A stretch of 64,000 nt of DNA from Mycobacterium sp. UM_WGJ. GTDB taxonomy: Bacteria; Actinomycetota; Actinomycetes; Mycobacteriales; Mycobacteriaceae. The stretch is taken from the NCBI RefSeq assembly GCF_000455125.1, contig NZ_AUWR01000055.1:101129-165128 (forward strand), read 5' to 3'. Positions 1 through 64,000 of this stretch are shown in pieces (within the stretch, counting starts at the first letter, position 1; every line of letters starts with the position of its first letter). The translations under genes were made by a program, and so were the position numbers. The notes under the pieces were generated by a model, which saw only the letters and a list, made by a program, of their open reading frames with translations, was not told where the DNA came from and made no database searches.

Positions 1-2378
1 GCCTCCACCTCGACGCTGCGCGCCGCCTCCGCTGCGGCCGCGATCTGCTGGCGATCCACCGGCTCGACGGCGGCCGTCGGCTGATCTTCTTCGGCGTTAC
101 GCAGCCGGGTTTCCAGCTCGCTCAGCTCGGTGACGGTCTGCGCCCGGCCGGCCTCGAGCTCGTCACGCTCACGCAGCCGCCGGCGCCACTCGGTCTCGGC
201 GGCGCGCGCCTCTTGCCCCAGCCGGCCCAGCTGCTCGTGGGTGGCAGCGATAGCGGCGTCGGACTCGTTGAGGGCGGCCAGTGCCTGCTCGGCGGCGTCC
301 CGGCGCGCGGACTGCTCGGCCAGCGCTCCGGCGAGAGCCGCGCCGAGTTCGCCAACCTGTGTCTCGGCGGCGGCCAGTTCAGCGCGGGCCTTGTCGATCT
401 CGCTGTTGATCTCCAGGGTGGACGGCTTGCGATCCGATCCACCGCTGACCCAGCCCGCACCGACCAGATCACCGTCTAGCGTCACCGCGCGCACCCTGGG
501 GCGTGCGGCCACCAGCTCCAGCGCCTTGGGCAGGTCGTCGACCACCACCACCGCCGACAGCATGGCCGTCAGCGCACCGCGCAACTTCTCGGGGGCCTCG
601 ATCAGCTCCACTGCCCACAGCGCTCCGTCCGGCAGTTCTGCGCGCTGTCCGGTGGCCGGCAGTGGCCAGTCCCCCAGCACGATCGCCGCCCGCCCGCCGT
701 CAGCGGTCTTGAGCGCGTGCAGCGCCGAGCGGGCCGCGCCGGCGTCCTCCGCGGCCAGCGCATCGGCGGCAGATCCGAGCACCGCAGCCAGTGCCGCCTC
801 GTACCCGGCGCGGACCTTGACCAGCTTCGCGATCGACCCGAACAGCCCGGGGCCAGTGTGGTTCGCCGTGAGCCAGGCGGCGCCGTCCCGGCGTTCCAGC
901 CCCATCGACAACGCCTCGATACGAGCGTGCAGCGAAGCGACCTGGCGCTCGGCGGCGCGTTCGGCGGCCTGCAGTTCGGTGACGCGCTCATCTGCCAGCT
1001 GCAAGGTGGCCACGGTCCGCTCGTGGTGCTCGTCCAAACCGACTTCGCCCTGATCGAGCTCGGAGACCCGGCCCTGAACCGTCTCGAACTCCGCCTGGGC
1101 GGCCTGAGCCCGCCCGGCGGCCTCCTCGATACGCGTCGACAGTTGCCCGACGTGAGTGTCGATCGACTCGACGCGAGCCCGAATCGTCTCCACCTGACCG
1201 GTCAACCGGGCCAGGCCCTCACGCCGGTCGGCTTCGGCACGAACGGCAGCCAGATGCGCCTTCTCCGCCTCGGTGCTGCGGCGCTCCCGTTCGGCCAACT
1301 CGGCGCGGGCCGCCTCCAGCCGGATGCCGGCCTCGGCCAGTTCGGCCAGCAGCTGCTGCTCGGCCGCGGCCACCTGCTCGGCCTCGGCCTCCAGCGCGTC
1401 GGGGTCGACGCCGGCGGTGGTGATCGGCTCGTCGTCGAGATGGTGTGCGCGTTCGGTGGCGATACGCACGGTGGCGCTGACCCGCTCGGCCAGCGCGGAC
1501 AGCGAGAACCAGGTCTGCTGGGCACCCTCGGCGCGCTGGGTCAAGCTGGCGACCGCGGACTCGTGGGCGGTCAGTTCGTCGGCAGCCACCGCCAGACGCT
1601 CGGTGATCTGGTCGTGCTCGCGGCGCAGCGTGGCCTCGGCGTCGGTGGTTCCGGCGAACTCGGCCTGCCGCGACACCAGGTCGTCTGCGGTCAGCCGCAG
1701 CTTGGCGTCGCGCAGGTCGGCTTGGATGGTGGCCGCACGCCGGGCGACCTCGGCTTGGCGGCCCAGTGGTTTGAGCTGGCGGCGCAACTCGGTGGTCAGG
1801 TCGGTCAGGCGGGCGAGGTTGGCCGCCATCGCGTCCAGTTTGCGGACCGCCTTTTCTTTGCGCTTGCGGTGCTTGAGCACCCCGGCGGCCTCTTCGATGA
1901 AGGCCCGGCGGTCCTCGGGGCGAGACTCCAGGATCTGCGCCAGCCGGCCCTGACCCACGATGACGTGCATCTCACGGCCGATGCCGGAGTCGCTGAGCAG
2001 TTCCTGGACGTCCATCAGCCGGCAGCTGGCACCGTTGATCTCGTACTCGCTGGCGCCGTCGCGGAACATCCGCCGGGTGATCGAGACCTCGGCGTACTCG
2101 ATCGGTAGCGCGTTGTCGGAGTTGTCGATGGTGACGGTGACCTCGGCGCGACCGAGCGGGGCGCGCGAGGAGGTACCGGCGAAGATGACGTCTTCCATCT
2201 TGCCGCCGCGCAGGGTCTTGGCGCTGTGTTCCCCCATCACCCAGGCCAGCGCGTCGACCACGTTGGACTTGCCCGAACCGTTGGGTCCGACCACCGCGGT
2301 GATGCCCGGTTCGAAGCGCAGAGTCGTCGGCGCGGCGAAGGACTTGAAGCCCTTCAGCGTCAGACTCTTGAGGTGCAC
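1..2378 (-). CDS. smc: Chromosome segregation ATPase SMC (N-terminal two thirds; runs off the window)
   Basis: SMC is the ATPase core of the condensin-like complex that organises and segregates the chromosome. The GTG start at 2378 gives a protein beginning [15 protein letters not shown], with a Walker A motif GPNGSGKS at about residues 31-38 followed by [12 protein letters not shown], which is the SMC N-terminal ABC head. The rest of the visible reading frame is rich in Ala, Glu, Arg and Leu as expected for the long coiled coil and hinge. About 792 codons are visible; the family is usually near 1200 residues, so the C-terminal coil and the Walker B/signature half lie beyond the left edge. 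No stop is seen in the frame. It is the last visible member of the acyP-smc minus-strand group. Identification is near certain; the plus-strand open frames over it are antisense shadows. Confidence 0.95.
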
Positions 2379-2397
2379 GGGGTGTGAGACTACCGGT

Positions 2398-2679
2398 CTA
2401 GCGTTCGGCGAATCCGTCGATCGGGTCCCCGACGTCCGTCCAGTCGACGACGACCGTGTCCACCCGGCCCGGCGTGGTGCCACCCTGCAGCAGCTCCAGC
2501 AGGCGCTGGCAGTCCGCGCGGGGGCCCTGAGCGACGACGTGTACGCGGCCGCCGGGCCGGTTGGCGGCGTAGCCCGTCAGGCCCAGCTCCAGTGCCCGCG
2601 AACGCGTCCACCACCGAAAGCCGACGCCCTGGACGTGGCCGTGCACCCAGGCGGACAGGCGGACGTCAGGACCGGTCAC
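2398..2679 (-). CDS. acyP: Acylphosphatase
   Basis: Small acylphosphatase that hydrolyses carboxyl-phosphate bonds in the cytoplasm. The sequence has the family signature: [15 protein letters not shown] (the phosphate-binding loop with the catalytic Arg) followed by [20 protein letters not shown] (catalytic Asn region). Starting at the GTG at 2679 gives 93 residues, the length I recall for the M. tuberculosis orthologue Rv2922A; a TTG at 2694 would add five residues. With this start the gene overlaps the end of the upstream osmC-like gene by 14 nt and ends 19 nt before smc, so the three are probably co-transcribed. The order acyP-smc is the usual mycobacterial one. Confidence 0.9.
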
Positions 2680-3082
2680 CGGAGTCGATCGCAAGGCGCA
2701 CCTCAGTACCGGATCTCAGTGTGCGGCCCACCGTGCAGACCTGATCGATCGCCCGGTACACGACGGTCAGCAGCCGATCCCGCTCCGCATCGTCCAGACC
2801 CGAGAGGTCCAGCTTCAGGACTTCTTCCAGCAGCGGATAGCGCTCCTGCTCCCGATCGGCGGGGCCGGAGACTTCGATGGTGGCCTGGTAGTCGTCGCCG
2901 AGCCGGCGGGCCAGCGGGGCGTCACTGGACATTCCGCTGCATGCCGCCAACGCGATCTTGAGCAACTCCCCGGGGGTGAAGACGCCGGCGACGTCCTCAC
3001 TGCCGATCAGCACCTGCGCGCCCCGCGAACTGCGTCCGGTATAGCGGCGGGTCCCGGTGCGCTCCACCCATAAATCCGTCAT
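2666..3082 (-). CDS. OsmC/Ohr family protein
   Basis: A 138-residue OsmC-family protein, orthologous by position to Rv2923c. The family contains thiol peroxidases that reduce organic hydroperoxides with two conserved cysteines. Both are visible: one in LAACSGMSSD (about residue 48) and one in DQVCTVGRT (about residue 116). The N-terminal YTGRSSRGAQVLIGSE strand pattern and the central helix LLKIALAACSGM are typical. It starts with ATG at 3082 and its 3' end overlaps acyP. The physiological substrate is not visible from sequence, so Ohr- or OsmC-type specificity is left open. Confidence 0.85.
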   Translation of the reverse strand: MTDLWVERTGTRRYTGRSSRGAQVLIGSEDVAGVFTPGELLKIALAACSGMSSDAPLARRLGDDYQATIEVSGPADREQERYPLLEEVLKLDLSGLDDAERDRLLTVVYRAIDQVCTVGRTLRSGTEVRLAIDSGDRS

Positions 3083-3270
3083 GGGGACATCTTTGCAGCC
3101 GTGACGGCGCCGAACCTGCGCTAGGCCGACGGCGGTGACCCGCTAAGTTTCTCATTCCGCATCTGCAAGAAGCGCTGCGTATCCCGTCGAAACGAATTCT
3201 TTTGCGCCGCTTCACGTTATTGTCGGGCTTTCCCCGCAACACCATTCGCCGAACAGCCGAGGGGACATCC

Positions 3271-3900
3271 GTGCAGGTAGCGATCCCGCTCTTCCCGCGA
3301 TTCACCGCTCTGGACGCCATCGGGCCATACGAGGTGCTGCAACGGCTCCCGGACGTCGAGGTGATTTTCGTCGGGCACCGCCGCGGCGAGGTCCGCAGCG
3401 ATAACGGGATGCTCGGAATCGTCTGCGATGCCCGATTCGACGAGCTGACCGCACCGGAGGTCGTGGTCGTCCCCGGCGGTGTCGGGACGCGGGTCTTGCT
3501 CGACGACACGGAGTTGCTCTACTGGGTGCGCACGACGCACACCCACACCAGGTTCACCGCCTCGGTGTGCACCGGCTCCCTGCTGCTGGCCGCCGCCGGG
3601 CTGTTGGACGGGCTGACCGCGACCACCCATTGGAGCGCCGTCGAACTGCTGGAACACCTGGGCGCCCGCTACGTGGAGCAACGGGTGGTCGAGCATCTGC
3701 CGCAGCGGCTGGTCACTTCGGCAGGGGTCTCCAGCGGCATCGACATGGCGCTGCGGCTGGCCGAGTTGCTGGCCGACGCCGAAACGGCCTGCGCCATTCA
3801 GCTCCTGATCGAGTACGACCCCCAACCGCCGTTCGACTGCGGTTCACTGATCAAGGCCGGCGAGGACGTTCGACGGCGCGTCGCGCAGCTGCGGCGCTGA
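3271..3900 (+). CDS. DJ-1/PfpI family protein (class I glutamine amidotransferase-like)
   Basis: The GTG start at 3271 is chosen because it follows the purine-rich stretch GAGGGGAC and gives VQVAIPLFPRFTALDAIGPYEVL, the normal beginning of DJ-1/PfpI/AraC-like amidotransferase domains. The nucleophile elbow is visible as SVCTGSLLLAAAGLLDG, with the conserved Cys near residue 102, followed by ATTHWSAVELL. The protein is 209 residues and is a single-domain form without an AraC DNA-binding domain. It stands on the plus strand between the osmC-like gene and mutM, next to a PIG-L deacetylase gene, interrupting an otherwise minus-strand group. Possible activities in this family include isonitrile hydratase and glyoxalase III; none can be assigned. 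Confidence 0.85.
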   Translation: MQVAIPLFPRFTALDAIGPYEVLQRLPDVEVIFVGHRRGEVRSDNGMLGIVCDARFDELTAPEVVVVPGGVGTRVLLDDTELLYWVRTTHTHTRFTASVCTGSLLLAAAGLLDGLTATTHWSAVELLEHLGARYVEQRVVEHLPQRLVTSAGVSSGIDMALRLAELLADAETACAIQLLIEYDPQPPFDCGSLIKAGEDVRRRVAQLRR

Positions 3901-3933
3901 CCCAGCGGGCCACCGCGGGCATACTCGATATTT

Positions 3934-4707
3934 ATGGCGACAGTGGTCGCATTCCACGCCCATCCCGACGACGAGGCGATTCTGACCGGGGGAACTCTGG
4001 CGCGGGCGGCGGCCGGGGGGCATCGCGTCGTGGTGGTGGTGGCGACCGATGGCCGCGTCAATGACGGCGACGACGATCGGCTGGCCGAATTGCACGCGAG
4101 CGCAACGACCCTCGGCGCACACCGAGTCGAATGTCTGGGCTACGCCGACAGTGGGTTCGGCGCGGAGTTCTATCCCGATCCGCCGGGGCGAGTCAGGTTC
4201 GCCCGCGCCGACATCGAGGAGGCGGCGCAGCGACTGGCGGCCATCCTGCGTGACGAAGACGCTGATCTGCTCCTGAGCTATCAGTCCAATGGCGGCTACG
4301 GCCACCGTGATCACGTGCGCGTCCATCATGTCGGTAAGCGGGCTGCGCAGATCGCCGCGACGCCGCGTGTGCTCGAGGCGACGATGCCCCGCGAGATGCT
4401 GACCCGGGTCGAGCATGGCGCTCGCCTACTGCATCTGCCGGCGCCTTACGGACGTGAGGTGGTACGCACCGCCTACGCACCGGCATCCAGCATCACGCAC
4501 CGCATCAATGTGTTTCGGTTCGCCCGGCAGAAGCGGGATGCCTTCGCCGCGCATCGCTCTCAGATCGGCGCGAGCGCGGCCGCGGCACGTCTGTTCGCGG
4601 TGCTGATGCGCCTTCCCCCGCAAGTGGCCGGCGTCGCATTCGGTCGCGAGTGGTTCGTCGATCCGAATCTGCCTCCGGGCCGGGTCTATCGTGACATCTT
4701 CGAGTGA
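3934..4707 (+). CDS. PIG-L/LmbE family deacetylase
   Basis: A 257-residue zinc-dependent N-acetyl-sugar deacetylase-like protein. The metal-binding signature AHPDDEA is at about residues 9-15 and the third ligand region GYGHRDHVRVH is near residue 125. The family includes MshB (mycothiol synthesis) and Mca (mycothiol-conjugate amidase). This copy is in neither the mshB nor the mca neighbourhood, so it is a further paralogue with unknown substrate. It begins with ATG 33 nt after the DJ-1-like gene and probably shares its transcript. It ends 19 nt before the convergent mutM gene. Confidence 0.85.
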   Translation: MATVVAFHAHPDDEAILTGGTLARAAAGGHRVVVVVATDGRVNDGDDDRLAELHASATTLGAHRVECLGYADSGFGAEFYPDPPGRVRFARADIEEAAQRLAAILRDEDADLLLSYQSNGGYGHRDHVRVHHVGKRAAQIAATPRVLEATMPREMLTRVEHGARLLHLPAPYGREVVRTAYAPASSITHRINVFRFARQKRDAFAAHRSQIGASAAAARLFAVLMRLPPQVAGVAFGREWFVDPNLPPGRVYRDIFE

Positions 4708-4726
4708 CCCCGATCGACTTCCCGTG

Positions 4727-5572
4727 TCAGCGTTGGCAGTTCGGGCAGAAGTACGACGATCGATTCATGAACTTCGCCCGGCGAATCGGAGTCCCGCAAC
4801 GCCGGCACGGCTCGTCTTCACGGCCGTAGGCGTCCAGTGACCGGCTGAAGTAGCCGGATTCACCGTTGACGTTGACGTACAGCGAGTCGAACGAGGTGCC
4901 GCCGGCGGCGAGCGCGTCGTTCATCACCTCTGCCGCGGCAGCCAGCAGTGCCCGCAGCCGCGGCCGGGACAGTCGGTCGGCCGTTCGGGTGCCGCGAATC
5001 CCAGCTCGCCACAGTGCTTCGTCGGCGTAGATGTTGCCGATTCCCGACACCACGGTCTGGTCGAGAAGTTGGCGTTTGATCTCGGAGTGCTTGCGCCGCA
5101 GCACTTCAACCACCGATTCGGCATCAAAGCGCGGGTCCAGCGGGTCGCGGGCGAGGTGGGCGACCGGTACCGGCAACACACTGCCGTCCACCGCGACCAG
5201 ATCGGTGAGCTGCCACCCGCCGAAGGTGCGCTGGTCGACGAAGCTGACTTTCGTCCCGTCGTCGAGCACGGCGGCGATCCGCAGGTGCCTGGTGTCGGGC
5301 AGCTCCCCCAGCAGCATCTGACCGCTCATACCCAGGTGCACCACCAGGGCCTCGTCGGCCGCCGCACCGCTCAGCAGCAGCCACAGGTATTTGCCCCGCC
5401 GGTCGGTGCCGGTGATCCGGGCGCCCAGCAGCCGGCCGGTCAGATCGGCGGGACCGGCCTCGTGGCGGCGCACCGCCCGTGGATGGTGCACCCGCACCCC
5501 GGTGATCGTGCGCCCGACCAGGTGCGCGTTCAGGCCACGCCGAACCACCTCGACCTCGGGAAGTTCGGGCAT
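4727..5572 (-). CDS. mutM: Formamidopyrimidine-DNA glycosylase (Fpg/MutM)
   Basis: Base-excision repair glycosylase/AP lyase that removes 8-oxoguanine and formamidopyrimidines. The true start is the ATG at 5572, giving [14 protein letters not shown]: Pro2 and Glu3 are the catalytic residues. Further landmarks are RGKYLWLLL (catalytic Lys), [12 protein letters not shown] (helix-two-turn-helix) and a C-terminal zinc finger with CRRC and CPNC pairs. The length of 281 residues is normal. The open frame continues upstream of 5572, but that part overlaps rnc in another frame and is not Fpg-like. The start lies 2 nt after the rnc stop codon, so translation is probably coupled. Confidence 0.96.
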
Positions 5573-5574
5573 TC

Positions 5575-6288
5575 TCAGGCCTGCTGTGGGTCGTTGACCG
5601 CACCATCCAAGGCCTGCCAGGCCGCGGCCGCGGCCTTCTGCTCGGCTTCCTTCTTGGTGCGCCCGACGCCGGTGCCGTACGCGGTGTCCGATATGACAGC
5701 GGCCGCGGTGAACTCGCGGTCGTGATCGGGTCCGGTGGAGGTGACCTGATAGGACGGTACGCCCAGGCCGCGCGCGGCGGTCAGTTCCTGCAGGCTGGTC
5801 TTCCAATCCAGACCGGCACCCAGGGTGGCCGCGGTATCGAGCAGCGGACCGAACAGGCGCAGGATCACCTCGCGGGCGGTGTCGATTCCGTGCTGGAGGT
5901 ACACCGCCCCCAGCAAAGACTCCATGCCGTCGGCCAGGATGCTGGATTTGTCGGCGCCGCCTGTGTTCTCCTCGCCCCGGCCGAGCAGCAGATGAGCCCC
6001 TAGCCCGTCCTCGGTCAGGCGGCGCGCCACATCGGCCAGAGCAGAGGTGTTGACCACGCTGGAGCGCAGCTTGGCCAGATCTCCTTCGGGCCGGTCGGGA
6101 TGGCGGTGGAACAGCTCGTCGGTGATGATCAGTCCGAGCACCGCATCGCCCAGGAACTCCAAGCGCTCATTGGTGGGCAGGCCACCGTGCTCGTAGGCGT
6201 AACTGCGGTGCGTGACGGCCAGCGTGAGCAGGTCGTCGGCGAGGTCGACGCCGAGTGCATCCAGCACCGCTTGCCGGGGACGGCTCAC
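5575..6288 (-). CDS. rnc: Ribonuclease III
   Basis: Double-stranded RNA endonuclease for rRNA and mRNA processing. Residues 1 to about 150 form the catalytic domain, with the signature [20 protein letters not shown] containing the acidic metal ligands, and a second acidic cluster in [13 protein letters not shown] double-stranded-RNA-binding domain follows (DWKTSLQEL to about residue 230, with the [13 protein letters not shown] helix). The length is 237 residues, normal for the family. The ATG start overlaps the yceD stop by 4 nt, and the stop is 2 nt before mutM, giving a compact yceD-rnc-mutM operon. Confidence 0.96.
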
Positions 6289-6893
6289 CGCTCACCGTCA
6301 TCGCTCGGCCCGCCGCCGTCCTGCGGTTCCAGCATTCCGGCCAGTTTCGCCCAGCGCGGATCGATCTTGTCGTGGTGATGGCCGGGCTCGGCGCTGGACA
6401 GCACCACCCCGCAGTCGGGGCACAGTCCCGGACAGTCCGGGACGCAGAGCGGGGACAGCGGCAGAGCCAGGCCGACCGCGTCGACGATGGCCTGTTCGAG
6501 GTCCACCGCGTCATCGACGACCCGGCCCATTTCGTCGTCGTCGGTGGTGGCGTCGGTGGTGCTGTCGGGGTAGGCGTACAACTCAGTCAACTCGACCTCG
6601 ACATCGCCGGTCAGCGGCTGCAGGCACCGCGCGCACTCGCCCGTGGTGCGCGCTGAGACCACGCCACTGACCAGAACCCCCTCCGAGACCGACTCCACCC
6701 GCAGATCCAGATCGACTGCGCCATCCGCAGGAATCGCCACCAGATCCAGCCCGATGCGGGTGGGGCTGATCCGCTGCTCCTGCAGCGGCATCAATGCACC
6801 GGGGCGCCGTCCCAACCGGGAGACATCGACCACGAACGGCGCAGGCAGCTGCCGCCGTGCTGCCTTCATACCTGCGCCAGGGTGCCTCGCCAT
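6285..6893 (-). CDS. YceD/DUF177 family protein
   Basis: A 202-residue DUF177 protein. Family members (YceD) are linked to 23S rRNA accumulation. The conserved part is visible as [20 protein letters not shown], and a cysteine-rich C-terminal half contains [13 protein letters not shown], likely a zinc site. In many bacteria this gene precedes rpmF (L32); here it is followed directly by rnc with a 4-nt ATGA overlap, the mycobacterial order (Rv2926c). An internal ATG at 6869 ([12 protein letters not shown]) is an alternative start, because the first eight residues look less conserved. Confidence 0.87.
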
Positions 6894-6932
6894 GCCGCGA
6901 TTCTACGCAGCGCGTTACTTGGCGTTCTCGGG

Positions 6933-7670
6933 TCAGCGAGTCGCGTAGTCGTGAGTGCCCGCGGCGGTACGCAGTTGGTGACGACCACGGTTGATCGAAC
7001 GCAGCGTGCCGTTGAGGAAGTCCTCGAATTCGGCCAGCTTGGCGTCGACGTAGATGTCGCATTCGCCGCGCATCCGGTCGGCCTCGGCGTGCGCCGAATC
7101 GATCAGCCGGGTGGATTCGGCACGGGCCGAGGTCACCACCTCGTTCTGCGAAACCAGCCGCTGCTGTTCCTTGATGCCTTCCTGCACGGCCTTCTCGTAG
7201 GCGGCGTTGCCGTTCTCGACCAGCCGATCGCATTCCGCCTGGGCGCGGCTGGTGGCGGTCTCGAACTCGCGCTTGGCGGTTGCGCTGAGCCGGGCCGCTT
7301 CCTCGCGGGCTTCGCCGAGCATCCGCTCGCTGTGTCCGCGGGCCTCGGCCACCATCCGGTCAGCCTGCCCCTTGGCGTCGGCCAGCAACCGGTCGGCTTC
7401 CGCGCGCGCATGGCTGACCAGCGAGTCGGCTTCGGCCGTAGCCGAGCTGACCATCGATTCCGCGTGCTCCTTGGCCTCGTTGAGGACCGAGTCGCGGGCG
7501 TCAAGGACGTCTTGAGCGTCGTCCAGTTCTCCGGGGATGGCGTCGCGGATGTCGTCGATCAGTTCCAGGACGTCACCGCGGGGTACCACGCAGCCTGCCG
7601 TCATCGGCACGCCACGGGCCTCTTCGACGATGGAGCCCAGTTCATCAAGGGCTTCGAACACTCGGTACAC
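6933..7670 (-). CDS. sepIVA: SepIVA, DivIVA-domain septation protein
   Basis: A 245-residue predicted coiled-coil protein orthologous to Rv2927c. It starts with MYRVFEALDELGSIVEEARGVPMT, the short DivIVA-like N-terminal segment, followed from about residue 60 to 230 by repeated Ala/Glu/Arg heptads such as EADRLLADAKGQADRMVAEARG. In Mycobacterium smegmatis SepIVA is an essential regulator of septation and polar growth, acting at the inner membrane and intracellular membrane domain. It lies 39 nt upstream of yceD on the same strand and is divergent from purU with a 143-nt intergenic region. Confidence 0.93.
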   Translation of the reverse strand: MYRVFEALDELGSIVEEARGVPMTAGCVVPRGDVLELIDDIRDAIPGELDDAQDVLDARDSVLNEAKEHAESMVSSATAEADSLVSHARAEADRLLADAKGQADRMVAEARGHSERMLGEAREEAARLSATAKREFETATSRAQAECDRLVENGNAAYEKAVQEGIKEQQRLVSQNEVVTSARAESTRLIDSAHAEADRMRGECDIYVDAKLAEFEDFLNGTLRSINRGRHQLRTAAGTHDYATR

Positions 7671-7813
7671 GGCAGCACCCTCCAGGCATAGTTGTTGTTA
7701 CTAGTGTGCCCTGTGTTACGCGTGTGACTGTGTTAGTCGCCCGGTGTGTCGGATTCTCGTCCACTCCCCCGGTAGCCTGACCCGTTGAAGTCGGAGATCG
7801 ACGAAGGGCGGCC

Positions 7814-8755
7814 ATGACGAACGGTTCTGGGGGCCACGGGGGCACCGCGACGCCAGGGCAGGCTCAACAGCGCTATCCGCAACAGTCCGGCGCCCAGGCG
7901 ACCACCGATATCGGCCGACTGCTGCTGAACTGCCGAGACAGCCACGGGATCATCGCCGCGGTCAGCGCCTTCCTGGCCGACGCCGGCGCGAACATCATCT
8001 CGCTCGATCAGCACTCGACCGCTCCCGAAGACGGGACCTTTGTGCAGCGGGCGATCTTTCACCTGCCCGGCCTGCCGGCGGCCCTGGACGGGCTCCAGGA
8101 GCGGTTCGGCGCCACGGTGGCCCAACGGTTCTCGATGGACTACCGGTTCACCGAGGCCGCCAAGCCCAAGCGGGTGGCGATCATGGCATCCAAGACCGAC
8201 CATTGCCTGCTGGATCTGTTGTGGCGCAACCGCCGCGGCGAGCTGGAGATGAACGTGGCGATGGTGATCTCCAACCACCCGGAGCTCGCAGAGCAGGTAC
8301 GCCCGTTCGGGGTGCCGTTCTTCCATGTCCCCGCGACCCGCGACATCCGTGCCGAGGCCGAACAGCGTCAGCTGCAGTTGCTCTGCGGCAACGTGGACCT
8401 GGTGGTGCTGGCCCGCTACATGCAGATCATCACCGGCGACTTCATTGAGGCGGTGGGCTGTCCGCTGATCAACATCCACCATTCGTTCCTGCCGGCGTTC
8501 ATCGGCGCGGCGCCCTATCAGCGAGCTCGGGAGCGCGGCGTGAAACTGATCGGCGCCACCGCGCACTACGTCACCGAGGTGCTCGACGAGGGTCCGATCA
8601 TCGAACAGGACGTCGTGCGGGTGGACCACACCCACAGCGTCACCGATCTGGTGCGGTTGGGTGCCGACGTGGAGCGGGCGGTGTTGTCGCGTGCGGTGCA
8701 ATGGCACTGCCAGGACCGGGTGATCCGGGTGGGCAACGAGACGGTGGTGCTCTGA
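7814..8755 (+). CDS. purU: Formyltetrahydrofolate deformylase
   Basis: Hydrolyses 10-formyl-THF to formate and THF, balancing one-carbon pools and supplying formate for PurT. The order is a Gly/Gln-rich N-terminal extension (about 30 residues), an ACT domain (IGRLLLNCRDSHGIIAAVSAFL, residues about 33-110) and a formyltransferase domain. The catalytic Asn and His lie in LINIHHSFLPAF and the catalytic Asp in EVLDEGPII. Length is 313 residues. The ATG at 7814 is preceded by GAAGGGCGG. It corresponds to Rv2964. In M. tuberculosis the PDIM/phenolic glycolipid genes separate this locus from sepIVA; here the two are adjacent. Confidence 0.95.
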   Translation: MTNGSGGHGGTATPGQAQQRYPQQSGAQATTDIGRLLLNCRDSHGIIAAVSAFLADAGANIISLDQHSTAPEDGTFVQRAIFHLPGLPAALDGLQERFGATVAQRFSMDYRFTEAAKPKRVAIMASKTDHCLLDLLWRNRRGELEMNVAMVISNHPELAEQVRPFGVPFFHVPATRDIRAEAEQRQLQLLCGNVDLVVLARYMQIITGDFIEAVGCPLINIHHSFLPAFIGAAPYQRARERGVKLIGATAHYVTEVLDEGPIIEQDVVRVDHTHSVTDLVRLGADVERAVLSRAVQWHCQDRVIRVGNETVVL

Positions 8756-8765
8756 GATTTCGCAG

Positions 8766-8786
8766 TTGACATCTGTCAAGTACGGT
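8766..8786 (+). promoter_or_regulatory. Palindromic operator plus -10 element of a probable leaderless promoter
   Basis: A perfect 6-2-6 inverted repeat TTGACA-TC-TGTCAA (8766-8779) is followed at 8781-8786 by TACGGT, which fits the mycobacterial -10 pattern TANNNT. The -10 ends 7 nt before the ATG at 8794, so transcription could begin at the A of the start codon (leaderless). The palindrome covers the -35 zone and would be an efficient repressor site; the cognate regulator is not visible next to it. Confidence 0.5.
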
Positions 8787-8793
8787 GTTGGGC

Positions 8794-9348
8794 ATGGCTG
8801 TCCAGGACTTGTTTTCGCACGTACCGACGTCCACTGCCGAGGCCTGCGAGATCTTCGACGCCGCCGAGGCCGTCGACCCCGATTTCATGGTCGGCACCTG
8901 GCATGGGTCCGAGCTGACGACCGGCCACCCGCTGGATGGGCTGCTGGCGGCCACCGGTTGGTGGGGCAAGCAGTTCATCGATGCCGAGACGGTCCATCCG
9001 CTGTTGTTCCCCACCCGCGACGGGGCCGCACTGTGGGCGTTCAACCCGGTGCTGGCGTTCAGCGTTCTGGGACTCGCCACGAAGCTGCCGGCCCTGAAGA
9101 ACCGCTCATTCCTCGGTCAGATCAACGCGTTGCAGCCGCTGCTGCGGACCCGTTCGCCCCGGGCTCGGCTCCGCACCACCCGGTTCCGCGGAGTCGACAG
9201 CGCCACGATGCTCTACGACCAAGCACCGGTCAACGATGTATTCCGCCGGCTCTCTGATGACGCGGTGATCGGCGCGATGGACCTGCGGGGCTCGCCGCGG
9301 CCCTACTTCTTCGTGTTGCGCCGCGACGACTCGCTCAAATTGGTCTAA
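8794..9348 (+). CDS. DUF4334 / GXWXG domain protein
   Basis: A 184-residue protein with an N-terminal GXWXG motif (FMVGTWHGSEL, about residues 29-39) and a C-terminal DUF4334-like segment ending PRPYFFVLRRDD. These domains occur together in actinobacterial proteins of unknown function; no catalytic activity is established. The ATG at 8794 is preferred over an in-frame GTG at 8785 because of the -10 element ending at 8786 and the family start. The stop overlaps the convergent AHS2-AHS1 gene by 4 nt. Confidence 0.8.
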   Translation: MAVQDLFSHVPTSTAEACEIFDAAEAVDPDFMVGTWHGSELTTGHPLDGLLAATGWWGKQFIDAETVHPLLFPTRDGAALWAFNPVLAFSVLGLATKLPALKNRSFLGQINALQPLLRTRSPRARLRTTRFRGVDSATMLYDQAPVNDVFRRLSDDAVIGAMDLRGSPRPYFFVLRRDDSLKLV

Positions 9349-11330
9349 GCACGGGCGATTTCGCCGGCGTCGTGCCACGCATTGCGCTCCGCGTTGAACG
9401 CGGCTACCTGTTGGTCGCGGAATCCGGCGATGCTCTCGGTGTTGTCGGCCAGAAATCGGCGGTAGTCCGCCAGTGCGAACTCACCGTCGGCGATCTCTAC
9501 CCGGCCACGCCCGGCCGCCATGTCGGCGCGCAACTCCAGCAGCTCCTCGGCCCGCACCGGGTAGAAGCTGATGCGGTCGAAGTAGCGCAGCAGCCAAGGG
9601 GTTTCGGGATCGAACAGCCCTGCCGTGGCGTGCCGGTGGTTCCACACCTGGGTGGTGCGTCCGACGAACTGGTAACCGCCGGGCCCCTCGATACCGTAGA
9701 TACACAGGTAGGCGCCGCCGATCCCGACGGCGTTCTCCGGGGTCCAGGTGCGGGCGGGGTTGTACTTGGTGGTCACCAGCCGGTGTCTGGGATCCAGCGG
9801 GGTAGCCACCGGCGCTCCGAGGTAGATGTCGCCCAGACCCAGCACCAGATACTGCGCGTCGAACACGATGTCGTGCACCTGCGCGAGGTCATCGAGACCG
9901 TTGATACGCCGGATGAACTCGATGTTGGACGGGCACCACGGCGCGTCGGGCCGAACGCCGTACATGTAGCGGCGAATGGCCTCGTGGGTCGCGGGGTCGT
10001 CCCAACTGAGCGGCAGTCGCACCGAGCGGCTCGGCACCACCAGTTCCTCGCAGGGCGGCAGCGCATCGTCGATGGCGGCGACCTCGTCGATCACCTCGGC
10101 GCACGAGAACCGCTCTAGGTCGAATTGGATCTGCAGTGATCGCACCCCGGGCGTCAGTTCGGCCAGCCCTGGCAGCCCCCGTTGGCGGAGCTGCTCGTAG
10201 AGCACCTGTACCCGCGCCCGCAACGCCAAATCCAGGGTCATCGGCCCGTATTCCAGCAGAACTCCACTGTCGCCGGCGCGGCGTAACGTAACCGCCGTGC
10301 CGTCGCGCCCGGTGTAGCGCTGCAGCACTCCGTCGTCGCCGTCGCCGGAGCGGGAGACCACGACCGGCAGTGCCGCACGCCGCTGCACACCCAGCGCTGC
10401 AGTCGGTGGGGCATGGTCGGCACGGATCGGCACCAGTCGCACGGTATCGCCGGGCGAGAGCTGGCCGAGTTTCCATCGGTCGCCGCCTACCACCGTCACC
10501 GGACAGACGAACCCGCCCAGGCTGGGCCCGTCGGGGCCGAGCAGGATCGGGGTATCACCGGTGAAGTCCAATGCCCCGATGCTGTAGGCGGTGTCATGAA
10601 TGTTGGACGGGTGCAGTCCGGCGTCCCCGCCGTCGGTACGGGCCCACCGTGGCTTCGGCCCGACAAGCCGCACGCCGGTGCGGTCGGAGTTGAAGTGCAC
10701 GGTGTAGTCGGTGGTGGTCAGAGTGGCCATGTCGGCGCGGGTCATGAACTCCGGCGCGGCGTGCGGTCCTTCGGTCACCGCGAGTTGCCAGTGCCGCCCG
10801 ATGCTGGGCTGCATCTGACTGGGCGCACGGGTGAGTTTCGGTGGGGCACCGCCTCGGCCGACGGCGCTGAGGCGATCCGATTCACGCAGCGCCCGGCCGT
10901 GGTGGCCGCCGAACACACCTTGGGTGAAGGTCGCTGCGCTGCCGAGGAATTCCGGCGCGGTGATGCCGCCCTCGACCAAGACGTAGCAGCGCATCCCAGG
11001 CCCGGGAATAACCCCGATCTCAAGCAGGCCACCAGCGGGTATCCGAAGTGACTGCCAAGGCGGAACCAGGACACCGTCCAGCCTGACCGGCACCGCGGCA
11101 CCGGTGACGCACACCCAGGCCGGGTTCGAAAAACGCAGCGCAGGGCCGGCTTTGGTGCATTCCAAACCGGCCGCACCTTCGGGGTTGCCCAAAACCTGGT
11201 TGCCGATCCGAAACGACAGGTCGTCCATCGGACCGGACGGCGGCACCCCGACATGCCAGTAGCCGACGCGACCGGGCCAGTCCTGCACCGTGGTGAACAT
11301 GCCCGGGGAGATCACCTCGATGCCGATCAT
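9345..11330 (-). CDS. Urea/guanidine carboxylase carboxyltransferase region only (AHS2-AHS1), no biotin carboxylase or BCCP
   Basis: A 661-residue protein equal to the carboxyltransferase section of urea carboxylase. The N-terminal half is AHS2/KipA-like (GVPPSGPMDDLSFRIGNQVL near residue 30; GDRWKLGQLSPGDTVRLVP later). The C-terminal half is AHS1/KipI-like (GDSGVLLEYGPMTLDLALR), followed by stretches shared with true urea carboxylases: YNPARTWTPENAVGIGGAY and GIEGPGGYQFVGRT. Biotin carboxylase and biotinyl-carrier domains, which normally flank this region in one polypeptide of about 1200 residues, are absent here and from neighbouring genes. The start ATG overlaps the upstream DUF1989 stop (ATGA). 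It could work with a biotin carboxylase encoded elsewhere, or be a non-carboxylating KipAI/PxpBC-like enzyme. Confidence 0.85.
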   Translation of the reverse strand: MIGIEVISPGMFTTVQDWPGRVGYWHVGVPPSGPMDDLSFRIGNQVLGNPEGAAGLECTKAGPALRFSNPAWVCVTGAAVPVRLDGVLVPPWQSLRIPAGGLLEIGVIPGPGMRCYVLVEGGITAPEFLGSAATFTQGVFGGHHGRALRESDRLSAVGRGGAPPKLTRAPSQMQPSIGRHWQLAVTEGPHAAPEFMTRADMATLTTTDYTVHFNSDRTGVRLVGPKPRWARTDGGDAGLHPSNIHDTAYSIGALDFTGDTPILLGPDGPSLGGFVCPVTVVGGDRWKLGQLSPGDTVRLVPIRADHAPPTAALGVQRRAALPVVVSRSGDGDDGVLQRYTGRDGTAVTLRRAGDSGVLLEYGPMTLDLALRARVQVLYEQLRQRGLPGLAELTPGVRSLQIQFDLERFSCAEVIDEVAAIDDALPPCEELVVPSRSVRLPLSWDDPATHEAIRRYMYGVRPDAPWCPSNIEFIRRINGLDDLAQVHDIVFDAQYLVLGLGDIYLGAPVATPLDPRHRLVTTKYNPARTWTPENAVGIGGAYLCIYGIEGPGGYQFVGRTTQVWNHRHATAGLFDPETPWLLRYFDRISFYPVRAEELLELRADMAAGRGRVEIADGEFALADYRRFLADNTESIAGFRDQQVAAFNAERNAWHDAGEIARA

Positions 11331-11944
11331 GGTCGGCTGATCACCATCCGCACCGGCGTTGGGTCGAAGCCGTTGCACGGGTTGTTGATCTGCGGGCAGT
11401 TCGACACCAGGACCAGAGTGTCGGTCTCCGCGCGCAGAGTCAGACTCTTGCCCGGGGCCGAGAGGCCGTCGACGATACCCAGCGTGCCGTCGGCTTCCAC
11501 GGGCACGTTCATGAACCAGTTGATGTTGGAGACGATGTCGCGTTTGTCCAGACCCCACCGGGCCCCCTCGGCGAGGAAGTTCTCCACGCAGGCGTGCTGG
11601 TGGGCCGTGTGGTGCCCGTAGCGCAGCGTGTTGGATTCCTGCGAGCAGGCCCCGGCAATGGTGTCGTGGTTGCCGACGTCGTCGGCGATGACGGTCATCA
11701 GGGCGGCGCCATCGGCGCTGCGCAGCACCGAGCCGGTGCTCAAGAAGATGTTGCGCTGGGCGAGCACCGTGGCCTGGGCGCTGTATCGGCGAGCGTGATC
11801 GGCGGCGTCGTAGAGCAGGCAGTCCACCGCCTGGTTGCCGTGCAGATCGATGATCTGCAGCAGATCGCCGGCACGCACCACCGCCGACCAAGGCGACCGT
11901 GCCGCCACCACCGCGTCGGAGATGACGTGCGATGGATTCGTCAT
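11327..11944 (-). CDS. Urea carboxylase-associated protein 2 (DUF1989)
   Basis: A 205-residue DUF1989 protein of the UAAP2 type: GDLLQIIDLHGNQAVDCLLY near the N-terminus, ACSQESNTLRYGHHTAHQHA in the middle and NINWFMNVPVEADG later. The conserved Cys and His residues fit the family's proposed metal/thiol active site. Paired UAAP1/UAAP2 proteins have been shown elsewhere to form carboxyguanidine deiminase, which acts after guanidine carboxylase in guanidine use as a nitrogen source. Both ends overlap neighbours by 4 nt (ATGA), so the three genes are almost certainly translated from one mRNA. The guanidine role is inferred from family and context. Confidence 0.85.
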   Translation of the reverse strand: MTNPSHVISDAVVAARSPWSAVVRAGDLLQIIDLHGNQAVDCLLYDAADHARRYSAQATVLAQRNIFLSTGSVLRSADGAALMTVIADDVGNHDTIAGACSQESNTLRYGHHTAHQHACVENFLAEGARWGLDKRDIVSNINWFMNVPVEADGTLGIVDGLSAPGKSLTLRAETDTLVLVSNCPQINNPCNGFDPTPVRMVISRP

Positions 11945-12699
11945 GAGCACTCCCCCGATGCGGCGACCCAGGCCGCCTCCGTGTTCTGCACCGCGCGAAG
12001 GTATTCCGGATCCCGATTGGTCAGTTCGGCCAGCTGTTCGCCGGCCCGCCAGCCAAGGACGTCCAATGCCGTTGCAGGCGGGTCGGGGTCCAGCGGGTGC
12101 GCGGCATTGGCGACCACCAGCACCACCGGAAGGTGGATCAGCAGGTCGACCGCCGCGCCGGGTCCCGCGGATCCGGTGAATTCCAGTGCCCCGCTGACGG
12201 GGTCGACACGGACTCCGCGGAACAGCGACACCGACGGTGCCACGTCGCGACTGCCCAGGCCGTGCTTGATCGCGCCCAGCAGCAGCAGTTGCCGCCCGGT
12301 GGCGTCCGGACCGCAGAGCAGGTCGTGGTGCCCCGAGGAGTCGGCGACGACGGTGGCCAGCACGCGCCCCTGATCGGACAACAGCGGATGACCGACTCCG
12401 AGGTAGGCCTGCCACGGCACCTTCATGGTGTCGGCGACATTGAGCCGTTCCCAGGGTGCCTCAGCGCGGTACAGCAGCAGATTCGCGCAGGCGCCACCCT
12501 CGACGTCGGTCATCCGAACCCGGGTGCCGCGAGCCAGCACCTTGGTGGCGTAGCCGTTGGCCGGGATGGACTCGGCCCAGATCATCGACGCCGCGTCGAC
12601 GCCTTCCGGGGCCGCCGGGATGTGCATCGACGCGTGCTGCGCCTGAGCGCGCGCATGCCGGCGTGCGCCGTCGGTGGAATCGGTGCGCGGGTTGTCCAT
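11941..12699 (-). CDS. Urea carboxylase-associated protein 1 (DUF1989)
   Basis: A 252-residue DUF1989 protein of the UAAP1 type, first gene of the operon. Recognisable stretches are ESIPANGYATKVLARGTRV, DVEGGACANLLLYRAEAPW and DSSGHHDLLCGPDATGRQ. It pairs with the next gene (UAAP2), and such pairs act as the two subunits of carboxyguanidine deiminase in guanidine-degrading bacteria. The ATG at 12699 has no Shine-Dalgarno sequence; a TANNNT element ends 7 nt upstream, so the transcript may be leaderless. Divergent from a TetR gene with a shared palindrome between them. Confidence 0.85.
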   Translation of the reverse strand: MDNPRTDSTDGARRHARAQAQHASMHIPAAPEGVDAASMIWAESIPANGYATKVLARGTRVRMTDVEGGACANLLLYRAEAPWERLNVADTMKVPWQAYLGVGHPLLSDQGRVLATVVADSSGHHDLLCGPDATGRQLLLLGAIKHGLGSRDVAPSVSLFRGVRVDPVSGALEFTGSAGPGAAVDLLIHLPVVLVVANAAHPLDPDPPATALDVLGWRAGEQLAELTNRDPEYLRAVQNTEAAWVAASGECS

Positions 12700-12706
12700 G
12701 ACCAGG

Positions 12707-12735
12707 AAGCTAACACATTTCCTATCATTTGATAG
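12707..12735 (-). promoter_or_regulatory. TetR operator palindrome and leaderless -10 for the UAAP operon
   Basis: The 79-nt gap between the UAAP1 and TetR genes contains the perfect 6-2-6 inverted repeat CTATCA-TT-TGATAG at 12722-12735. Read on the minus strand, TAGCTT at 12712-12707 matches TANNNT and ends 7 nt before the UAAP1 ATG (12699). The palindrome therefore covers the -35 region of a probable leaderless promoter and lies 43 nt upstream of the TetR start, as expected for a self-regulating repressor. No riboswitch-like structure fits in this short gap. Confidence 0.55.
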
Positions 12736-12778
12736 TTTTTAGCGAGCCCAGGCCGCGGCGCGTGATAGGCAGTAAGGC

Positions 12779-13438
12779 GTGCAGAGCGATCGACGAGGAC
12801 GTCCCCGGCTGGTGGCGTCCAGCAGGCCGGGCAGCAGCGCGCGCGATGAGATCCTCGACGCCGCGGCGGAGCTGTTCACCACCGTCGGCTACGCCGCCAC
12901 CTCGACCCGGCGCATCGCCGAGAACGTCGGCATTCGGCAGGCCTCGCTGTATCACCACTTCGCCGCCAAGGACGACATCCTCGACGCCCTACTGGCCGAC
13001 ACCGTCGAAACCTCCGTACAGCTGGCCGCCGAGCTGCTGGCTGAGGCAGGACCGAGCGCTCCCCGGCTGCACGCGCTCGTCGTCGCCGATACCGCGCAAT
13101 TGTGCGGCGGTACCTGGAATCTGGGCACGCTGTATCTGCTTCCAGAACTTCGTCTCGAGCGCTTCGCCCGCTTCCGCCGGCGCCGTGGCGAGTTACGCAG
13201 CCACTATCGAGAGCTGTCGCGCGCGGTGATCGCCGACCATGACGGTCCCGCGAGCGCCGACGATGTGCCGTTCCGGTTGGTGGAGACGGTGATCAACCGG
13301 CGCTCCGACGACGGCTCCTGCCCGCCGGATTATCCGTGGACCATAGCCGAAGCGGCGCTACGGGTATTGGGCTGCGGGAGTGGCTTCGCCCGGATGCGCA
13401 AGACGACCGATCAGCGCTTGGGTTGGCAGCCGCGGTAG
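12779..13438 (+). CDS. TetR family transcriptional regulator
   Basis: A 219-residue TetR protein. After a basic N-terminal tail the helix-turn-helix domain runs from SSARDEILDAAAELFTTVGY through TSTRRIAENVGIRQASLYHHF to about residue 75, followed by a ligand-binding domain. The GTG at 12779 is the chosen start. It is divergent from the UAAP1-UAAP2-AHS operon with one palindrome between them, so it is the likely local repressor; the ligand could be guanidine, a urea derivative or a pathway intermediate, but this is inference. Its 3' end is 12 nt from the convergent coaD. Confidence 0.88.
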   Translation: MQSDRRGRPRLVASSRPGSSARDEILDAAAELFTTVGYAATSTRRIAENVGIRQASLYHHFAAKDDILDALLADTVETSVQLAAELLAEAGPSAPRLHALVVADTAQLCGGTWNLGTLYLLPELRLERFARFRRRRGELRSHYRELSRAVIADHDGPASADDVPFRLVETVINRRSDDGSCPPDYPWTIAEAALRVLGCGSGFARMRKTTDQRLGWQPR

Positions 13439-13450
13439 ACCGCAGCCTGC

Positions 13451-13930
13451 TCAGCGACCGGCCAGCTTGGCAGCCAGCCTGCGGTTCACCGGCTCGGGCA
13501 ACAGGTCGGAGACATCGCCGCCCATCGCCGCAACTTCCTTTGCCAACGAAGACGATACGAACGAATACCGCGGTGTGGTCGCCACGAAAAACGTGTCGAC
13601 ACCGGCGATGTGCTTGTTCATCTGAGCCATCTGCAGCTCGTACTCGAAGTCGGTGCCGGTGCGCAGGCCCTTGATGATCGCGGTGAGCCCCCGCTCCCGG
13701 ACGAAGTCGACCACCAAGCCCTGGCCCGACTCCGCGCGCACGTTGGGCAGATGCGCGGTGGCTTCGGCGATCATCTCAAGGCGCTCGTCGAGAGTGAACA
13801 TGCCCTTTTTAGACGGGTTGACCAGTACGGCGGCCACCACCTCATCGAACTGAGCGGCCGCGCGCTCCAGGATGTCGACATGTCCCAGCGTCACCGGGTC
13901 GAAGGAACCGGGGCATACCGCACCACTCAT
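13451..13930 (-). CDS. coaD: Phosphopantetheine adenylyltransferase
   Basis: Fourth step of coenzyme A synthesis: ATP plus 4'-phosphopantetheine to dephospho-CoA. The ATG at 13930 gives [20 protein letters not shown], with the TxGH nucleotide-binding motif, and later [19 protein letters not shown], the conserved C-terminal binding segment. The length, 159 residues, is normal. The open frame extends upstream to 14128 but that part has no CoaD similarity and overlaps rsmD. A 62-nt gap separates it from rsmD on the same strand (Rv2965c-Rv2966c order). Confidence 0.95.
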
Positions 13931-13992
13931 AGTGCTCGACGCTAGCAGCAGGCTGAACTGATAGCGGTGACCCACTGCGCGCGGCCTCGCCG

Positions 13993-14547
13993 CTACTCGA
14001 GCTCGGCCAGCTCCAGGCGGGTGTCGCCGTACCGGCGCGAGGGCCAGGCTTCCCAGCCCTGCGGCCACCCCACCGCCGGACTGGAGGTGGCCCGTTCGAT
14101 CACCACGACGGTGCCCGGGCCCGCCCAACCCCCGGCGGTCAACAATCCCGGCAGCGCGTCGATCGCGGCGGCATCGACCTCGTAGGGTGGATCGGCCAGC
14201 ACCAGATCCACTGGAGTTTCGGTTCCCCCGGCCAGCACTGCGGCCACCGTGCCGCGGCGCAATACGGCACCGGCCAGCCCCAACGCGGCGATATTGGCGG
14301 CCAGCACCTCTGCGGCGCGACGGTCCGATTCGACGAACAGTGCCGACGCGGCGCCGCGAGACAACGCTTCCAAGCCGAGCGCCCCCGACCCCGCATACAG
14401 GTCCAACACCGACATTCCGGTCAGGTCCATTCGGGAATCGAGCACATTGAACAGCGCCTCGCGCACCCGATCTGTGGTTGGCCGGGTGCGGCGCGGCGGC
14501 ACGGCGAGGCGTCGCCCCCCGGCTGCGCCCCCGACGATGCGAGTCAG
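13993..14547 (-). CDS. rsmD: 16S rRNA (guanine(966)-N(2))-methyltransferase RsmD, probable CTG start
   Basis: Rossmann-fold methyltransferase that modifies G966 of 16S rRNA. SAM-binding [20 protein letters not shown] and the catalytic ADPPYEVD motif are visible. The first ATG/GTG/TTG-type start in frame is the GTG at 14502, but starting there removes the conserved N-terminal segment [16 protein letters not shown] that the family has (usually after Met). This segment is encoded upstream and reaches a CTG at 14547, which overlaps the pyc TGA as CTGA. That is the same 4-nt geometry as the ATGA overlaps elsewhere in the window. I therefore annotate the CTG start (184 residues). No other start codon occurs between it and the pyc stop. 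Confidence 0.82.
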
Positions 14548-17500
14548 CTCAGCACCACCAGCAGGTCTCCGCCTTCGACCTGTGCGGTCTCGGCAACAGC
14601 CACCCGCGCGACGGTGCCGTCGGCCGGCGCGGTGATGGCCGCCTCCATCTTCATCGCCTCGATGGTGGCCAGGGTCTGTCCGGCGGTGACCTGCTCTCCC
14701 TCGGCGACTCCGATGGTGACCACACCGGCAAACGGTGCCGCGACATGGCCCGGTTTGGTTCTGTCGGCCTTTTCGGCGACCGGTACTTCGCTGGCGATGC
14801 TGCGGTCACGCACTTCGACCGGCCGCAGCTGACCGTTGATGATGCACATCACGGTCCGCATGCCGCGTTCGTCCGGCTCGGAGATGGCCTCGAGCCCGAT
14901 CAGCAGCTCCACCCCGCGCTCCAGCTTGACCCGATGCTCCTCGCCCTGACGCAGCCCGTAGAAGAACTGGTTGGCCGACAACCGCGAGATGTCGCCATAG
15001 AGTTCCCGATGCGACTCGAATTCCTTTGTGGGGCCAGGGAACAGCAGGTGGTTAAGGCGAGCCTGGCGTTGCGGTCCAGATTTTGCCAACACCGCCTCGT
15101 CATCGGCCGAGAGCTGCTGCATCTCCCGTGCCGGGCCGCGACCCTCCAGCGCCTTGGTCCGCAACGGCTCCGGCCAGCCACCCGCCGGGTCGCCCAGCTC
15201 ACCGCGCAGGAAGCCGATCACCGAGTCCGGTATGTCGACTCGGGACGGGTCGGCGGCGAACTCGTCGGCGCTCACGCCGGCACCGACCAGGGCCAGCGCG
15301 AGATCGCCGACCACCTTCGAGCTCGGAGTCACCTTGATCAGCCGACCGAGTACGGCATCGGCGGCGGCATAGTTGTTCTCCACGTCCTCGAACCGGTCCG
15401 CCAACCCCAGCGCCTTGGCCTGCTGGTGCAGGTTGGACAGCTGGCCACCGGGAATCTCGTGGCGGTATACCCGCCCTGTCGGCGCTGCCAGCCCGGATTC
15501 GAACGGCGCGTAAACCTTTCGCAGTGCCTCCCAGTACGGCTCCAGGTCGCCCACCGCGTCCAGCGAGATCCCGGTGTCGTAGTCGGTCTGGGCCGCCGCG
15601 GCGATGATCGAGCTGAGCGCCGGTTGACTGGTGGTGCCCGCCATGGGCGCTGCCGCGCCGTCGACGGCGTCCGCCCCGGCCTGCCAGGCAGCGACATAGC
15701 TGGCCAGCTGACCACCCGCGGTGTCGTGCGTGTGGACATGGATGGGCAGGTCGAAGCGACTGCGCAGTGCGCTCACCAACGTCGTTGCCGCGGCAGGGCG
15801 CAGCAGCCCCGCCATGTCCTTGATCGCCAGCACATGGGCACCGGCGTTCACGACCTGCTCGGCGAGCCGCAGGTAGTAATCCAGCGTGTAGAGCGTTTCG
15901 CTCGGACTGCTCAGATCGCCGGTGTAGCACATGGCGACTTCGGCTACCGCACTGCCGGTTTCGCGCACCGCATCAATGGCCGGAAGCATCGAGTCCACGT
16001 TGTTGAGCGCATCGAAGATCCGAAAAATGTCAATACCGGTCTCGGTGGCCTCCTGGACGAACGCCGAGGTCACCAACTCCGGATACGGGGTATACCCGAC
16101 TGTGTTGCGCCCGCGCAGCAGCATCTGCAAGCAGATGTTGGGCAGCGTCTCGCGCAGCGCGGCCAGTCGCTCCCAGGGGTCTTCCTTCAGAAACCGCAGC
16201 GCCACATCGTAAGTCGCGCCGCCCCAGCATTCGACCGACAGCAGTTGCGACATGGTGTGGGCCACGTACGGCGCCACCCTGACCAACCCGCTGGTGCGCA
16301 CCCGGGTGGCCAACAGCGACTGGTGGGCGTCCCGGAAGGTGGTGTCGGTGACCCCCACGGCGCGCGATTCCCGCAGCCAGCGGGCAAACCCTTCTGGCCC
16401 CAGCTCGACCAGCCGTTGCTTGGAACCCGCCGGCGGCGGCGCCGACAGGTCCAGCTCGGGCAGCTTGTCTCGCGGGTACACCGCCGACCGCCGGGTGCCG
16501 TGCGGACTGTTGACGGTGACATCCGCCAGGTAATTCAAGATCTTGGTGCCGCGGTCGGCCGACGAACGCGCGGTCAGCAGCTGCGGGCGCTCGTCGATGA
16601 ACGAGGTCGTGATGCGCCCGGCGGAGAAGTCCGGGTCATCGAGCACGGCCTGCAGGAACGGGATGTTGGTGGCGACCCCACGGATCCGGAATTCCGCGAT
16701 CGCCCGGCGCGCCCGCTTCACCGCGGTGGGGAAATCCTTGCCGCGACAGGTCAGCTTGACCAGCATCGAGTCGAAGTGGGCGCTGATCTCCGCGCCCAGG
16801 TTCGTGCCGCCATCCAGCCGGATCCCCGCCCCGCCAGGGCTGCGGTAAGCGCTGATCCGTCCGGTGTCGGGCCGGAATCCGTTGGCCGGGTCCTCGGTGG
16901 TGATCCGGCATTGCAGCGCAGCGCCGCGCAGCGTGATCGAATCCTGCGAGAGGCCCAGGTCCGCCAGCCACTCACCGGCGGCGATCCGCAGCTGCGACGA
17001 CACCAGGTCGACGTCGGTGATCTCCTCGGTGACGGTGTGCTCCACCTGGATGCGCGGATTCATCTCGATGAACACGTGGTGGCCGCGCTCGTCGACCAGA
17101 AACTCCACGGTGCCCGCGCAGGTGTAGCCGATATGGCTCGCGAATGCCACGGCGTCCGCACAGATCTTCTCGCGCAGAGCCGGATCGAGATTCGGTGCCG
17201 GCGCCAACTCGACGACTTTCTGATGCCGGCGCTGCACACTGCAGTCACGCTCGTAGAGGTGAATCACGTTGCCGTGGTTATCGGCCAGGATCTGCACCTC
17301 GATGTGGCGCGGGTTGAGTACCGCCTGCTCGAGGTAGACGTGTGGATCGCCGAACGCCGAATCCGCTTCCCGGCTGGCCGCTTCCACCGCGTCGGCCAGC
17401 CCGTCGATGTCGGCGACCCGGCGCATCCCGCGCCCACCGCCACCGGCGACCGCCTTGACGAACAGCGGGAACGTCATGTCCTGGGCTGCGGCGAGCAGTT

Positions 17501-17927
17501 CCTCCACCGAGGACGACGGGGCCGATGACGCCAGCACAGGCAGGCCCGCCTCCCGCGCGGCCGCCACCGCGCGAGACTTGTTGCCGGCCAGGGCCAGCAC
17601 CGCCGCGCTGGGACCGACGAAGGTGATGCCCGCAGCCGCACAGGCCTGCGCCAGTTGAGGATTCTCCGAAAGAAAACCGTAGCCGGGGTAAACGGCGTCG
17701 GCTCCGCATCGCACTGCGGTGCCGACGATCTCGTCGACTGACAGGTACGCGCGTACCGGATGGCCCTCTTCGCCGATCTGGTAGGACTCGTCCGCCTTGA
17801 GCCGGTGCAGCGAGTTGCGATCCTCGTACGGGTAGACCGCCACTGTGCCGACCCCGAGTTCCACAGCGGCCCGGAACGCGCGGACAGCGATCTCCCCGCG
17901 GTTGGCCACCAGCACTTTGGAGATCAC
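14544..17927 (-). CDS. pyc: Pyruvate carboxylase
   Basis: Biotin-dependent anaplerotic enzyme converting pyruvate to oxaloacetate. Domains in order: biotin carboxylase ([17 protein letters not shown] at the start; ATP-grasp [32 protein letters not shown]), carboxyltransferase ([38 protein letters not shown]) and C-terminal biotinyl domain ([11 protein letters not shown], with the biotin Lys). The GTG at 17927 is preferred because AGGGG lies 5 nt upstream and the length becomes 1127 residues, the length I recall for M. tuberculosis Pca. An in-frame GTG at 17933 overlaps that ribosome site. It ends in a CTGA overlap with rsmD. Confidence 0.96.
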
Positions 17928-17935
17928 ATCCACCC

Positions 17936-18547
17936 CTACAGCAGCGTTATCCAGTAATCCTGAAACCGAATAAATATCAGCAGAAATAACGCGATAAACC
18001 ATAACGCAGCGATGGTCCAACGCCATCGGTGCAAATGCTGCAAAGTTTTGCGTATACCACCCTGCTCAGATGCTAGGGCTGCGAATATCACTAGCAGGCA
18101 CAGCGTGACCGCCCACACCACCATGCAATACGGGCACAGCGCCCCGATCCGGTACAGGCTCTGGAAGATCAGCCAGTGCACGAAGCCGGCGCCGGCCAGC
18201 GTCCCGAGCGTCAACCCGGTCCAATACCACTGCGGCAATGGCACTTTCGCGACAGCCAGGACGCCGGTGACAACCACCACGGTGAAGGCGACGATCCCCA
18301 TCAGGGGGTTGGGGAAGCCCAGCACCGACGCCTGCGGGGTGACCATCACCGATCCGCAGGACAGCACCGGGTTGAGGTTGCACGACGGTACGTAGCCGGA
18401 GTCCGTGAGCAGCTTGATCTTCTCGACGGTCAGGGTGACCGAGGCGAGCAGTCCGATGACCCCGCCGATCAGCACCGCCCAGGCCCGGGATGCCGCGACC
18501 GGCACCGCCTGGGCGGGCGATTCGACCGCCGGAGCCGTGATGGTCAC
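17936..18547 (-). CDS. Vitamin K epoxide reductase (VKOR) family membrane protein
   Basis: A 203-residue integral membrane protein with four to five hydrophobic segments (AWAVLIGGVIGLLASVTLTV at the N-terminus; IAALWFIALFLLIFI near the C-terminus). Both redox pairs of VKOR are present: the loop pair in PSCNLNPVLSCGS and the active-site CPYC. It reoxidises a DsbA-like partner using a quinone (menaquinone in mycobacteria) and so takes the place of DsbB. The partner is encoded immediately upstream with a 4-nt overlap. It corresponds to Rv2968c. Confidence 0.93.
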   Translation of the reverse strand: MTITAPAVESPAQAVPVAASRAWAVLIGGVIGLLASVTLTVEKIKLLTDSGYVPSCNLNPVLSCGSVMVTPQASVLGFPNPLMGIVAFTVVVVTGVLAVAKVPLPQWYWTGLTLGTLAGAGFVHWLIFQSLYRIGALCPYCMVVWAVTLCLLVIFAALASEQGGIRKTLQHLHRWRWTIAALWFIALFLLIFIRFQDYWITLL

Positions 18548-19299
18548 GACTCCTGAGCCGGTACGGCCATACCGGGCACGTCACCGACGATCTCGCGGAT
18601 CTTGGAGACCAGGGCTTCCGGAGTGGAGGGGCGGTAGTCCTCGCCGTTGATGCGCAACGTGGGAGTGGCGTGAATGCCCCCAGCGGCGGCCATACCGCCG
18701 ACCATCTTGAGGTACTTGCCGCTGTTGATGCACGCCGGAACACTGCCGGCAGCGCCGGCTTGGCGGGCCAACTCGATCAGGCGCTTGTCGTCGGGGAACT
18801 CCGTGCCGATCTCCGACGGCTGCAGCTGCTCGGTGTAGAGCGCGGTGTGGAATCGGCGGAAGGCATCGTTGTTCTCGTCAGCGACGCAGTAGGCGGCGGC
18901 TCCGGCGCGCGAGGAGTAGTTGTCGTTCTGCGGCCGATCCAGGATCGCGACCATGTGGTAGTCGGCGGCGATCGCCCCGCTGTCGATCAGCCGGGACACC
19001 GTCGGGCCGAAGGCTCGCTCGAGGTTGCCGCAGGCCGGGCAGAGGAAGTCCTCGTAGAACGTCAGCACAGCCTTGGGCTCGTCGGTCCCGTCCTTGGTGA
19101 TCAGCTTGCTCGAGGTGACCCGGATCGCCTCACCGGCGCCGACGCCCTTTTTGTGCCCGTTGGACATCACGATGTAGCCGATCAGTCCCACCGCGAAGAC
19201 CACCACGATGGCGACGAGCCCGATCTGCATTGCGAGGTTGCGCTTCTGGTCGCCGGCCCTCAAGCCGGAGGCGGCGGGGCGTTTGGGTTTGCTGGCCAC
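18544..19299 (-). CDS. DsbA-like membrane-anchored thiol oxidoreductase
   Basis: A 251-residue protein with one N-terminal membrane segment (NLAMQIGLVAIVVVFAVGLIG, about residues 22-45) and an extracytoplasmic thioredoxin-fold domain carrying the CPAC active site in YEDFLCPACGNLERAF. It also has a cis-Pro loop region (GGIHATPTLRINGEDY). It introduces disulfides into exported proteins and is recycled by the VKOR protein encoded next to it; the stop overlaps the VKOR ATG by 4 nt. It corresponds to Rv2969c. Both genes lie upstream of pyc and are probably co-transcribed with it. Confidence 0.93.
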   Translation of the reverse strand: MASKPKRPAASGLRAGDQKRNLAMQIGLVAIVVVFAVGLIGYIVMSNGHKKGVGAGEAIRVTSSKLITKDGTDEPKAVLTFYEDFLCPACGNLERAFGPTVSRLIDSGAIAADYHMVAILDRPQNDNYSSRAGAAAYCVADENNDAFRRFHTALYTEQLQPSEIGTEFPDDKRLIELARQAGAAGSVPACINSGKYLKMVGGMAAAGGIHATPTLRINGEDYRPSTPEALVSKIREIVGDVPGMAVPAQES

Positions 19300-19364
19300 A
19301 GTCGGTCGGTCCTCGTGTTCGGTGGTCGGTTTACGGTTCAGCGTACCGGCGTGAGCCCCGGACC

Positions 19365-20468
19365 TCAGCCGCGGCTGAGGTGCGCGCGCAGCGCCGAGAT
19401 CAACTCACTGGTCGCGGTGGCGCTGCCGCCCCCCAGCGGAAACAGGTTGATGAAGGCATGCGTCAACGACGGCATCTGCCGCAGGTCCACCACAACGCCG
19501 GCCTCGCGCAGTGCCGCCGCGAAGGCTTCGCCTTCGTCGTGCAGCGGGTCGAATCCGGCGACGGCCACCAGCGCCGGAGGTAATCCGGACAGGTCGCCGG
19601 CCAGCAGCGGCGATACCAGCGGGTCGGTCGGAGCCAGCTGTGAGCGGCCCACGTATTGGTCGGTGAACCAGTCGATGTCGTGTTTGGTCAGCAGAAAGCC
19701 GTCGCCGTAGAGGGTGCGCGAACGGGTCTGGGCGGTGCAGTCGGTGACCGGATAGATCAGCCACTGCAGAACGGGTGCTGGTCCCCCTTCATCGCGTGCC
19801 CGCAGCGCGACCGCGGCGGCCAGGTTGCCACCGGCGCTGTCACCACCGACTGCGACCCGCCCGGCGATCCCACCCAGCTCCGCGGCGTGGTCATGAGCCC
19901 AGCGGAACGCCGCGAGGGCATCGTCGAGTGCGGCCGGTGCGGGGTGCTCAGGCGCCAGCCGGTAGTCGACCGACAGCACCGCGATGTCACCGTCTCGGCA
20001 GGTCAGGCGGCAGATCGCGTCGTGGCTGTCCAGGTCGCCGATCACGAATCCGCCGCCGTGGTAGAAGACCAGCAGCGGCTTGTCGCCCCCACCGACGGGG
20101 CGGTAGTGCCGAGCGGCGATGTCGCCGGCCGGGCCGGGCAGCACGATGTCGCGAACGTCGACGTGGATATCACCGCCGCCCAGTCCGGTGGCCGTTTCGC
20201 GCAGCTGGGCGCGGGAGGCGACCGCGTCGTCGCCGACAACTAACCCGTTGATGCCCATCGCGCGCTGTGCGGCCAGGGTCAGCCGCAGGGTGGGGTCCAA
20301 GGTCTTACCGTCGATGGTGACCGCGCGCCCGCCGGTCATGATCCGCTGGAGGCCGATCGGCAACATCGGCATCAGCTTCATACCGGCCGTCATCAGCGTG
20401 CTCTGCAGCTGATCGGTCCATCGCACGCCGCGGCTGGAACCGGAGTTGCCTGGCAGACTTCGTGTCAT
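19365..20468 (-). CDS. lipN: Hormone-sensitive-lipase family esterase LipN
   Basis: Alpha/beta hydrolase of the HSL family: oxyanion-hole motif FYHGGGFVIGD, nucleophile elbow VGGDSAGGNLAAA, catalytic Asp in GFDPLHDEGEAF and His in SLTHAFINLF. The ATG at 20468 is chosen because the protein then begins MTRSLPG, like M. tuberculosis LipN (MTKSLPG); length 367 residues. Upstream in-frame codons continue to 20519 but lie inside the divergent AKR gene. The ATG shares a CATG tetranucleotide with the ATG of that divergent gene, so there is no intergenic space for a conventional promoter. Confidence 0.92.
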   Translation of the reverse strand: MTRSLPGNSGSSRGVRWTDQLQSTLMTAGMKLMPMLPIGLQRIMTGGRAVTIDGKTLDPTLRLTLAAQRAMGINGLVVGDDAVASRAQLRETATGLGGGDIHVDVRDIVLPGPAGDIAARHYRPVGGGDKPLLVFYHGGGFVIGDLDSHDAICRLTCRDGDIAVLSVDYRLAPEHPAPAALDDALAAFRWAHDHAAELGGIAGRVAVGGDSAGGNLAAAVALRARDEGGPAPVLQWLIYPVTDCTAQTRSRTLYGDGFLLTKHDIDWFTDQYVGRSQLAPTDPLVSPLLAGDLSGLPPALVAVAGFDPLHDEGEAFAAALREAGVVVDLRQMPSLTHAFINLFPLGGGSATATSELISALRAHLSRG

Positions 20469-21312
20469 GGCTGCTGAAGATAACTTGCGTTCAGTCACGC
20501 TCAACGACGGTAATTCCATCCCCAGCGTCGGTTTCGGGGTTTACAAGATTTCGCCCGCCGAAACCGAGCAGGCGGTACGCACCGCACTTGCAGCCGGATA
20601 CCGCCATATCGACACCGCAGCCCTGTACGGCAACGAGCGGGAGGTCGGCCGCGCCGTCGCGGCATCCGGCCTCCCGCGCGACGAGGTGTTTGTGGTGACC
20701 AAGGTGTGGAACTCCGACCAGGGCTATGACTCCACGCTGTCGGCATTCGACACGAGCATGGAGCGCCTCGGCCTGGATTTTCTGGACCTGTACCTGATCC
20801 ACTGGCCGCTGCCGTCCGCCGGCAAATTCGTCGAGACCTTCCGGGCGCTGGCCCACCTGCGCGACCAGGGCCGGATCCGCTCGATCGGGGTGAGCAACTT
20901 CGCGCCCGAGCACCTCAAGATGCTCATCGACGGAACCGGGATCGTGCCCGTCGTCAACCAGGTCGAGCTGCATCCGCGCTTCAGCCAGCCCGAACTGCGG
21001 GCAACGCATGCCCGCCTCGGGATCGCCACCGAAGCCTGGGCACCCCTGGGGCGGGGTTCCCTGCTGGCTCATCCGGTGGTGACCGAGGTGGCGCGGCGTT
21101 GCGGAAAGACACCGGCGCAGGTGCTGATCCGCTGGCATATCCAACTGGGTAATATTGTGATTCCGAAATCGGTGCACCCAGAGCGCATCGTCGGCAACTT
21201 CGACGTCTTCGACTTCGGACTCGGCACGGCGGAGATGGCCGAGATATCCTCGCTCGACGACGGCGCCCGCTTGGGACCCGATCCGCGAACATTCGATTAC
21301 ACAGGTAGGTGA
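20467..21312 (+). CDS. Aldo/keto reductase (first of a tandem pair)
   Basis: A 281-residue NADPH-dependent aldo/keto reductase. The catalytic tetrad is visible: Asp in [12 protein letters not shown], Tyr in ALYGN, Lys in VVTKVWN and His in LIHWPLP. The nucleotide-binding tail [20 protein letters not shown] is near the C-terminus. The ATG at 20467 is preferred over a TTG at 20446, as family members begin with a short tail before [16 protein letters not shown]. It is a paralogue of the next gene (1 nt downstream) and the more diverged of the two from M. tuberculosis Rv2971. Its substrate is probably small carbonyls such as methylglyoxal, by analogy. Confidence 0.92.
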
Positions 21313-21313
21313 A

Positions 21314-22153
21314 ATGACGTCGGGCACTGCGATCCCCTCGGTCACCCTCAACGACGACCGCACGATGCCGACTCTGGGCATCGGAGTGGCTGAGTTGTCC
21401 GAAGCCGAAACCGAGCGCGCGGTCTCGACGGCGCTCGAGCTGGGCTGTCGGTTGATCGACACCGCCAAGGTGTACGGCAACGAGGCCGCGGTGGGCCGGG
21501 CTATCGCCGCGTCGGGAATCCCGCGCGAGGAGGTGTTCGTCACCACCAAGCTGGCCAACGCCGACCAGGGACTGACCGCCGCCATCGAAGCCTGCAAGGC
21601 CAGCCTGGAACGGCTCGGAATGGACTACGTGGACCTGTACCTGGTCCACTGGCCGGCGCCGTCGCTGGGCATGTACGTCGACAGCTTCGGTGGACTCATT
21701 CAGACCCGGGAGCTGGGACTGGCCCGGTCCATCGGGGTGTGCAACTTCACCGCGAATCACCTCGACGACGTGATCGACCTGGCGTTCGAGACGCCGTCGG
21801 TCAATCAGATCGAGCTGCACCCGCTGCTCAACCAGGCTGAGCTGCGTGCCGCCAACGCCGAGCGCGGCATCATCACTGAGGCCTACAGCCCGCTGGCGGT
21901 GGGCCGGTTGCTCGAGCACCCGACCGTGACGGCCATCGCCGGCGAGTACGGCAAGACCCCGGCACAGGTGCTGATCCGGTGGAGCCTGCAACTGGGCAAT
22001 GTGGTGATCCCCCGGTCGGCTCAGCCCGAGCGCATCGCGGCCAACCTGGACGTGTTCGGCTTTGAGCTCGCCGACGAGCACATGGCGAGCCTGGGCGGTC
22101 TCAACGACGGCACCCGGGTGCGGGAAGACCCGCTCACCTATACCGGTCTCTGA
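21314..22153 (+). CDS. Aldo/keto reductase (Rv2971 orthologue)
   Basis: A 279-residue aldo/keto reductase. Catalytic residues are Asp and Tyr in [18 protein letters not shown], Lys in VTTKLAN and His in LVHWPAP. The C-terminus [18 protein letters not shown] closely resembles Rv2971, the single AKR at this place in M. tuberculosis. It follows its paralogue by 1 nt (stop TGA at 21310-21312, ATG at 21314), so the two are co-translated. Tandem duplication followed by divergence is the simplest explanation of the pair. Confidence 0.93.
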
Positions 22154-22239
22154 TCCCCAGCCGAGTGTGACTCCCACGACGACGCCGCGGCGTGTCGCCG
22201 CGTCCTGAGATGCGCAGTCGGCGCCGACAGAACCTTCGC

Positions 22240-22953
22240 CTACCCGGTCGGGCAGGTGGCCGCTGACTCACGCAGCACGTCGGCTGACGGCTGGTCGAGG
22301 CGCAGCGCATAGCCCCGCAGGACCGCGATGTAGGCGATGGCGTACTGGCACGCGAACGCCGTGTTCGGCGGCATCCACTGCCCGGGACCCGCATCGCCCT
22401 TGTCCTGGTTGCCCTGCCCGGCGACCGCAAGAAGGTTGGCCGGGTCGTTGGCGAAGCGCAACCGTTGCCGGTACGGCCAGGCCGACGCTCCCATGTCCCA
22501 GGCGTAGGCCAGCGGCACAATGTGGTCGACCTGCACCGATTCGCCGGTCTTCGCGCCGCGGGTGAAGGCCACGACGGCGTTGGTGTAGGGGTCGTGCAGG
22601 GTTCCAGTGGCCACCGCGTTGGCGCAACGCTTGGTCGACACGTGCGTGATGTCCACCAGGTCCCGGTTGAGGATGTCGTTGCGGGTGTCGCAGCCGTTGT
22701 GACCGCCCGGCGCATCGTTGTCGTCATCCCAGGCGTCGCCGAACAGCGGACGGCGGTAGTCGTAGCGGTGGGTGCGGGCCGGAACGACCGTGATGCCGGC
22801 CAGGACGTCGGTGCCGGCCGCCACCGTGGGCATACCGGCCTGCGCCGCCAGTGCACGACTGCGATGGCCCACGGCCGACACCGTCTGGTAGGCCACCAGC
22901 ACGGCCAGCGCGGCCGCCACGGCCAGCCACAGCAGGGTTTTTCGACTGGTCAT
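22240..22953 (-). CDS. Exported HNH-type nuclease-like protein (DUF1524)
   Basis: A 237-residue protein with an N-terminal signal/anchor segment (KTLLWLAVAAALAVLVAYQTV, residues about 4-24) and a DUF1524 His-Me finger/HNH domain. DHIVPLAYAWDMGA supplies the metal-binding and general-base residues, and RFANDPANLLAVAGQGNQDK the Asn-containing helix. Four cysteines in the mature part (GCDTRND, KRCANAV, FACQYAI, ATCPTG) may form disulfides, which fits secretion. Such proteins are predicted extracellular nucleases. It overlaps recG by 4 nt. It corresponds to Rv2972c, described only as a conserved membrane/exported protein. Confidence 0.87.
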   Translation of the reverse strand: MTSRKTLLWLAVAAALAVLVAYQTVSAVGHRSRALAAQAGMPTVAAGTDVLAGITVVPARTHRYDYRRPLFGDAWDDDNDAPGGHNGCDTRNDILNRDLVDITHVSTKRCANAVATGTLHDPYTNAVVAFTRGAKTGESVQVDHIVPLAYAWDMGASAWPYRQRLRFANDPANLLAVAGQGNQDKGDAGPGQWMPPNTAFACQYAIAYIAVLRGYALRLDQPSADVLRESAATCPTG

Positions 22954-25178
22954 GATTTGTCCAGGTAGGCGATGTCGGTGAAAGGCGCGGCAAGGGTGGC
23001 CAACCCGGGATCATTCGGGTTGTCTTCCCAGGCCTGCAGGCAGTACGTGCGGGCCGCCTCGATCACTTCGCCGTGGTCGGCCAGCGACAGCAGCTTGAGG
23101 CCGCCTTGCCAGCCGGACTGGTTGCGGCCCAATACATCTCCCTCACCACGTTCGGCCAGATCCAGATCGGCCAAGACGAATCCATCCAAGGTGCCTGCGA
23201 CGGCTTTCAGGCGCTGTCCCGCCTTGGATCCAGGACCGCTGGAGGTCACCAGCAGGCAGAGGCTGGCATGCTCGCCGCGGCCGATCCGGCCGCGAAGCTG
23301 GTGCAATTGGCTGATGCCGAACCAGTCCGCGTCGGCGATCAGCATGACGGTGGCATTGGGTACGTCGACACCGACCTCGATGACCGTGGTGCAGACCAGC
23401 ACATCGACGCCGCCGGTGCGGAACGCCGTCATCACCGCGTCCTTCTCGTCCCCGGTCAGCCGCCCGTGCATCAAGCCCAGTCGCAACCCCGATAGCGGCC
23501 CGGCTCGCAACTGATCGAACAGCCCGACCGCGGTGGCCGAGGTTCTGCCGCCCGCATCGTCCGAGCCGGTCGTGCTTGGCTCGTCGGTCTCGTCGATGCG
23601 GGGTGCCACCACGTAGGCCTGTCGGCCGGCCGCCACCTCCTCGCGGATCCGCTCCCAGGCCCGATCCAGCCAGGTCGGCTTCTCCTTGACGAAGATCACC
23701 GAACTCGTGATCGGCTGGCGACCACGGGGCAGCTCGCGCAACGTGGAGGTCTCCAGATCGCCGTATACGGTGAGCGCCACTGTGCGCGGAATCGGAGTGG
23801 CGGTCATCACCAGCAGGTGCGGCGTGATGCCGTCGGGAGCTTTGGCGCGCAACCGATCTCGCTGCTCGACGCCGAATCGATGTTGTTCGTCGACGACCAC
23901 CATGCCCAGGTTGTCGAATTCGACCGCGTCGACCAGCAGGGCGTGAGTGCCCACAACGATGCCGGCCCGGCCACTGGAGATCTCGGCGCGCGCCTGCTTC
24001 TTGGCGGCCGCGGACATCGAGCCGGTGAGCAGCGCCACCGCGGTGGCATTGTCGGCCCCGCCCAGCTGACCGCCGAGTGCCAGCGGCCCCAGCATGTCCC
24101 GTATCGATCGGGCGTGTTGGGCGGCAAGGACTTCGGTGGGCGCCAACAGGGCGCACTGATAGCCGGCATCAACGAGCTGCAGCATCGCCAGCAGGGCGAC
24201 GATCGTCTTGCCCGAGCCGACCTCGCCCTGTAGCAGCCGATTCATCGGACGGCTGGTGGCCAGTTCGCCTTCGAGCACGCCGAGCACCTCGCGTTGTCCG
24301 GTGGTCAGCTCGAACGGCAACCGCCGCAACAGTTCTGCGACCATCCCGTTATCACGGCGCGGTGCCGGTAAACCGGATTCGGACAATTCACCGTTCCGAC
24401 GCATCGCCAACGCCCACTGCAAGCCGAACGCCTCATCGACGGCCAGCCGGGCACGGGCGCGGTCCCGCTCGGCGGCATTCTCCGACAGGTGAATCGCGCG
24501 CAGCGCTTCGTCTTCGCCGAGCAGACCCCGTTCGGTGCGCACCGCGGCCGGCAGCGGGTCCGGAACCGGATCGAGGACGTCGAGCACCTGCCGCACACAG
24601 TTGAAGATGTCCCAGCTCTGCAGTTTCGCGGTCGCCGGGTAGATCGGGTAGCAGCTGCGCTCGAAGTCCGCCTGGTTGACCTGCCCGCTGACCTTCTGCG
24701 ATGCGTCGGCGATGTTGCGCAGCGAACTGCTGCCGAAGTTGCGCTCGTTGGCCGCACCGTCGGCTTCCTTGAGTACCAGGAAGTCCGGATGGGTCAGTTG
24801 GATCGCACCCCGAAACAGCTTGACCTCACCGGACAGCATCACCCGGGTGCCGGGGGTCAACCGCCAACGCAGGCCCTTGGGGTTGAAGAACGTCGCACTG
24901 ACCTTGTTGCGACCGCTACCGACGGTGACGGCGAGATACTTTCCGTTGCGCCGCTGCATGTCTTTGAGCAACGCCGAACTGATGGTGTCGACGATGGTGA
25001 TGTGGTCGCCTTCGGCGGGGCGGCTATCGGCAGCGCTGCGCACCCCGGAGCCTTCGACGTAGCTGCGCGGATAGTGCCGCAGCAGGTCCCCGACAGTGCG
25101 GATGCCGAAGCTTTCGTCGAGTTTGCCGGCAGCGCCAGAGCCGACGATGAAATCCAGCCGGTCGGCCAAGATCGCCAT
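22950..25178 (-). CDS. recG: ATP-dependent DNA helicase RecG
   Basis: Branch-migration helicase that processes stalled forks and Holliday junctions. An N-terminal wedge/OB-fold domain (residues about 1-250) precedes the superfamily 2 helicase core. Core motifs are Walker A GEVGSGKTIVALLAM, Walker B VVDEQHRFGVEQR (RecG-type DEQH), motif III MTATPIPRTVAL and motif VI QLRGRIGRGEHASLCLL. The C-terminal segment DLAERGEGDVLGRNQSG is also diagnostic. Length is 742 residues. The start is 2 nt after the DAK2-domain gene and the stop overlaps the HNH gene, so they form one unit. Confidence 0.96.
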   Translation of the reverse strand: MAILADRLDFIVGSGAAGKLDESFGIRTVGDLLRHYPRSYVEGSGVRSAADSRPAEGDHITIVDTISSALLKDMQRRNGKYLAVTVGSGRNKVSATFFNPKGLRWRLTPGTRVMLSGEVKLFRGAIQLTHPDFLVLKEADGAANERNFGSSSLRNIADASQKVSGQVNQADFERSCYPIYPATAKLQSWDIFNCVRQVLDVLDPVPDPLPAAVRTERGLLGEDEALRAIHLSENAAERDRARARLAVDEAFGLQWALAMRRNGELSESGLPAPRRDNGMVAELLRRLPFELTTGQREVLGVLEGELATSRPMNRLLQGEVGSGKTIVALLAMLQLVDAGYQCALLAPTEVLAAQHARSIRDMLGPLALGGQLGGADNATAVALLTGSMSAAAKKQARAEISSGRAGIVVGTHALLVDAVEFDNLGMVVVDEQHRFGVEQRDRLRAKAPDGITPHLLVMTATPIPRTVALTVYGDLETSTLRELPRGRQPITSSVIFVKEKPTWLDRAWERIREEVAAGRQAYVVAPRIDETDEPSTTGSDDAGGRTSATAVGLFDQLRAGPLSGLRLGLMHGRLTGDEKDAVMTAFRTGGVDVLVCTTVIEVGVDVPNATVMLIADADWFGISQLHQLRGRIGRGEHASLCLLVTSSGPGSKAGQRLKAVAGTLDGFVLADLDLAERGEGDVLGRNQSGWQGGLKLLSLADHGEVIEAARTYCLQAWEDNPNDPGLATLAAPFTDIAYLDKS

Positions 25179-25180
25179 CG

Positions 25181-26836
25181 CTACTCGACCCCGATCAGCA
25201 ACGCGTCCCCCCGATGCCCGGTGAAGTAGGTCGCCAGTTCGGTTCCCGGGTGCTGGTCATGCACGTGCCGGGCCAAGACGTCCATGACATCTTCTTCCAA
25301 CCCTTCGATGCCCGCCCCGAGCAGCACCGTCACCAGCTCACCGCCGGCCGCCAGCAGCAGGTCGATCAGGCCGATCGCGGCGGCCCCGACATTGCGCGCC
25401 ACGATCAGCACCTCGTCGCCGGCGATGCCCAGGCCGTCGCCGGGGCGGCAGGAACCGGCCCAGGTCAGCGCTTGTTCGGTCGCGATCCGCACCGATCCCA
25501 GCCGGGTGCTGCCGGCAGCCCGGGCCATGGTGTAGCCGTCATCGACGACCGGCCGGCCAGGATCGTGGACCGCCAACGCCGACAACCCCTGCACCATCGA
25601 GCCGGTCGGCACCGGCACCACATCGACACCCCAGCCGATGGCAGCGGTACAGCCCGCCACCAGCTCCTCGGCGGCGACGTAGCCGTTGGGCAGCAGCATC
25701 ACCTGCGCTGCACCGGTGTCCACCACCGCCCGCAACAGTTGCTGGGCGCTGACCATCATCACCGGTTCGGCCCTGTGCGGGTCGGGCCGCAGCACGCAGG
25801 CGCCTTCGGAGTCGAACAGTGCCTCGGCGCCGTCGCCATCGACCACGGCCAGCACCGCACGCTCCCGGGCCCAGCTGCCCGGGGACGGCCCGGCGGCCCC
25901 GGCCAGGGCCGAGATCTGAATACGCCGCGGCCGTCCGAAGGCCAGGCCCGCCTCGACGGCAGCACCGGCGTCATCGGTGTGCACGTGCACCGAATATCCG
26001 CCGACCACCCCCGCGGTGGCGATGGCCACCGATTCTCCGAGCTGGTTCAGCCGCTCCCGCAGGGCTTCGGTGTCTTCGGGGCTGCACTCGCCCAGCAGGT
26101 ACATGACCTCGAAATGCGGCGCGGGGGCCTCGGTCCCGGCCTCCGGAGGCCGCGGGGACGGCGCAGGCTGGTATACCGACCGCACGGGAGCCTGCCCGGT
26201 GATCGTCGATCGCAGCGCGTCGAGCAGCACCAGCAGGCCGCGGCCGCCCGCGTCGACCACCCCGGCCTCGGCAAGCACGTCGAGCTGCGCGGTGGTCGCC
26301 TCCAGCGCCTGAGCAGCCGCGTCGGAGCCGGCCACCAGTGCCGGACCCAACTCGGCTCCGCTGGCCGCACACCGTTCGACGGCGCCCGCGGCAGCCTGCA
26401 ACACCGACACGATGGTGCCTGGGACTTCGCGTCCGCCCATCGAGCTCACCACCAGCTCGACCCCGTGTCGCAGACCGGCGCCGAGCAGGGCGGAGTCGAT
26501 GACGCTGACGCCGGTGTCGGCTGCGGTCACATCGGCCAGGCCGCGCAGGATCTGCGACAAAATCACCCCGGAGTTGCCGCGCGCCCCGTGCAGCGCCCCC
26601 GAAGACAGGGCAGCCGCGACCCGTCCCACCTCGCCGGAGGCGGCCTCGGTGTTGGCCTCGGCCAGGGCCGAACGCATCGTGAACAGCATGTTTGTTCCGG
26701 TGTCGGAATCGGCGACCGGGAAGACATTGAGCTGATTGATCTCGTCGGTGTGGGTGATCAGGTCACCGACGGCGGTGTGTGCCCAGTCCCGCAAGGTCGC
26801 CGCATCCAGCCGACGATCGGGGTTGCCCACCTGCAC
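25181..26836 (-). CDS. DAK2/FakA-like fatty-acid kinase family protein
   Basis: A roughly 551-residue protein. The N-terminal DAK2/DhaL domain carries NVFPVADSDTGTNMLFTMRSA (ATP/Mg-binding Asp cluster) and HGARGNSGVILSQILRG, the family's phosphate-binding motif. A central linker and a FakA-type C-terminal domain follow (ELVTVLLGAGIEGLEEDVMD). FakA phosphorylates fatty acids bound to FakB; no fakB (DegV) gene is in the window. The start is ambiguous: GTG at 26836 or 26830 follows GGAAGG, while an open TTG lies at 26869. In M. tuberculosis the region is annotated as two genes (Rv2974c, Rv2975c); here it is one intact frame directly upstream of recG. Confidence 0.87.
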   Translation of the reverse strand: MQVGNPDRRLDAATLRDWAHTAVGDLITHTDEINQLNVFPVADSDTGTNMLFTMRSALAEANTEAASGEVGRVAAALSSGALHGARGNSGVILSQILRGLADVTAADTGVSVIDSALLGAGLRHGVELVVSSMGGREVPGTIVSVLQAAAGAVERCAASGAELGPALVAGSDAAAQALEATTAQLDVLAEAGVVDAGGRGLLVLLDALRSTITGQAPVRSVYQPAPSPRPPEAGTEAPAPHFEVMYLLGECSPEDTEALRERLNQLGESVAIATAGVVGGYSVHVHTDDAGAAVEAGLAFGRPRRIQISALAGAAGPSPGSWARERAVLAVVDGDGAEALFDSEGACVLRPDPHRAEPVMMVSAQQLLRAVVDTGAAQVMLLPNGYVAAEELVAGCTAAIGWGVDVVPVPTGSMVQGLSALAVHDPGRPVVDDGYTMARAAGSTRLGSVRIATEQALTWAGSCRPGDGLGIAGDEVLIVARNVGAAAIGLIDLLLAAGGELVTVLLGAGIEGLEEDVMDVLARHVHDQHPGTELATYFTGHRGDALLIGVE

Positions 26837-26926
26837 CCACCTTCCTGCCACCACCTCCGGTGGCCGCAAGCCTAATCACTCCGGACGACAGCACAGGTCA
26901 CGTCCGTCCGGCGGGGATGGGGCGTT

Positions 26927-26956
26927 TTGGTGGTTGCCCCGCCGGGCGGGTATCCT
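26927..26956 (+). promoter_or_regulatory. Promoter of rpmB
   Basis: TTGGTG at 26927-26932 and TATCCT at 26951-26956 are separated by 18 nt and match a SigA-type promoter (TANNNT -10). The inferred start near 26963 leaves a 5' leader of about 60 nt with AGGAG at 27011-27015 before the rpmB ATG at 27024. The region is shared with the divergent DAK2-domain gene. Confidence 0.5.
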
Positions 26957-27023
26957 GATCAGGTTGTCGGGCCACCCGCTGAGGTTGTTGGCCCTCAAGC
27001 AGACGTTTTGAGGAGTGTCACAT

Positions 27024-27215
27024 ATGGCTGCCGTGTGCGATATCTGCGGAAAGGGCCCCGGCTTCGGTAAGTCGGTATCCCACTCGCACCGTCGGACCAG
27101 CCGTCGGTGGGACCCGAACATTCAGGTCGTGCACGCCGCGCGTCCCGGCGGTAACAAGCAGCGCCTGAACGCCTGCACCTCGTGCATCAAGGCCGGCAAG
27201 GTCGTCCGCGGCTAA
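27024..27215 (+). CDS. rpmB: 50S ribosomal protein L28 (zinc-binding form)
   Basis: A 63-residue L28 with [21 protein letters not shown] at the start, the basic core [11 protein letters not shown] and a C-terminal [10 protein letters not shown]. The two CxxC pairs identify the zinc-containing (C+) form, which is replaced by a cysteine-free paralogue under zinc limitation in many actinobacteria. The ATG at 27024 has AGGAG 8 nt upstream; an in-frame upstream start at 27015 would overlap this ribosome site. It is transcribed alone, divergent from the DAK2-domain gene and convergent with ung. Confidence 0.96.
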
Positions 27216-27282
27216 GTTCGCCCTTTTTGTCGAGCGCGGGGACACCGGTCCCTCTTCGGCATGCGCGACCACTCGAGCCGCG

Positions 27283-27963
27283 TTACTCCAGTCGCCAGTC
27301 GATCGGCTCGGCCCCCATCTGCGCCAGCAGGTCATTGGCGCGGCTGAACGGACGCGATCCGAAGAACCCGCGCGACGCCGACAGTGGCGACGGATGCGGT
27401 GATTCGATCGCGACGCAACGGTCGGACAACATCGGCTTGAGCGTCCCCGCGTCGCGTCCCCACAAAATCGCCACCATCGGCTGATTGCGGGCCACCAACG
27501 CGCGGATCGCACATTCGGTGACGGCCTCCCAGCCCTTGCCGCGATGTGACGCCGGCGTGCCCGGTCGCACGGTGAGCACCCTGTTGAGCAGCAACACACC
27601 CCGCTGCGCCCACGCGGACAGATCGCCGTTGGACGGCTTGGGATAGCCCAGATCCGCGGTGTACTCGGTGAAGATGTTCTCCAGGCTGCGTGGCAGGGGC
27701 CGAACATCCGGTGCGACCGAGAAGCTCAGACCTACCGCGTGGCCGGGTGTCGGATACGGGTCTTGCCCGACGATCAACACCCTGACGTTGTCGAACGGAA
27801 ACGTGAAGGCACGCAAGATGTTCTGCCCGTCGGGCAGATAGCCGTGTCCGGACGTCGTCTCCTCGCGCAGAAACTGCCCCAGTGCGGCGACGTGCTCGGT
27901 CACCGGCGCCAGTGCGGTGGCCCAACCGCTTTCGACAAGTTCAGGAAGTGGACGAGCAGTCAT
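27283..27963 (-). CDS. ung: Uracil-DNA glycosylase
   Basis: Family 1 UDG that excises uracil from DNA. The water-activating motif is [22 protein letters not shown] (GQDPYP, the mycobacterial form of GQDPYH) at about residues 64-85. The uracil-binding and Leu-loop motif is [20 protein letters not shown] near residue 195. Length is 226 residues with an ATG at 27963. It lies 6 nt downstream of thiL on the same strand, as in M. tuberculosis (Rv2976c-Rv2977c), and is convergent with rpmB. Confidence 0.96.
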
Positions 27964-27969
27964 GGTGTC

Positions 27970-28947
27970 TCAACGTAATGGGGCGCTGGAATCAAACGAT
28001 TGCCAGCCCGCCTCTCCGTCCCACACCGCTCCGTCGACCAGCACACGCGCCGGTCCGGGTAGCACCTGGCCGATGGCCCGCCAACCGGGCGGCACCTGTC
28101 CGGGAAACGCGGCGACCAGGGCGTGGTCCTCTCCCCCGCCCAGAACCCATGCCCACGCGTCCGCACCGACCGCAGCGGCCGCGGGCGCCAAGGCTCGATA
28201 ATCGGCCGCCAGCGCCACTGTGGACACATCCAGCGTCACCTGCGACGCGGCGGCCAGGTGCCCCAGATCGGCGATCAGGCCGTCGGAGACATCGGTCATG
28301 GCCTGCGCCCCCGCCTCGGCGGCCGCCGCGCCCTGCCCGTACGGCGGCTCCGGGACCAGGTGGCGACGCCGGAACTCCGTGAATTCTGCTGAGTCCACGC
28401 CGTCATCCCACAGCCTCAGCCCGGCTGCCGAGCGGCCCAGCTCCCCGGCCACCGCCAGGGTCGCGCCGGGCCGCGCCCCCGACCGCAGCACCGCGGCTCT
28501 GCCGGCCAGATCGCCCAGCACCGTCACCGACACCACCCAGCAGTCGGCCTGGACCAGATCACCTCCGACCACGCCGGCGCCGAGGCGCTCCGCCTCGGCC
28601 CACATCCCGTCGGCCAGGGCGATGGCATCGGCGGCAGAAGTGTGCGCCGGGGCTGCGAAGCCGACGACGAACGCGGTGGGCTGGGCACCCATCGCCTCGA
28701 TGTCGGCGGCGTTCTGCGCGATCGCCTTGCGCCCGACCTGTTGCGGGGTTGACCAATCCAGCCGGAAATGGCGGCCTTCTACCAGCATGTCGGTGGACAC
28801 CGCAGCTCGGCCGTCGGCACAGCGCACCACCGCCGCATCGTCTCCGGGACCCAACTGGGTGGTGTCGGGCTGATGTCGCCCGGCCACCAGCCGGTCGATC
28901 ATGGGAAACTCTCCAAGCTGACCCAGCGTGGGCTCGTTACCGCGCAC
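27970..28947 (-). CDS. thiL: Thiamine-monophosphate kinase
   Basis: Phosphorylates thiamine monophosphate to the active cofactor thiamine diphosphate. The AIR-synthase-like fold is visible: LGPGDDAAVV near the N-terminus (Mg/ATP-binding Asp pair), STDMLVEGRHFRLDWSTP, VGGDLVQADCWVVSVTVLGD and the C-terminal MTDVSDGLIADLGHLAAAS. The GTG at 28947 gives 325 residues. It is divergent from the DUF3515 gene with a 39-nt gap and co-directional with ung. Confidence 0.95.
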   Translation of the reverse strand: MRGNEPTLGQLGEFPMIDRLVAGRHQPDTTQLGPGDDAAVVRCADGRAAVSTDMLVEGRHFRLDWSTPQQVGRKAIAQNAADIEAMGAQPTAFVVGFAAPAHTSAADAIALADGMWAEAERLGAGVVGGDLVQADCWVVSVTVLGDLAGRAAVLRSGARPGATLAVAGELGRSAAGLRLWDDGVDSAEFTEFRRRHLVPEPPYGQGAAAAEAGAQAMTDVSDGLIADLGHLAAASQVTLDVSTVALAADYRALAPAAAAVGADAWAWVLGGGEDHALVAAFPGQVPPGWRAIGQVLPGPARVLVDGAVWDGEAGWQSFDSSAPLR

Positions 28948-28986
28948 AGCCTGGAGTGTAGGTGTGATCAGAACGGTAGGCGGGGC

Positions 28987-29529
28987 TTGACCACGGACAA
29001 CGACGCGGACGGACCACCGCGACTGGCGCTGCTCATCGCGCTGGTGGTCGCCGTCGCCGCGGTAGGGGCGGCACTGACGGTGGCTGCGCTACACCACCCG
29101 GGCAAGCGGCCGGCTGGACCGGTCCCGGTCGCGACCGTGCCTGCTCCGCAGGCCGACAGCGAAGACTGCCGCGCCCTCCTCGCGGCGTTACCGGCTCAGC
29201 TGGGCGACTATCAGCGCGCCGAACTCGCCGCACCCGCACCGCAGGGAGCGGCCGCCTGGACCGCCGACGACGGCGAAGCCGTGGTGTTGCGCTGTGGGCT
29301 GGACCGGCCGGCCGACTTCGTGGTGGGCTCCCCCATCCAGGTGGTCGATCACGTGCAGTGGTTCGAAGTCCGCGAAGGCGACCGCGCCACCTGGTATGTG
29401 GTGGACCGGAAGGTCTATCTGGCGCTGACATTGCCGCCGGGTTCCGGTCCCACGCCGATTCAGGAGGTGTCGGATCTGATCGCCGACACCGTCGCCGCGG
29501 TCCCGATCCGCCCGGGTCCGCCGCGCTAG
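28987..29529 (+). CDS. DUF3515 family exported or membrane protein (Rv2980-like)
   Basis: A 180-residue protein with a short acidic N-terminus, one hydrophobic segment (LALLIALVVAVAAVGAALTV, about residues 12-33) and a DUF3515 domain. The TTG at 28987 is chosen because AGGCGGGG lies just upstream and the reading TTDNDADGPPRLALLI fits family members. The visible cysteines (EDCRALL and LRCGLDR) lie in the exported part and may be a disulfide. There is no lipobox cysteine after the hydrophobic segment, so lipoprotein status is not supported. Function unknown. It is convergent with ddlA (13-nt gap). Confidence 0.82.
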   Translation: MTTDNDADGPPRLALLIALVVAVAAVGAALTVAALHHPGKRPAGPVPVATVPAPQADSEDCRALLAALPAQLGDYQRAELAAPAPQGAAAWTADDGEAVVLRCGLDRPADFVVGSPIQVVDHVQWFEVREGDRATWYVVDRKVYLALTLPPGSGPTPIQEVSDLIADTVAAVPIRPGPPR

Positions 29530-29542
29530 GAGCACGCTGGCG

Positions 29543-30655
29543 TCAGCGCAAGCCCACACCGCGAGCCAGGGCGGTGTCGACCATCGTCGCCAGCAGCGTC
29601 GGGTAGTCCACGCCGCTGGCCGACCACATCCGCGGGTACATCGAGATCGTGGTGAACCCGGGCATGGTGTTGATCTCGTTGATCACCGGGCCGCTGTCGG
29701 TCAAGAAGAAGTCCACCCGGGCCAGCCCCTGGCAGTCCAGGGCGGCGAACGCCCGAATCGCCAACTGCTGCACGGCTTCGGCGATATCGTCGTCGATCTT
29801 GGCGGGCACATCGAGTTCGGCCGCGTCGTCGAGGTACTTGGTGGCGAAGTCGTAGAACGAGTCGTCACCGTCGGCCACGCCGGCCACCCGGATCTCCCCC
29901 ACCGTGCTGGCTCCCAGGGAGCCGTCGGGGAATTCGAGTACCCCGCATTCGATTTCACGGCCGACGATCGCGGCCTCGACAATGACCTTCGGGTCGTGCC
30001 GGCGCGCCTCGGCGATCGCCGCGGGCAGTTCGTCGTACGACGTGACCCGGCTGACCCCGATCGAGGACCCGCCGCGCGCCGGTTTGACGAACAGCGGCAG
30101 CCCGAGACGTTCCTGATCGTCGGTCGACAGTGTCTCCTGGGCGGGCCGCAGCACCGCGTAGGGACCGATCGGCAGGCCATCGGCAGCCAGCAGCTTCTTG
30201 GTGAACTCCTTGTCCATGCCCGCCGCGCTGGCCAGCACCCCGGCGCCGACGTAGGGCACGCCGGCCAACTCCAGCAGTCCCTGCACGGTGCCGTCTTCGC
30301 CGTACGGGCCGTGCAACACCGGAAACACCACGTCAACCGACTCCAGCACCTCCGCCGGCCCGGCGGCGGAGAACGCGACAAGCTGACCGGCGCGCTGCGG
30401 GTCGGCCGCCAGCGTCAGTTCGGCGCCGGAGTCCGTGCTGACCGCGGGCAGCTTGCGGTCGGTGATGGCCAGCGTCTCGGGGTTGCCGTCGGTGAGCACC
30501 CACGCCCCTTCCGGGGTGATACCTACTGCGACGACCTCGAAGCGTTGCGGATCCAGGTTGCGCAGGATGCTGCCCGCCGAGACGCAGGAGATGGCGTGCT
30601 CGCTGCTGCGGCCGCCGAAGACGACGGCCACGCGGGTGCGTTCGTGGGAATTCAC
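29543..30655 (-). CDS. ddlA: D-alanine--D-alanine ligase
   Basis: ATP-grasp ligase forming D-Ala-D-Ala for peptidoglycan; target of D-cycloserine. Motifs: [20 protein letters not shown] (N-terminal substrate loop), [32 protein letters not shown] (ATP loop) and the metal-binding C-terminus [19 protein letters not shown]. Length is 370 residues with an ATG at 30655. It lies downstream of gpsA on the same strand, but a pair of palindromic repeats occupies the 135-nt gap between them. Confidence 0.96.
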
Positions 30656-30670
30656 ACGCCAGAGGCTACC

Positions 30671-30776
30671 GGGCGGTTAGCGAGCCTCGACGGAGGAGAG
30701 GCGAAGCTGGACCGCCCCATCAAGTCCAGCGGTTAGCGAGCCTCGACGGAGGAGAGGCGAAGCTGGACCGCCCCAT
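30671..30776. repeat. Tandem pair of a 48-bp palindromic element (type 1)
   Basis: Two identical 48-bp copies (30673-30720 and 30729-30776), period 56, fill the gpsA-ddlA gap. Each has outer arms (GGGCGGT at 30671-30677 with ACCGCCC at 30711-30717; GCGGT with ACCGC in copy 2) and inner arms GCCTC/GAGGC around a 9-nt loop GACGGAGGA. A related 47-bp copy lies in ectA at 44488-44534. Because both flanking genes are on the minus strand, the element may be transcribed as RNA hairpins between two essential genes. Confidence 0.85.
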
Positions 30777-30790
30777 AAACCGGAGGCCGG

Positions 30791-31819
30791 TTACTCCGGT
30801 TTGGTGCGACGTCCCAGCAGCAGCGCCACCGCCTCGTTGACTGACGACCCTTTGTGGCAAACCCGGTGCACGGCATCGGTCAGCGGCATCTCCACGTCGT
30901 AGCTCATCGCCAGGGCCAGCACCGACTGGCACGATGTCACGCCTTCGACGACATGGCCGTCGGAGGTGCTCTGCAATCCGGCCGACCCGGGCACCGGTGG
31001 CATCTCCTCGCCGCGGCCCAGCCGTTCGCCGAACGAGCGGTTGCGTGAGTGCGGGGATGTGCAGGTGGCCACCAAATCGCCCACTCCCGCCAAGCCGGCC
31101 AGGGTGGAGCCCTTAGCCCCCAGCGCGACTCCCAGACGAATGATCTCCGCCAGACCCCGGGTGATGATGGCGGCCGCCGTGTTCTCACCCAGCCCCACTC
31201 CGGCCGCCATCCCGCAGGCCAAGGCGATGACGTTCTTACAGGCCCCGCCGATCTCGGTGCCGACGATGTCGGAGTTGGTGTAGGGCCGGAAGTATCCCGT
31301 GTTGAGCATCCGCTGAAGTGCCACCGCACGACCGGAGTCCGTGCAGGCCACCACGGTCGCAGCGGGCTGTCCGGCGGCGATCTCCGCCGCCAGGTTGGGA
31401 CCGGACACCACCGCGACCTGACCGGGATCGAATCCCGTCACCGCCGTGATCACCTGGCTCATCCGCATCAGCGTGCCCAGCTCAATGCCCTTGGCGACGC
31501 TGACCAGCGTGGCGCTGTCGGTCAGGTGCGGCGTCCATGCTTGGAGATTGGCCCGCATCGTCTGCGCCGGCACGGCCAGCACCACGGTGGTCAAGCCGTC
31601 CAGCGCCTCGGCCGGGTCACTGGTGGCGCGCACCGCCTCGGGAACCTCAAAACCCGGCAGATAGTCGGGGTTGCGCCGGGTCTCGTTGATCTGCGCGGCG
31701 ATGTCGGGCCGGCGTGCCCAGAGTCTGACGTCGCTGCCGGCGTCGGCGAGCACCTTGGCCAGAGCCGTCCCCCACGCGCCCGCGCCCATCACTGCGACCG
31801 TGCCCTCGGAGCCGCCCAT
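30791..31819 (-). CDS. gpsA: Glycerol-3-phosphate dehydrogenase [NAD(P)+]
   Basis: Makes sn-glycerol 3-phosphate for phospholipid synthesis from dihydroxyacetone phosphate. The N-terminal dinucleotide motif is [19 protein letters not shown], and substrate-binding stretches are [34 protein letters not shown] and [26 protein letters not shown]. The length of 342 residues and the position before ddlA match Rv2982c (gpdA2). The C-terminus ends [16 protein letters not shown]. It is divergent from fbiD with a tandem repeat in between. Confidence 0.95.
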
Positions 31820-31851
31820 CGCACACCACCTCCCTATAGGCGCATCACCTT

Positions 31852-31961
31852 AGCGGTGATCGCAAGCGCGGCGGAGCCGGGCGAAGCGGGTCACCGCCAA
31901 CGACCCAGCGGTGATCGCAAGCGCGGCGGAGCCGGGCGAAGCGGGTCACCGCCAACGACCC
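31852..31961. repeat. Tandem pair of a 55-bp palindromic element (type 2)
   Basis: Two perfect 55-bp copies, 31852-31906 and 31907-31961, lie head to tail between the divergent gpsA and fbiD genes. Each has 7-bp terminal arms GCGGTGA and TCACCGC (31853-31859 with 31891-31897; 31908-31914 with 31946-31952) around a G/C-rich core containing GGCGGAGCCGGGCGAAGC. The family recurs at 42862-42961 and, partly, at the right window edge. Both genes' promoters must lie around or inside the element. Confidence 0.88.
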
Positions 31962-32000
31962 AGCGCGCGGAACTCCTAGCCCGACGCTGGCAGGATGTGA

Positions 32001-34881
<2,881 letters not shown>

Positions 34882-34930
34882 CCCCCGGCCCACCGCCCGC
34901 AAAGCCCGAATTGACCTGCAGGAGTGCAAG

Positions 34931-35863
34931 GTGCTCGAAACGACAGTGCCGATTGGCTCCGGGACCGCAGACAAGGTCATCCACGCCGCCGGCGCGGTGC
35001 TGTGGCGGACGCGACGCAATGCCGTTGAGGTGGCCCTCATCCACCGCCCGCGCTACGACGACTGGTCACTGCCCAAGGGCAAGGTCGATCCCGGCGAGAC
35101 CGAGCCGGTGACAGCTGTGCGCGAGATCCTGGAAGAGACCGGCCAGCACGCACAGCTGGGCCGCCGACTGGGAGCGGTCCGCTATCCGGTCAGCCAAGGC
35201 GTCAAGAAGGTCCGGTACTGGGCTGCACAGGCGGTGGGCGGAGACTTCGTCCCCAACCACGAGGTCGACGATCTGGTCTGGCTACCGGTCGACGCCGCGA
35301 TGAAGGAACTGCAGTATGCCTATGACCGGAAGATACTGCGGCGGTTCGCCAAGCAGCCCGCGGACACCCAAACGGTACTGATCGTGCGGCACGCTACCGC
35401 TGGGCGTCGGTCCCGGTTCTCCGGCGATGACCGACAGCGGCCGCTGGACAAGAAGGGCCGCGCACAGGCCGAGGCGCTCACCGCTCAGCTGCTCGCCTTC
35501 GGCGCGAGCGCGGTGTATGCGGCCGACCGGGTGCGCTGCGAGCAGACGGTCGAGCCACTGGCCGCCGAACTCGGGGTGCCCGTGCACAACGAGCCGACGC
35601 TGACGGAAGAGTCCTACGCTGAGCACCCGAAGCAGGCCCGCCGCCGGGTGGTGGAGATCGCGAAATTGGGCGGGACACCCGTTATCTGTACCCAAGGCAA
35701 GGTGATTCCAGACCTGATCGCCTGGTGGTGCGACCGCGATGGCGTCAGCCCGGACAAATCCCGCAATCGCAAGGGCAGCACCTGGGTGCTGTCACTGTCG
35801 GGTGGCCGGCTGATCGCCGCCGACCACATCGGTAGCCCGCTGGCTACTCAAGCGCTGGTATGA
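34931..35863 (+). CDS. mutT1: MutT1: Nudix hydrolase fused to a histidine-phosphatase domain
   Basis: A 310-residue two-domain nucleotide sanitation enzyme. The N-terminal Nudix domain has the box [18 protein letters not shown] (about residues 56-73). The C-terminal domain is of the phosphoglycerate-mutase/histidine-phosphatase type, with the phospho-acceptor motif [13 protein letters not shown] near residue 155. In mycobacteria MutT1 converts 8-oxo-dGTP/8-oxo-GTP to the diphosphate and cleaves diadenosine polyphosphates. The GTG at 34931 follows GGAG. A strong hairpin terminator follows the stop codon. Confidence 0.94.
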
Positions 35864-35867
35864 ACGA

Positions 35868-35901
35868 CCGAGCGCCGCGGGGATAACCCCGCGGCGCTCG
35901 G
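35868..35901. terminator. Bidirectional terminator between mutT1 and hupB
   Basis: A perfect 15-bp inverted repeat, CCGAGCGCCGCGGGG (35868-35882) and CCCCGCGGCGCTCGG (35887-35901), with an ATAA loop. It lies between the convergent mutT1 and hupB stop codons. There is no long U tract, which is usual in mycobacteria. The symmetry would let it act for both genes. Confidence 0.85.
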
Positions 35902-35911
35902 CTATTCGTTG

Positions 35912-36625
35912 CTACTTGCGACCCTTACGGGCCGGAGCCTTGGTGGCTTTCTTGGCCGGAGCCTTCTTCGCCACGGCCTTGGTGGCTGCCTTCTTGGCGA
36001 CAACCTTCTTGGCCGGAGCCTTGGTCGCTGCCTTCTTGGCGGCAACCTTCTTGGCGGGAGCCTTGGTCACGGCCTTCTTGGCCGGAGCCTTGGTCGCTGC
36101 CTTCTTCGCGACAACCTTCTTGGCCGGAGCCTTGGCGGCTGCCTTGGTCGCGGCCTTCTTGGCCGGAGCCTTCTTGGCAGGCGCGGCCTTGGTCGCAGCC
36201 TTCTTCGCGACAGCTTTCTTGGCCGGAGCCTTGGCGGCAGTCTTCTTGGCAGCGGCCTTGGTGGCCTTCTTGGCCGGAGCCTTCTTGGCAGGCGCGGCGC
36301 TGGCACCAGCACCACGCTTGACGGCCAGACCCTCGGACGGGACACGCTGCGCGCCAGAAACAATCGCCTTGAACTGCGCACCTGGGCGGAAGGCGGGGAC
36401 GGACGTGGGCTTCACCTTGACCGTTTCACCGGTGCGGGGATTGCGGGCCACGCGCGCGGCGCGACGACGACGCTCAAAAACGCCGAACCCGGTGATGGTG
36501 ACGCTCTCACCCTTGTGGACAGCGCGCACAATGGCATTGACGAAATGCTCGACGGCTTCGGTCGCCGACCGGCGGTCGGTGTCCAATTCCTTTGTGAGCA
36601 CCTCGATGAGCTCTGCTTTGTTCAT
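35912..36625 (-). CDS. hupB: Nucleoid protein HU with lysine/alanine-rich tail (HupB)
   Basis: A 237-residue mycobacterial HU. Residues 1-90 are the HU fold ([53 protein letters not shown]). The remaining ~135 residues are degenerate PAKKA/AAKKA repeats resembling histone H1, which in M. tuberculosis are acetylated and methylated and tune DNA compaction. The repeat-rich DNA makes the tail length variable between strains. The ATG at 36625 has GGAGGG 7 nt upstream. It shares a terminator with mutT1. Confidence 0.96.
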
Positions 36626-36671
36626 CCAATCCCTCCGAAACCAGTGGCCCTACTTGAGCCGACTAGAGCAC

Positions 36672-36701
36672 ACGGTAAACCCTGATACCACTGATATCCA
36701 A
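36672..36701 (-). promoter_or_regulatory. Candidate hupB promoter
   Basis: On the minus strand TTGGAT (36701-36696) and TACCGT (36677-36672) are 18 nt apart and fit a SigA-type promoter. This would give a leader of about 40 nt ending in the GGAGGG ribosome site. The rest of the 188-nt hupB-leuD gap shows no further gene. Confidence 0.35.
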
Positions 36702-36813
36702 GAGCCACGCGCAATTTCAGACGAGATTATGGGCGAATTCGGCAATCCGGTTAGCTACCTCGGATGCTTACGTGAACGTCGAAACCACCGGAATTCAGCT
36801 CCGGCGCGGGCCC

Positions 36814-37410
36814 TCAAGAAGCCGACAGGGTGCGCGGTTTCCAGCTCGGACGGGCTGCCTCGAATGAGTCGATCTCTTCGAGTTTCCGCAGCGTAAGGCC
36901 TATATCGTCGAGCCCTTCGGATAACCGCCAGGCGGTGTAGTCGTCAATCGTGAACGCCACCACCACCGTTCCGGCGGTGATAATCCGATCTTGAAGATTG
37001 ACAGTGATTTCCAGCCCCGGGCTCTGCTCGATCACTTTCCACAGCAGTTCCACATCATCTTGGGCCACCTGGGCCGCCAGCAGACCGGCCTTGCCCGCAT
37101 TGCCGCGGAAGATGTCGGCAAATCGGGAAGAGATCACCACCCGGAAACCGTAGTCGAGTAGCGCCCACACCGCGTGCTCCCGCGACGATCCGGTGCCGAA
37201 GTCCGGTCCGGCCACCAGCACCGAACCTTGGTCGAATGGGCTGAGATTCAGCACGAAGGACGGATCGGTCCGCCATGTGGCGAACAGGCCGTCCTCAAAT
37301 CCCGTCCGGGTGATGCGCTTCAGATAGACCGCGGGAATGATCTGGTCGGTGTCGACATTGGACCGCCGCAGCGGGACTCCGATTCCGGTGTGGGTGTGGA
37401 AAGCGTCCAT
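36814..37410 (-). CDS. leuD: 3-isopropylmalate dehydratase small subunit
   Basis: Swivel-domain subunit of isopropylmalate isomerase in leucine synthesis. Motifs: [20 protein letters not shown] at the start and [21 protein letters not shown], the substrate-binding loop. Length is 198 residues. It follows leuC by 28 nt, with AGGAG upstream of the ATG at 37410. In mycobacteria the leuC-leuD order and hupB as downstream neighbour are conserved. Confidence 0.96.
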
Positions 37411-37438
37411 GACTAGGCTCCTTTGAGTACCGTGGCGG

Positions 37439-38866
37439 TCAGTTCAAGTCCTGGGGGGCCGACAGCGTCCCACGGACGGCGGTGGCGGCGGCCACGACCG
37501 GGGACACCAGATGGGTGCGTCCGCCCTTGCCCTGCCGGCCCTCGAAGTTGCGGTTGGACGTCGACGCGGATCGCTGCCCCGGCTCCAGCTGATCGGGATT
37601 CATCCCCAGGCACATTGAGCAGCCGGGCTGGCGCCATTCGGCTCCGGCGGCGATGAAAATCTCCGAGAGGCCTTCGGCTTCGGCTTGTTTGCGCACGCGC
37701 ATCGAACCCGGCACCACGAGCATCCGCACGCCGTCGGCAACCTGACGCCCGCGCAGAACATCCGCCACCGCACGCAGGTCCTCGATACGACCGTTGGTGC
37801 ACGAGCCGACGAATACCGTGTCGACCGAGATATCGCGCATCGGGGTGCCGGGTTGAAGGTCCATGTACGCCAACGCCTTCTCTGCGGCTCGCCGCTCGGC
37901 CTCGTCGGGGATGGCCTCGGGGTCGGGCACGTCGGCGCCCAGCGGGACGCCTTGGCCGGGATTGGTGCCCCAGGTCACGAACGGCGTCAGCGCATCCGCG
38001 TCCAGGTGGACCTCGGTGTCGAACGTTGCACCCGGGTCGGTGCGCAGGCTGCTCCAATACGCCACGGCGGCGTCCCAGTCCGCACCGGTCGGCGCGTGCG
38101 GCCGTCCGCGGAGGTACTCGTACGTGGTCTCATCAGGGGCAACCATGCCGGCCCGGGCGCCAGCCTCAATGCTCATGTTGCAGATCGTCATCCGCGCCTC
38201 CATGGACAGCGCCTCAATGGCACTGCCCCGGTATTCGATGACGTAGCCCTGGCCGCCACCGGTGCCGATCTGGGCGATCACCGCCAAGATGATGTCCTTG
38301 GCCGTAACGCCGTCGGCGAGCTTCCCGTCGACATTGACCGCCATTGTCTTGAACGGCTTCAGCGGCAACGTCTGGGTGGCCAGCACGTGCTCGACCTCGG
38401 AGGTGCCGATACCCATCGCCAGCGCACCGAACGCGCCGTGGGTGGAGGTGTGGCTGTCGCCGCAGACCACCGTCGTGCCGGGCTGGGTGAGCCCCAGCTG
38501 GGGCCCGATGATGTGCACGATCCCCTGATCGATATCGCCCATCGGGTGCAACCGGATACCGAACTCGGCGCAGTTGTGCCGCAGTGTCTCGACCTGCGTA
38601 CGCGACACGGGGTCGGCGATCGGCTTGTCGATGTCGACCGTCGGCACGTTGTGGTCCTCGGTGGCGATGGTCAGATCCGGGCGCCGTACCGGACGACCGG
38701 CCAGCCGCAGCCCCTCAAAAGCCTGCGGGCTGGTGACCTCATGTACCAAGTGCAGGTCGATGTAGATGAGATCGGGTTCGGTCCCCCCGCCGGAAACCAC
38801 GACGTGGTCTGCCCAGACCTTCTCGGCCAGGGTGCGAGGCTGCTCGGTCTTGAACATCACTGCCAT
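37439..38866 (-). CDS. leuC: 3-isopropylmalate dehydratase large subunit
   Basis: Aconitase-family 4Fe-4S subunit of isopropylmalate isomerase. The three cluster cysteines are in [17 protein letters not shown] and [17 protein letters not shown]. The substrate motif [20 protein letters not shown] is also present. Length is 475 residues from ATG at 38866; a Met three codons in (MFKTEQ) is an alternative. It is divergent from an IclR-type regulator with a long inverted repeat in the 46-nt gap, which indicates direct control of leuCD by that regulator. Confidence 0.96.
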
Positions 38867-38874
38867 CCCTCAAG

Positions 38875-38926
38875 CTATGCCGTCCCATATTTTGAGACGC
38901 TAGTATCTGTATATGGGACAGCATAG
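38875..38926. promoter_or_regulatory. Long inverted repeat between leuC and its IclR-type regulator
   Basis: CTATGCCGTCCCATAT (38875-38890) and ATATGGGACAGCATAG (38911-38926) are 16-nt inverted repeats with one mismatch, 20 nt apart. They fill the divergent leuC/IclR gap and run over the regulator's ATG at 38913. Two-site symmetry of this spacing suits a tetrameric IclR protein binding as a dimer of dimers, repressing itself and controlling leuCD. Confidence 0.65.
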
Positions 38927-39614
38927 CGGTATCGGCGTTCTGGACAAAGCAGTGGCGGTGCTCCACTCAATCGCCGAATCGCCCTGCGGGCTAGCTGAAC
39001 TGTGCGACCGCACCGGCCTGCCCCGCGCCACCGCGCACCGGCTGGCCGCCGGCCTGGAGACCCACCGGCTGCTCGGGCGTGACGATGAGGGCCGCTGGCA
39101 GATCGGGCCGGCGGTCAGCGAACTGGCGGTCGGCGCCGACGATCCGCTTCGGGTGGCCGGCGCGACCGTGCTGCCGCGGCTGCGAGAGATCACCGGGGAG
39201 AGCGTGCAGCTGTATCGCCGTGAAGGCTCCGAACGGGTCTGCGTTGCGGCGCTGGAACCGACTGCGGGGCTGCGAGACACCGTCCCGGTCGGCGCCCGGC
39301 TGCCGATGACCGCCGGCTCGGGCGCCAAAGTCTTGCTGGCCTACGCCGACGCAGCCGTGCAACAGGAAGTGCTGCCGGAGGCCAAATTCACCAGCCGCAC
39401 CCTTACAGAGATGCGCCGCCGGGGCTGGGCGCAAAGCGTCGCCGAGCGCGAACCCGGCGTAGCCAGCGTGTCAGCGCCGGTGCGCGATCGCCGCGGCACC
39501 GTGGTAGCAGCGATCTCGGTGTCGGGCCCGATTGACCGGATGGGTCGACGCCCGGGGGCGCGCTGGGCCGCCGACCTGCTCGCGGCGGCCAGCGACCTGA
39601 CGGCCCGACTGTGA
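38913..39614 (+). CDS. IclR family regulator next to leuCD (Rv2989-like)
   Basis: A 233-residue IclR-type regulator. The winged helix is residues about 1-60 (GVLDKAVAVLHSIAESPCGLAELCDRTGLPRATAHRLAAGL), followed by the IclR effector domain (AGSGAKVLLAYADA; GWAQSVAEREPGVASVSAPV). The ATG at 38913 lies within the right arm of the inverted repeat and has no Shine-Dalgarno sequence, suggesting a leaderless mRNA and tight autoregulation. Divergent placement next to leuC is conserved in mycobacteria. Leucine or a pathway intermediate as effector is inference. Confidence 0.92.
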   Translation: MGQHSGIGVLDKAVAVLHSIAESPCGLAELCDRTGLPRATAHRLAAGLETHRLLGRDDEGRWQIGPAVSELAVGADDPLRVAGATVLPRLREITGESVQLYRREGSERVCVAALEPTAGLRDTVPVGARLPMTAGSGAKVLLAYADAAVQQEVLPEAKFTSRTLTEMRRRGWAQSVAEREPGVASVSAPVRDRRGTVVAAISVSGPIDRMGRRPGARWAADLLAAASDLTARL

Positions 39615-39616
39615 CC

Positions 39617-39676
39617 GCGAGCAGACACAAAAGCCCCCATTTCGTGGACGACAATGGGGACTTTGCGTCTGCTCGC
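39617..39676 (+). terminator. Long imperfect hairpin after the IclR gene
   Basis: GCGAGCAGACACAAAAGCCC... (from 39617) pairs with the sequence ending GTCTGCTCGC at 39676, giving a stem of about 25 bp with one mismatch and one bulge around a 10-nt loop. It starts 3 nt after the IclR stop codon and ends 33 nt before the next gene. It is a likely terminator, unusually long, with a CTTTGCGTCTGC downstream arm instead of a U tract. Confidence 0.6.
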
Positions 39677-39709
39677 CGGGTGATCTGGCCCGCCTGACAG
39701 ACTGCAGAG

Positions 39710-40210
39710 ATGGGAACCAAACAGCGCGCACAGATCGTCATGACCGAGGCCGAGGTCGCCGACTTCGTCGACACCCACCGCACCGGAACTTTGGCCACCA
39801 TCGGGCCCGACGGCCAGCCGCACCTGACCGCGATGTGGTACGCGGTGCTCGACGGCGAGATCTGGCTCGAGACCAAGGCCAAGTCCCAGAAGGCGGTCAA
39901 CCTGCGCCGCGATCCGCGGGTCACCTTCCTTCTGGAAGCCGGCCAGACGTACGACACGCTGCGCGGGGCGGCTTTCGAGGGCGTCGCGGAGATCGTCGAC
40001 GACCCAGACACCATCTTCCGGGTGGGCGTCAGCGTCTGGGAGCGCTACACCGGCCCCTACACCGACGAGATGAAGCCCGCCGTCGACGCGATGATGAACA
40101 ACCGGGTGGCTGTGCGCATCGTCACACGGCGCACCCGCTCCTGGGACCACCGCAAGCTCGGCTTGCCGGCCATGCCGCTGGCCGGTTCCACCGCTCCGAA
40201 GGGTGCCTGA
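39710..40210 (+). CDS. PPOX-class (probable F420-dependent) oxidoreductase, Rv2991-like
   Basis: A 166-residue split-barrel flavin-binding-fold protein. The N-terminal part VADFVDTHRTGTLATIGPDGQPHLTAMWYAVLDGEIWLETKAKSQKAVNLRRDPRVTF is characteristic of the PNPOx-like F420-binding (FDOR-B) group. The M. tuberculosis orthologue Rv2991 belongs to this group. Substrate is unknown. The ATG at 39710 opens a monocistronic unit between two strong hairpins. The presence of fbiD nearby shows that F420 is made by this organism. Confidence 0.85.
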   Translation: MGTKQRAQIVMTEAEVADFVDTHRTGTLATIGPDGQPHLTAMWYAVLDGEIWLETKAKSQKAVNLRRDPRVTFLLEAGQTYDTLRGAAFEGVAEIVDDPDTIFRVGVSVWERYTGPYTDEMKPAVDAMMNNRVAVRIVTRRTRSWDHRKLGLPAMPLAGSTAPKGA

Positions 40211-40232
40211 GCCCGCTCAGCCGTCGGTCGAA

Positions 40233-40270
40233 CGCAAAAGGCCCGCACCTTATGGTGCGGGCCTTTTGCG
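40233..40270. terminator. Bidirectional terminator between the PPOX gene and tRNA-Glu
   Basis: A perfect 17-bp stem, CGCAAAAGGCCCGCACC (40233-40249) with GGTGCGGGCCTTTTGCG (40254-40270), and a TTAT loop. The downstream arm carries CCTTTTG in both directions. It separates the plus-strand PPOX gene from the minus-strand tRNA genes and could terminate both. Confidence 0.88.
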
Positions 40271-40273
40271 ATG

Positions 40274-40346
40274 TACCCCCGATGGGATTCGAACCCACGC
40301 TACCGCCGTGAGAGGGCGGCGTCCTAGGCCGCTAGACGACGGGGGC
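40274..40346 (-). tRNA. tRNA-Glu (CTC)
   Basis: A 73-nt tRNA on the minus strand, 5' end at 40346. The acceptor stem GCCCCCG pairs with CGGGGGT (one G-U) with discriminator A. The anticodon loop contains CTC within GCCCTCTCACGGC, and the T arm is GTGGGTTCGAATCCCAT. No CCA is encoded. It is followed by the terminator at 40233-40270. Confidence 0.96.
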
Positions 40347-40419
40347 TAGAACATTTCCGGGTTGCCAGCATAGCTCAACCCCTGCGGCCCGCCTAATCGC
40401 TTGCAGCGGACCGCTTTTG

Positions 40420-40491
40420 CTGGGGTACCAGGACTCGAACCTAGAATGGCTGAACCAGAATCAGCTGTGTTGCCAATTACACCATACCCCA
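40420..40491 (-). tRNA. tRNA-Gln (CTG)
   Basis: A 72-nt tRNA on the minus strand, 5' end at 40491. The acceptor stem TGGGGTA pairs with TACCCCA, with discriminator G. The anticodon CTG lies in GATTCTGGTTC and the T arm is CTAGGTTCGAGTCCTGG. CCA is not encoded. It lies 73 nt upstream of tRNA-Glu and 99 nt downstream of gltX, so glutamyl-tRNA synthetase and its glutamate/glutamine tRNAs are clustered. Confidence 0.96.
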
Positions 40492-40590
40492 TTGGCCGGC
40501 CATTACCGCTGGTCAGAGTGCCGGTGGGGCACTACTGGCCAGCCGTTCTTGGGCCGACGAGCAGACTACCAAACTTCTAGCGCGAAGTTG

Positions 40591-42063
40591 TCATCGCGCT
40601 TCCCCAACACCGTCCCGGGCGCTCCGCAGCCGGTCCAAGCTGCGGTTAGAGCCCAACAGTTCCAGCGACTCGAACAGCGGTGGGCTGACCAATCCGCCGG
40701 AGACTCCGACCCGGATCGGGCCGAACGCCTTGCGGGGTTTGAGTCCCAGATCGTCCAGCAGCGCGGCCTTCAGCGCGGCCTCGATATTGGCGGTGCTCCA
40801 CTCCCCCACGCCCTCCAGCGCGGCGATAGCCGCATCCAACACCGGAGCCGCGTCCGGGCCCAGCTCCTTGGCGGCGGCCCGCGGGTCCAGCTCGTAGTGG
40901 GAGTCGTTGAAGAACTTCAGCAGCGGCCAGGCGTCGCCGAGCACCACGATGCGGGTCTGTACCAGCGCCGCGGCCAGCGCGAAGCCGGTGTCGTCCAGGC
41001 CGGTGTCATGTCCGTGGGCGTCGAGGAAACTGCGCAACCGTGCGCTGAAGTCTTCGGCGTCGAGCAGCCGGATGTGCTCGGCGTTGAGTGCGTCAGCCTT
41101 CTTCTGGTCGAACCGGGCCGGGTTGGAGTTGACGTTGACCACATCGAACGCCGCGACCATCTCGTCGAGACTGAATACGTCGCGGTCGTCGGCGATAGAC
41201 CAGCCCAGCAGCGCCAGATAGTTCAGCAGCCCCTCGGGGATGAAACCGCGGTCGCGGTGCGCGAAAAGGTTCGACTGCGGGTCACGCTTGGACAGCTTCT
41301 TGGTGCCCTCACCCAAAACGGTTGGCAGGTGGCCGAACTCTGGGATGCGATCAGCCACGCCGATGCGAATCAGCGCCTGATACAGCGCGATCTGGCGTGG
41401 CGTGGACGGCAACAGGTCCTCGCCGCGCAGCACGTGGGTGATCTTCATCATCGCGTCGTCAACCGGGTTGACCAACGTGTACAACGGATCCCCGTTGGCG
41501 CGGGTCAGCGCGAAATCGGGAACGGTGCCCGCCGGGAAGGATGTCTGCCCGCGCACCAGGTCCGCCCAGCTGAGCTCGGTGTCGGGCATCCGCAGCCGAA
41601 CTACCGGCTTGCGGCCCTCGGCCAGGAAAGCGGCCCGCTGCTCCGCAGTCAGCTCCCGGTCGAAGTTGTCGTAGCCCAGTTTGGGGTTCCGGCCAGCGGC
41701 AAGGTGACGAGCCTCGACCTCCTCGGGGGTCGAGAACGCTTCGTAAGCCTCGCCGGCCGCGAGCAACTGCACCACCACATCACGGTGGATGTCGGCGCGC
41801 TGCGACTGCCGGTACGGACCGTAGGGGCCGCCTACCTCGGGTCCCTCATCCCAGTCCAGATGCAGCCAGCGCAGCGCGTCCAGCAGCGCCAAGTAGCTTT
41901 CCTCACTGTCGCGTTCGGCGTCGGTGTCCTCCACCCGGAAGACCATGGTTCCGCCGGTGTGGCGGGCGTAAGCCCAGTTGAACAGGGCGGTGCGGATCAA
42001 CCCGACGTGCGGCGTGCCGGTCGGTGACGGACAGAACCGAACACGAACACCAGATGTGGTCAC
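40591..42063 (-). CDS. gltX: Glutamyl-tRNA synthetase
   Basis: Class I aminoacyl-tRNA synthetase, 490 residues. The HIGH-type motif is in [20 protein letters not shown] (residues about 9-28) and the KMSKS-type motif in [14 protein letters not shown]. In actinobacteria it also charges tRNA-Gln with Glu for later amidation, which fits the adjacent tRNA-Glu and tRNA-Gln genes. The GTG at 42063 overlaps the FAH gene stop by 4 nt. Confidence 0.96.
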
Positions 42064-42848
42064 GAGTTTCCTTTGCGGATAACCGGATTGGACAGGGCGC
42101 CAATGCCTTCGATGGAGACAGACACGGTGTCACCGTGCTCGATGGGGCCGACACCGTCAGGGGTGCCGGTCAGAAGGATGTCGCCGGGCAGCAGCGTCAT
42201 CACCGCAGAGATCCACTCCACGATGGCGCCGATGTCGTGCATCATCAGCGAAGTCCTGCTGTCCTGCTTCACCACCCCATTGACCTCGGTGCGAATCGCC
42301 AGGTCAGCTGGGTCAACGTCGGTGACTATCCAGGGTCCGATCGGACAGAAGGTGTCATGGCCTTTAGCCCGGGTCCACTGCCCGTCGGACTGCTGCTGGT
42401 CACGGGCCGACACGTCGTTGCCGATGGTGTAACCCAAGATGTTGTCCTTGGCCCGCGCTGCCGGAACGTCCTTGCACGGACGCGAGATAACCACGGCCAG
42501 CTCGCCTTCGAAGTGCACGGGGGACGCATTGGCGGGCAGCTGAATCGGCACATTGGGCCCGATGATGGCGGTGTTCGGCTTGAGGAACATCGTCGGGTTG
42601 GCCGGTGCGGCGCCGCCCATCTCGGCGATATGGGCCGCGTAGTTCTTCCCGATGCAGACCACCTTGCTCGCCAGGATCGGTGCCAGCAGGCGCACGTCAG
42701 CCAGCGGCCAGGACCGGCCCGTGAACTCCGGTGTGCCAAACGGGTGCTCGGCGATCTCGCGGGCGGTCATCTCGTGTGGCCGGTCCGAGTCCCCTTCAAT
42801 ACTGACGAAGGCGACACCGTCCGGGCTGGCAATTCGGCCTAGTCGCAT
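42060..42848 (-). CDS. Fumarylacetoacetate hydrolase family protein (Rv2993c-like)
   Basis: A 262-residue FAH-fold enzyme. The metal-binding core is visible: [45 protein letters not shown] (acidic ligands) and [13 protein letters not shown]; the C-terminal [22 protein letters not shown] is typical. Family members are 2-hydroxyhepta-2,4-diene-1,7-dioate isomerases, fumarylpyruvate hydrolases or oxaloacetate decarboxylases; which one is not clear. The Met at 42848 ([11 protein letters not shown]) is preferred over an upstream start at 42872 because the family starts there. The stop overlaps gltX by 4 nt. Confidence 0.9.
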
Positions 42849-42861
42849 TCGCACAAGCCTA

Positions 42862-42961
42862 ATGGCGATCACAAGCGCGGCGGAGCCGGGCGCAGTGGGT
42901 CGCCATCAACCAGCACAAGCCGATCACCAGCGCGGCGGAGCCGGGCGCAGTGGGTCGCGCG
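42862..42961. repeat. Two type 2 (55-bp period) palindromic elements
   Basis: Copies at 42866-42903 and 42921-42958 share nearly identical 38-nt cores and are spaced by exactly 55 nt, the same period as the pair at 31852-31961. Copy 1 has arms ATGGCGA (42862-42868) and TCGCCAT (42900-42906). These differ from the GCGGTGA/TCACCGC arms of the other locus at three positions, each compensated in the partner arm. Copy 2 has degenerate arms. The pair lies between the divergent FAH and MFS genes. Confidence 0.82.
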
Positions 42962-43030
42962 AAGAGACGCATCCGTCATCAATTGGCTCAGCTCGCGTCC
43001 CTGGTGGTGGGCCTGTGGAAGCATGGTCGG

Positions 43031-44287
43031 ATGTCCGCCGAGCCGATCGGGAAAGCCGCTCGCTGGTCGGTCGTGGTCGTCGCTCTGATGGCCACGCTGT
43101 GTTCCTTCGTCTTCATCAACGGCATCGCCTTTGTCATCCCGATGCTGGAGACCAAAAGGGAAACCAACCTGGCAATGGCTGGCCTGCTGGCCTCGATGCC
43201 CAGCTTCGGCATGGTGCTAACCCTGTTCGCCTGGGGAGCGCTGCTGGACCGCATCGGCGAGCGGATCGTGTTGAGTGTTGGTTCCGCGTTGACCGCGCTG
43301 GCCACGTTCGCGGCGGCATCGATGCAGTCGCTGGTCGGCGTCGGGGCTTTCCTCTTTCTCGGAGGTATGGCCGCCGCCAGTGCCAACACTGCCAGCGGAC
43401 GGTTGGTGACGGGCTGGTTTCCGCCTCACCAGCGCGGACTGGTGATGGGTATCCGCCAGACCGCGCAACCGTTGGGCATCGCGTTGGGAGCCGAGGTGAT
43501 TCCCGAGCTGGCCGAGCACGGGCTGCCGCGGGCGCTGATGTTTCCGGCAACACTGTGTGCCGTTGCGGCGGTGGCGTGTGCGATCGGTGTCATCGATCCA
43601 CCGCGCCGGCCACGGTCGGCGGCCTCCGGCACCGAACTGGCCAGCCCCTACAACGGGTCAAAGGTGCTGTGGCGCATCCACTTGTCTTCGGCTCTGTTAA
43701 TGGTTCCGCAGTGTGTTCTCGCCACATTCATGCTGGTGTGGCTGATCGTGGACACCGACTGGTCGATCGCCGCCGCGGGCGGTCTGGTGACGGTGTCGCA
43801 GTTGCTCGGCGCCGCTGGGCGGGTGGCGGCCGGCCGGTGGTCCGATCGCGTGCGCTCGCGGCTGCGGCCGATTCGCAGCCTCGCCGTCGCCGGCGCGCTG
43901 GCGATGCTGGCGCTGGGGACCGCCGATCACCTGCACTCGCGTCTCGCCGAGGCGACGATGGTTATCGCGGCGGTTATCACCGTGCTGGACAACGGATTGG
44001 CCTCGACAGCTGTCGCCGAGATCGCCGGTCCGTACTGGAGTGGTCGCGCGCTGGGCATCCAGAACACCACCCAACGGCTGACCGCGGGCATCGCTCCCCC
44101 GCTCTTCGGTGCGCTGATCGGCGCCGCCGGCTACCCCGTGGCCTTCGCGCTGTGCGGACTGTTCCCCCTGGCCGCCCTGCGTCTGGTACCGGTGAGCGCC
44201 GAGCCCGATGGCCGCTCGGCGCTCGAAGCACTGCGGACCCTAGGAGTGCCGCCCGGGCCGCCGCCGGACACGCCAGCGCAGCCCTGA
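43031..44287 (+). CDS. MFS transporter (Rv2994-like)
   Basis: A 418-residue major facilitator with about 12 predicted membrane segments, beginning WSVVVVALMATLCSFVFINGIAFV. The conserved inter-helix motif GALLDRIGERIVLSVGSALT lies between segments 2 and 3, and SGRLVTGWFPPHQRGLVMGIRQTAQPLG follows. The ATG at 43031 is chosen; an open frame from 42950 runs through the repeat region without transporter features. Substrate unknown. It is the last core-order gene (Rv2994) before the accessory block; ectA starts 26 nt downstream and may be read through from it. Confidence 0.88.
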   Translation: MSAEPIGKAARWSVVVVALMATLCSFVFINGIAFVIPMLETKRETNLAMAGLLASMPSFGMVLTLFAWGALLDRIGERIVLSVGSALTALATFAAASMQSLVGVGAFLFLGGMAAASANTASGRLVTGWFPPHQRGLVMGIRQTAQPLGIALGAEVIPELAEHGLPRALMFPATLCAVAAVACAIGVIDPPRRPRSAASGTELASPYNGSKVLWRIHLSSALLMVPQCVLATFMLVWLIVDTDWSIAAAGGLVTVSQLLGAAGRVAAGRWSDRVRSRLRPIRSLAVAGALAMLALGTADHLHSRLAEATMVIAAVITVLDNGLASTAVAEIAGPYWSGRALGIQNTTQRLTAGIAPPLFGALIGAAGYPVAFALCGLFPLAALRLVPVSAEPDGRSALEALRTLGVPPGPPPDTPAQP

Positions 44288-44313
44288 ACCTGCCGGCAAG
44301 TACCGTCGAAACG

Positions 44314-44880
44314 ATGACGGATACGGATCATGTCCGGCTTCGGACACCAACTGTGGCGGACGGCCAGGCCCTATGGCAGATGGCGGTCGACAGCGCCGCT
44401 CTCGACGTCAACTCGCCGTACGCCTACCTGCTGTGGTGCCGCGATTTCGCTTCTACCTCGGTAGTCGCCGAGGTAGAGGGCGAGGCCGGCGGTTCAGCGA
44501 GGCTCGACGCAGGAGAGCCGAAACTGGGACCGCCGCACAAACTCGGCGGCTTTGTCACCGGCTATCGGCGTCCCGAGGATCCGCAGGCCCTGATGGTCTG
44601 GCAGGTGGCTGTCAACGCCGCGCACCGGGGAGCCGGCCTGGCCGGCAGGATGCTCGATCACCTGGCGAGCACGCAGGTCACTCGAGGCGTTACTCATCTT
44701 GAGACCTCGATCACACCGGACAACGAGGCCAGCCGCCGACTGTTCGGCGCCTTCGCTCGGCGATGGGATGCACCACTGGAGTGTTCCGTGCTGTTCGGAG
44801 CGGATTTGTTCGCCGAATCTCATCTGGCAGAAGAACTGTTTCGCATCGGGCCGCTTCGGGTACCCCCACGTCGCCAGTGA
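44314..44880 (+). CDS. ectA: L-2,4-diaminobutyrate acetyltransferase with an in-frame repeat insertion
   Basis: GNAT-fold enzyme, first dedicated step after EctB in ectoine synthesis: acetylates diaminobutyrate to N-gamma-acetyl-diaminobutyrate. Diagnostic EctA stretches are LRTPTVADGQALWQMAVDS, DVNSPYAYLLWCRDFASTS, GFVTGYRRPEDPQALMVWQV, GAGLAGRMLDHLA and the CoA-loop region ETSITPDNEASRRLFGAFARR. Between VVAEV and GFVTGY, where EctA proteins have a short turn, this one has about 20 extra residues (EGEAGGSARLDAGEPKLGPP...) encoded by a palindromic repeat at 44488-44534. The frame is kept and the rest is intact. Length is 188 residues. Whether the enzyme stays active is not visible. A 188-nt gap separates it from ectB. 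Confidence 0.92.
   Translation: MTDTDHVRLRTPTVADGQALWQMAVDSAALDVNSPYAYLLWCRDFASTSVVAEVEGEAGGSARLDAGEPKLGPPHKLGGFVTGYRRPEDPQALMVWQVAVNAAHRGAGLAGRMLDHLASTQVTRGVTHLETSITPDNEASRRLFGAFARRWDAPLECSVLFGADLFAESHLAEELFRIGPLRVPPRRQ
44488..44534 (+). repeat. Type 1 palindromic element inside ectA
   Basis: A 47-bp copy of the element found twice at 30671-30776. Outer arms are GGCGGT (44488-44493) and ACCGCC (44529-44534); inner arms GGCTC (44501-44505) and GAGCC (44515-44519); loop GACGCAGGA. Relative to the intergenic copies one inner base pair is swapped from C-G to G-C on both sides, keeping the pairing. In the reading frame it encodes AGGSARLDAGEPKLGPP. Confidence 0.85.
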
Positions 44881-44893
44881 GGGCGTGGCAAGG

Positions 44894-44922
44894 TTGAGAT
44901 CACAAAATGGTCTCGGTAAGGT
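44894..44922 (+). promoter_or_regulatory. Candidate promoter for ectBCD
   Basis: TTGAGA (44894-44899) and TAAGGT (44917-44922) are 17 nt apart and match SigA-type elements. They lie just after the ectA stop and would give a 5' leader of about 140 nt before the ectB ATG at 45069. The leader has no open frame or clear structure that I can recognise. It suggests that ectBCD can be expressed separately from ectA. Confidence 0.4.
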
Positions 44923-45068
44923 CACGAACGCGCAAACGTGAGCCCCGACAGACCTAGGCCGGGGGCATACGAGCGGGGTGGTAGGTCGAGCCGAGATCAC
45001 CCGCGGCACGAGTTTGACGTCGACCTGTCGTTCCGTTCCGTTGTATGTGACCGACGGACGGAGGAACT

Positions 45069-46346
45069 ATGACGATTTTTGAAACCCTGGAATCCGAGGT
45101 ACGAAGTTATTGCCGGTCCTGGCCGGTGACGTTCGATCGGGCCAGTGGCTCCCGGATGTGGGATGTCAACGGCAAGGAGTATCTGGACTTTTTTGCCGGC
45201 GCCGGAGCGCTCAACTACGGCCACAACCACCCTGATCTGCGGGCGCCGCTAGTGGAGTACCTGAACTCGGATCGAGTGGTGCACTCCCTCGACATGAACA
45301 CCGTCGCGAAGGCCGAGTTCCTGGAGCGCTTCAACGATGTGATCCTCAAGCCTCGCGAGCTCGACTACAAGGTGCAGTTTCCCGGGCCCACCGGGACCAA
45401 CGCGGTGGAATCGGCGCTGAAACTGGTGCGCAAGGTCACCGGTCGCGAGAGCATCATCAGCTTTACCAACGCTTTTCACGGCATGACACTGGGTTCGCTG
45501 AGTGTCACCGGCAACTCGATGAAGCGCGGCGGCGCCGGTATCCCGCTGGTGCATGCCACGCCGATGCCCTATGACAACTACCTCGATGGCGTGGTGCCCG
45601 ACTTCATCTGGTTCGAGCGTCTGCTCGATGACAGCGGCAGCGGCCTGAATGAGCCGGCGGGGGTGATCGTCGAGACCGTTCAGGGTGAAGGCGGAATCAA
45701 CGTGGCCCGCCTGGAATGGTTGCGCGGCCTGTCTGAGCTGTGCCAGCGCCACAACCTGCTGCTGATCGTCGACGACGTCCAGATGGGCTGCGGGCGCACC
45801 GGACCGTTCTTCAGCTTCGAGGCGGCCGGAATAGTTCCCGACATCGTCTGCCTGTCCAAGTCGATCAGCGGGTACGGGCTGCCGATGGCGTTAACGCTGT
45901 TCAAGCCCGAACTTGACGTGTGGGAGCCGGGCGAGCACAACGGCACATTCCGCGGCCAGAACCCGTCCTTCGTGACCGCCGCTGCCGCACTGAACTTCTG
46001 GACCGACAACCGCTTGGAGAAGTCCGTACTGCGTAAGGGCGAACTGATCGAACAGGCGCTGACCGAAGTCGTGGACCCGATCCCCGGCGTCACCACCCGC
46101 GGCCGTGGGCTGATCCGCGGCGTGGCCTTCGAACGCCCCGAGCTGGCAGCGGCGGTATGCCGCGAGGCCTTCGAGCGCGGACTGCTGCTGGAGACCTCTG
46201 GACCGGAAGGCGAAGTCGTAAAAATGATGCCGCCGTTGGTCATTGACGATGACGACCTAGCCGAAGGTCTGATGATCGCCGCCCAGTCGATCGAAGCCGT
46301 CGCCGCCCGCGAACTCACCGCAACCACCTCAGGAGTCAGCCGATGA
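45069..46346 (+). CDS. ectB: Diaminobutyrate--2-oxoglutarate transaminase
   Basis: Class III PLP aminotransferase making L-2,4-diaminobutyrate from aspartate-4-semialdehyde, the entry to ectoine synthesis. Recognisable stretches are [73 protein letters not shown] and [19 protein letters not shown]. The PLP lysine is in [16 protein letters not shown]. Length is 425 residues, normal for EctB. GGAGGAAC precedes the ATG. The stop overlaps ectC by 4 nt. Confidence 0.96.
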
Positions 46347-46750
46347 TTGTCCGTACCCTCGCCGAGATCAAGGGCACCGACCGCGACGTGCAGTCCAAGA
46401 CGTGGAACAGCCAGCGGCTGTTGCTGGCCCGCGACGGACAGCGGTTCTCGATGCACGAGACGTGCCTGTACGCCGGCACTGAGACCTCGATGTGGTACGC
46501 CAATCACGTTGAAGCGGTGTACTGCGTCGGCGGCGAAGGTGAGCTGATCAACGACGAGACCGGCGAGGTGCACCCGCTGCATGACGGCACCCTGTACCTG
46601 CTCGACGGTCACGAGCACCACCGGGTCATTGCCCACACCGATCTGCGCATGGTGTGCGTATTCGACCCGCCGGTCACCGGGCAGGAGGTGCACGACGACA
46701 CCGGCGCGTACCCCCTGCTCACTGAACATCCGCAGGAGACGGCATCGTGA
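46343..46750 (+). CDS. ectC: L-ectoine synthase
   Basis: Cupin-fold cyclase that closes N-gamma-acetyl-diaminobutyrate to ectoine. The 135-residue protein has [39 protein letters not shown] (iron/substrate site region), [20 protein letters not shown] and a second cupin strand [20 protein letters not shown]. It overlaps ectB and ectD by 4 nt at each end, so BCD form one translational unit. Confidence 0.96.
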
Positions 46751-47649
46751 CCCCTCCTATGGCCCAAACCCTCACCGACCGCTACCCCACGCGCAATAAC
46801 GTCACGATCGGTATCGAACCCCGGCACGACCCGGTGGTCTGGACCGCAGCAGCCAACGGCGGGCCGTGGAGCCCGGCCAGTGTCGCGCAGTTCGACGCCG
46901 ACGGATTTCTGGCCGTCGACACCCTGGTGGACGCCGATGTGGTCGCAGACCTGCGCAACGAGCTCGACCGCCTGCGGGCCGACGCCGCGCTGGCCGCCGA
47001 CGACCGTTCGATCTGCGAGCGCGACAGCGGCCAGATCCGGTCGATCTTCGAGGTGCACCGGATCAGCCCGGCGTTCGCCGCGCTGGTCGCCGATCCGCGC
47101 CTGGTGGGACCGGCCCGTCAACTGCTCGGCTCCGATGTCTATGTGCACCAGAGCCGGGTCAACTTCAAGCCGGGGTTCAATGGCCGGGAGTTCTACTGGC
47201 ACTCCGATTTTGAGACCTGGCACGCTGAAGACGGCATGCCCAGCCCTCGGGCGGTCAGCGTCTCGGTAGCCCTCACCGAGAACCTGGACAGCAACGGATC
47301 CCTGATGATCATGCCCGGTTCGCACCGTTGGTTCGTGTCGTGCCCGGGTCAGACCCCGCCGGATCACTACCGCTCGTCGCTCAAACAGCAGGAGATCGGC
47401 ACACCCGACGATGCGAGCCTGACCTGGCTGGCCGATCAGCACGGGATTCGCCAGATCACCGGCCCGGCCGGGTCCGCGGTGTTCTTCGACAGCAACTGCA
47501 TGCACGGCTCGAGCAGCAACATCACGCCGTATGCGCGCTCGAACGTCTTCATCGTCTACAACAGCGTGGACAACACCCTGGTGGAGCCGTTCGGCGCTGC
47601 CGTTCCGCGACCGACATTCATCGCCAGCCGCGTCTTCGACCCGGTCTAG
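46747..47649 (+). CDS. ectD: Ectoine hydroxylase
   Basis: Fe(II)/2-oxoglutarate dioxygenase making 5-hydroxyectoine. The iron triad is visible: His152 and Asp154 in [17 protein letters not shown] (the EctD signature) and His253 in [21 protein letters not shown], with the oxoglutarate-binding Arg following. Length is 300 residues, GTG start overlapping the ectC stop by 4 nt. The full ectABCD set shows that the host can make both ectoine and hydroxyectoine if EctA is functional. Confidence 0.96.
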
Positions 47650-47676
47650 ACCCGGACGGAGAGGAAAGGGACTGCT

Positions 47677-48168
47677 GTGGCACGTTTCCTGTCCATCACG
47701 CTGACCGGGCGGGGGGTGTCGTGCCGCGCGCGCCTGCTCGACGAGCAGGCGCCCCTGACCTGCGCCGTGGTCTGGGAAGCGTTGCCCGTCGCCGGCCAGG
47801 CCTTTCACGGCAAGTACGCCCGCAACGAGGTCTACACGCTGTTGCCGCCGTTGGGTAGCCCGGGCCGGGAGAACACCACGGTCACGCCAATCCCCGGCGA
47901 CGTCTGCTTCTTCGACTTCGACGCCGGTGACATCGGCAACCCCGCCTACGGATACGACGCGGACGGGCAAGCGAGTTCACCGCTGGGCGCCACGGACCTT
48001 GCGATATTCTACGGCCGCAACAACCTGCTGGTCAATGGCGATGTCGGGTGGGTGCCCGGCAACGTCTTCGCCACGATCGAGGACGGCCTGAGCGAGATGG
48101 CCGCCGCATGCAACGACTTGTGGATGGCCGGTGCGGTCGGGGAACAGTTGGCCTTCACTAGGGCCTAG
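47677..48168 (+). CDS. DUF3830 family protein (cyclophilin-like fold)
   Basis: A 163-residue DUF3830 protein: ARLLDEQAPLTCAVVWEALPVAGQAFHGKYARNEVYT, then GDVCFFDFDAGDIGN and LAIFYGRNNLLVNGDVGWVPGNVFA. The family has a small cyclophilin-like barrel and is often found beside amidases, racemases and 2-hydroxyacid dehydrogenases in catabolic clusters; its activity is unknown. The GTG at 47677 has GAGAGGAAAGGGA upstream. It lies 27 nt after ectD on the same strand, so it may be read through from the ectoine genes, but its partners appear to be the convergent amidase and the genes beyond. Confidence 0.82.
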   Translation: MARFLSITLTGRGVSCRARLLDEQAPLTCAVVWEALPVAGQAFHGKYARNEVYTLLPPLGSPGRENTTVTPIPGDVCFFDFDAGDIGNPAYGYDADGQASSPLGATDLAIFYGRNNLLVNGDVGWVPGNVFATIEDGLSEMAAACNDLWMAGAVGEQLAFTRA

Positions 48169-48198
48169 CGAGGGGCCGGCAAGGGCGCGATCTACCGG

Positions 48199-49569
48199 TC
48201 AGGCCAAGACTCGCTCGGCGAACAGACCGGCCGCCAACACCAGATCGTCGCTGTGCCGGGGTCCGATGATCTGCATGCCGATCGGCAGCCCCTCCGATGT
48301 GGCGCCGATCGGAATGCTCAGCGCCGGCTGTTGAGTCATGTTGAACGGGTAGGTGAACGGCGTCCACTGCGCCCACCACCGCATATCGGATTCGGTCGGC
48401 ACGTCGTGGCCGGCGGTGAAGGCCGCAATGGGCGTGGTCGGCGTGATCAAGAGGTTGTGCCGTTCGTGGAAGCGGCCCATGGTCAACCCCAGATCCACAC
48501 TGACCTGGCGTGCGGCCAGATAGTCCACGCCCGACACCGCCGTGCCCCGGGCCCACATGTCGGCCAGGCCGGGGTCGACGAGCCCGCGGTCGCTCTCTCG
48601 GCCCCGCAGACTGCCCGCTGCCCCGGTCGCCCACAGCACCTCGAACGCGTCGATGGGGTCGGCGAAGCCGGGATCGGCTATCGAGACGTTCAATCCCGCG
48701 TCGGCCAGCGCCTGAACCGCCTCGGCCACCGCGGATTCGACTTGCGGGTCGACGTCCGCATATCCCAGAGTCGGCGAGTACGCGACGTCGAGACCGACCA
48801 GGTCGCGCCGGACTTCGCCACGGTAGGTCGTCAGAGTCGCCGGCAACGATGTGGGGTCGCGAAAGTCCGGCAGCGCGATGATGTCCATCAGCACCGCGGC
48901 GTCTTCGACGGTCCGGGTGATCGGGCCGGCGTGCGCCAGCGGCCCGAACGGACTGATCGGATACATCGGCACGCGGCCATGCGTGGGTTTGAAACCGACC
49001 ACCCCGCAGAAACTCGCGGGGATCCGGATGCTTCCGCCGCCGTCTGTGCCGATAGCCAAGGGCGCCATTCCGGCCGCGACGGCGGCGGCGCTGCCACCCG
49101 AGGAGCCACCGGCGGTCCGGGTGGTGTCGGCGGGGTTGCGGGTGACGCCGGTACGGGGGCTGTCGGTGACGCCCTTCCACGCCAGTTCCGGGGTGGTCGT
49201 CTTGCCCAGCAGCACCATGCCGTCGTTTCGGATCTTGTCCACCGCCGGACTGTCATCGGGCCATGGCCCCGCCGCATCGGCGAGCAGCGATCCCCGCAAA
49301 GTCGGCCAACCGGCGGTGTGAAAGACGTCCTTGATCGCGATCGGCACCCCATCGAGCAGGCCCTTGGTGTAGTTGCCGCCCCAGCGGACCTCGGATTTAC
49401 GGGCCTCCGACAGCGCAGCCTCTTCATCGACCAGACAGAAGGCGTTGACTTCGCCGTCACGTTCGCTGATCGCCGCGAGAGCGGCGGCGGTGGCTTCCAC
49501 CGGCGACAGCTCACCGGAGGTGTAGGCGGCGACCAGTTGCAGAGCGGTCAGTTCAGTCGGCTCGGTCAT
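48199..49569 (-). CDS. Amidase (amidase-signature family)
   Basis: A 456-residue amidase-signature hydrolase. The Ser-cisSer-Lys triad is visible: Lys in GVPIAIKDVFHTAGWPT (about residue 78), and Ser residues in TAGGSSGGSAAAVAAGMAP and GTDGGGSIRIPASFCGVVGFKPTHG. It hydrolyses an amide, of unknown substrate. It is transcribed with, and 10 nt downstream of, the 2-hydroxyacid dehydrogenase gene, and converges on DUF3830. It is more like small-molecule amidases than GatA, since gatB/gatC are not adjacent. Confidence 0.9.
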   Translation of the reverse strand: MTEPTELTALQLVAAYTSGELSPVEATAAALAAISERDGEVNAFCLVDEEAALSEARKSEVRWGGNYTKGLLDGVPIAIKDVFHTAGWPTLRGSLLADAAGPWPDDSPAVDKIRNDGMVLLGKTTTPELAWKGVTDSPRTGVTRNPADTTRTAGGSSGGSAAAVAAGMAPLAIGTDGGGSIRIPASFCGVVGFKPTHGRVPMYPISPFGPLAHAGPITRTVEDAAVLMDIIALPDFRDPTSLPATLTTYRGEVRRDLVGLDVAYSPTLGYADVDPQVESAVAEAVQALADAGLNVSIADPGFADPIDAFEVLWATGAAGSLRGRESDRGLVDPGLADMWARGTAVSGVDYLAARQVSVDLGLTMGRFHERHNLLITPTTPIAAFTAGHDVPTESDMRWWAQWTPFTYPFNMTQQPALSIPIGATSEGLPIGMQIIGPRHSDDLVLAAGLFAERVLA

Positions 49570-49579
49570 GTCCGCCCCC

Positions 49580-50548
49580 TCACCCGGTTCCGCTGGATGC
49601 GTACCGGGTCATCTGCTTGTCGACGACGTTGTGCAGTGGCTGCCCAGCGAGATATCGCTTGAAGTTGGCGATGAACTGCTGCTGCAAGAGACTCCGCCAA
49701 CCCCGGATGTCACCGCTGTTGTGTGGCGTCAGGCTGACGTTGGGCGCACTCCACAGCGGATGATCGGCAGGAAGCGGCTCCGGTTCGACGACATCGAGGG
49801 CCGCCCCGGCAATGACGCCGTTCTGCAGCGCCGCCACCAGCGCGCCGGTGTCCACCAGCTCGCCGCGCCCCACGTTGATCAGGCGCGCCGTCGGCCGCAT
49901 CGCGTCAAGCACCCCGGCCTCGACCATGCCCCGGGTCTGCGCCGTCAATGGGGCGGCGAGCACCACATAGTCGGCGTCGGCGACTGCGGCGAGCACATCG
50001 GTGGTGATCGAGCCGAAGTCGGGATCCTCGCGGGCGCTGCGGCCCACGCCGCGCACCGACATGCCAACGGCTCGCAGCAACCGGGCGACGGCCCGCCCTA
50101 CCGGGCCCGGCCCGATGATGGTCACAGATGCGCCGGCGATCGGCTCGCTGTCGAAGTGCTCCCACCGGTGGACACGCTGAGCCTCCCCGGAGCGCCGGAA
50201 GTCCTTGGCGAAGGCCAGGATCTGGCCCAGCACGTACTCGGCAATGGGTTCCTCGAATATGCCGCGCGAATTGGTGACCACGACATCGCTGTCGACCAGC
50301 TCTTCGAAGAGCACGGCGTCCACGCCGATCGCGGCGACCTGGACCCAGCGCAGCGCCTCGGCGGAAGGCCACACCGATTCCAGTGCGGGAGAGGAGAAGT
50401 CATACAAGAAGAGCACGTCGGCGCCGACAATTCCGTCGGCCAGCCGCGATGACGGAACCATGCGCAACTCCGCGTCTGCACTGATCGAATCGAGTTGGGC
50501 GGGAACCGACTCACCGTGCTGGACGGTCACCACCGGCCGCGCGTCCAC
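49580..50548 (-). CDS. D-isomer-specific 2-hydroxyacid dehydrogenase family protein
   Basis: A 322-residue NAD(P)-dependent dehydrogenase. The Rossmann motif is VTIIGPGPVGRAVARLL. Catalytic residues are the Arg in INVGRGELVDTGALVAAL, the Glu in LDVVEPEPLPADHPLW and the His in VSLTPHNSGDIRGW. The GTG at 50548 is chosen: a consensus TTGACA-17-TACGGT promoter on the minus strand ends 6 nt before it, implying a leaderless transcript. Upstream in-frame sequence would run over the divergent promoter. It probably interconverts a 2-oxo and a 2-hydroxy acid in the pathway served by the neighbouring amidase and racemase-like genes. Confidence 0.88.
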   Translation of the reverse strand: MDARPVVTVQHGESVPAQLDSISADAELRMVPSSRLADGIVGADVLFLYDFSSPALESVWPSAEALRWVQVAAIGVDAVLFEELVDSDVVVTNSRGIFEEPIAEYVLGQILAFAKDFRRSGEAQRVHRWEHFDSEPIAGASVTIIGPGPVGRAVARLLRAVGMSVRGVGRSAREDPDFGSITTDVLAAVADADYVVLAAPLTAQTRGMVEAGVLDAMRPTARLINVGRGELVDTGALVAALQNGVIAGAALDVVEPEPLPADHPLWSAPNVSLTPHNSGDIRGWRSLLQQQFIANFKRYLAGQPLHNVVDKQMTRYASSGTG

Positions 50549-50554
50549 ATTGAC

Positions 50555-50588
50555 ACCGTAGAAACAGATCGTATGATTGTCAACAATC
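50555..50588 (-). promoter_or_regulatory. Promoter and GntR-type operator between the dehydrogenase and racemase-like genes
   Basis: On the minus strand TTGACA (50583-50578) and TACGGT (50560-50555) are 17 nt apart, a near-ideal SigA promoter, and the GTG start follows 6 nt later. The -35 is embedded in the perfect palindrome GATTGT-CA-ACAATC (50575-50588), of the TTGT-NN-ACAA type bound by GntR-family regulators. The divergent racemase-like gene begins 30 nt away, so one site could control both directions. Confidence 0.6.
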
Positions 50589-50617
50589 CAGGGCTGGCCT
50601 GGGGGTGGAACGTCGGT

Positions 50618-51397
50618 ATGGGGAAACCCATGGATCTGTCCCAGTTTCCGGAACTGCCGGAGTTCGACGGGCCGGTTGATCAGCGCGGTGTCGGCATCAT
50701 CGCGCCGTTCGACCTGGCCATCGAACGCGAACTGTGGCGCTGGATCCCCGCCGAGGTGACGCTGCACCTGGCCCGTACTCACTACGAACCGGTCCCGGTC
50801 AGCCGGGCCATGGCCGAGCTGGTGTCTGACACCAACCACCTACAGGCGGCGACCCGAGACGTGCTGCACGTCGAACCAGAGGTGGTTGCCTATCTGTGCT
50901 CGTCAGGCAGCTTCATCCACGGCGTCGAGTATGAGAAGACGCTGGTCTCTGCGATCGAGGCGGCCGGCGCCAAGGCGGCGGTCACCACATCGGGAGCACT
51001 GGCCGAAGCCGTTATCGCACTGGACATCTCGCGGATCAGCGTGCTGACCCCCTACGACGAAGAGCTGACCGACTTGTTGCGGGTGTTCTTGAATCAGCTC
51101 GGGGTGTCCGTGCTGCACTCGGATCATCTGGGGCTGGGCGGGGGGATCTGGAAAGTCAACTACCGCACCGTGGCCGAACGGATCCTGGCCGCCGATCGCC
51201 CGGACTCGCAGGCCATCTTCGTCAGCTGCACCAACCTGCGGACCTACGACATCGTCGCGCCGCTGGAGCAGATGCTGGGCAAGCCGATCCTCACCGCCAA
51301 TCAACTCACGATGTGGGCGTGCTTGGGCCGGATGGACCTGCCGATGATGGGCCCCGGCCAGTGGCTCCGCGACGTCTTCACCGGAGCCCCGCAGTGA
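50618..51397 (+). CDS. Maleate isomerase / Asp-Glu racemase superfamily protein with two cysteines
   Basis: A 259-residue Asp/Glu racemase-fold protein. Cys94 (VAYLCSSGSFI) and Cys204 (FVSCTNLRTYD) match the two catalytic cysteines of maleate cis-trans isomerases and related racemases. The ATG at 50618 is preferred because GGGGGTGGAA lies 7 nt upstream; an in-frame ATG at 50573 overlaps the operator. It is followed by a paralogue with GTGA overlap. Family alternatives include arylmalonate decarboxylase, hydantoin racemase and EutA of ectoine utilisation; the last is worth noting given the nearby ectABCD genes. Substrate unknown. Confidence 0.82.
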   Translation: MGKPMDLSQFPELPEFDGPVDQRGVGIIAPFDLAIERELWRWIPAEVTLHLARTHYEPVPVSRAMAELVSDTNHLQAATRDVLHVEPEVVAYLCSSGSFIHGVEYEKTLVSAIEAAGAKAAVTTSGALAEAVIALDISRISVLTPYDEELTDLLRVFLNQLGVSVLHSDHLGLGGGIWKVNYRTVAERILAADRPDSQAIFVSCTNLRTYDIVAPLEQMLGKPILTANQLTMWACLGRMDLPMMGPGQWLRDVFTGAPQ

Positions 51398-52116
51398 CCG
51401 CCGCACCACCCACCGTCGGGTTCATCTATCCCGACCACGCCGCCGAGTCCGACTACCCGCGCGCAGCTCGGTTGCTGGACATGCACCTGCCCGTGGCGCA
51501 CATCTACGGCACCGACCTGCACGCCGTGCCAGAGCTGATGGATCTCGGCAGCCCTGACAAACTCGCCCGCGGGGCGGCATTGCTGGCGCCGCAGCGGCCC
51601 GCCGCGGTGGTCTGGGCGTGTACATCGGGCAGCTTCGTGTTCGGCCCCACGGGCGCGGCCGAGCAGGTCGAGCAGCTGGCGTCGGAAGCGGGCGTGCCCG
51701 CCTCGAGCACCTCGTTCGCGTTCGTGCACGCGTTGGCCGCGCTCGGTTGCCGTCACGTCGCGGTGGCGGCCAGCTATCCGCGCGACATCGCCGAGTTGTT
51801 CGTGAACTTTGTTGCCGCCCATGGCGTCACCGTCGAAGCCATGGGCGACGCCGGCATCCCCACCGCCGCAGAGGTGGGCCGGCTGACGCCGAATCAGGTC
51901 CGGGACTTGGCGCTGCGCAATGATTGTCCCCGGGCGGACGCACTGTTGATTCCCGACACCGCCATGCACACCGTCGACCAGGTCGACGAAATCGAGCAAC
52001 TGCTGGGCAAGCCGGTACTGACCGCTAACGCGGTGACGGTGTGGGAAGGTTTGCGCATCGCCGGGATAACCCGGCGGACCGCCGGGCTGGGCGCATTGTT
52101 CGAGGATGGGCGATGA
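51394..52116 (+). CDS. Second maleate isomerase / Asp-Glu racemase-like protein, second catalytic Cys replaced by Asp
   Basis: A 240-residue paralogue of the preceding gene. Cys76 in VVWACTSGSFVFGPTG matches the first catalytic cysteine. At the second site the sequence is LLIPDTAMHTVDQ: Asp188 stands where its neighbour has Cys204, so a two-cysteine mechanism is not possible in this subunit alone. It could be a single-Cys decarboxylase/isomerase, or a partner subunit of the first protein. The GTG at 51394 overlaps the previous stop, and the stop overlaps the GntR gene (ATGA). Confidence 0.8.
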   Translation: MTAAPPTVGFIYPDHAAESDYPRAARLLDMHLPVAHIYGTDLHAVPELMDLGSPDKLARGAALLAPQRPAAVVWACTSGSFVFGPTGAAEQVEQLASEAGVPASSTSFAFVHALAALGCRHVAVAASYPRDIAELFVNFVAAHGVTVEAMGDAGIPTAAEVGRLTPNQVRDLALRNDCPRADALLIPDTAMHTVDQVDEIEQLLGKPVLTANAVTVWEGLRIAGITRRTAGLGALFEDGR

Positions 52117-52805
52117 CAATCTCACACGATGCCGCGTTCGAGCCACTGAGCCGAGCTTCGACGGCAGAGTTGATCGCCGAACGACTGCGGGAGGCGATCA
52201 CCCGCGGCCGGCTGTTGCCGGGTCAGCAGCTCGGTGAAGCGAGTCTGGCCGCGCAGTTTGCGGTGTCGCGTGGACCGGTACGGGAGGCGATGCAGCGGCT
52301 GGTGGCCGAAGGGTTGCTGCGCAGCGAACGCAACCGAGGCATCTTCGTCGTCGAACTCACCGATGACGACGTCCGCGACGTGTATCAGGCCCGCAAGGCG
52401 ATCGAACGCGCCGCCGTGATCGAAGTGCTCCACGGTGACCCCCGCGGAGCGGCGGCGCGGTTGCGTGGTCCGGTGGAGGCCCTGCGGGTGGCCGCCGCCC
52501 ACGGCGACGGCACCGCTGCGGCCGACGCCGACCAGGCGTTCCATGAGGTGCTGGTCGAGTGTGCCGGCAGCCCTCGCCTGCACCGCGCGATGCGGACCCT
52601 GCTGTCGGAAACTCGAATCCTGCTCGGAGAACTCGAAGAGGCCTACCCCGACCTACGCGAACAGGTGACCGAACATGTCGTGCTGCGCAAGGCGATCGGT
52701 GCCGGAGACGAAGATCTGGCGATCCGACTGATCGATGAGCACATGGACGATGCGGTACGTCGGCTGTTGGCGCGGCGGGCGCAGCTGCTCTTGGCCTCGC
52801 CGTAG
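52113..52805 (+). CDS. GntR family regulator (FCD subfamily)
   Basis: A 230-residue FadR-C-terminal-domain GntR protein. The winged helix is at about residues 14-80 (ELIAERLREAITRGRLLPGQQLGEASLAAQF; SRGPVREAMQRLVAEGLL). The all-helical FCD domain has typical metal-ligand positions (DADQAFHEVLVECAGSP; ITEH-like VTEHVVLRKAI; IDEHMDDAVRRL). It is co-translated with the racemase-like pair and probably binds the TTGT-NN-ACAA palindrome at 50575-50588 to control both that operon and the divergent dehydrogenase-amidase genes. The effector would be the unknown pathway substrate, likely an organic acid. Confidence 0.9.
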   Translation: MTISHDAAFEPLSRASTAELIAERLREAITRGRLLPGQQLGEASLAAQFAVSRGPVREAMQRLVAEGLLRSERNRGIFVVELTDDDVRDVYQARKAIERAAVIEVLHGDPRGAAARLRGPVEALRVAAAHGDGTAAADADQAFHEVLVECAGSPRLHRAMRTLLSETRILLGELEEAYPDLREQVTEHVVLRKAIGAGDEDLAIRLIDEHMDDAVRRLLARRAQLLLASP

Positions 52806-52808
52806 CAC

Positions 52809-53615
52809 CTAGCCGATCTGTGCGCCTATCTCTTTGGCCGCCTCGACCAGCACAGCGGCCACCCCTTGGTACTGCGAAATACTCAGACGGTGAACGGGCG
52901 CTGCGGCATTGAGCGCCAGCAGCACACCCGGCGCACGCGCGGGAATCGGCACCGCAACCGAGGCGACGCCGTCCTCACTGCCCTCCCGGTTCACCGCGTA
53001 GCCCTGTTGTCGTATCCGACCGAGCTCGCGGTGCAGCTCCGTCCTGGTGCCTACCGAATGTGTCGTCACACGCTGCAGCTCTTCGGTGGGATACAGCCGG
53101 GCGATGTCGGCGTCAGACAGGCGCGCCAGTAGCGCCTTGCCGGTCGAGGTGCAATGCGCCGGCATGGTGCGTCCCAGCCGTGAGGCAACCCGCACCGCAG
53201 CCTGCCCCTCGGCAGCCGCGATGAAGCGGACGTTGGAGCCCTCAAGCACGCCAAGGTGCACCGACTCGTTGAGACATTCACTGAGGCGCAGTAGTACCGG
53301 CTTTGCCGCACCCTCGATGTCGATGCGGTTGAACACCGAGAACGCCACGCTCATCAGCGCGGGCCCGGGGTGATACGCCTTGGACGCCGGATCCTGGCGC
53401 ACAAAGCCCCGGTACTGCAGCATCGCCAACAGCCGGTGGGCAGTGGAGGATGCGACGCCCAAGTGGTTCGCCGCGTCGGTCAAGCGGATCTGCGGCTGCT
53501 CCCCCAGCAGCAGCAGCAGCTTCAGCGCCCGGTCCACCGATCCGATCGGGTACTGCGGCACACCCCCGTCCGGGGCCGCGTCGCCCGGCGACCAACCAGG
53601 CTCGTCTTTCTGCAT
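52809..53615 (-). CDS. IclR family regulator of the aromatic-acid operon
   Basis: A 268-residue IclR regulator: winged helix (VDRALKLLLLLGEQPQIRLTDAANHLGVASSTAHRLLAML, residues about 27-70) and IclR effector domain (GRTMPAHCTSTGKALLARLSD; GYAVNREGSEDGVASVAVPI). IclR proteins commonly control protocatechuate and phthalate genes (PcaR/PobR/PhtR type). The ATG at 53615 lies inside a 13-nt palindrome repeated before the divergent Rieske operon, suggesting that it represses itself and controls that operon. It ends 3 nt from the convergent GntR gene. Confidence 0.9.
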   Translation of the reverse strand: MQKDEPGWSPGDAAPDGGVPQYPIGSVDRALKLLLLLGEQPQIRLTDAANHLGVASSTAHRLLAMLQYRGFVRQDPASKAYHPGPALMSVAFSVFNRIDIEGAAKPVLLRLSECLNESVHLGVLEGSNVRFIAAAEGQAAVRVASRLGRTMPAHCTSTGKALLARLSDADIARLYPTEELQRVTTHSVGTRTELHRELGRIRQQGYAVNREGSEDGVASVAVPIPARAPGVLLALNAAAPVHRLSISQYQGVAAVLVEAAKEIGAQIG

Positions 53616-53621
53616 AGCAGA
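53609..53621. promoter_or_regulatory. Operator copy 1 overlapping the IclR start codon
   Basis: Perfect palindrome TCTGC-ATA-GCAGA at 53609-53621. Its centre contains the IclR ATG (read on the minus strand). A second copy with one mismatch lies at 53693-53705, 84 nt away. Position over the start codon suggests autorepression. Confidence 0.55.
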
Positions 53622-53692
53622 GACACTACCCAGCGTTGTTGACCTTTAAGCGGGAATCCTGGCAAAGTTTTCGCCACAGCCCCGGGACTTTC

Positions 53693-53711
53693 TCTGCATA
53701 ACAGATATCTT
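53693..53711 (+). promoter_or_regulatory. Operator copy 2 and -10 element of the aromatic-acid operon
   Basis: TCTGCATAACAGA (53693-53705) is the same 13-nt motif as at 53609 with one changed base. It directly abuts TATCTT (53706-53711), a TANNNT -10 box placed 26 nt before the dioxygenase ATG. There is no recognisable -35 hexamer, so the promoter may need an activator, or the bound regulator blocks RNA polymerase here. Confidence 0.5.
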
Positions 53712-53737
53712 GGGTTCTCAAGACTGGAGACGCATCG

Positions 53738-55177
53738 ATGAGTGATCACCGGCATGTCCTCGATGAGGTCAGGCGGGGCATGATCCCGGCGCACATCTAC
53801 AACGACGCTGAGATCTTCGAACTCGAGAAGGAGCGGCTCTTCCGTCGCGCCTGGATGTTCGTCGCGCATGAGTCGGAGATCCCCCAAGACGGCGACTACG
53901 TCGTGCGACGCCTGCTCAACGACTCCTTCATCATTGCGCGCGACTCCAAGGGCGACGTGCGGGCCATGTTCAACATGTGCCTGCATCGCGGGATGCAGAT
54001 CTGCCGCGCCGAGATGGGCAATGCCTCCAATTTCCGATGTCCCTACCACGGCTGGTCGTATCGCAACGACGGGCGCATCACCGGCTTGCCCTTCCACCAA
54101 GAGGCCTATGGCGGCGAGGCCGGCTTTTCCAAGCGCGGCCAGACTCTGTTGCCCGCACCGAGTCTCGCCAGTTACAACGGCCTGATCTTCATCAGCCTTG
54201 ACCCGCAGGCTCCCCCGCTCGAGGACTTTCTCGGCGACTTCAAGTTCTATCTCGACTTCTACACCAGGCAGAGCCGCAGCGGCCTCGAGGTGCGCGGCCC
54301 GCAACGGTGGCGCATCAAGGCGAACTGGAAGATCGGCGTCGAGAATTTCGCCGGCGACATGTATCACACCCCGCACACCCACGCCTCTGTCGTCGATATC
54401 GGGCTATTTCGGGAACCGAAGGCGCAGAAGCGCAAAGACGGCGCGACGTACTGGGCGACCTGCGGCGGAGGTACCACCTACAAGCTGCCGCCCGGCGACT
54501 TCGAGGAACGGATGCGCTACGTCGGCTATCCCGACGAAATGGTGGGGCGCATCAAGGACGTGTGGTCGGCCGACCACCAGCGCATGGTCGCCGACGACGG
54601 CTTCATGATCTCGGCGGCATCCTGTTTTCCTAACATGAGCCTGGTTCACAACTGGCCGAAGATCCAGGACAGCGAAGATGTGTTGCCGTTCATCTCGATC
54701 CGCACCTGGCAGCCGATCAGTGAGAACGAAACCGAGGTGTACTCGTGGTTTGCGGTCGATGCGGCCGCCCCCGAGCAGTTCAAGAAAGACTCCTACAAGG
54801 CCTACCTGATGTGCTTTGGCTCCACGGGCATGTTCGAACAGGATGACGTGGAGAACTGGGTGTCGCTGACCAACACCGCTGCCGGTTCCATGGCCCGTCA
54901 ACTGTTGCTCAACGGCCGGATGGGCCTGCTCGCCGACGACACCCCCGTGGTCAACGCCTTGCCACCTGAGCTGTTCCATGGCCCAGGCACCGCTCAAGTC
55001 GGCTACAACGAGAACAACCAGCGCGAGATCCTTCGGATGTGGGCCGATCACCTCCAAATGAGCCCGGTGGCGACCGACACCGCAGCGATGGGCACACAGC
55101 GCGAAGGAATCACCCCCCTCGTGCAGACCAACGGCACGTCGGCGTGCGATGCCGGCTGCGAGGAGGCCCGGGTATGA
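53738..55177 (+). CDS. Rieske ring-hydroxylating dioxygenase, alpha subunit
   Basis: A 479-residue oxygenase alpha subunit. Rieske [2Fe-2S] ligands are Cys81/His83 in MCLHRGMQICR and Cys101/His104 in FRCPYHGWSYRNDG. The mononuclear iron site is in ENFAGDMYHTPHTH (His210, His215; D-x2-H-x4-H), preceded by the NWK motif. It would dihydroxylate an aromatic acid to a cis-dihydrodiol. Gene order with an SDR, a class II aldolase-type decarboxylase and pca genes points to phthalate 3,4-dioxygenation, but substrate specificity cannot be read from sequence. No ferredoxin or reductase gene is in the operon. It is the first gene after the IclR operator. Confidence 0.93.
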   Translation: MSDHRHVLDEVRRGMIPAHIYNDAEIFELEKERLFRRAWMFVAHESEIPQDGDYVVRRLLNDSFIIARDSKGDVRAMFNMCLHRGMQICRAEMGNASNFRCPYHGWSYRNDGRITGLPFHQEAYGGEAGFSKRGQTLLPAPSLASYNGLIFISLDPQAPPLEDFLGDFKFYLDFYTRQSRSGLEVRGPQRWRIKANWKIGVENFAGDMYHTPHTHASVVDIGLFREPKAQKRKDGATYWATCGGGTTYKLPPGDFEERMRYVGYPDEMVGRIKDVWSADHQRMVADDGFMISAASCFPNMSLVHNWPKIQDSEDVLPFISIRTWQPISENETEVYSWFAVDAAAPEQFKKDSYKAYLMCFGSTGMFEQDDVENWVSLTNTAAGSMARQLLLNGRMGLLADDTPVVNALPPELFHGPGTAQVGYNENNQREILRMWADHLQMSPVATDTAAMGTQREGITPLVQTNGTSACDAGCEEARV

Positions 55178-55800
55178 CGTCCGCCGAGAAAAGCCAGCGG
55201 CCCGGGTTCGCCCGGCCAAAAGATGCCCGCGGCCCGTGGGAGCTTGCAGTTCTTGGTGAGCATGCACCCAAGCAGCTCCGTACCGGTAAGCCCTTGCCGT
55301 TCAACGACACCCGACACCTGCAGGCGCACCAGTTCTTGGTCGACGAGGCCTATCTACTCGACGCACAGCAGTACACCGAATGGCTTGACACCCTCACCGA
55401 GGACATCCATTACTTCATGCCCGTCCGGGTGACGACCGCCTCGGGAGCTGGATTCGACACTTCGCCGGGCATGGCTCATTTCGATGAGAACAAATACTCG
55501 TTGAACCGGCGCGTCGCGCGCTTTGCGACCGAGCACGCCTGGACCGAAGATCCGCCGTCACGGCTGCGCCATCACATCACCAACGTTCGCACCTTCGCCT
55601 GCGAGGACGACCAGCACCTGATCGTCGAGTCAGCCGAGCTGCTGTTCCGCAGCCGCGGCGATGTGAACGAGGCGGCGTTCGTCTCCTGCGGCCGGGAAGA
55701 CCTGCTGCGGCGCACAGATGACCAGTGGAAGTTGGCGCGGCGCACCATCTATGTCGATGAGTCGGTGCTGCGTATGCAGAATCTGGCGGTCTTCCTGTGA
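55174..55800 (+). CDS. Ring-hydroxylating dioxygenase, beta subunit
   Basis: A 208-residue beta subunit of the SnoaL/NTF2-like fold that forms an alpha3-beta3 oxygenase. Family stretches are LPFNDTRHLQAHQFLVDEAYLLDAQ, EWLDTLTEDIHYFMPVRV, SRLRHHITNVRTFACEDD and the C-terminal RRTIYVDESVLRMQNLAVFL. The ATG at 55174 overlaps the alpha subunit stop by 4 nt; an upstream open frame to 55039 lies inside the alpha gene. Confidence 0.92.
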   Translation: MTSAEKSQRPGFARPKDARGPWELAVLGEHAPKQLRTGKPLPFNDTRHLQAHQFLVDEAYLLDAQQYTEWLDTLTEDIHYFMPVRVTTASGAGFDTSPGMAHFDENKYSLNRRVARFATEHAWTEDPPSRLRHHITNVRTFACEDDQHLIVESAELLFRSRGDVNEAAFVSCGREDLLRRTDDQWKLARRTIYVDESVLRMQNLAVFL

Positions 55801-56057
55801 GCGCACTCGATGACCTCATGGCCAATACGGTCGGTGACGCCATAACCATCGCCAACGAGTTCACCGAAGTGACGCTGCACCGGGTCGATACCCGCAACGG
55901 GTCGCGGCTGTTGATCACATCGCCGAAGTCGGGGCAATGGATCAGTCTCGACGCGCTGGAATTGGAGGCATTGACCTGGCAGAACGCCTACACTCTGGCG
56001 GCGATGGTGGGCAACATGCACCAACCGCTCCTCTCCGACGACAGTGACCTGCCGTGA
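55797..56057 (+). CDS. Small conserved protein of unknown function in the dioxygenase operon
   Basis: An 86-residue protein starting with GTG at 55797 and overlapping both neighbours by 4 nt. It begins MSALDDLMANTVGDAITIAN and ends MVGNMHQPLLSDDSDLP. It has no cysteine, so it is not a ferredoxin, and no membrane segment. The middle (TLHRVDTRNGSRLLITSPKSGQWISLDALELEALTW) looks like a small beta-rich domain. Position between the dioxygenase and its dihydrodiol dehydrogenase, with full overlap at both ends, argues that it is a real, functionally linked protein, perhaps an accessory factor of the oxygenase. Confidence 0.8.
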   Translation: MSALDDLMANTVGDAITIANEFTEVTLHRVDTRNGSRLLITSPKSGQWISLDALELEALTWQNAYTLAAMVGNMHQPLLSDDSDLP

Positions 56058-56854
56058 CGCGATGGCTGGACGGTAAGCGGGCCCTCGTCGTCGGCGCCGG
56101 CTCAGGAATCGGTCGAGCAGTCGTCGACGCCTATCTCGACGAGGGAGCCCAGGTCGCGGTGTTGGAACGCGATCAGTCGAAGTGCGCTGCCTTGGCAAGT
56201 CAGTTGCCGAGAGTCCCGGTGACACAGGGAGATGCCACGACTGCCGAGGCCAACGAGCGTGCTGTCACTACCGCCGTTGCGGCGTTCGGCGGCCTCGACA
56301 CGCTGGTCAACTGCGTGGGGATCTTCGACTTCTACAAGGGAATCACCGATATCTCGACCGACGAGCTGGAGCCGGCGTTCGACGAGATGTTCAAGACCAA
56401 CGTCCTGAGTCAGCTGCAGTCGGTGAAAGCCGCTCTCCCAGCACTTCAGGCCCAAGAGCGGTCATCGATCGTTCTCACCGAGTCCGCGTCATCGTTCTAT
56501 CCCGGTCGCGGCGGCGTACTTTACGTCGCGTCGAAGTTCGCCGTGCGCGGCCTGGTCAGCACGCTCGCCTACGAGCTCGCCCCGCACATCCGGGTCAACG
56601 GCGTTGCGCCGGGCGGAACGTTGAACACCGACTTACGCGGTTTGCAGAACCTCTCGCTCGACCATATCCGCCTGGACGACACCCCCGACCGGGCACGCGA
56701 TCTCGCGGCCCGCACCCCGCTCAACGTCGCACTCACTCCGCAGGACCACGCCTGGAGCTATGTCTTCTTGGCATCAGACCGGTCCCGCGGTATCACGGCC
56801 GGAACCACACATCCCGACGGTGGATTCGGGATGACCACCGGAGGTACCGCGTGA
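56054..56854 (+). CDS. Short-chain dehydrogenase, probable cis-dihydrodiol dehydrogenase
   Basis: A 266-residue SDR. The cofactor motif is ALVVGAGSGIGRAVVDAYL (GxxxGxG) with VLERD suggesting NAD(H), then NCVGIFDF. The catalytic Ser is in SIVLTESASSFYPGRGG and the Tyr/Lys pair in YVASKFAVRGLV. It should oxidise the cis-dihydrodiol made by the dioxygenase to a catechol. The GTG at 56054 overlaps the previous stop and its own stop overlaps the next start (GTGA). The insert between the Ser and YxxxK is typical of the benzoate/biphenyl dihydrodiol dehydrogenase group. Confidence 0.9.
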   Translation: MTRWLDGKRALVVGAGSGIGRAVVDAYLDEGAQVAVLERDQSKCAALASQLPRVPVTQGDATTAEANERAVTTAVAAFGGLDTLVNCVGIFDFYKGITDISTDELEPAFDEMFKTNVLSQLQSVKAALPALQAQERSSIVLTESASSFYPGRGGVLYVASKFAVRGLVSTLAYELAPHIRVNGVAPGGTLNTDLRGLQNLSLDHIRLDDTPDRARDLAARTPLNVALTPQDHAWSYVFLASDRSRGITAGTTHPDGGFGMTTGGTA

Positions 56855-57579
56855 CCGCCGACGATCTGGCGCCACTGAGGCTGGAGGTGGCGCAGGCCTG
56901 CCGAGTCGCTGCCGCCCGAGGTCTGGTGGACGGCATTCTCGGACACATCAGTGCCAGGGTCGACGAACAACACCTACTCGTGCGGTGCCGCAGCGACTCC
57001 GACGACGGCGTGGCATTCACCCGTCCCGGCGACATTCGGCTCATCCGCTTTGACGGAACACCGGGCATGCCAGGCGAACTGGACGGATACCGGGTGCCCA
57101 ACGAGCTGCCGATCCACGTCGAGACCCTGCTGGCCCATCCCGAACACCGGGCAGTGGCCCACCTGCACCCACCGGCCGTCGTGGCCGCCGACCTGGCGGG
57201 CATCACGATCGAACCCATCTACGGGGCCTTCGACATCCCTGGCGCGTGGCTCGCGCGCCGCGGCGTCCCGGTGTACCCGCGGGCCGTGTTGATCCGCACC
57301 GCAGAACTCGGTAGGGAGATGGTCGCAGCCATGGCCGGCAAGCCGGTGGTGATCTGTCGCGGCCATGGAATCACCAGCGCCGCTGCCACGGTTCGCCAGG
57401 CTGTCCTGCAGGCGATCAGCGTGGACCAGCTGGCTTCGATGTCACTGCGGATCCGCTGCGCGGGCGGCACGCCAAGGCCGATCGACGAGGCAGATTGGGC
57501 AGACCTGCCCGACCTCGGCCCCGCGTTCACCGCAGATGCCGCCTGGCGCCATGAACTGGCCCGGTTGGAGCGCCCGTGA
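56851..57579 (+). CDS. Class II aldolase/adducin family protein, probable dihydroxy-aromatic-acid decarboxylase
   Basis: A 242-residue class II aldolase-fold metalloenzyme. Metal ligands are His104 and His106 in VAHLHPPAV and His172 in ICRGHGITS; a catalytic Glu is likely Glu85 in PNELPIHVE. Proteins of this family (PhtC, CmtD) decarboxylate catechol acids such as 3,4-dihydroxyphthalate. Here it sits between a dihydrodiol dehydrogenase and protocatechuate dioxygenase genes, so conversion of 3,4-dihydroxyphthalate to protocatechuate is the best-fitting role. The GTG at 56851 is chosen because it makes the 4-nt overlap and gives a family-length protein; an upstream open frame reaching 56182 is a shadow of the SDR. 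Confidence 0.85.
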   Translation: MTADDLAPLRLEVAQACRVAAARGLVDGILGHISARVDEQHLLVRCRSDSDDGVAFTRPGDIRLIRFDGTPGMPGELDGYRVPNELPIHVETLLAHPEHRAVAHLHPPAVVAADLAGITIEPIYGAFDIPGAWLARRGVPVYPRAVLIRTAELGREMVAAMAGKPVVICRGHGITSAAATVRQAVLQAISVDQLASMSLRIRCAGGTPRPIDEADWADLPDLGPAFTADAAWRHELARLERP

Positions 57580-58325
57580 CAGGCCAGGAGCAGATCAGCG
57601 CGGAGATCGCGACAATCCAGGCCACGTACTCGCGCGGCGGCGTTGAGGAGAGCCAGCCGAGGCTGGACTACCCACCCTACCGCAGCAGCGTTCTTCGCCA
57701 TCCCAAACGGGCCCTACACCTGGTCGATCCAGAGGCCGTGGAGCTGGTGGGGCCCTGTTTCGGCCGAGACGACGTCGCCCTGCTCGACGCCGATCTGACG
57801 ATCCAACACGCCGGCACACCGATCGGTGAACGCACCGTGGTGACCGGGCGGATCGTCGACGGCGACGGCAGGCCGGTACGCCGCCAACTCGTCGAGATCT
57901 GGCAGGCCAACGCCAGCGGCCGCTACATCCATCAGGGTGATCAACATCCCGCACCGTTGGACCCCAATTTCACCGGAACGGGGCGTTGTCTGACCGATGA
58001 CGATGGGTTCTACCGGTTCACCACGATCAAGCCCGGCCCGTACCCCTGGCGCAACCACCACAACGCCTGGCGTCCCGCGCATATCCATTTCTCCTTGTTC
58101 GGAACCGATTTCACGCAGCGGATGATCACGCAGATGTACTTTCCGGGCGACCCGCTGTGCCCGCTGGACCCGATCTATCAGTCGATCACCGACCCCAAGG
58201 CCCGTGATCGACTGGTCGCCGTCTACGACCACGACATCACCAGCCACGAATGGGCCACCGGCTACCGGTGGGACATCGTGCTCACCGGCACAGCCGCAAC
58301 GCCGTTCGAGGGTCACAATGACTGA
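57576..58325 (+). CDS. pcaH: Protocatechuate 3,4-dioxygenase beta subunit
   Basis: Intradiol dioxygenase subunit that carries the Fe(III) site and cleaves protocatechuate to 3-carboxy-cis,cis-muconate. The ligands are Tyr117 (ASGRYIHQ), Tyr156 (GPYPWRN), His169 and His171 (PAHIHFS); their spacing of 39, 13 and 2 residues equals that of the Pseudomonas putida enzyme (Tyr408, Tyr447, His460, His462). Length is 249 residues, GTG start overlapping the previous stop. The stop overlaps pcaG by 8 nt. Confidence 0.96.
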   Translation: MTGQEQISAEIATIQATYSRGGVEESQPRLDYPPYRSSVLRHPKRALHLVDPEAVELVGPCFGRDDVALLDADLTIQHAGTPIGERTVVTGRIVDGDGRPVRRQLVEIWQANASGRYIHQGDQHPAPLDPNFTGTGRCLTDDDGFYRFTTIKPGPYPWRNHHNAWRPAHIHFSLFGTDFTQRMITQMYFPGDPLCPLDPIYQSITDPKARDRLVAVYDHDITSHEWATGYRWDIVLTGTAATPFEGHND

Positions 58326-58866
58326 GCTGATGGCCACGCCCGGACAGACCATCGGCCCGTTCTTCGGCTATGCGTTGCCGTTCGAACGCGGCAACGAACT
58401 CGTGCCTCCCGGCTCGGCCGGTGCCATCGAACTGCACGGCACTGTCACCGACGGCGCCGGGGCGCCCGTTCCCGATGCACTGGTGGAGATCTGGCAGGCC
58501 GATGCGGGCGGCGCCGTGGCGCGGGCCAGTTCGCTTCGCCGCGACGGCCACCACTTCGGCGGATGGGGACGAACCTCGACAGATACCAGCGGCCACTTCA
58601 GCTTCACGACGGTGCGACCTGGGGCGCTCCCCCCGTCGTCACCGTTCATTGCCGTCGCCGTGTTTGCGCGGGGCCTGCTGAACCGATTGTTCACCCGTGC
58701 CTATCTGCCCGGCGACCATCTCCACGCAGATCGCTTGCTGAATTCCGTGGCGGCTGATCGTCGACATACGCTCATCGCGGTGCCCGACGAGCAGGGCTTA
58801 CGGTTCGATATCAGGTTGCAGGGCGCCGACGAGACGGTATTCCTGCGCTATCGGGGGCAACCATGA
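58318..58866 (+). CDS. pcaG: Protocatechuate 3,4-dioxygenase alpha subunit
   Basis: Partner of PcaH, 182 residues. It has the intradiol-dioxygenase fold (TPGQTIGPFFGYALPFE; DALVEIWQADAGG; GHFSFTTVRPGALP) but lacks the Tyr/His iron ligands, as normal for the alpha subunit. The ATG at 58318 lies 8 nt before the end of pcaH. The stop overlaps pcaB by 4 nt. Confidence 0.95.
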   Translation: MTELMATPGQTIGPFFGYALPFERGNELVPPGSAGAIELHGTVTDGAGAPVPDALVEIWQADAGGAVARASSLRRDGHHFGGWGRTSTDTSGHFSFTTVRPGALPPSSPFIAVAVFARGLLNRLFTRAYLPGDHLHADRLLNSVAADRRHTLIAVPDEQGLRFDIRLQGADETVFLRYRGQP

Positions 58867-60062
58867 CCGACGTGTTGTGGCCCGGCGATCACCGGGCCGG
58901 GCCGATCTTCAGCGACGCGGCATACCTGGCTGCGATGCTGCGGGTCGAAAACGCCTGGCTCGCTGCGCTTGTCGATGCTGGTATCGCGCCTGAGGCGGCG
59001 CGGGCCGACCTGACTGCGGCGATCTCGGCAGCGGACGCGGACGCGATCGCCGTGGCCGCCGAGGCGACCGGCAACCCGGTTCCCGGTCTGCTCGATCTGC
59101 TTCGCGAACGCACCGATGGCGAACCTGCACGCTGGCTGCACCGCGGCCTGACCAGTCAGGACGTCATCGACACCGCATTGATGCTCTGCCTGCGCGACGC
59201 ATTGGATCGGGTTCACAACGAGCTCGGGCAGCAAGTACGCACCGTGGCCGCACTGTCGGCGACATACCGCGACAGTCCCATGCTTGCCCGCACCTTGACG
59301 CAGCCCGCATTGCCGACCACCGTCGGCATGAAGTTCGCCCACTGGCTGAGCGGACTTTTGGATGGCGCCGACTGTGTCGCCGCACTGCCGCAGCTGCCGG
59401 TACAGGCAGGCGGCGCCGCGGGCACCATGGCCGCTGCCGCCGAGTTAGCGGGTTCACCCACCGATGCGATGCGCCTGTCCAGACGGCTGGCCGCGGCCCT
59501 CGGCCTTGCTGACAGCCCGCCGTGGCACACGACTCGCTCCGTCATCACCCGCGCGGGCGACGCGTTGGTGACATGTTGCGACGCGTGGGCCCACATCGCC
59601 AATGATGTTGCGATGGGCAGCAGGCCCGAGATCGGTGAATTGTCCGAGGGCCGTGGCGGCGGTTCGTCGACGATGCCGCACAAGAACAATCCGGTGTTGT
59701 CCGTGCTGATCCGCCGCGCCGGCTTGGCGGCACCGCCGCTGGCCGCCAGCCTGCACGCCGCTTCGGCAGGCAGCATCGATGAGCGTTCCGACGGTGGCTG
59801 GCACGCCGAATGGGCGGCCCTGCGGACCTTGTCCCGCTATGCCGTCGTAGCTGCCGCGCAGACAACAGATCTGCTGGCGGGGCTGGTCATCGACACCGAT
59901 CGCGCCGCGGCCAACCTTGCTGCTGCCGGCGACCTGCTCGGCGAGCAGCGGGCGATGAACGAACTGATCGGGAAGACCACCCGGGGCGACTACACCGGGG
60001 CCGCAAGCCATCTCATCGATGCTGTGCTGCAGCGCGCACACCCCTGGATGGAGACACCATGA
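58863..60062 (+). CDS. pcaB: 3-carboxy-cis,cis-muconate cycloisomerase
   Basis: Fumarase/aspartase-superfamily enzyme forming gamma-carboxymuconolactone. The superfamily signature GGGSSTMPHKNNPVLSV contains the catalytic Ser loop; other motifs are RWLHRGLTSQDVIDTALML and ARTLTQPALPTTVGMKFAHW. Length is 399 residues, ATG overlapping pcaG and stop overlapping pcaL by 4 nt. It follows pcaHG as in most actinobacterial protocatechuate operons. Confidence 0.94.
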   Translation: MTDVLWPGDHRAGPIFSDAAYLAAMLRVENAWLAALVDAGIAPEAARADLTAAISAADADAIAVAAEATGNPVPGLLDLLRERTDGEPARWLHRGLTSQDVIDTALMLCLRDALDRVHNELGQQVRTVAALSATYRDSPMLARTLTQPALPTTVGMKFAHWLSGLLDGADCVAALPQLPVQAGGAAGTMAAAAELAGSPTDAMRLSRRLAAALGLADSPPWHTTRSVITRAGDALVTCCDAWAHIANDVAMGSRPEIGELSEGRGGGSSTMPHKNNPVLSVLIRRAGLAAPPLAASLHAASAGSIDERSDGGWHAEWAALRTLSRYAVVAAAQTTDLLAGLVIDTDRAAANLAAAGDLLGEQRAMNELIGKTTRGDYTGAASHLIDAVLQRAHPWMETP

Positions 60063-61216
60063 GCGTGCCACGGCTGGTCGGTACTGATTTCGGCGGACCG
60101 CCGAACGCAGACCTGATTCTGCTCGGGCCATCGCTCGGGACATCGGCAACCGCCCTGTGGGGCTTAGCCGCTGAACAGCTCGCCCAGCGGCTGCGCGTCA
60201 TCGCGTGGGACCTTCCCGGCCACGGACGCAGCCCGGCAGCTGCCTTCCGGATGCCAGACCTGGCGGCAGGTGTACTGGCCTTGGTGGACGAGATCTCGCC
60301 GCGCGCGGCGTTCCATTACGCCGGCAATTCGATCGGCGGTGCGGTCGGTCTGCAGCTGCTGCTCGATGCCCCCGAGCGGCTGTCGAGCGCCACGCTGCAA
60401 TGCACCGGCGCCGCCATCGGTCGGGCAGCGGAGTGGGCGACCCGTGCCGCCACCGTGCGCACCTCGGGCACCGGCGCGGTCGTCGAGGCTTCCCTGCAGC
60501 GCTGGTTCGCACCCGGTTTCATCGATCGAGCGCCCGGGCTGGTCGCGGCACTGGCGGATGCACTGCGCGGCACCGACGACGAATCCTATGCCCAAGCATG
60601 CGAGGCACTGGCCGACTTCGATGTCACCGGACGACTCGGTCAGATCGCTGCACCGGTGCTGGCCATCGCCGGCTCCCATGACGGCGCTACTCCCCCGGAG
60701 TCGCTGGGGCGCATCGCTTCCGGTGTCCAACACGGACGCCTGGTGGTGCTCGACGATGTCGGCCACCTGGCACCCGTCGAGGCGCCCGAGGCGACGGTCA
60801 ACCTCATTCTCGCCCATCTGATGGTGCGGGATCCGGTCTACACCGCAGGTATGGCGGTGCGCCGACAGGTCCTGGGCGACGAACACGTCGACCGCGCGAT
60901 CGCAGGCACTACCGAGTTCACCGCCGACTTTCAGGACCTGATCACTCGCTATGCGTGGGGCAACATCTGGACCCGCGAAGGCCTCGACCGGCGCAGCCGT
61001 TCGATCGTCACCCTGACCGCCCTGGTCTCTCGGGGCCATCATGAAGAGCTGGCCATGCATCTGCGCGCGGCGCGCCGCAACGGCCTGAGCAACGACGAGA
61101 TCAAAGAGGTGCTGTTGCAGACCGCCATCTATTGCGGTGTACCCGAAGCCAATACGGCGTTCCGCATCGCCGCACAGGTGCTTGCCGACTACGGCAACGC
61201 CGCGGACACCGAGTGA
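60059..61216 (+). CDS. pcaL: PcaL: fused 3-oxoadipate enol-lactonase and 4-carboxymuconolactone decarboxylase
   Basis: A 385-residue fusion. Residues 1 to about 255 are an alpha/beta hydrolase (PcaD): nucleophile elbow HYAGNSIGGAVGLQLL, catalytic Asp in IAGSHDGATPP and His in DDVGHLAPVE. Residues from about 265 are the carboxymuconolactone decarboxylase (PcaC): GMAVRRQVLGDEHVDRAIA, WTREGLDRRSRSIVTLTALVSRGHHEELAMH and LLQTAIYCGVPEANTAFRI. It carries out two successive steps to 3-oxoadipate. Fused PcaL is common in actinobacteria. It is the last gene of the operon; pcaIJ/pcaF are not in the window. Confidence 0.95.
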   Translation: MSVPRLVGTDFGGPPNADLILLGPSLGTSATALWGLAAEQLAQRLRVIAWDLPGHGRSPAAAFRMPDLAAGVLALVDEISPRAAFHYAGNSIGGAVGLQLLLDAPERLSSATLQCTGAAIGRAAEWATRAATVRTSGTGAVVEASLQRWFAPGFIDRAPGLVAALADALRGTDDESYAQACEALADFDVTGRLGQIAAPVLAIAGSHDGATPPESLGRIASGVQHGRLVVLDDVGHLAPVEAPEATVNLILAHLMVRDPVYTAGMAVRRQVLGDEHVDRAIAGTTEFTADFQDLITRYAWGNIWTREGLDRRSRSIVTLTALVSRGHHEELAMHLRAARRNGLSNDEIKEVLLQTAIYCGVPEANTAFRIAAQVLADYGNAADTE

Positions 61217-61360
61217 GTCGCACCATAGTCTGCGACACTGCTGTCTTCGGCACCACCGCTGCTGACCTCGTGGCGAGGTTGCCGGTCAGTTTGGGCTAGG
61301 CCAGCGCGCTATCGGCGCTACTGCGGCCCAAGCCAATTGGACCGCACCGCCAGAGAAGCG

Positions 61361-62377
61361 TCAGAGCAGGCTCAGGATCCGGTCGCCGGTGGCGACGGTG
61401 GACAGCTTCTGCCCACCGCGGGTAGCAAGGTGCTGCTCGACGGCAGCATCGACCCGGGCCGCCGCCTCATGCTCACCGATGTGGTTGAGCAGCATGGCCA
61501 CCGACGTCACCGCCGCGGTCGGGTCCGCGATGCCCTGGCCGGCGATGTCGGGTGCGCTGCCGTGCACCGGCTCGAACATCGACGGGTTGGCACCGGTGGC
61601 ATCGATGTTGCCGCTGGCCGCCAACCCGATTCCCCCGCAGACGGCACCCGCGAGGTCAGTGATGATGTCGCCGAACAGGTTGTCGCTGACGATCACGTCG
61701 AACCGGCCGGGGTCAGTGACCATGTAGATCGTGGCGGCGTCGACGTGGGTGTAGGCGGTCTCGACGTCGGGGTAGTCCTTGGCGATCTCGGCCACCGTCC
61801 GGGTCCACAACGATCCGGCGTAGGCCAGCACGTTGTTCTTATGCACCAGGGTCAAGTGCTTACGCCGGGCGCGAGCCTTCTCGAAGGCGAATCGGACCAC
61901 CCGGGCCACCCCGAACGCGGTGTTGACGCTGACTTCGGTGGCGACCTCGTGGGGGGTGCCGACCCGCAGCGCCCCGCCGTTGCCGGTGTAGGGACCCTCG
62001 GTGCCTTCGCGCACCACCAGGAAGTCGATCTCCGGCGGATCGGCCAGCGGGCTGGACACTCCCGGGTACAGCCGGCTGGGACGCAGGTTGACGTGGTGGT
62101 CCAGGGCGAAACGGGCGTGCAGCAGCAGACCGCGCTCCAGCACACCCGACGGCACTGAGGGGTCACCGATCGCGCCGAGCAGGATCACGTCGTGGCCGCG
62201 GATCTCCTCCAGCACCGAGTCCGGCAGGACCTCGCCGGTGGCGTGATAGCGCTTGGCCCCCAGGTCGTATTCGGTCTTCTCGGTGCCCGGGAGCACCGCG
62301 TCGAGCACCTTGACAGCCTCGGCGATGACCTCCGGGCCGATCCCGTCGCCGGGAATGACAGCGAGCTTGAGGCTCAT
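61361..62377 (-). CDS. leuB: 3-isopropylmalate dehydrogenase
   Basis: Third step of leucine synthesis, NAD-dependent oxidative decarboxylation of 3-isopropylmalate. Motifs: [21 protein letters not shown] at the N-terminus, [17 protein letters not shown] (substrate Arg residues), [14 protein letters not shown], and the Mg/NAD region [16 protein letters not shown] and [20 protein letters not shown]. Length is 338 residues. The ATG overlaps the serA stop by 4 nt. It marks the return to the conserved gene order (Rv2995c) after the accessory block; a 144-nt gap with only a weak hairpin (GTCGCA/TGCGAC, 61217-61236) separates it from the convergent pcaL. Confidence 0.96.
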
Positions 62378-63960
62378 GACAGGTCTACCTCTTCAATCTT
62401 GTTAGCGCCGACCGCAGCAGTGATCGCCGATTGCACGTCGGCGGGCACCTGGCGGTCGACCCGCAGCAGGACCGTCGCCGCCGGACCTTCGGCGTCCTCG
62501 GACAGTTGCGCGGCGTGGATGTTGATGCCCGCCGAGCCCAGCAGAGTGCCGATCTTGCCGAGCGCGCCAGGCTGGTCGGAGTAGTTGATGATCAGATTGA
62601 CGCCCTGGGCCCGCAGGTCGAAGTGCCGGCCGTTGATCTCGACGATCTTCTCCACCTGCTGGGTGCCGGACAGCGTGCCGGCAACGGTGACGGACCCACC
62701 CTCGGCGGTGACCGCCTTGAGCTCGACGACGCTTCGGTGGTTGGGGCTTTCGGTGGCGGTGCCGATCTCGGCGTCGACACCGCGTTCGGCGGCCAGTGCC
62801 GGCGCATTGACGAAGGTCACCGGGTCTTCGATCACCGCCGAGAACAGACCCCGCAACGCCGACAAGCGCAGCACCCCTACGTCTTCGGAGGCCAGCTCAC
62901 CGCGCACCTGCACCGACAGCGACACCGGCAGCCCGTCGGAGAGCGCCCCCGCCAGCAGGCCGAGCTTGCGCACCAGGTCCAGCCAGAGCGCGACTTCCTC
63001 GCTGACCGCGCCACCACCGACGTTGACCGCGTCGGGAACGAATTCACCGGCCAGCGCCAGCTTCACGCTCTTGGCGACGTCGGTGCCTGCCCGGTCCTGG
63101 GCCTCGGCGGTCGAGGCGCCCAGGTGCGGGGTCACCACCACCTGCGGCAGGTCGAACAGCGGCGAGTCGGTGCACGGTTCGGTGGCGAAGACGTCCAACC
63201 CGGCGGCCCGGACATGTCCGCTGGTGATCGCCTCGGCCAGTGCCGCCTCATCGATCAGCCCGCCGCGGGCCGCGTTGACGATGATCACCCCCGGCTTGGT
63301 CTTGGCCAGGTTTTCCTTGCCGATCAGACCCGCGGTCTCGGGCGTCTTCGGCAGGTGCACGGAGATGAAGTCGGCGCGGCCCAGCAGTTCGTCGAGGGGC
63401 AGCAGCTCGATGCCGAGCTGGGCGGCGCGGGCCGCCGACACGTACGGGTCGTAGGCGACGATGTGGGCGCCGAACGCGGCCAGCCGCTGGGCTACCAGCT
63501 GTCCGATGCGCCCCAGGCCGACCACGCCGACGGTGTGGTCATAGATCTCGGTGCCAGAGAACGACGACCGCTTCCACTGCTTGGCGTGCAGCGAGGCGTC
63601 GGCGGCCGGGATCTCGCGGGCGGCGGCGAGCATCAGCGCGATCGCATGCTCGGCGGCGCTGTGGATGTTCGAGGTCGGGGCGTTGACCACCAGCACGCCT
63701 CGGGCGGTGGCAGCCTCGACGTCGACGTTGTCCAGGCCGACCCCGGCGCGCGCCACGATCTTGAGTTTGGTGCCGGCCGCGAGGACCTCGGCGTCGACGG
63801 TGGTGGCCGAGCGCACCAGCAGCGCATCCGCCTCCGGGACCGCGGCCAGCAGCTTTTCCCGGTCCGGGCCGTCCACCCAGCGAACCTCGACCTGGTCGCC
63901 GAGGGCGGCGACGGTGGATTGGGCGAGTTTGTCAGCGATCAATACCACGGGCAGAGTCAC
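62374..63960 (-). CDS. serA: D-3-phosphoglycerate dehydrogenase (long, ACT-domain form)
   Basis: First step of serine synthesis, 528 residues, the long type I form. The nucleotide-binding motif is [21 protein letters not shown]; catalytic Arg in [14 protein letters not shown], Glu in a following loop, and His in [18 protein letters not shown]. An allosteric-substrate-binding domain (about residues 320-450) and a C-terminal ACT domain ([29 protein letters not shown]) follow, the latter giving serine feedback. The GTG at 63960 is the start. It is translationally coupled to leuB by a 4-nt overlap. Confidence 0.96.
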
Positions 63961-63978
63961 CCGGACAGCCTAGTGGCC

Positions 63979-64000
63979 GGTTGCAAGCCCGGCGGAGCCG
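63979..64000. repeat. Start of a further type 2 palindromic element, cut by the window edge
   Basis: The sequence GCAAGCCCGGCGGAGCCG at the right edge matches the core of the elements at 31852-31961 and 42862-42961. It lies directly upstream of serA. In this copy GCCCG can pair with the CGGGC expected just beyond the edge, where the other copies have GCGCG. Confidence 0.5.

Follow-up and report, generated by a model that had tools for sequence, protein, structure and literature searches.

A dispersed 57-bp palindromic repeat with in-frame copies in ectA and other protein genes of Mycolicibacter

The window analysed here, a stretch of 64,000 nucleotides, is part of a 4.47-Mb Mycolicibacter draft genome. 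It carries ectA, whose product of 188 residues matched the NCBIfam equivalog TIGR02406 with 177.1 bits (cut-off 120.6), the match being divided into two stretches. The nearest named homologues of the protein belong to Mycolicibacter heraklionensis. As judged from the open reading frames, three more genes lie 3' of ectA, arranged as would be expected for ectB, ectC and ectD. The features of the window that bear on the repeat are the following.

44314..44880, + strand: ectA, diaminobutyrate acetyltransferase, 188 residues, host gene of the insertion (TIGR02406; solved EctA structures 6sjy, 6sk1 and 3d3s)
44485..44541, + strand: inserted unit of 57 bp, 19 codons, residues 58-76, AGGSARLDAGEPKLGPPHK (empty site in relatives; gap against 6sjy; model match)
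44488..44534, + strand: hairpin of the ectA unit, 47 bp, with outer arms GGCGGT/ACCGCC and inner arms GGCTC/GAGCC (RNA fold, covariation)
44487..44492, + strand: left flanking direct repeat CGGCGG at ectA (six of the seven left letters recur at offset 57)
44544..44549, + strand: right flanking direct repeat CGGCGG at ectA, 57 bp downstream (match at offset 57)
30671..30723, + strand: intergenic copy 1, short-armed subtype (67.9 bits, E 1.4e-15)
30727..30779, + strand: intergenic copy 2, in tandem with the first at a 56-bp period (70.5 bits, E 2.7e-16)

The original prediction, made from the letters alone, had described a 47-bp hairpin at 44488-44534, and both its sequence and its coordinates proved correct. 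The RNA of this hairpin was predicted to fold with -27.9 kcal/mol (z -2.87). The further proposal that the hairpin had entered ectA in frame and added about 20 residues was borne out in kind and corrected in size. In a DNA alignment with 15 ectA homologues the segment was a clean insertion, and the site was uninterrupted in all other rows but one. Among the relatives with an uninterrupted site were M. heraklionensis 1211594.5, M. arupensis and M. nonchromogenicus, and the nearest element-free relatives had a single GGGCGG or similar stretch at this position. The ectA of M. heraklionensis Davo had two units in tandem, so that the suggested alignment of close relatives with and without the segment yielded empty, one-unit and two-unit forms. 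Since EctA has 188 residues in the window, 169 in an empty relative and 207 in the two-unit form, the unit is 57 bp, equivalent to exactly 19 residues. The insert appeared as one clean 19-residue gap when the protein was compared with the solved structure 6sjy.

A normal loop of EctA was rejected as an explanation. Among 80 EctA homologues, the element was present in one (M. heraklionensis Davo) and two Streptomyces proteins (L036 and L060) had longer, unrelated loops; one member of this count (L054) was not parsed by the script and was normal by eye, and one set of EctA rows left out four of 32 (L020, L022, L036 and L069). Equivalent loops of unrelated sequence in diverse genera, which the original prediction had named as an outcome that would speak against it, were not found in these homologues, except for the two from Streptomyces. 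Their loops lie at the same turn, which shows that insertions are tolerated there.

The ectA region, used as a first query, had 60 matches in the genome. A covariance model, R1, was built on an alignment, A1, of 33 copies that included those of the window, and it found 102 copies in 76 places of the draft genome (150 of 5671 candidates were scored). The original prediction had suggested such a search and would have been contradicted by a genome without further copies; instead, the repeat is dispersed in about 100. Within the window there were three strong matches, the ectA unit scoring 73.6 bits (44487-44541, E 4e-17), and the next best had an E-value of 0.06. Chance similarity was rejected on the strength of the window E-value of the ectA unit and the number of copies. 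The consensus of the unit is roughly CCGGCGGTTCAGCGAGGCTCGACGNAGGAGAGGCGAAGCTGGGACCGCCGCATGAAC. The hairpin is 47 bp long in one subtype and 45 bp long in the other. The intergenic pair at 30671-30779 belongs to the second; it had been taken for the same element as the ectA segment, which holds for the family but not for the form, since the pair has the shorter arms. One unusual locus (L183, G000:C4:6780-6935) has two tandem copies of 77 rather than 55 bases each, about 22 of them extra, with a period of 79 bp. Several copies lie at or beside contig ends (C1:97479-97511, C12:127958-128028, C28:29981-30035 and C78:1-46 of G000), so the repeat may interrupt the assembly, and there may be more copies than were counted. 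A set of 72 loci omits L109, L189, L191, L192 and L193, which are contig-end or weak copies, together with duplicate loci.

All ten of the named Mycolicibacter genomes searched carried the repeat, with 33-119 copies each, and the model search gave no copies in two nearby Mycobacterium species, M. talmoniae and M. fragae. Of 396 sampled genomes from the GTDB genus, counting the source genome, 36 had a match at E 1e-8 or better; 22 of these had at least 14 matches each and 14 had between one and six. A smaller sample gave matches in four of 36 other genomes of the genus, two of which had a single weak match each, and in none of 24 genomes of other genera. Across the genomes searched, Mycolicibacter has many copies of the element, and other lineages have it at most sporadically. 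A separate observation concerns a 6.0-Mb genome of the same genus, in which the only match at E 1e-8 or better is a near-consensus unit (L235, G153:C1:1487282-1487336, E 7.7e-18) that lies in no frame callable as a gene and may have come by transfer from Mycolicibacter. Carriage by phages or plasmids was rejected, as there was no match in the phage, plasmid and viral-contig collections searched. A known RNA family was also rejected; at gathering thresholds the window shows only two tRNAs. Among the titles and opening lines of abstracts listed from one open-licence library, none was recognised as describing such an element in mycobacteria.

The original prediction had noted a compensated C-G to G-C swap between the arms of the ectA and intergenic copies and had argued from it that folding is under selection. 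The swap is real between these copies, but 48 of the 93 distinct copies lack pairing at the position concerned, 41 having G.G there, and the argument fails as it was made. Support for folding came instead from the stem as a whole. Over 17 pairs in the 93 distinct copies, 92.3% of the cells were paired compared with 88.2% in shuffles, and both-sided changes occurred at 11 stem pairs against a shuffle mean of 4.8, values that none of 500 shuffles reached, in an alignment that was fitted to the model and leans towards structure, and in which related rows can exceed shuffles without structure. When the partner was slid by 1-3 columns as a control, pairing fell to 25-44%. The outer helix, which forms terminal inverted repeats, was paired in 94.4% of cells. 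Folding of the predicted hairpin is supported by the overall covariation of the stem rather than by the single swapped pair.

Of the 76 places, 20 were classed as in-frame insertions in genes, a classification that is a judgement. In 18 of them the coding scores were positive on both sides in one frame and this frame was open through the element. The other two (L091 and L161) lie near the N-terminus, with a negative upstream score, and were included on account of a family match that begins directly behind the element. Excluded from the class were a degenerate copy in a coding region (L188), a copy with a negative upstream score (L107) and four places where the element would add only a C-terminal end (L007, L149, L150 and L166). 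A Pfam or NCBIfam match was obtained for 18 of the 20 hosts; L112 had none and L117 was left out of the scan. The host families are EctA, MurD, FadD5, alpha-(1->6)-mannopyranosyltransferase A, an AraC-type regulator, a KshA_C Rieske oxygenase, a carbon-nitrogen hydrolase with three tandem units, two short-chain dehydrogenases, a Thioredox_DsbH protein, a GT87 mannosyltransferase with two units, ADC, SRAP, a UvrD/PDDEXK protein, LytR_cpsA_psr, a Polyketide_cyc2 protein, a Thioredoxin_4 protein with two units and ScpA. In 11 hosts one stretch of the family match spans both sides of the insert, in the hydrolase and the Rieske protein the match is in two stretches with the break at or near the insert, and in five other matched hosts the insert is in a linker or near a terminus. 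MurD, compared with solved structures, has a clean 19-residue gap. The coding share of bacterial genomes is usually about 90%, and genes are depleted of copies, since 20 of 76 is far under that share (binomial p about 1e-39).

The unit is open in four of the six frames when the consensus frames are read by eye. Among the 20 in-gene places, these frames were used 14 times (GGSARLD...), five times (on the opposite strand, ...FASPxSSLAEPP), once and not at all, a bias with p 2e-5 against equal use in a post hoc comparison. The inserted peptide is small and polar and mostly reads GGSARLDxGEAKLGPPHE. Further cases came from sister species: one copy uses the fourth open frame, a TetR-like protein has four units, and a CHAD-like protein has five in-frame tandem units (both named by reading). 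One gene has one unit in G066 and three in G387. From the reading frames, the 19 residues are probably translated as part of the host proteins.

The boundaries of the element were compared between filled and empty sites. At ectA and ADC, the empty site has one GGGCGG or CGGCGG and the filled site has one at each end, 57 bp apart. The boundaries in the nitrilase gene are similar, and those in murD and fadD5 only partly so; likewise, the preference for a CCGGCG-like target is clear at the first three genes and partial at the last two. The left seven letters recurred with at least six of seven matching at 11 of the 20 in-gene loci, at offset 57 in all 11. At the other nine, which fell below this match, the best weak match was at 57 in four, 57 was among ties in three, and L117 and L168 had theirs at 56 and 62, respectively. 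Among 51 other loci, 18 were scorable, nine at 57 and nine at 55, 56, 58 or 63. The offset of 57 was thus found in 11 of 11 in-gene loci and in nine of 18 others (Fisher p 0.005). No TA termini were seen on the element. The direct repeat of 6-7 letters could have arisen by duplication, could have existed beforehand, or could be where a truncated second unit begins; some right-hand repeats are visibly of this last kind, and consequently tandem decay and target duplication are not separable at every locus.

In alignments of related genomes, a given gene could be filled, empty or scarred. Twelve relatives were compared at murD, of which six were filled, three were empty and clean, and three were scarred, with the hairpin gone and the linker letters GAATCC remaining with or without CAT. 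By reading, the loss in G062 occurred between two GCTGGG repeats. The fadD5 gene is filled in G061, G022 and G065; the 3' end of the unit is kept in G068, linker-like letters are present in G062 and G016, and five other relatives have no clear remnant (G066 was left out). The nitrilase-like gene has three units in the source genome, a remnant, GGCGGTTCAG, in G062 and a clean site in seven relatives; four relatives gave no match to the gene at E 1e-40. The acetoacetate-decarboxylase-like (ADC) gene (L005 and L244) has a reversed unit in the source genome and a unit of rather different sequence at the same site in the more distant G066, and it is empty in closer relatives (G072 and G016 were left out). 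That the site is filled with different units in two distant genomes, the closer ones being empty, suggests that the target was used twice.

The element in murD had no variable base over six genomes, two of which (G022 and G061) are near-identical and not to be counted as independent, and likewise none in a set of seven (L160, L196, L197, L198, L200, L201 and L207). The element in fadD5 had none over three genomes. No other window of equal length was invariant, either in murD (0 of 384) or in fadD5 (0 of 431), the least variable having one and two variable bases, respectively. The murD variant is absent from all other loci examined, which makes copying between loci unlikely as the cause. In 14 pairwise comparisons the element was identical at 43-47 of 47 positions, with flank means of 0.82-0.94 and up to eight of 22 flank windows equally conserved; in ten of the 14 pairs the relatives' loci were those with the best model scores, a choice biased towards conserved elements. 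Shared copies at ectA, SRAP, the UvrD/PDDEXK gene and the Rieske gene vary, with 43-45 of 47 identical. A constraint on the DNA or RNA of the element is possible at some loci.

Taken together, the segment in ectA is very probably a copy of a dispersed, 57-bp palindromic repeat, a MITE-like passenger of Mycolicibacter (the M. terrae complex). The repeat would land at CCGGCG-like sites and end between two copies of a direct repeat of about 6 bp. With a length of 19 codons and four open frames, some insertions into genes would keep the frame and add a polar peptide, and selection would retain those that the protein tolerates, for example at surface turns. In-frame tandem growth and precise or near-precise loss would be made possible by the flanking direct repeats. 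Tolerance is the presumed reason for the survival of the in-gene copies, and movement may depend on a putative transposase or on replication slippage or template switching at the direct repeats.

Several other explanations were weighed against the passenger. The freezing of the murD and fadD5 copies counts against a neutral passenger, because a passenger does not predict it, and it raised the alternative that the element has been domesticated at some loci, its DNA or RNA acting there as a binding site or RNA structure. The absence of any other invariant window in the two genes and the uniqueness of the murD variant argue for domestication. However, the margin over windows with one and two variable bases is small, the six murD genomes include the near-identical pair, the copies at ectA, SRAP, UvrD/PDDEXK and Rieske do vary, and the murD hairpin was lost in three relatives and never shown in three others, so that domestication is rather unlikely. 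A broader scenario, also rather unlikely, is a still-active 57-bp mobile cassette that would insert, multiply and be lost in steps of 19 codons, such that essential enzymes would gain and lose loops from one sister species to another and the copies in murD and fadD5 would have been put to use and frozen at all their bases. A very different alternative is that the hairpin is never translated, being skipped by ribosomes or removed from the RNA, for which the mitochondrial byp elements are a parallel. A strong hairpin in coding RNA and hosts that are otherwise conserved enzymes would suit such a process, but the in-gene units that could be scored all have lengths divisible by three (11 of 11), and no in-gene place of the 20 uses a stop-containing consensus frame, neither of which skipping needs. 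Moreover, the 45-bp subtype, whose unit length is not divisible by three, does not occur in genes (0 of 10 places compared with 20 of 61 for the 47-bp type; p 0.053, suggestive only). Skipping is accordingly regarded as very improbable.

Two known classes of repeat were considered in the same way. The mycobacterial interspersed repetitive units (MIRUs) typically lie in operons between codirectional genes. They are a class of tandem repeats of 46-101 bp described in M. tuberculosis (PMC3914561), and they resemble the present element in their short tandem arrays, similar length and occurrence in Mycobacteriaceae. However, many-copy matches (at least 14) were found in just 22 of the 396 genomes of the GTDB genus, and in-frame copies occur in many enzymes. 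The 56 non-gene places (21 codirectional, 14 convergent, 12 divergent, six unclear and three at edges) did not markedly favour codirectional gene pairs or one orientation (12 against nine). On these features, there is little likelihood that the element is a MIRU. An equally slight likelihood attaches to a REP/REPIN-type palindrome moved by a RAYT (Y1) transposase. REPs are likewise short hairpins of high copy number that have been reported in genes in several species (PMC3733652). In contrast to REP/REPIN systems with a RAYT, PF01797, the sole transposase family searched, was absent from the source draft genome and from 11 of 12 relatives, hence from 12 of 13 genomes overall, and RAYT mobilisation was rejected on these grounds. 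The one match in the 13 genomes is in M. senuensis (L234, G070:C111:169663-170013).

The 107-bp Correia/NEMIS elements of Neisseria, ERIC, YPAL and RU-3 are described as MITE-like repeats with open frames fused to host genes (PMC2229807), and the present element is likewise a MITE-like repeat, with terminal inverted repeats and an open frame joined to its hosts. Those of Neisseria, enterobacteria and Yersinia differ in being about 100-200 bp and proteobacterial, and several are reported to have target site duplications and TA termini (PMC2229807). The Rickettsia and Wolbachia palindromic elements (RPE and WPE) are dispersed repeats located between genes and in frame in unrelated conserved genes (PMC2229807, PMC10969869, PMC3767692, PMC4224334). 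The original prediction had likened the ectA segment to RPEs and proposed an actinobacterial counterpart; the behaviour agrees, since the element is palindromic, dispersed (102 copies) and in frame in unrelated protein genes (20 of 76 places), but with RPEs of about 100-150 bp (PMC2229807, PMC10969869, PMC4224334) it is about half their size or less, and it occurs in a different phylum, so that the two are alike by behaviour and not by size. One RPE paper describes the insert at the same locus in each ortholog (PMC4224334); unlike RPEs, the present element often forms tandem, in-frame arrays and differs in presence, absence and scars between close species. Related species have the same genes with the element present, absent, scarred or in tandem, which makes insertion, loss and tolerance by the protein directly testable. 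The numbers of in-frame copies are possible markers for the M. terrae complex, and some caution is due in annotation, where family models split such proteins into two stretches, as in EctA and MurD. Rickettsia and Wolbachia are the best-known hosts of in-frame coding palindromes, and here such palindromes occur on the scale of a genus in a GC-rich actinobacterial lineage.
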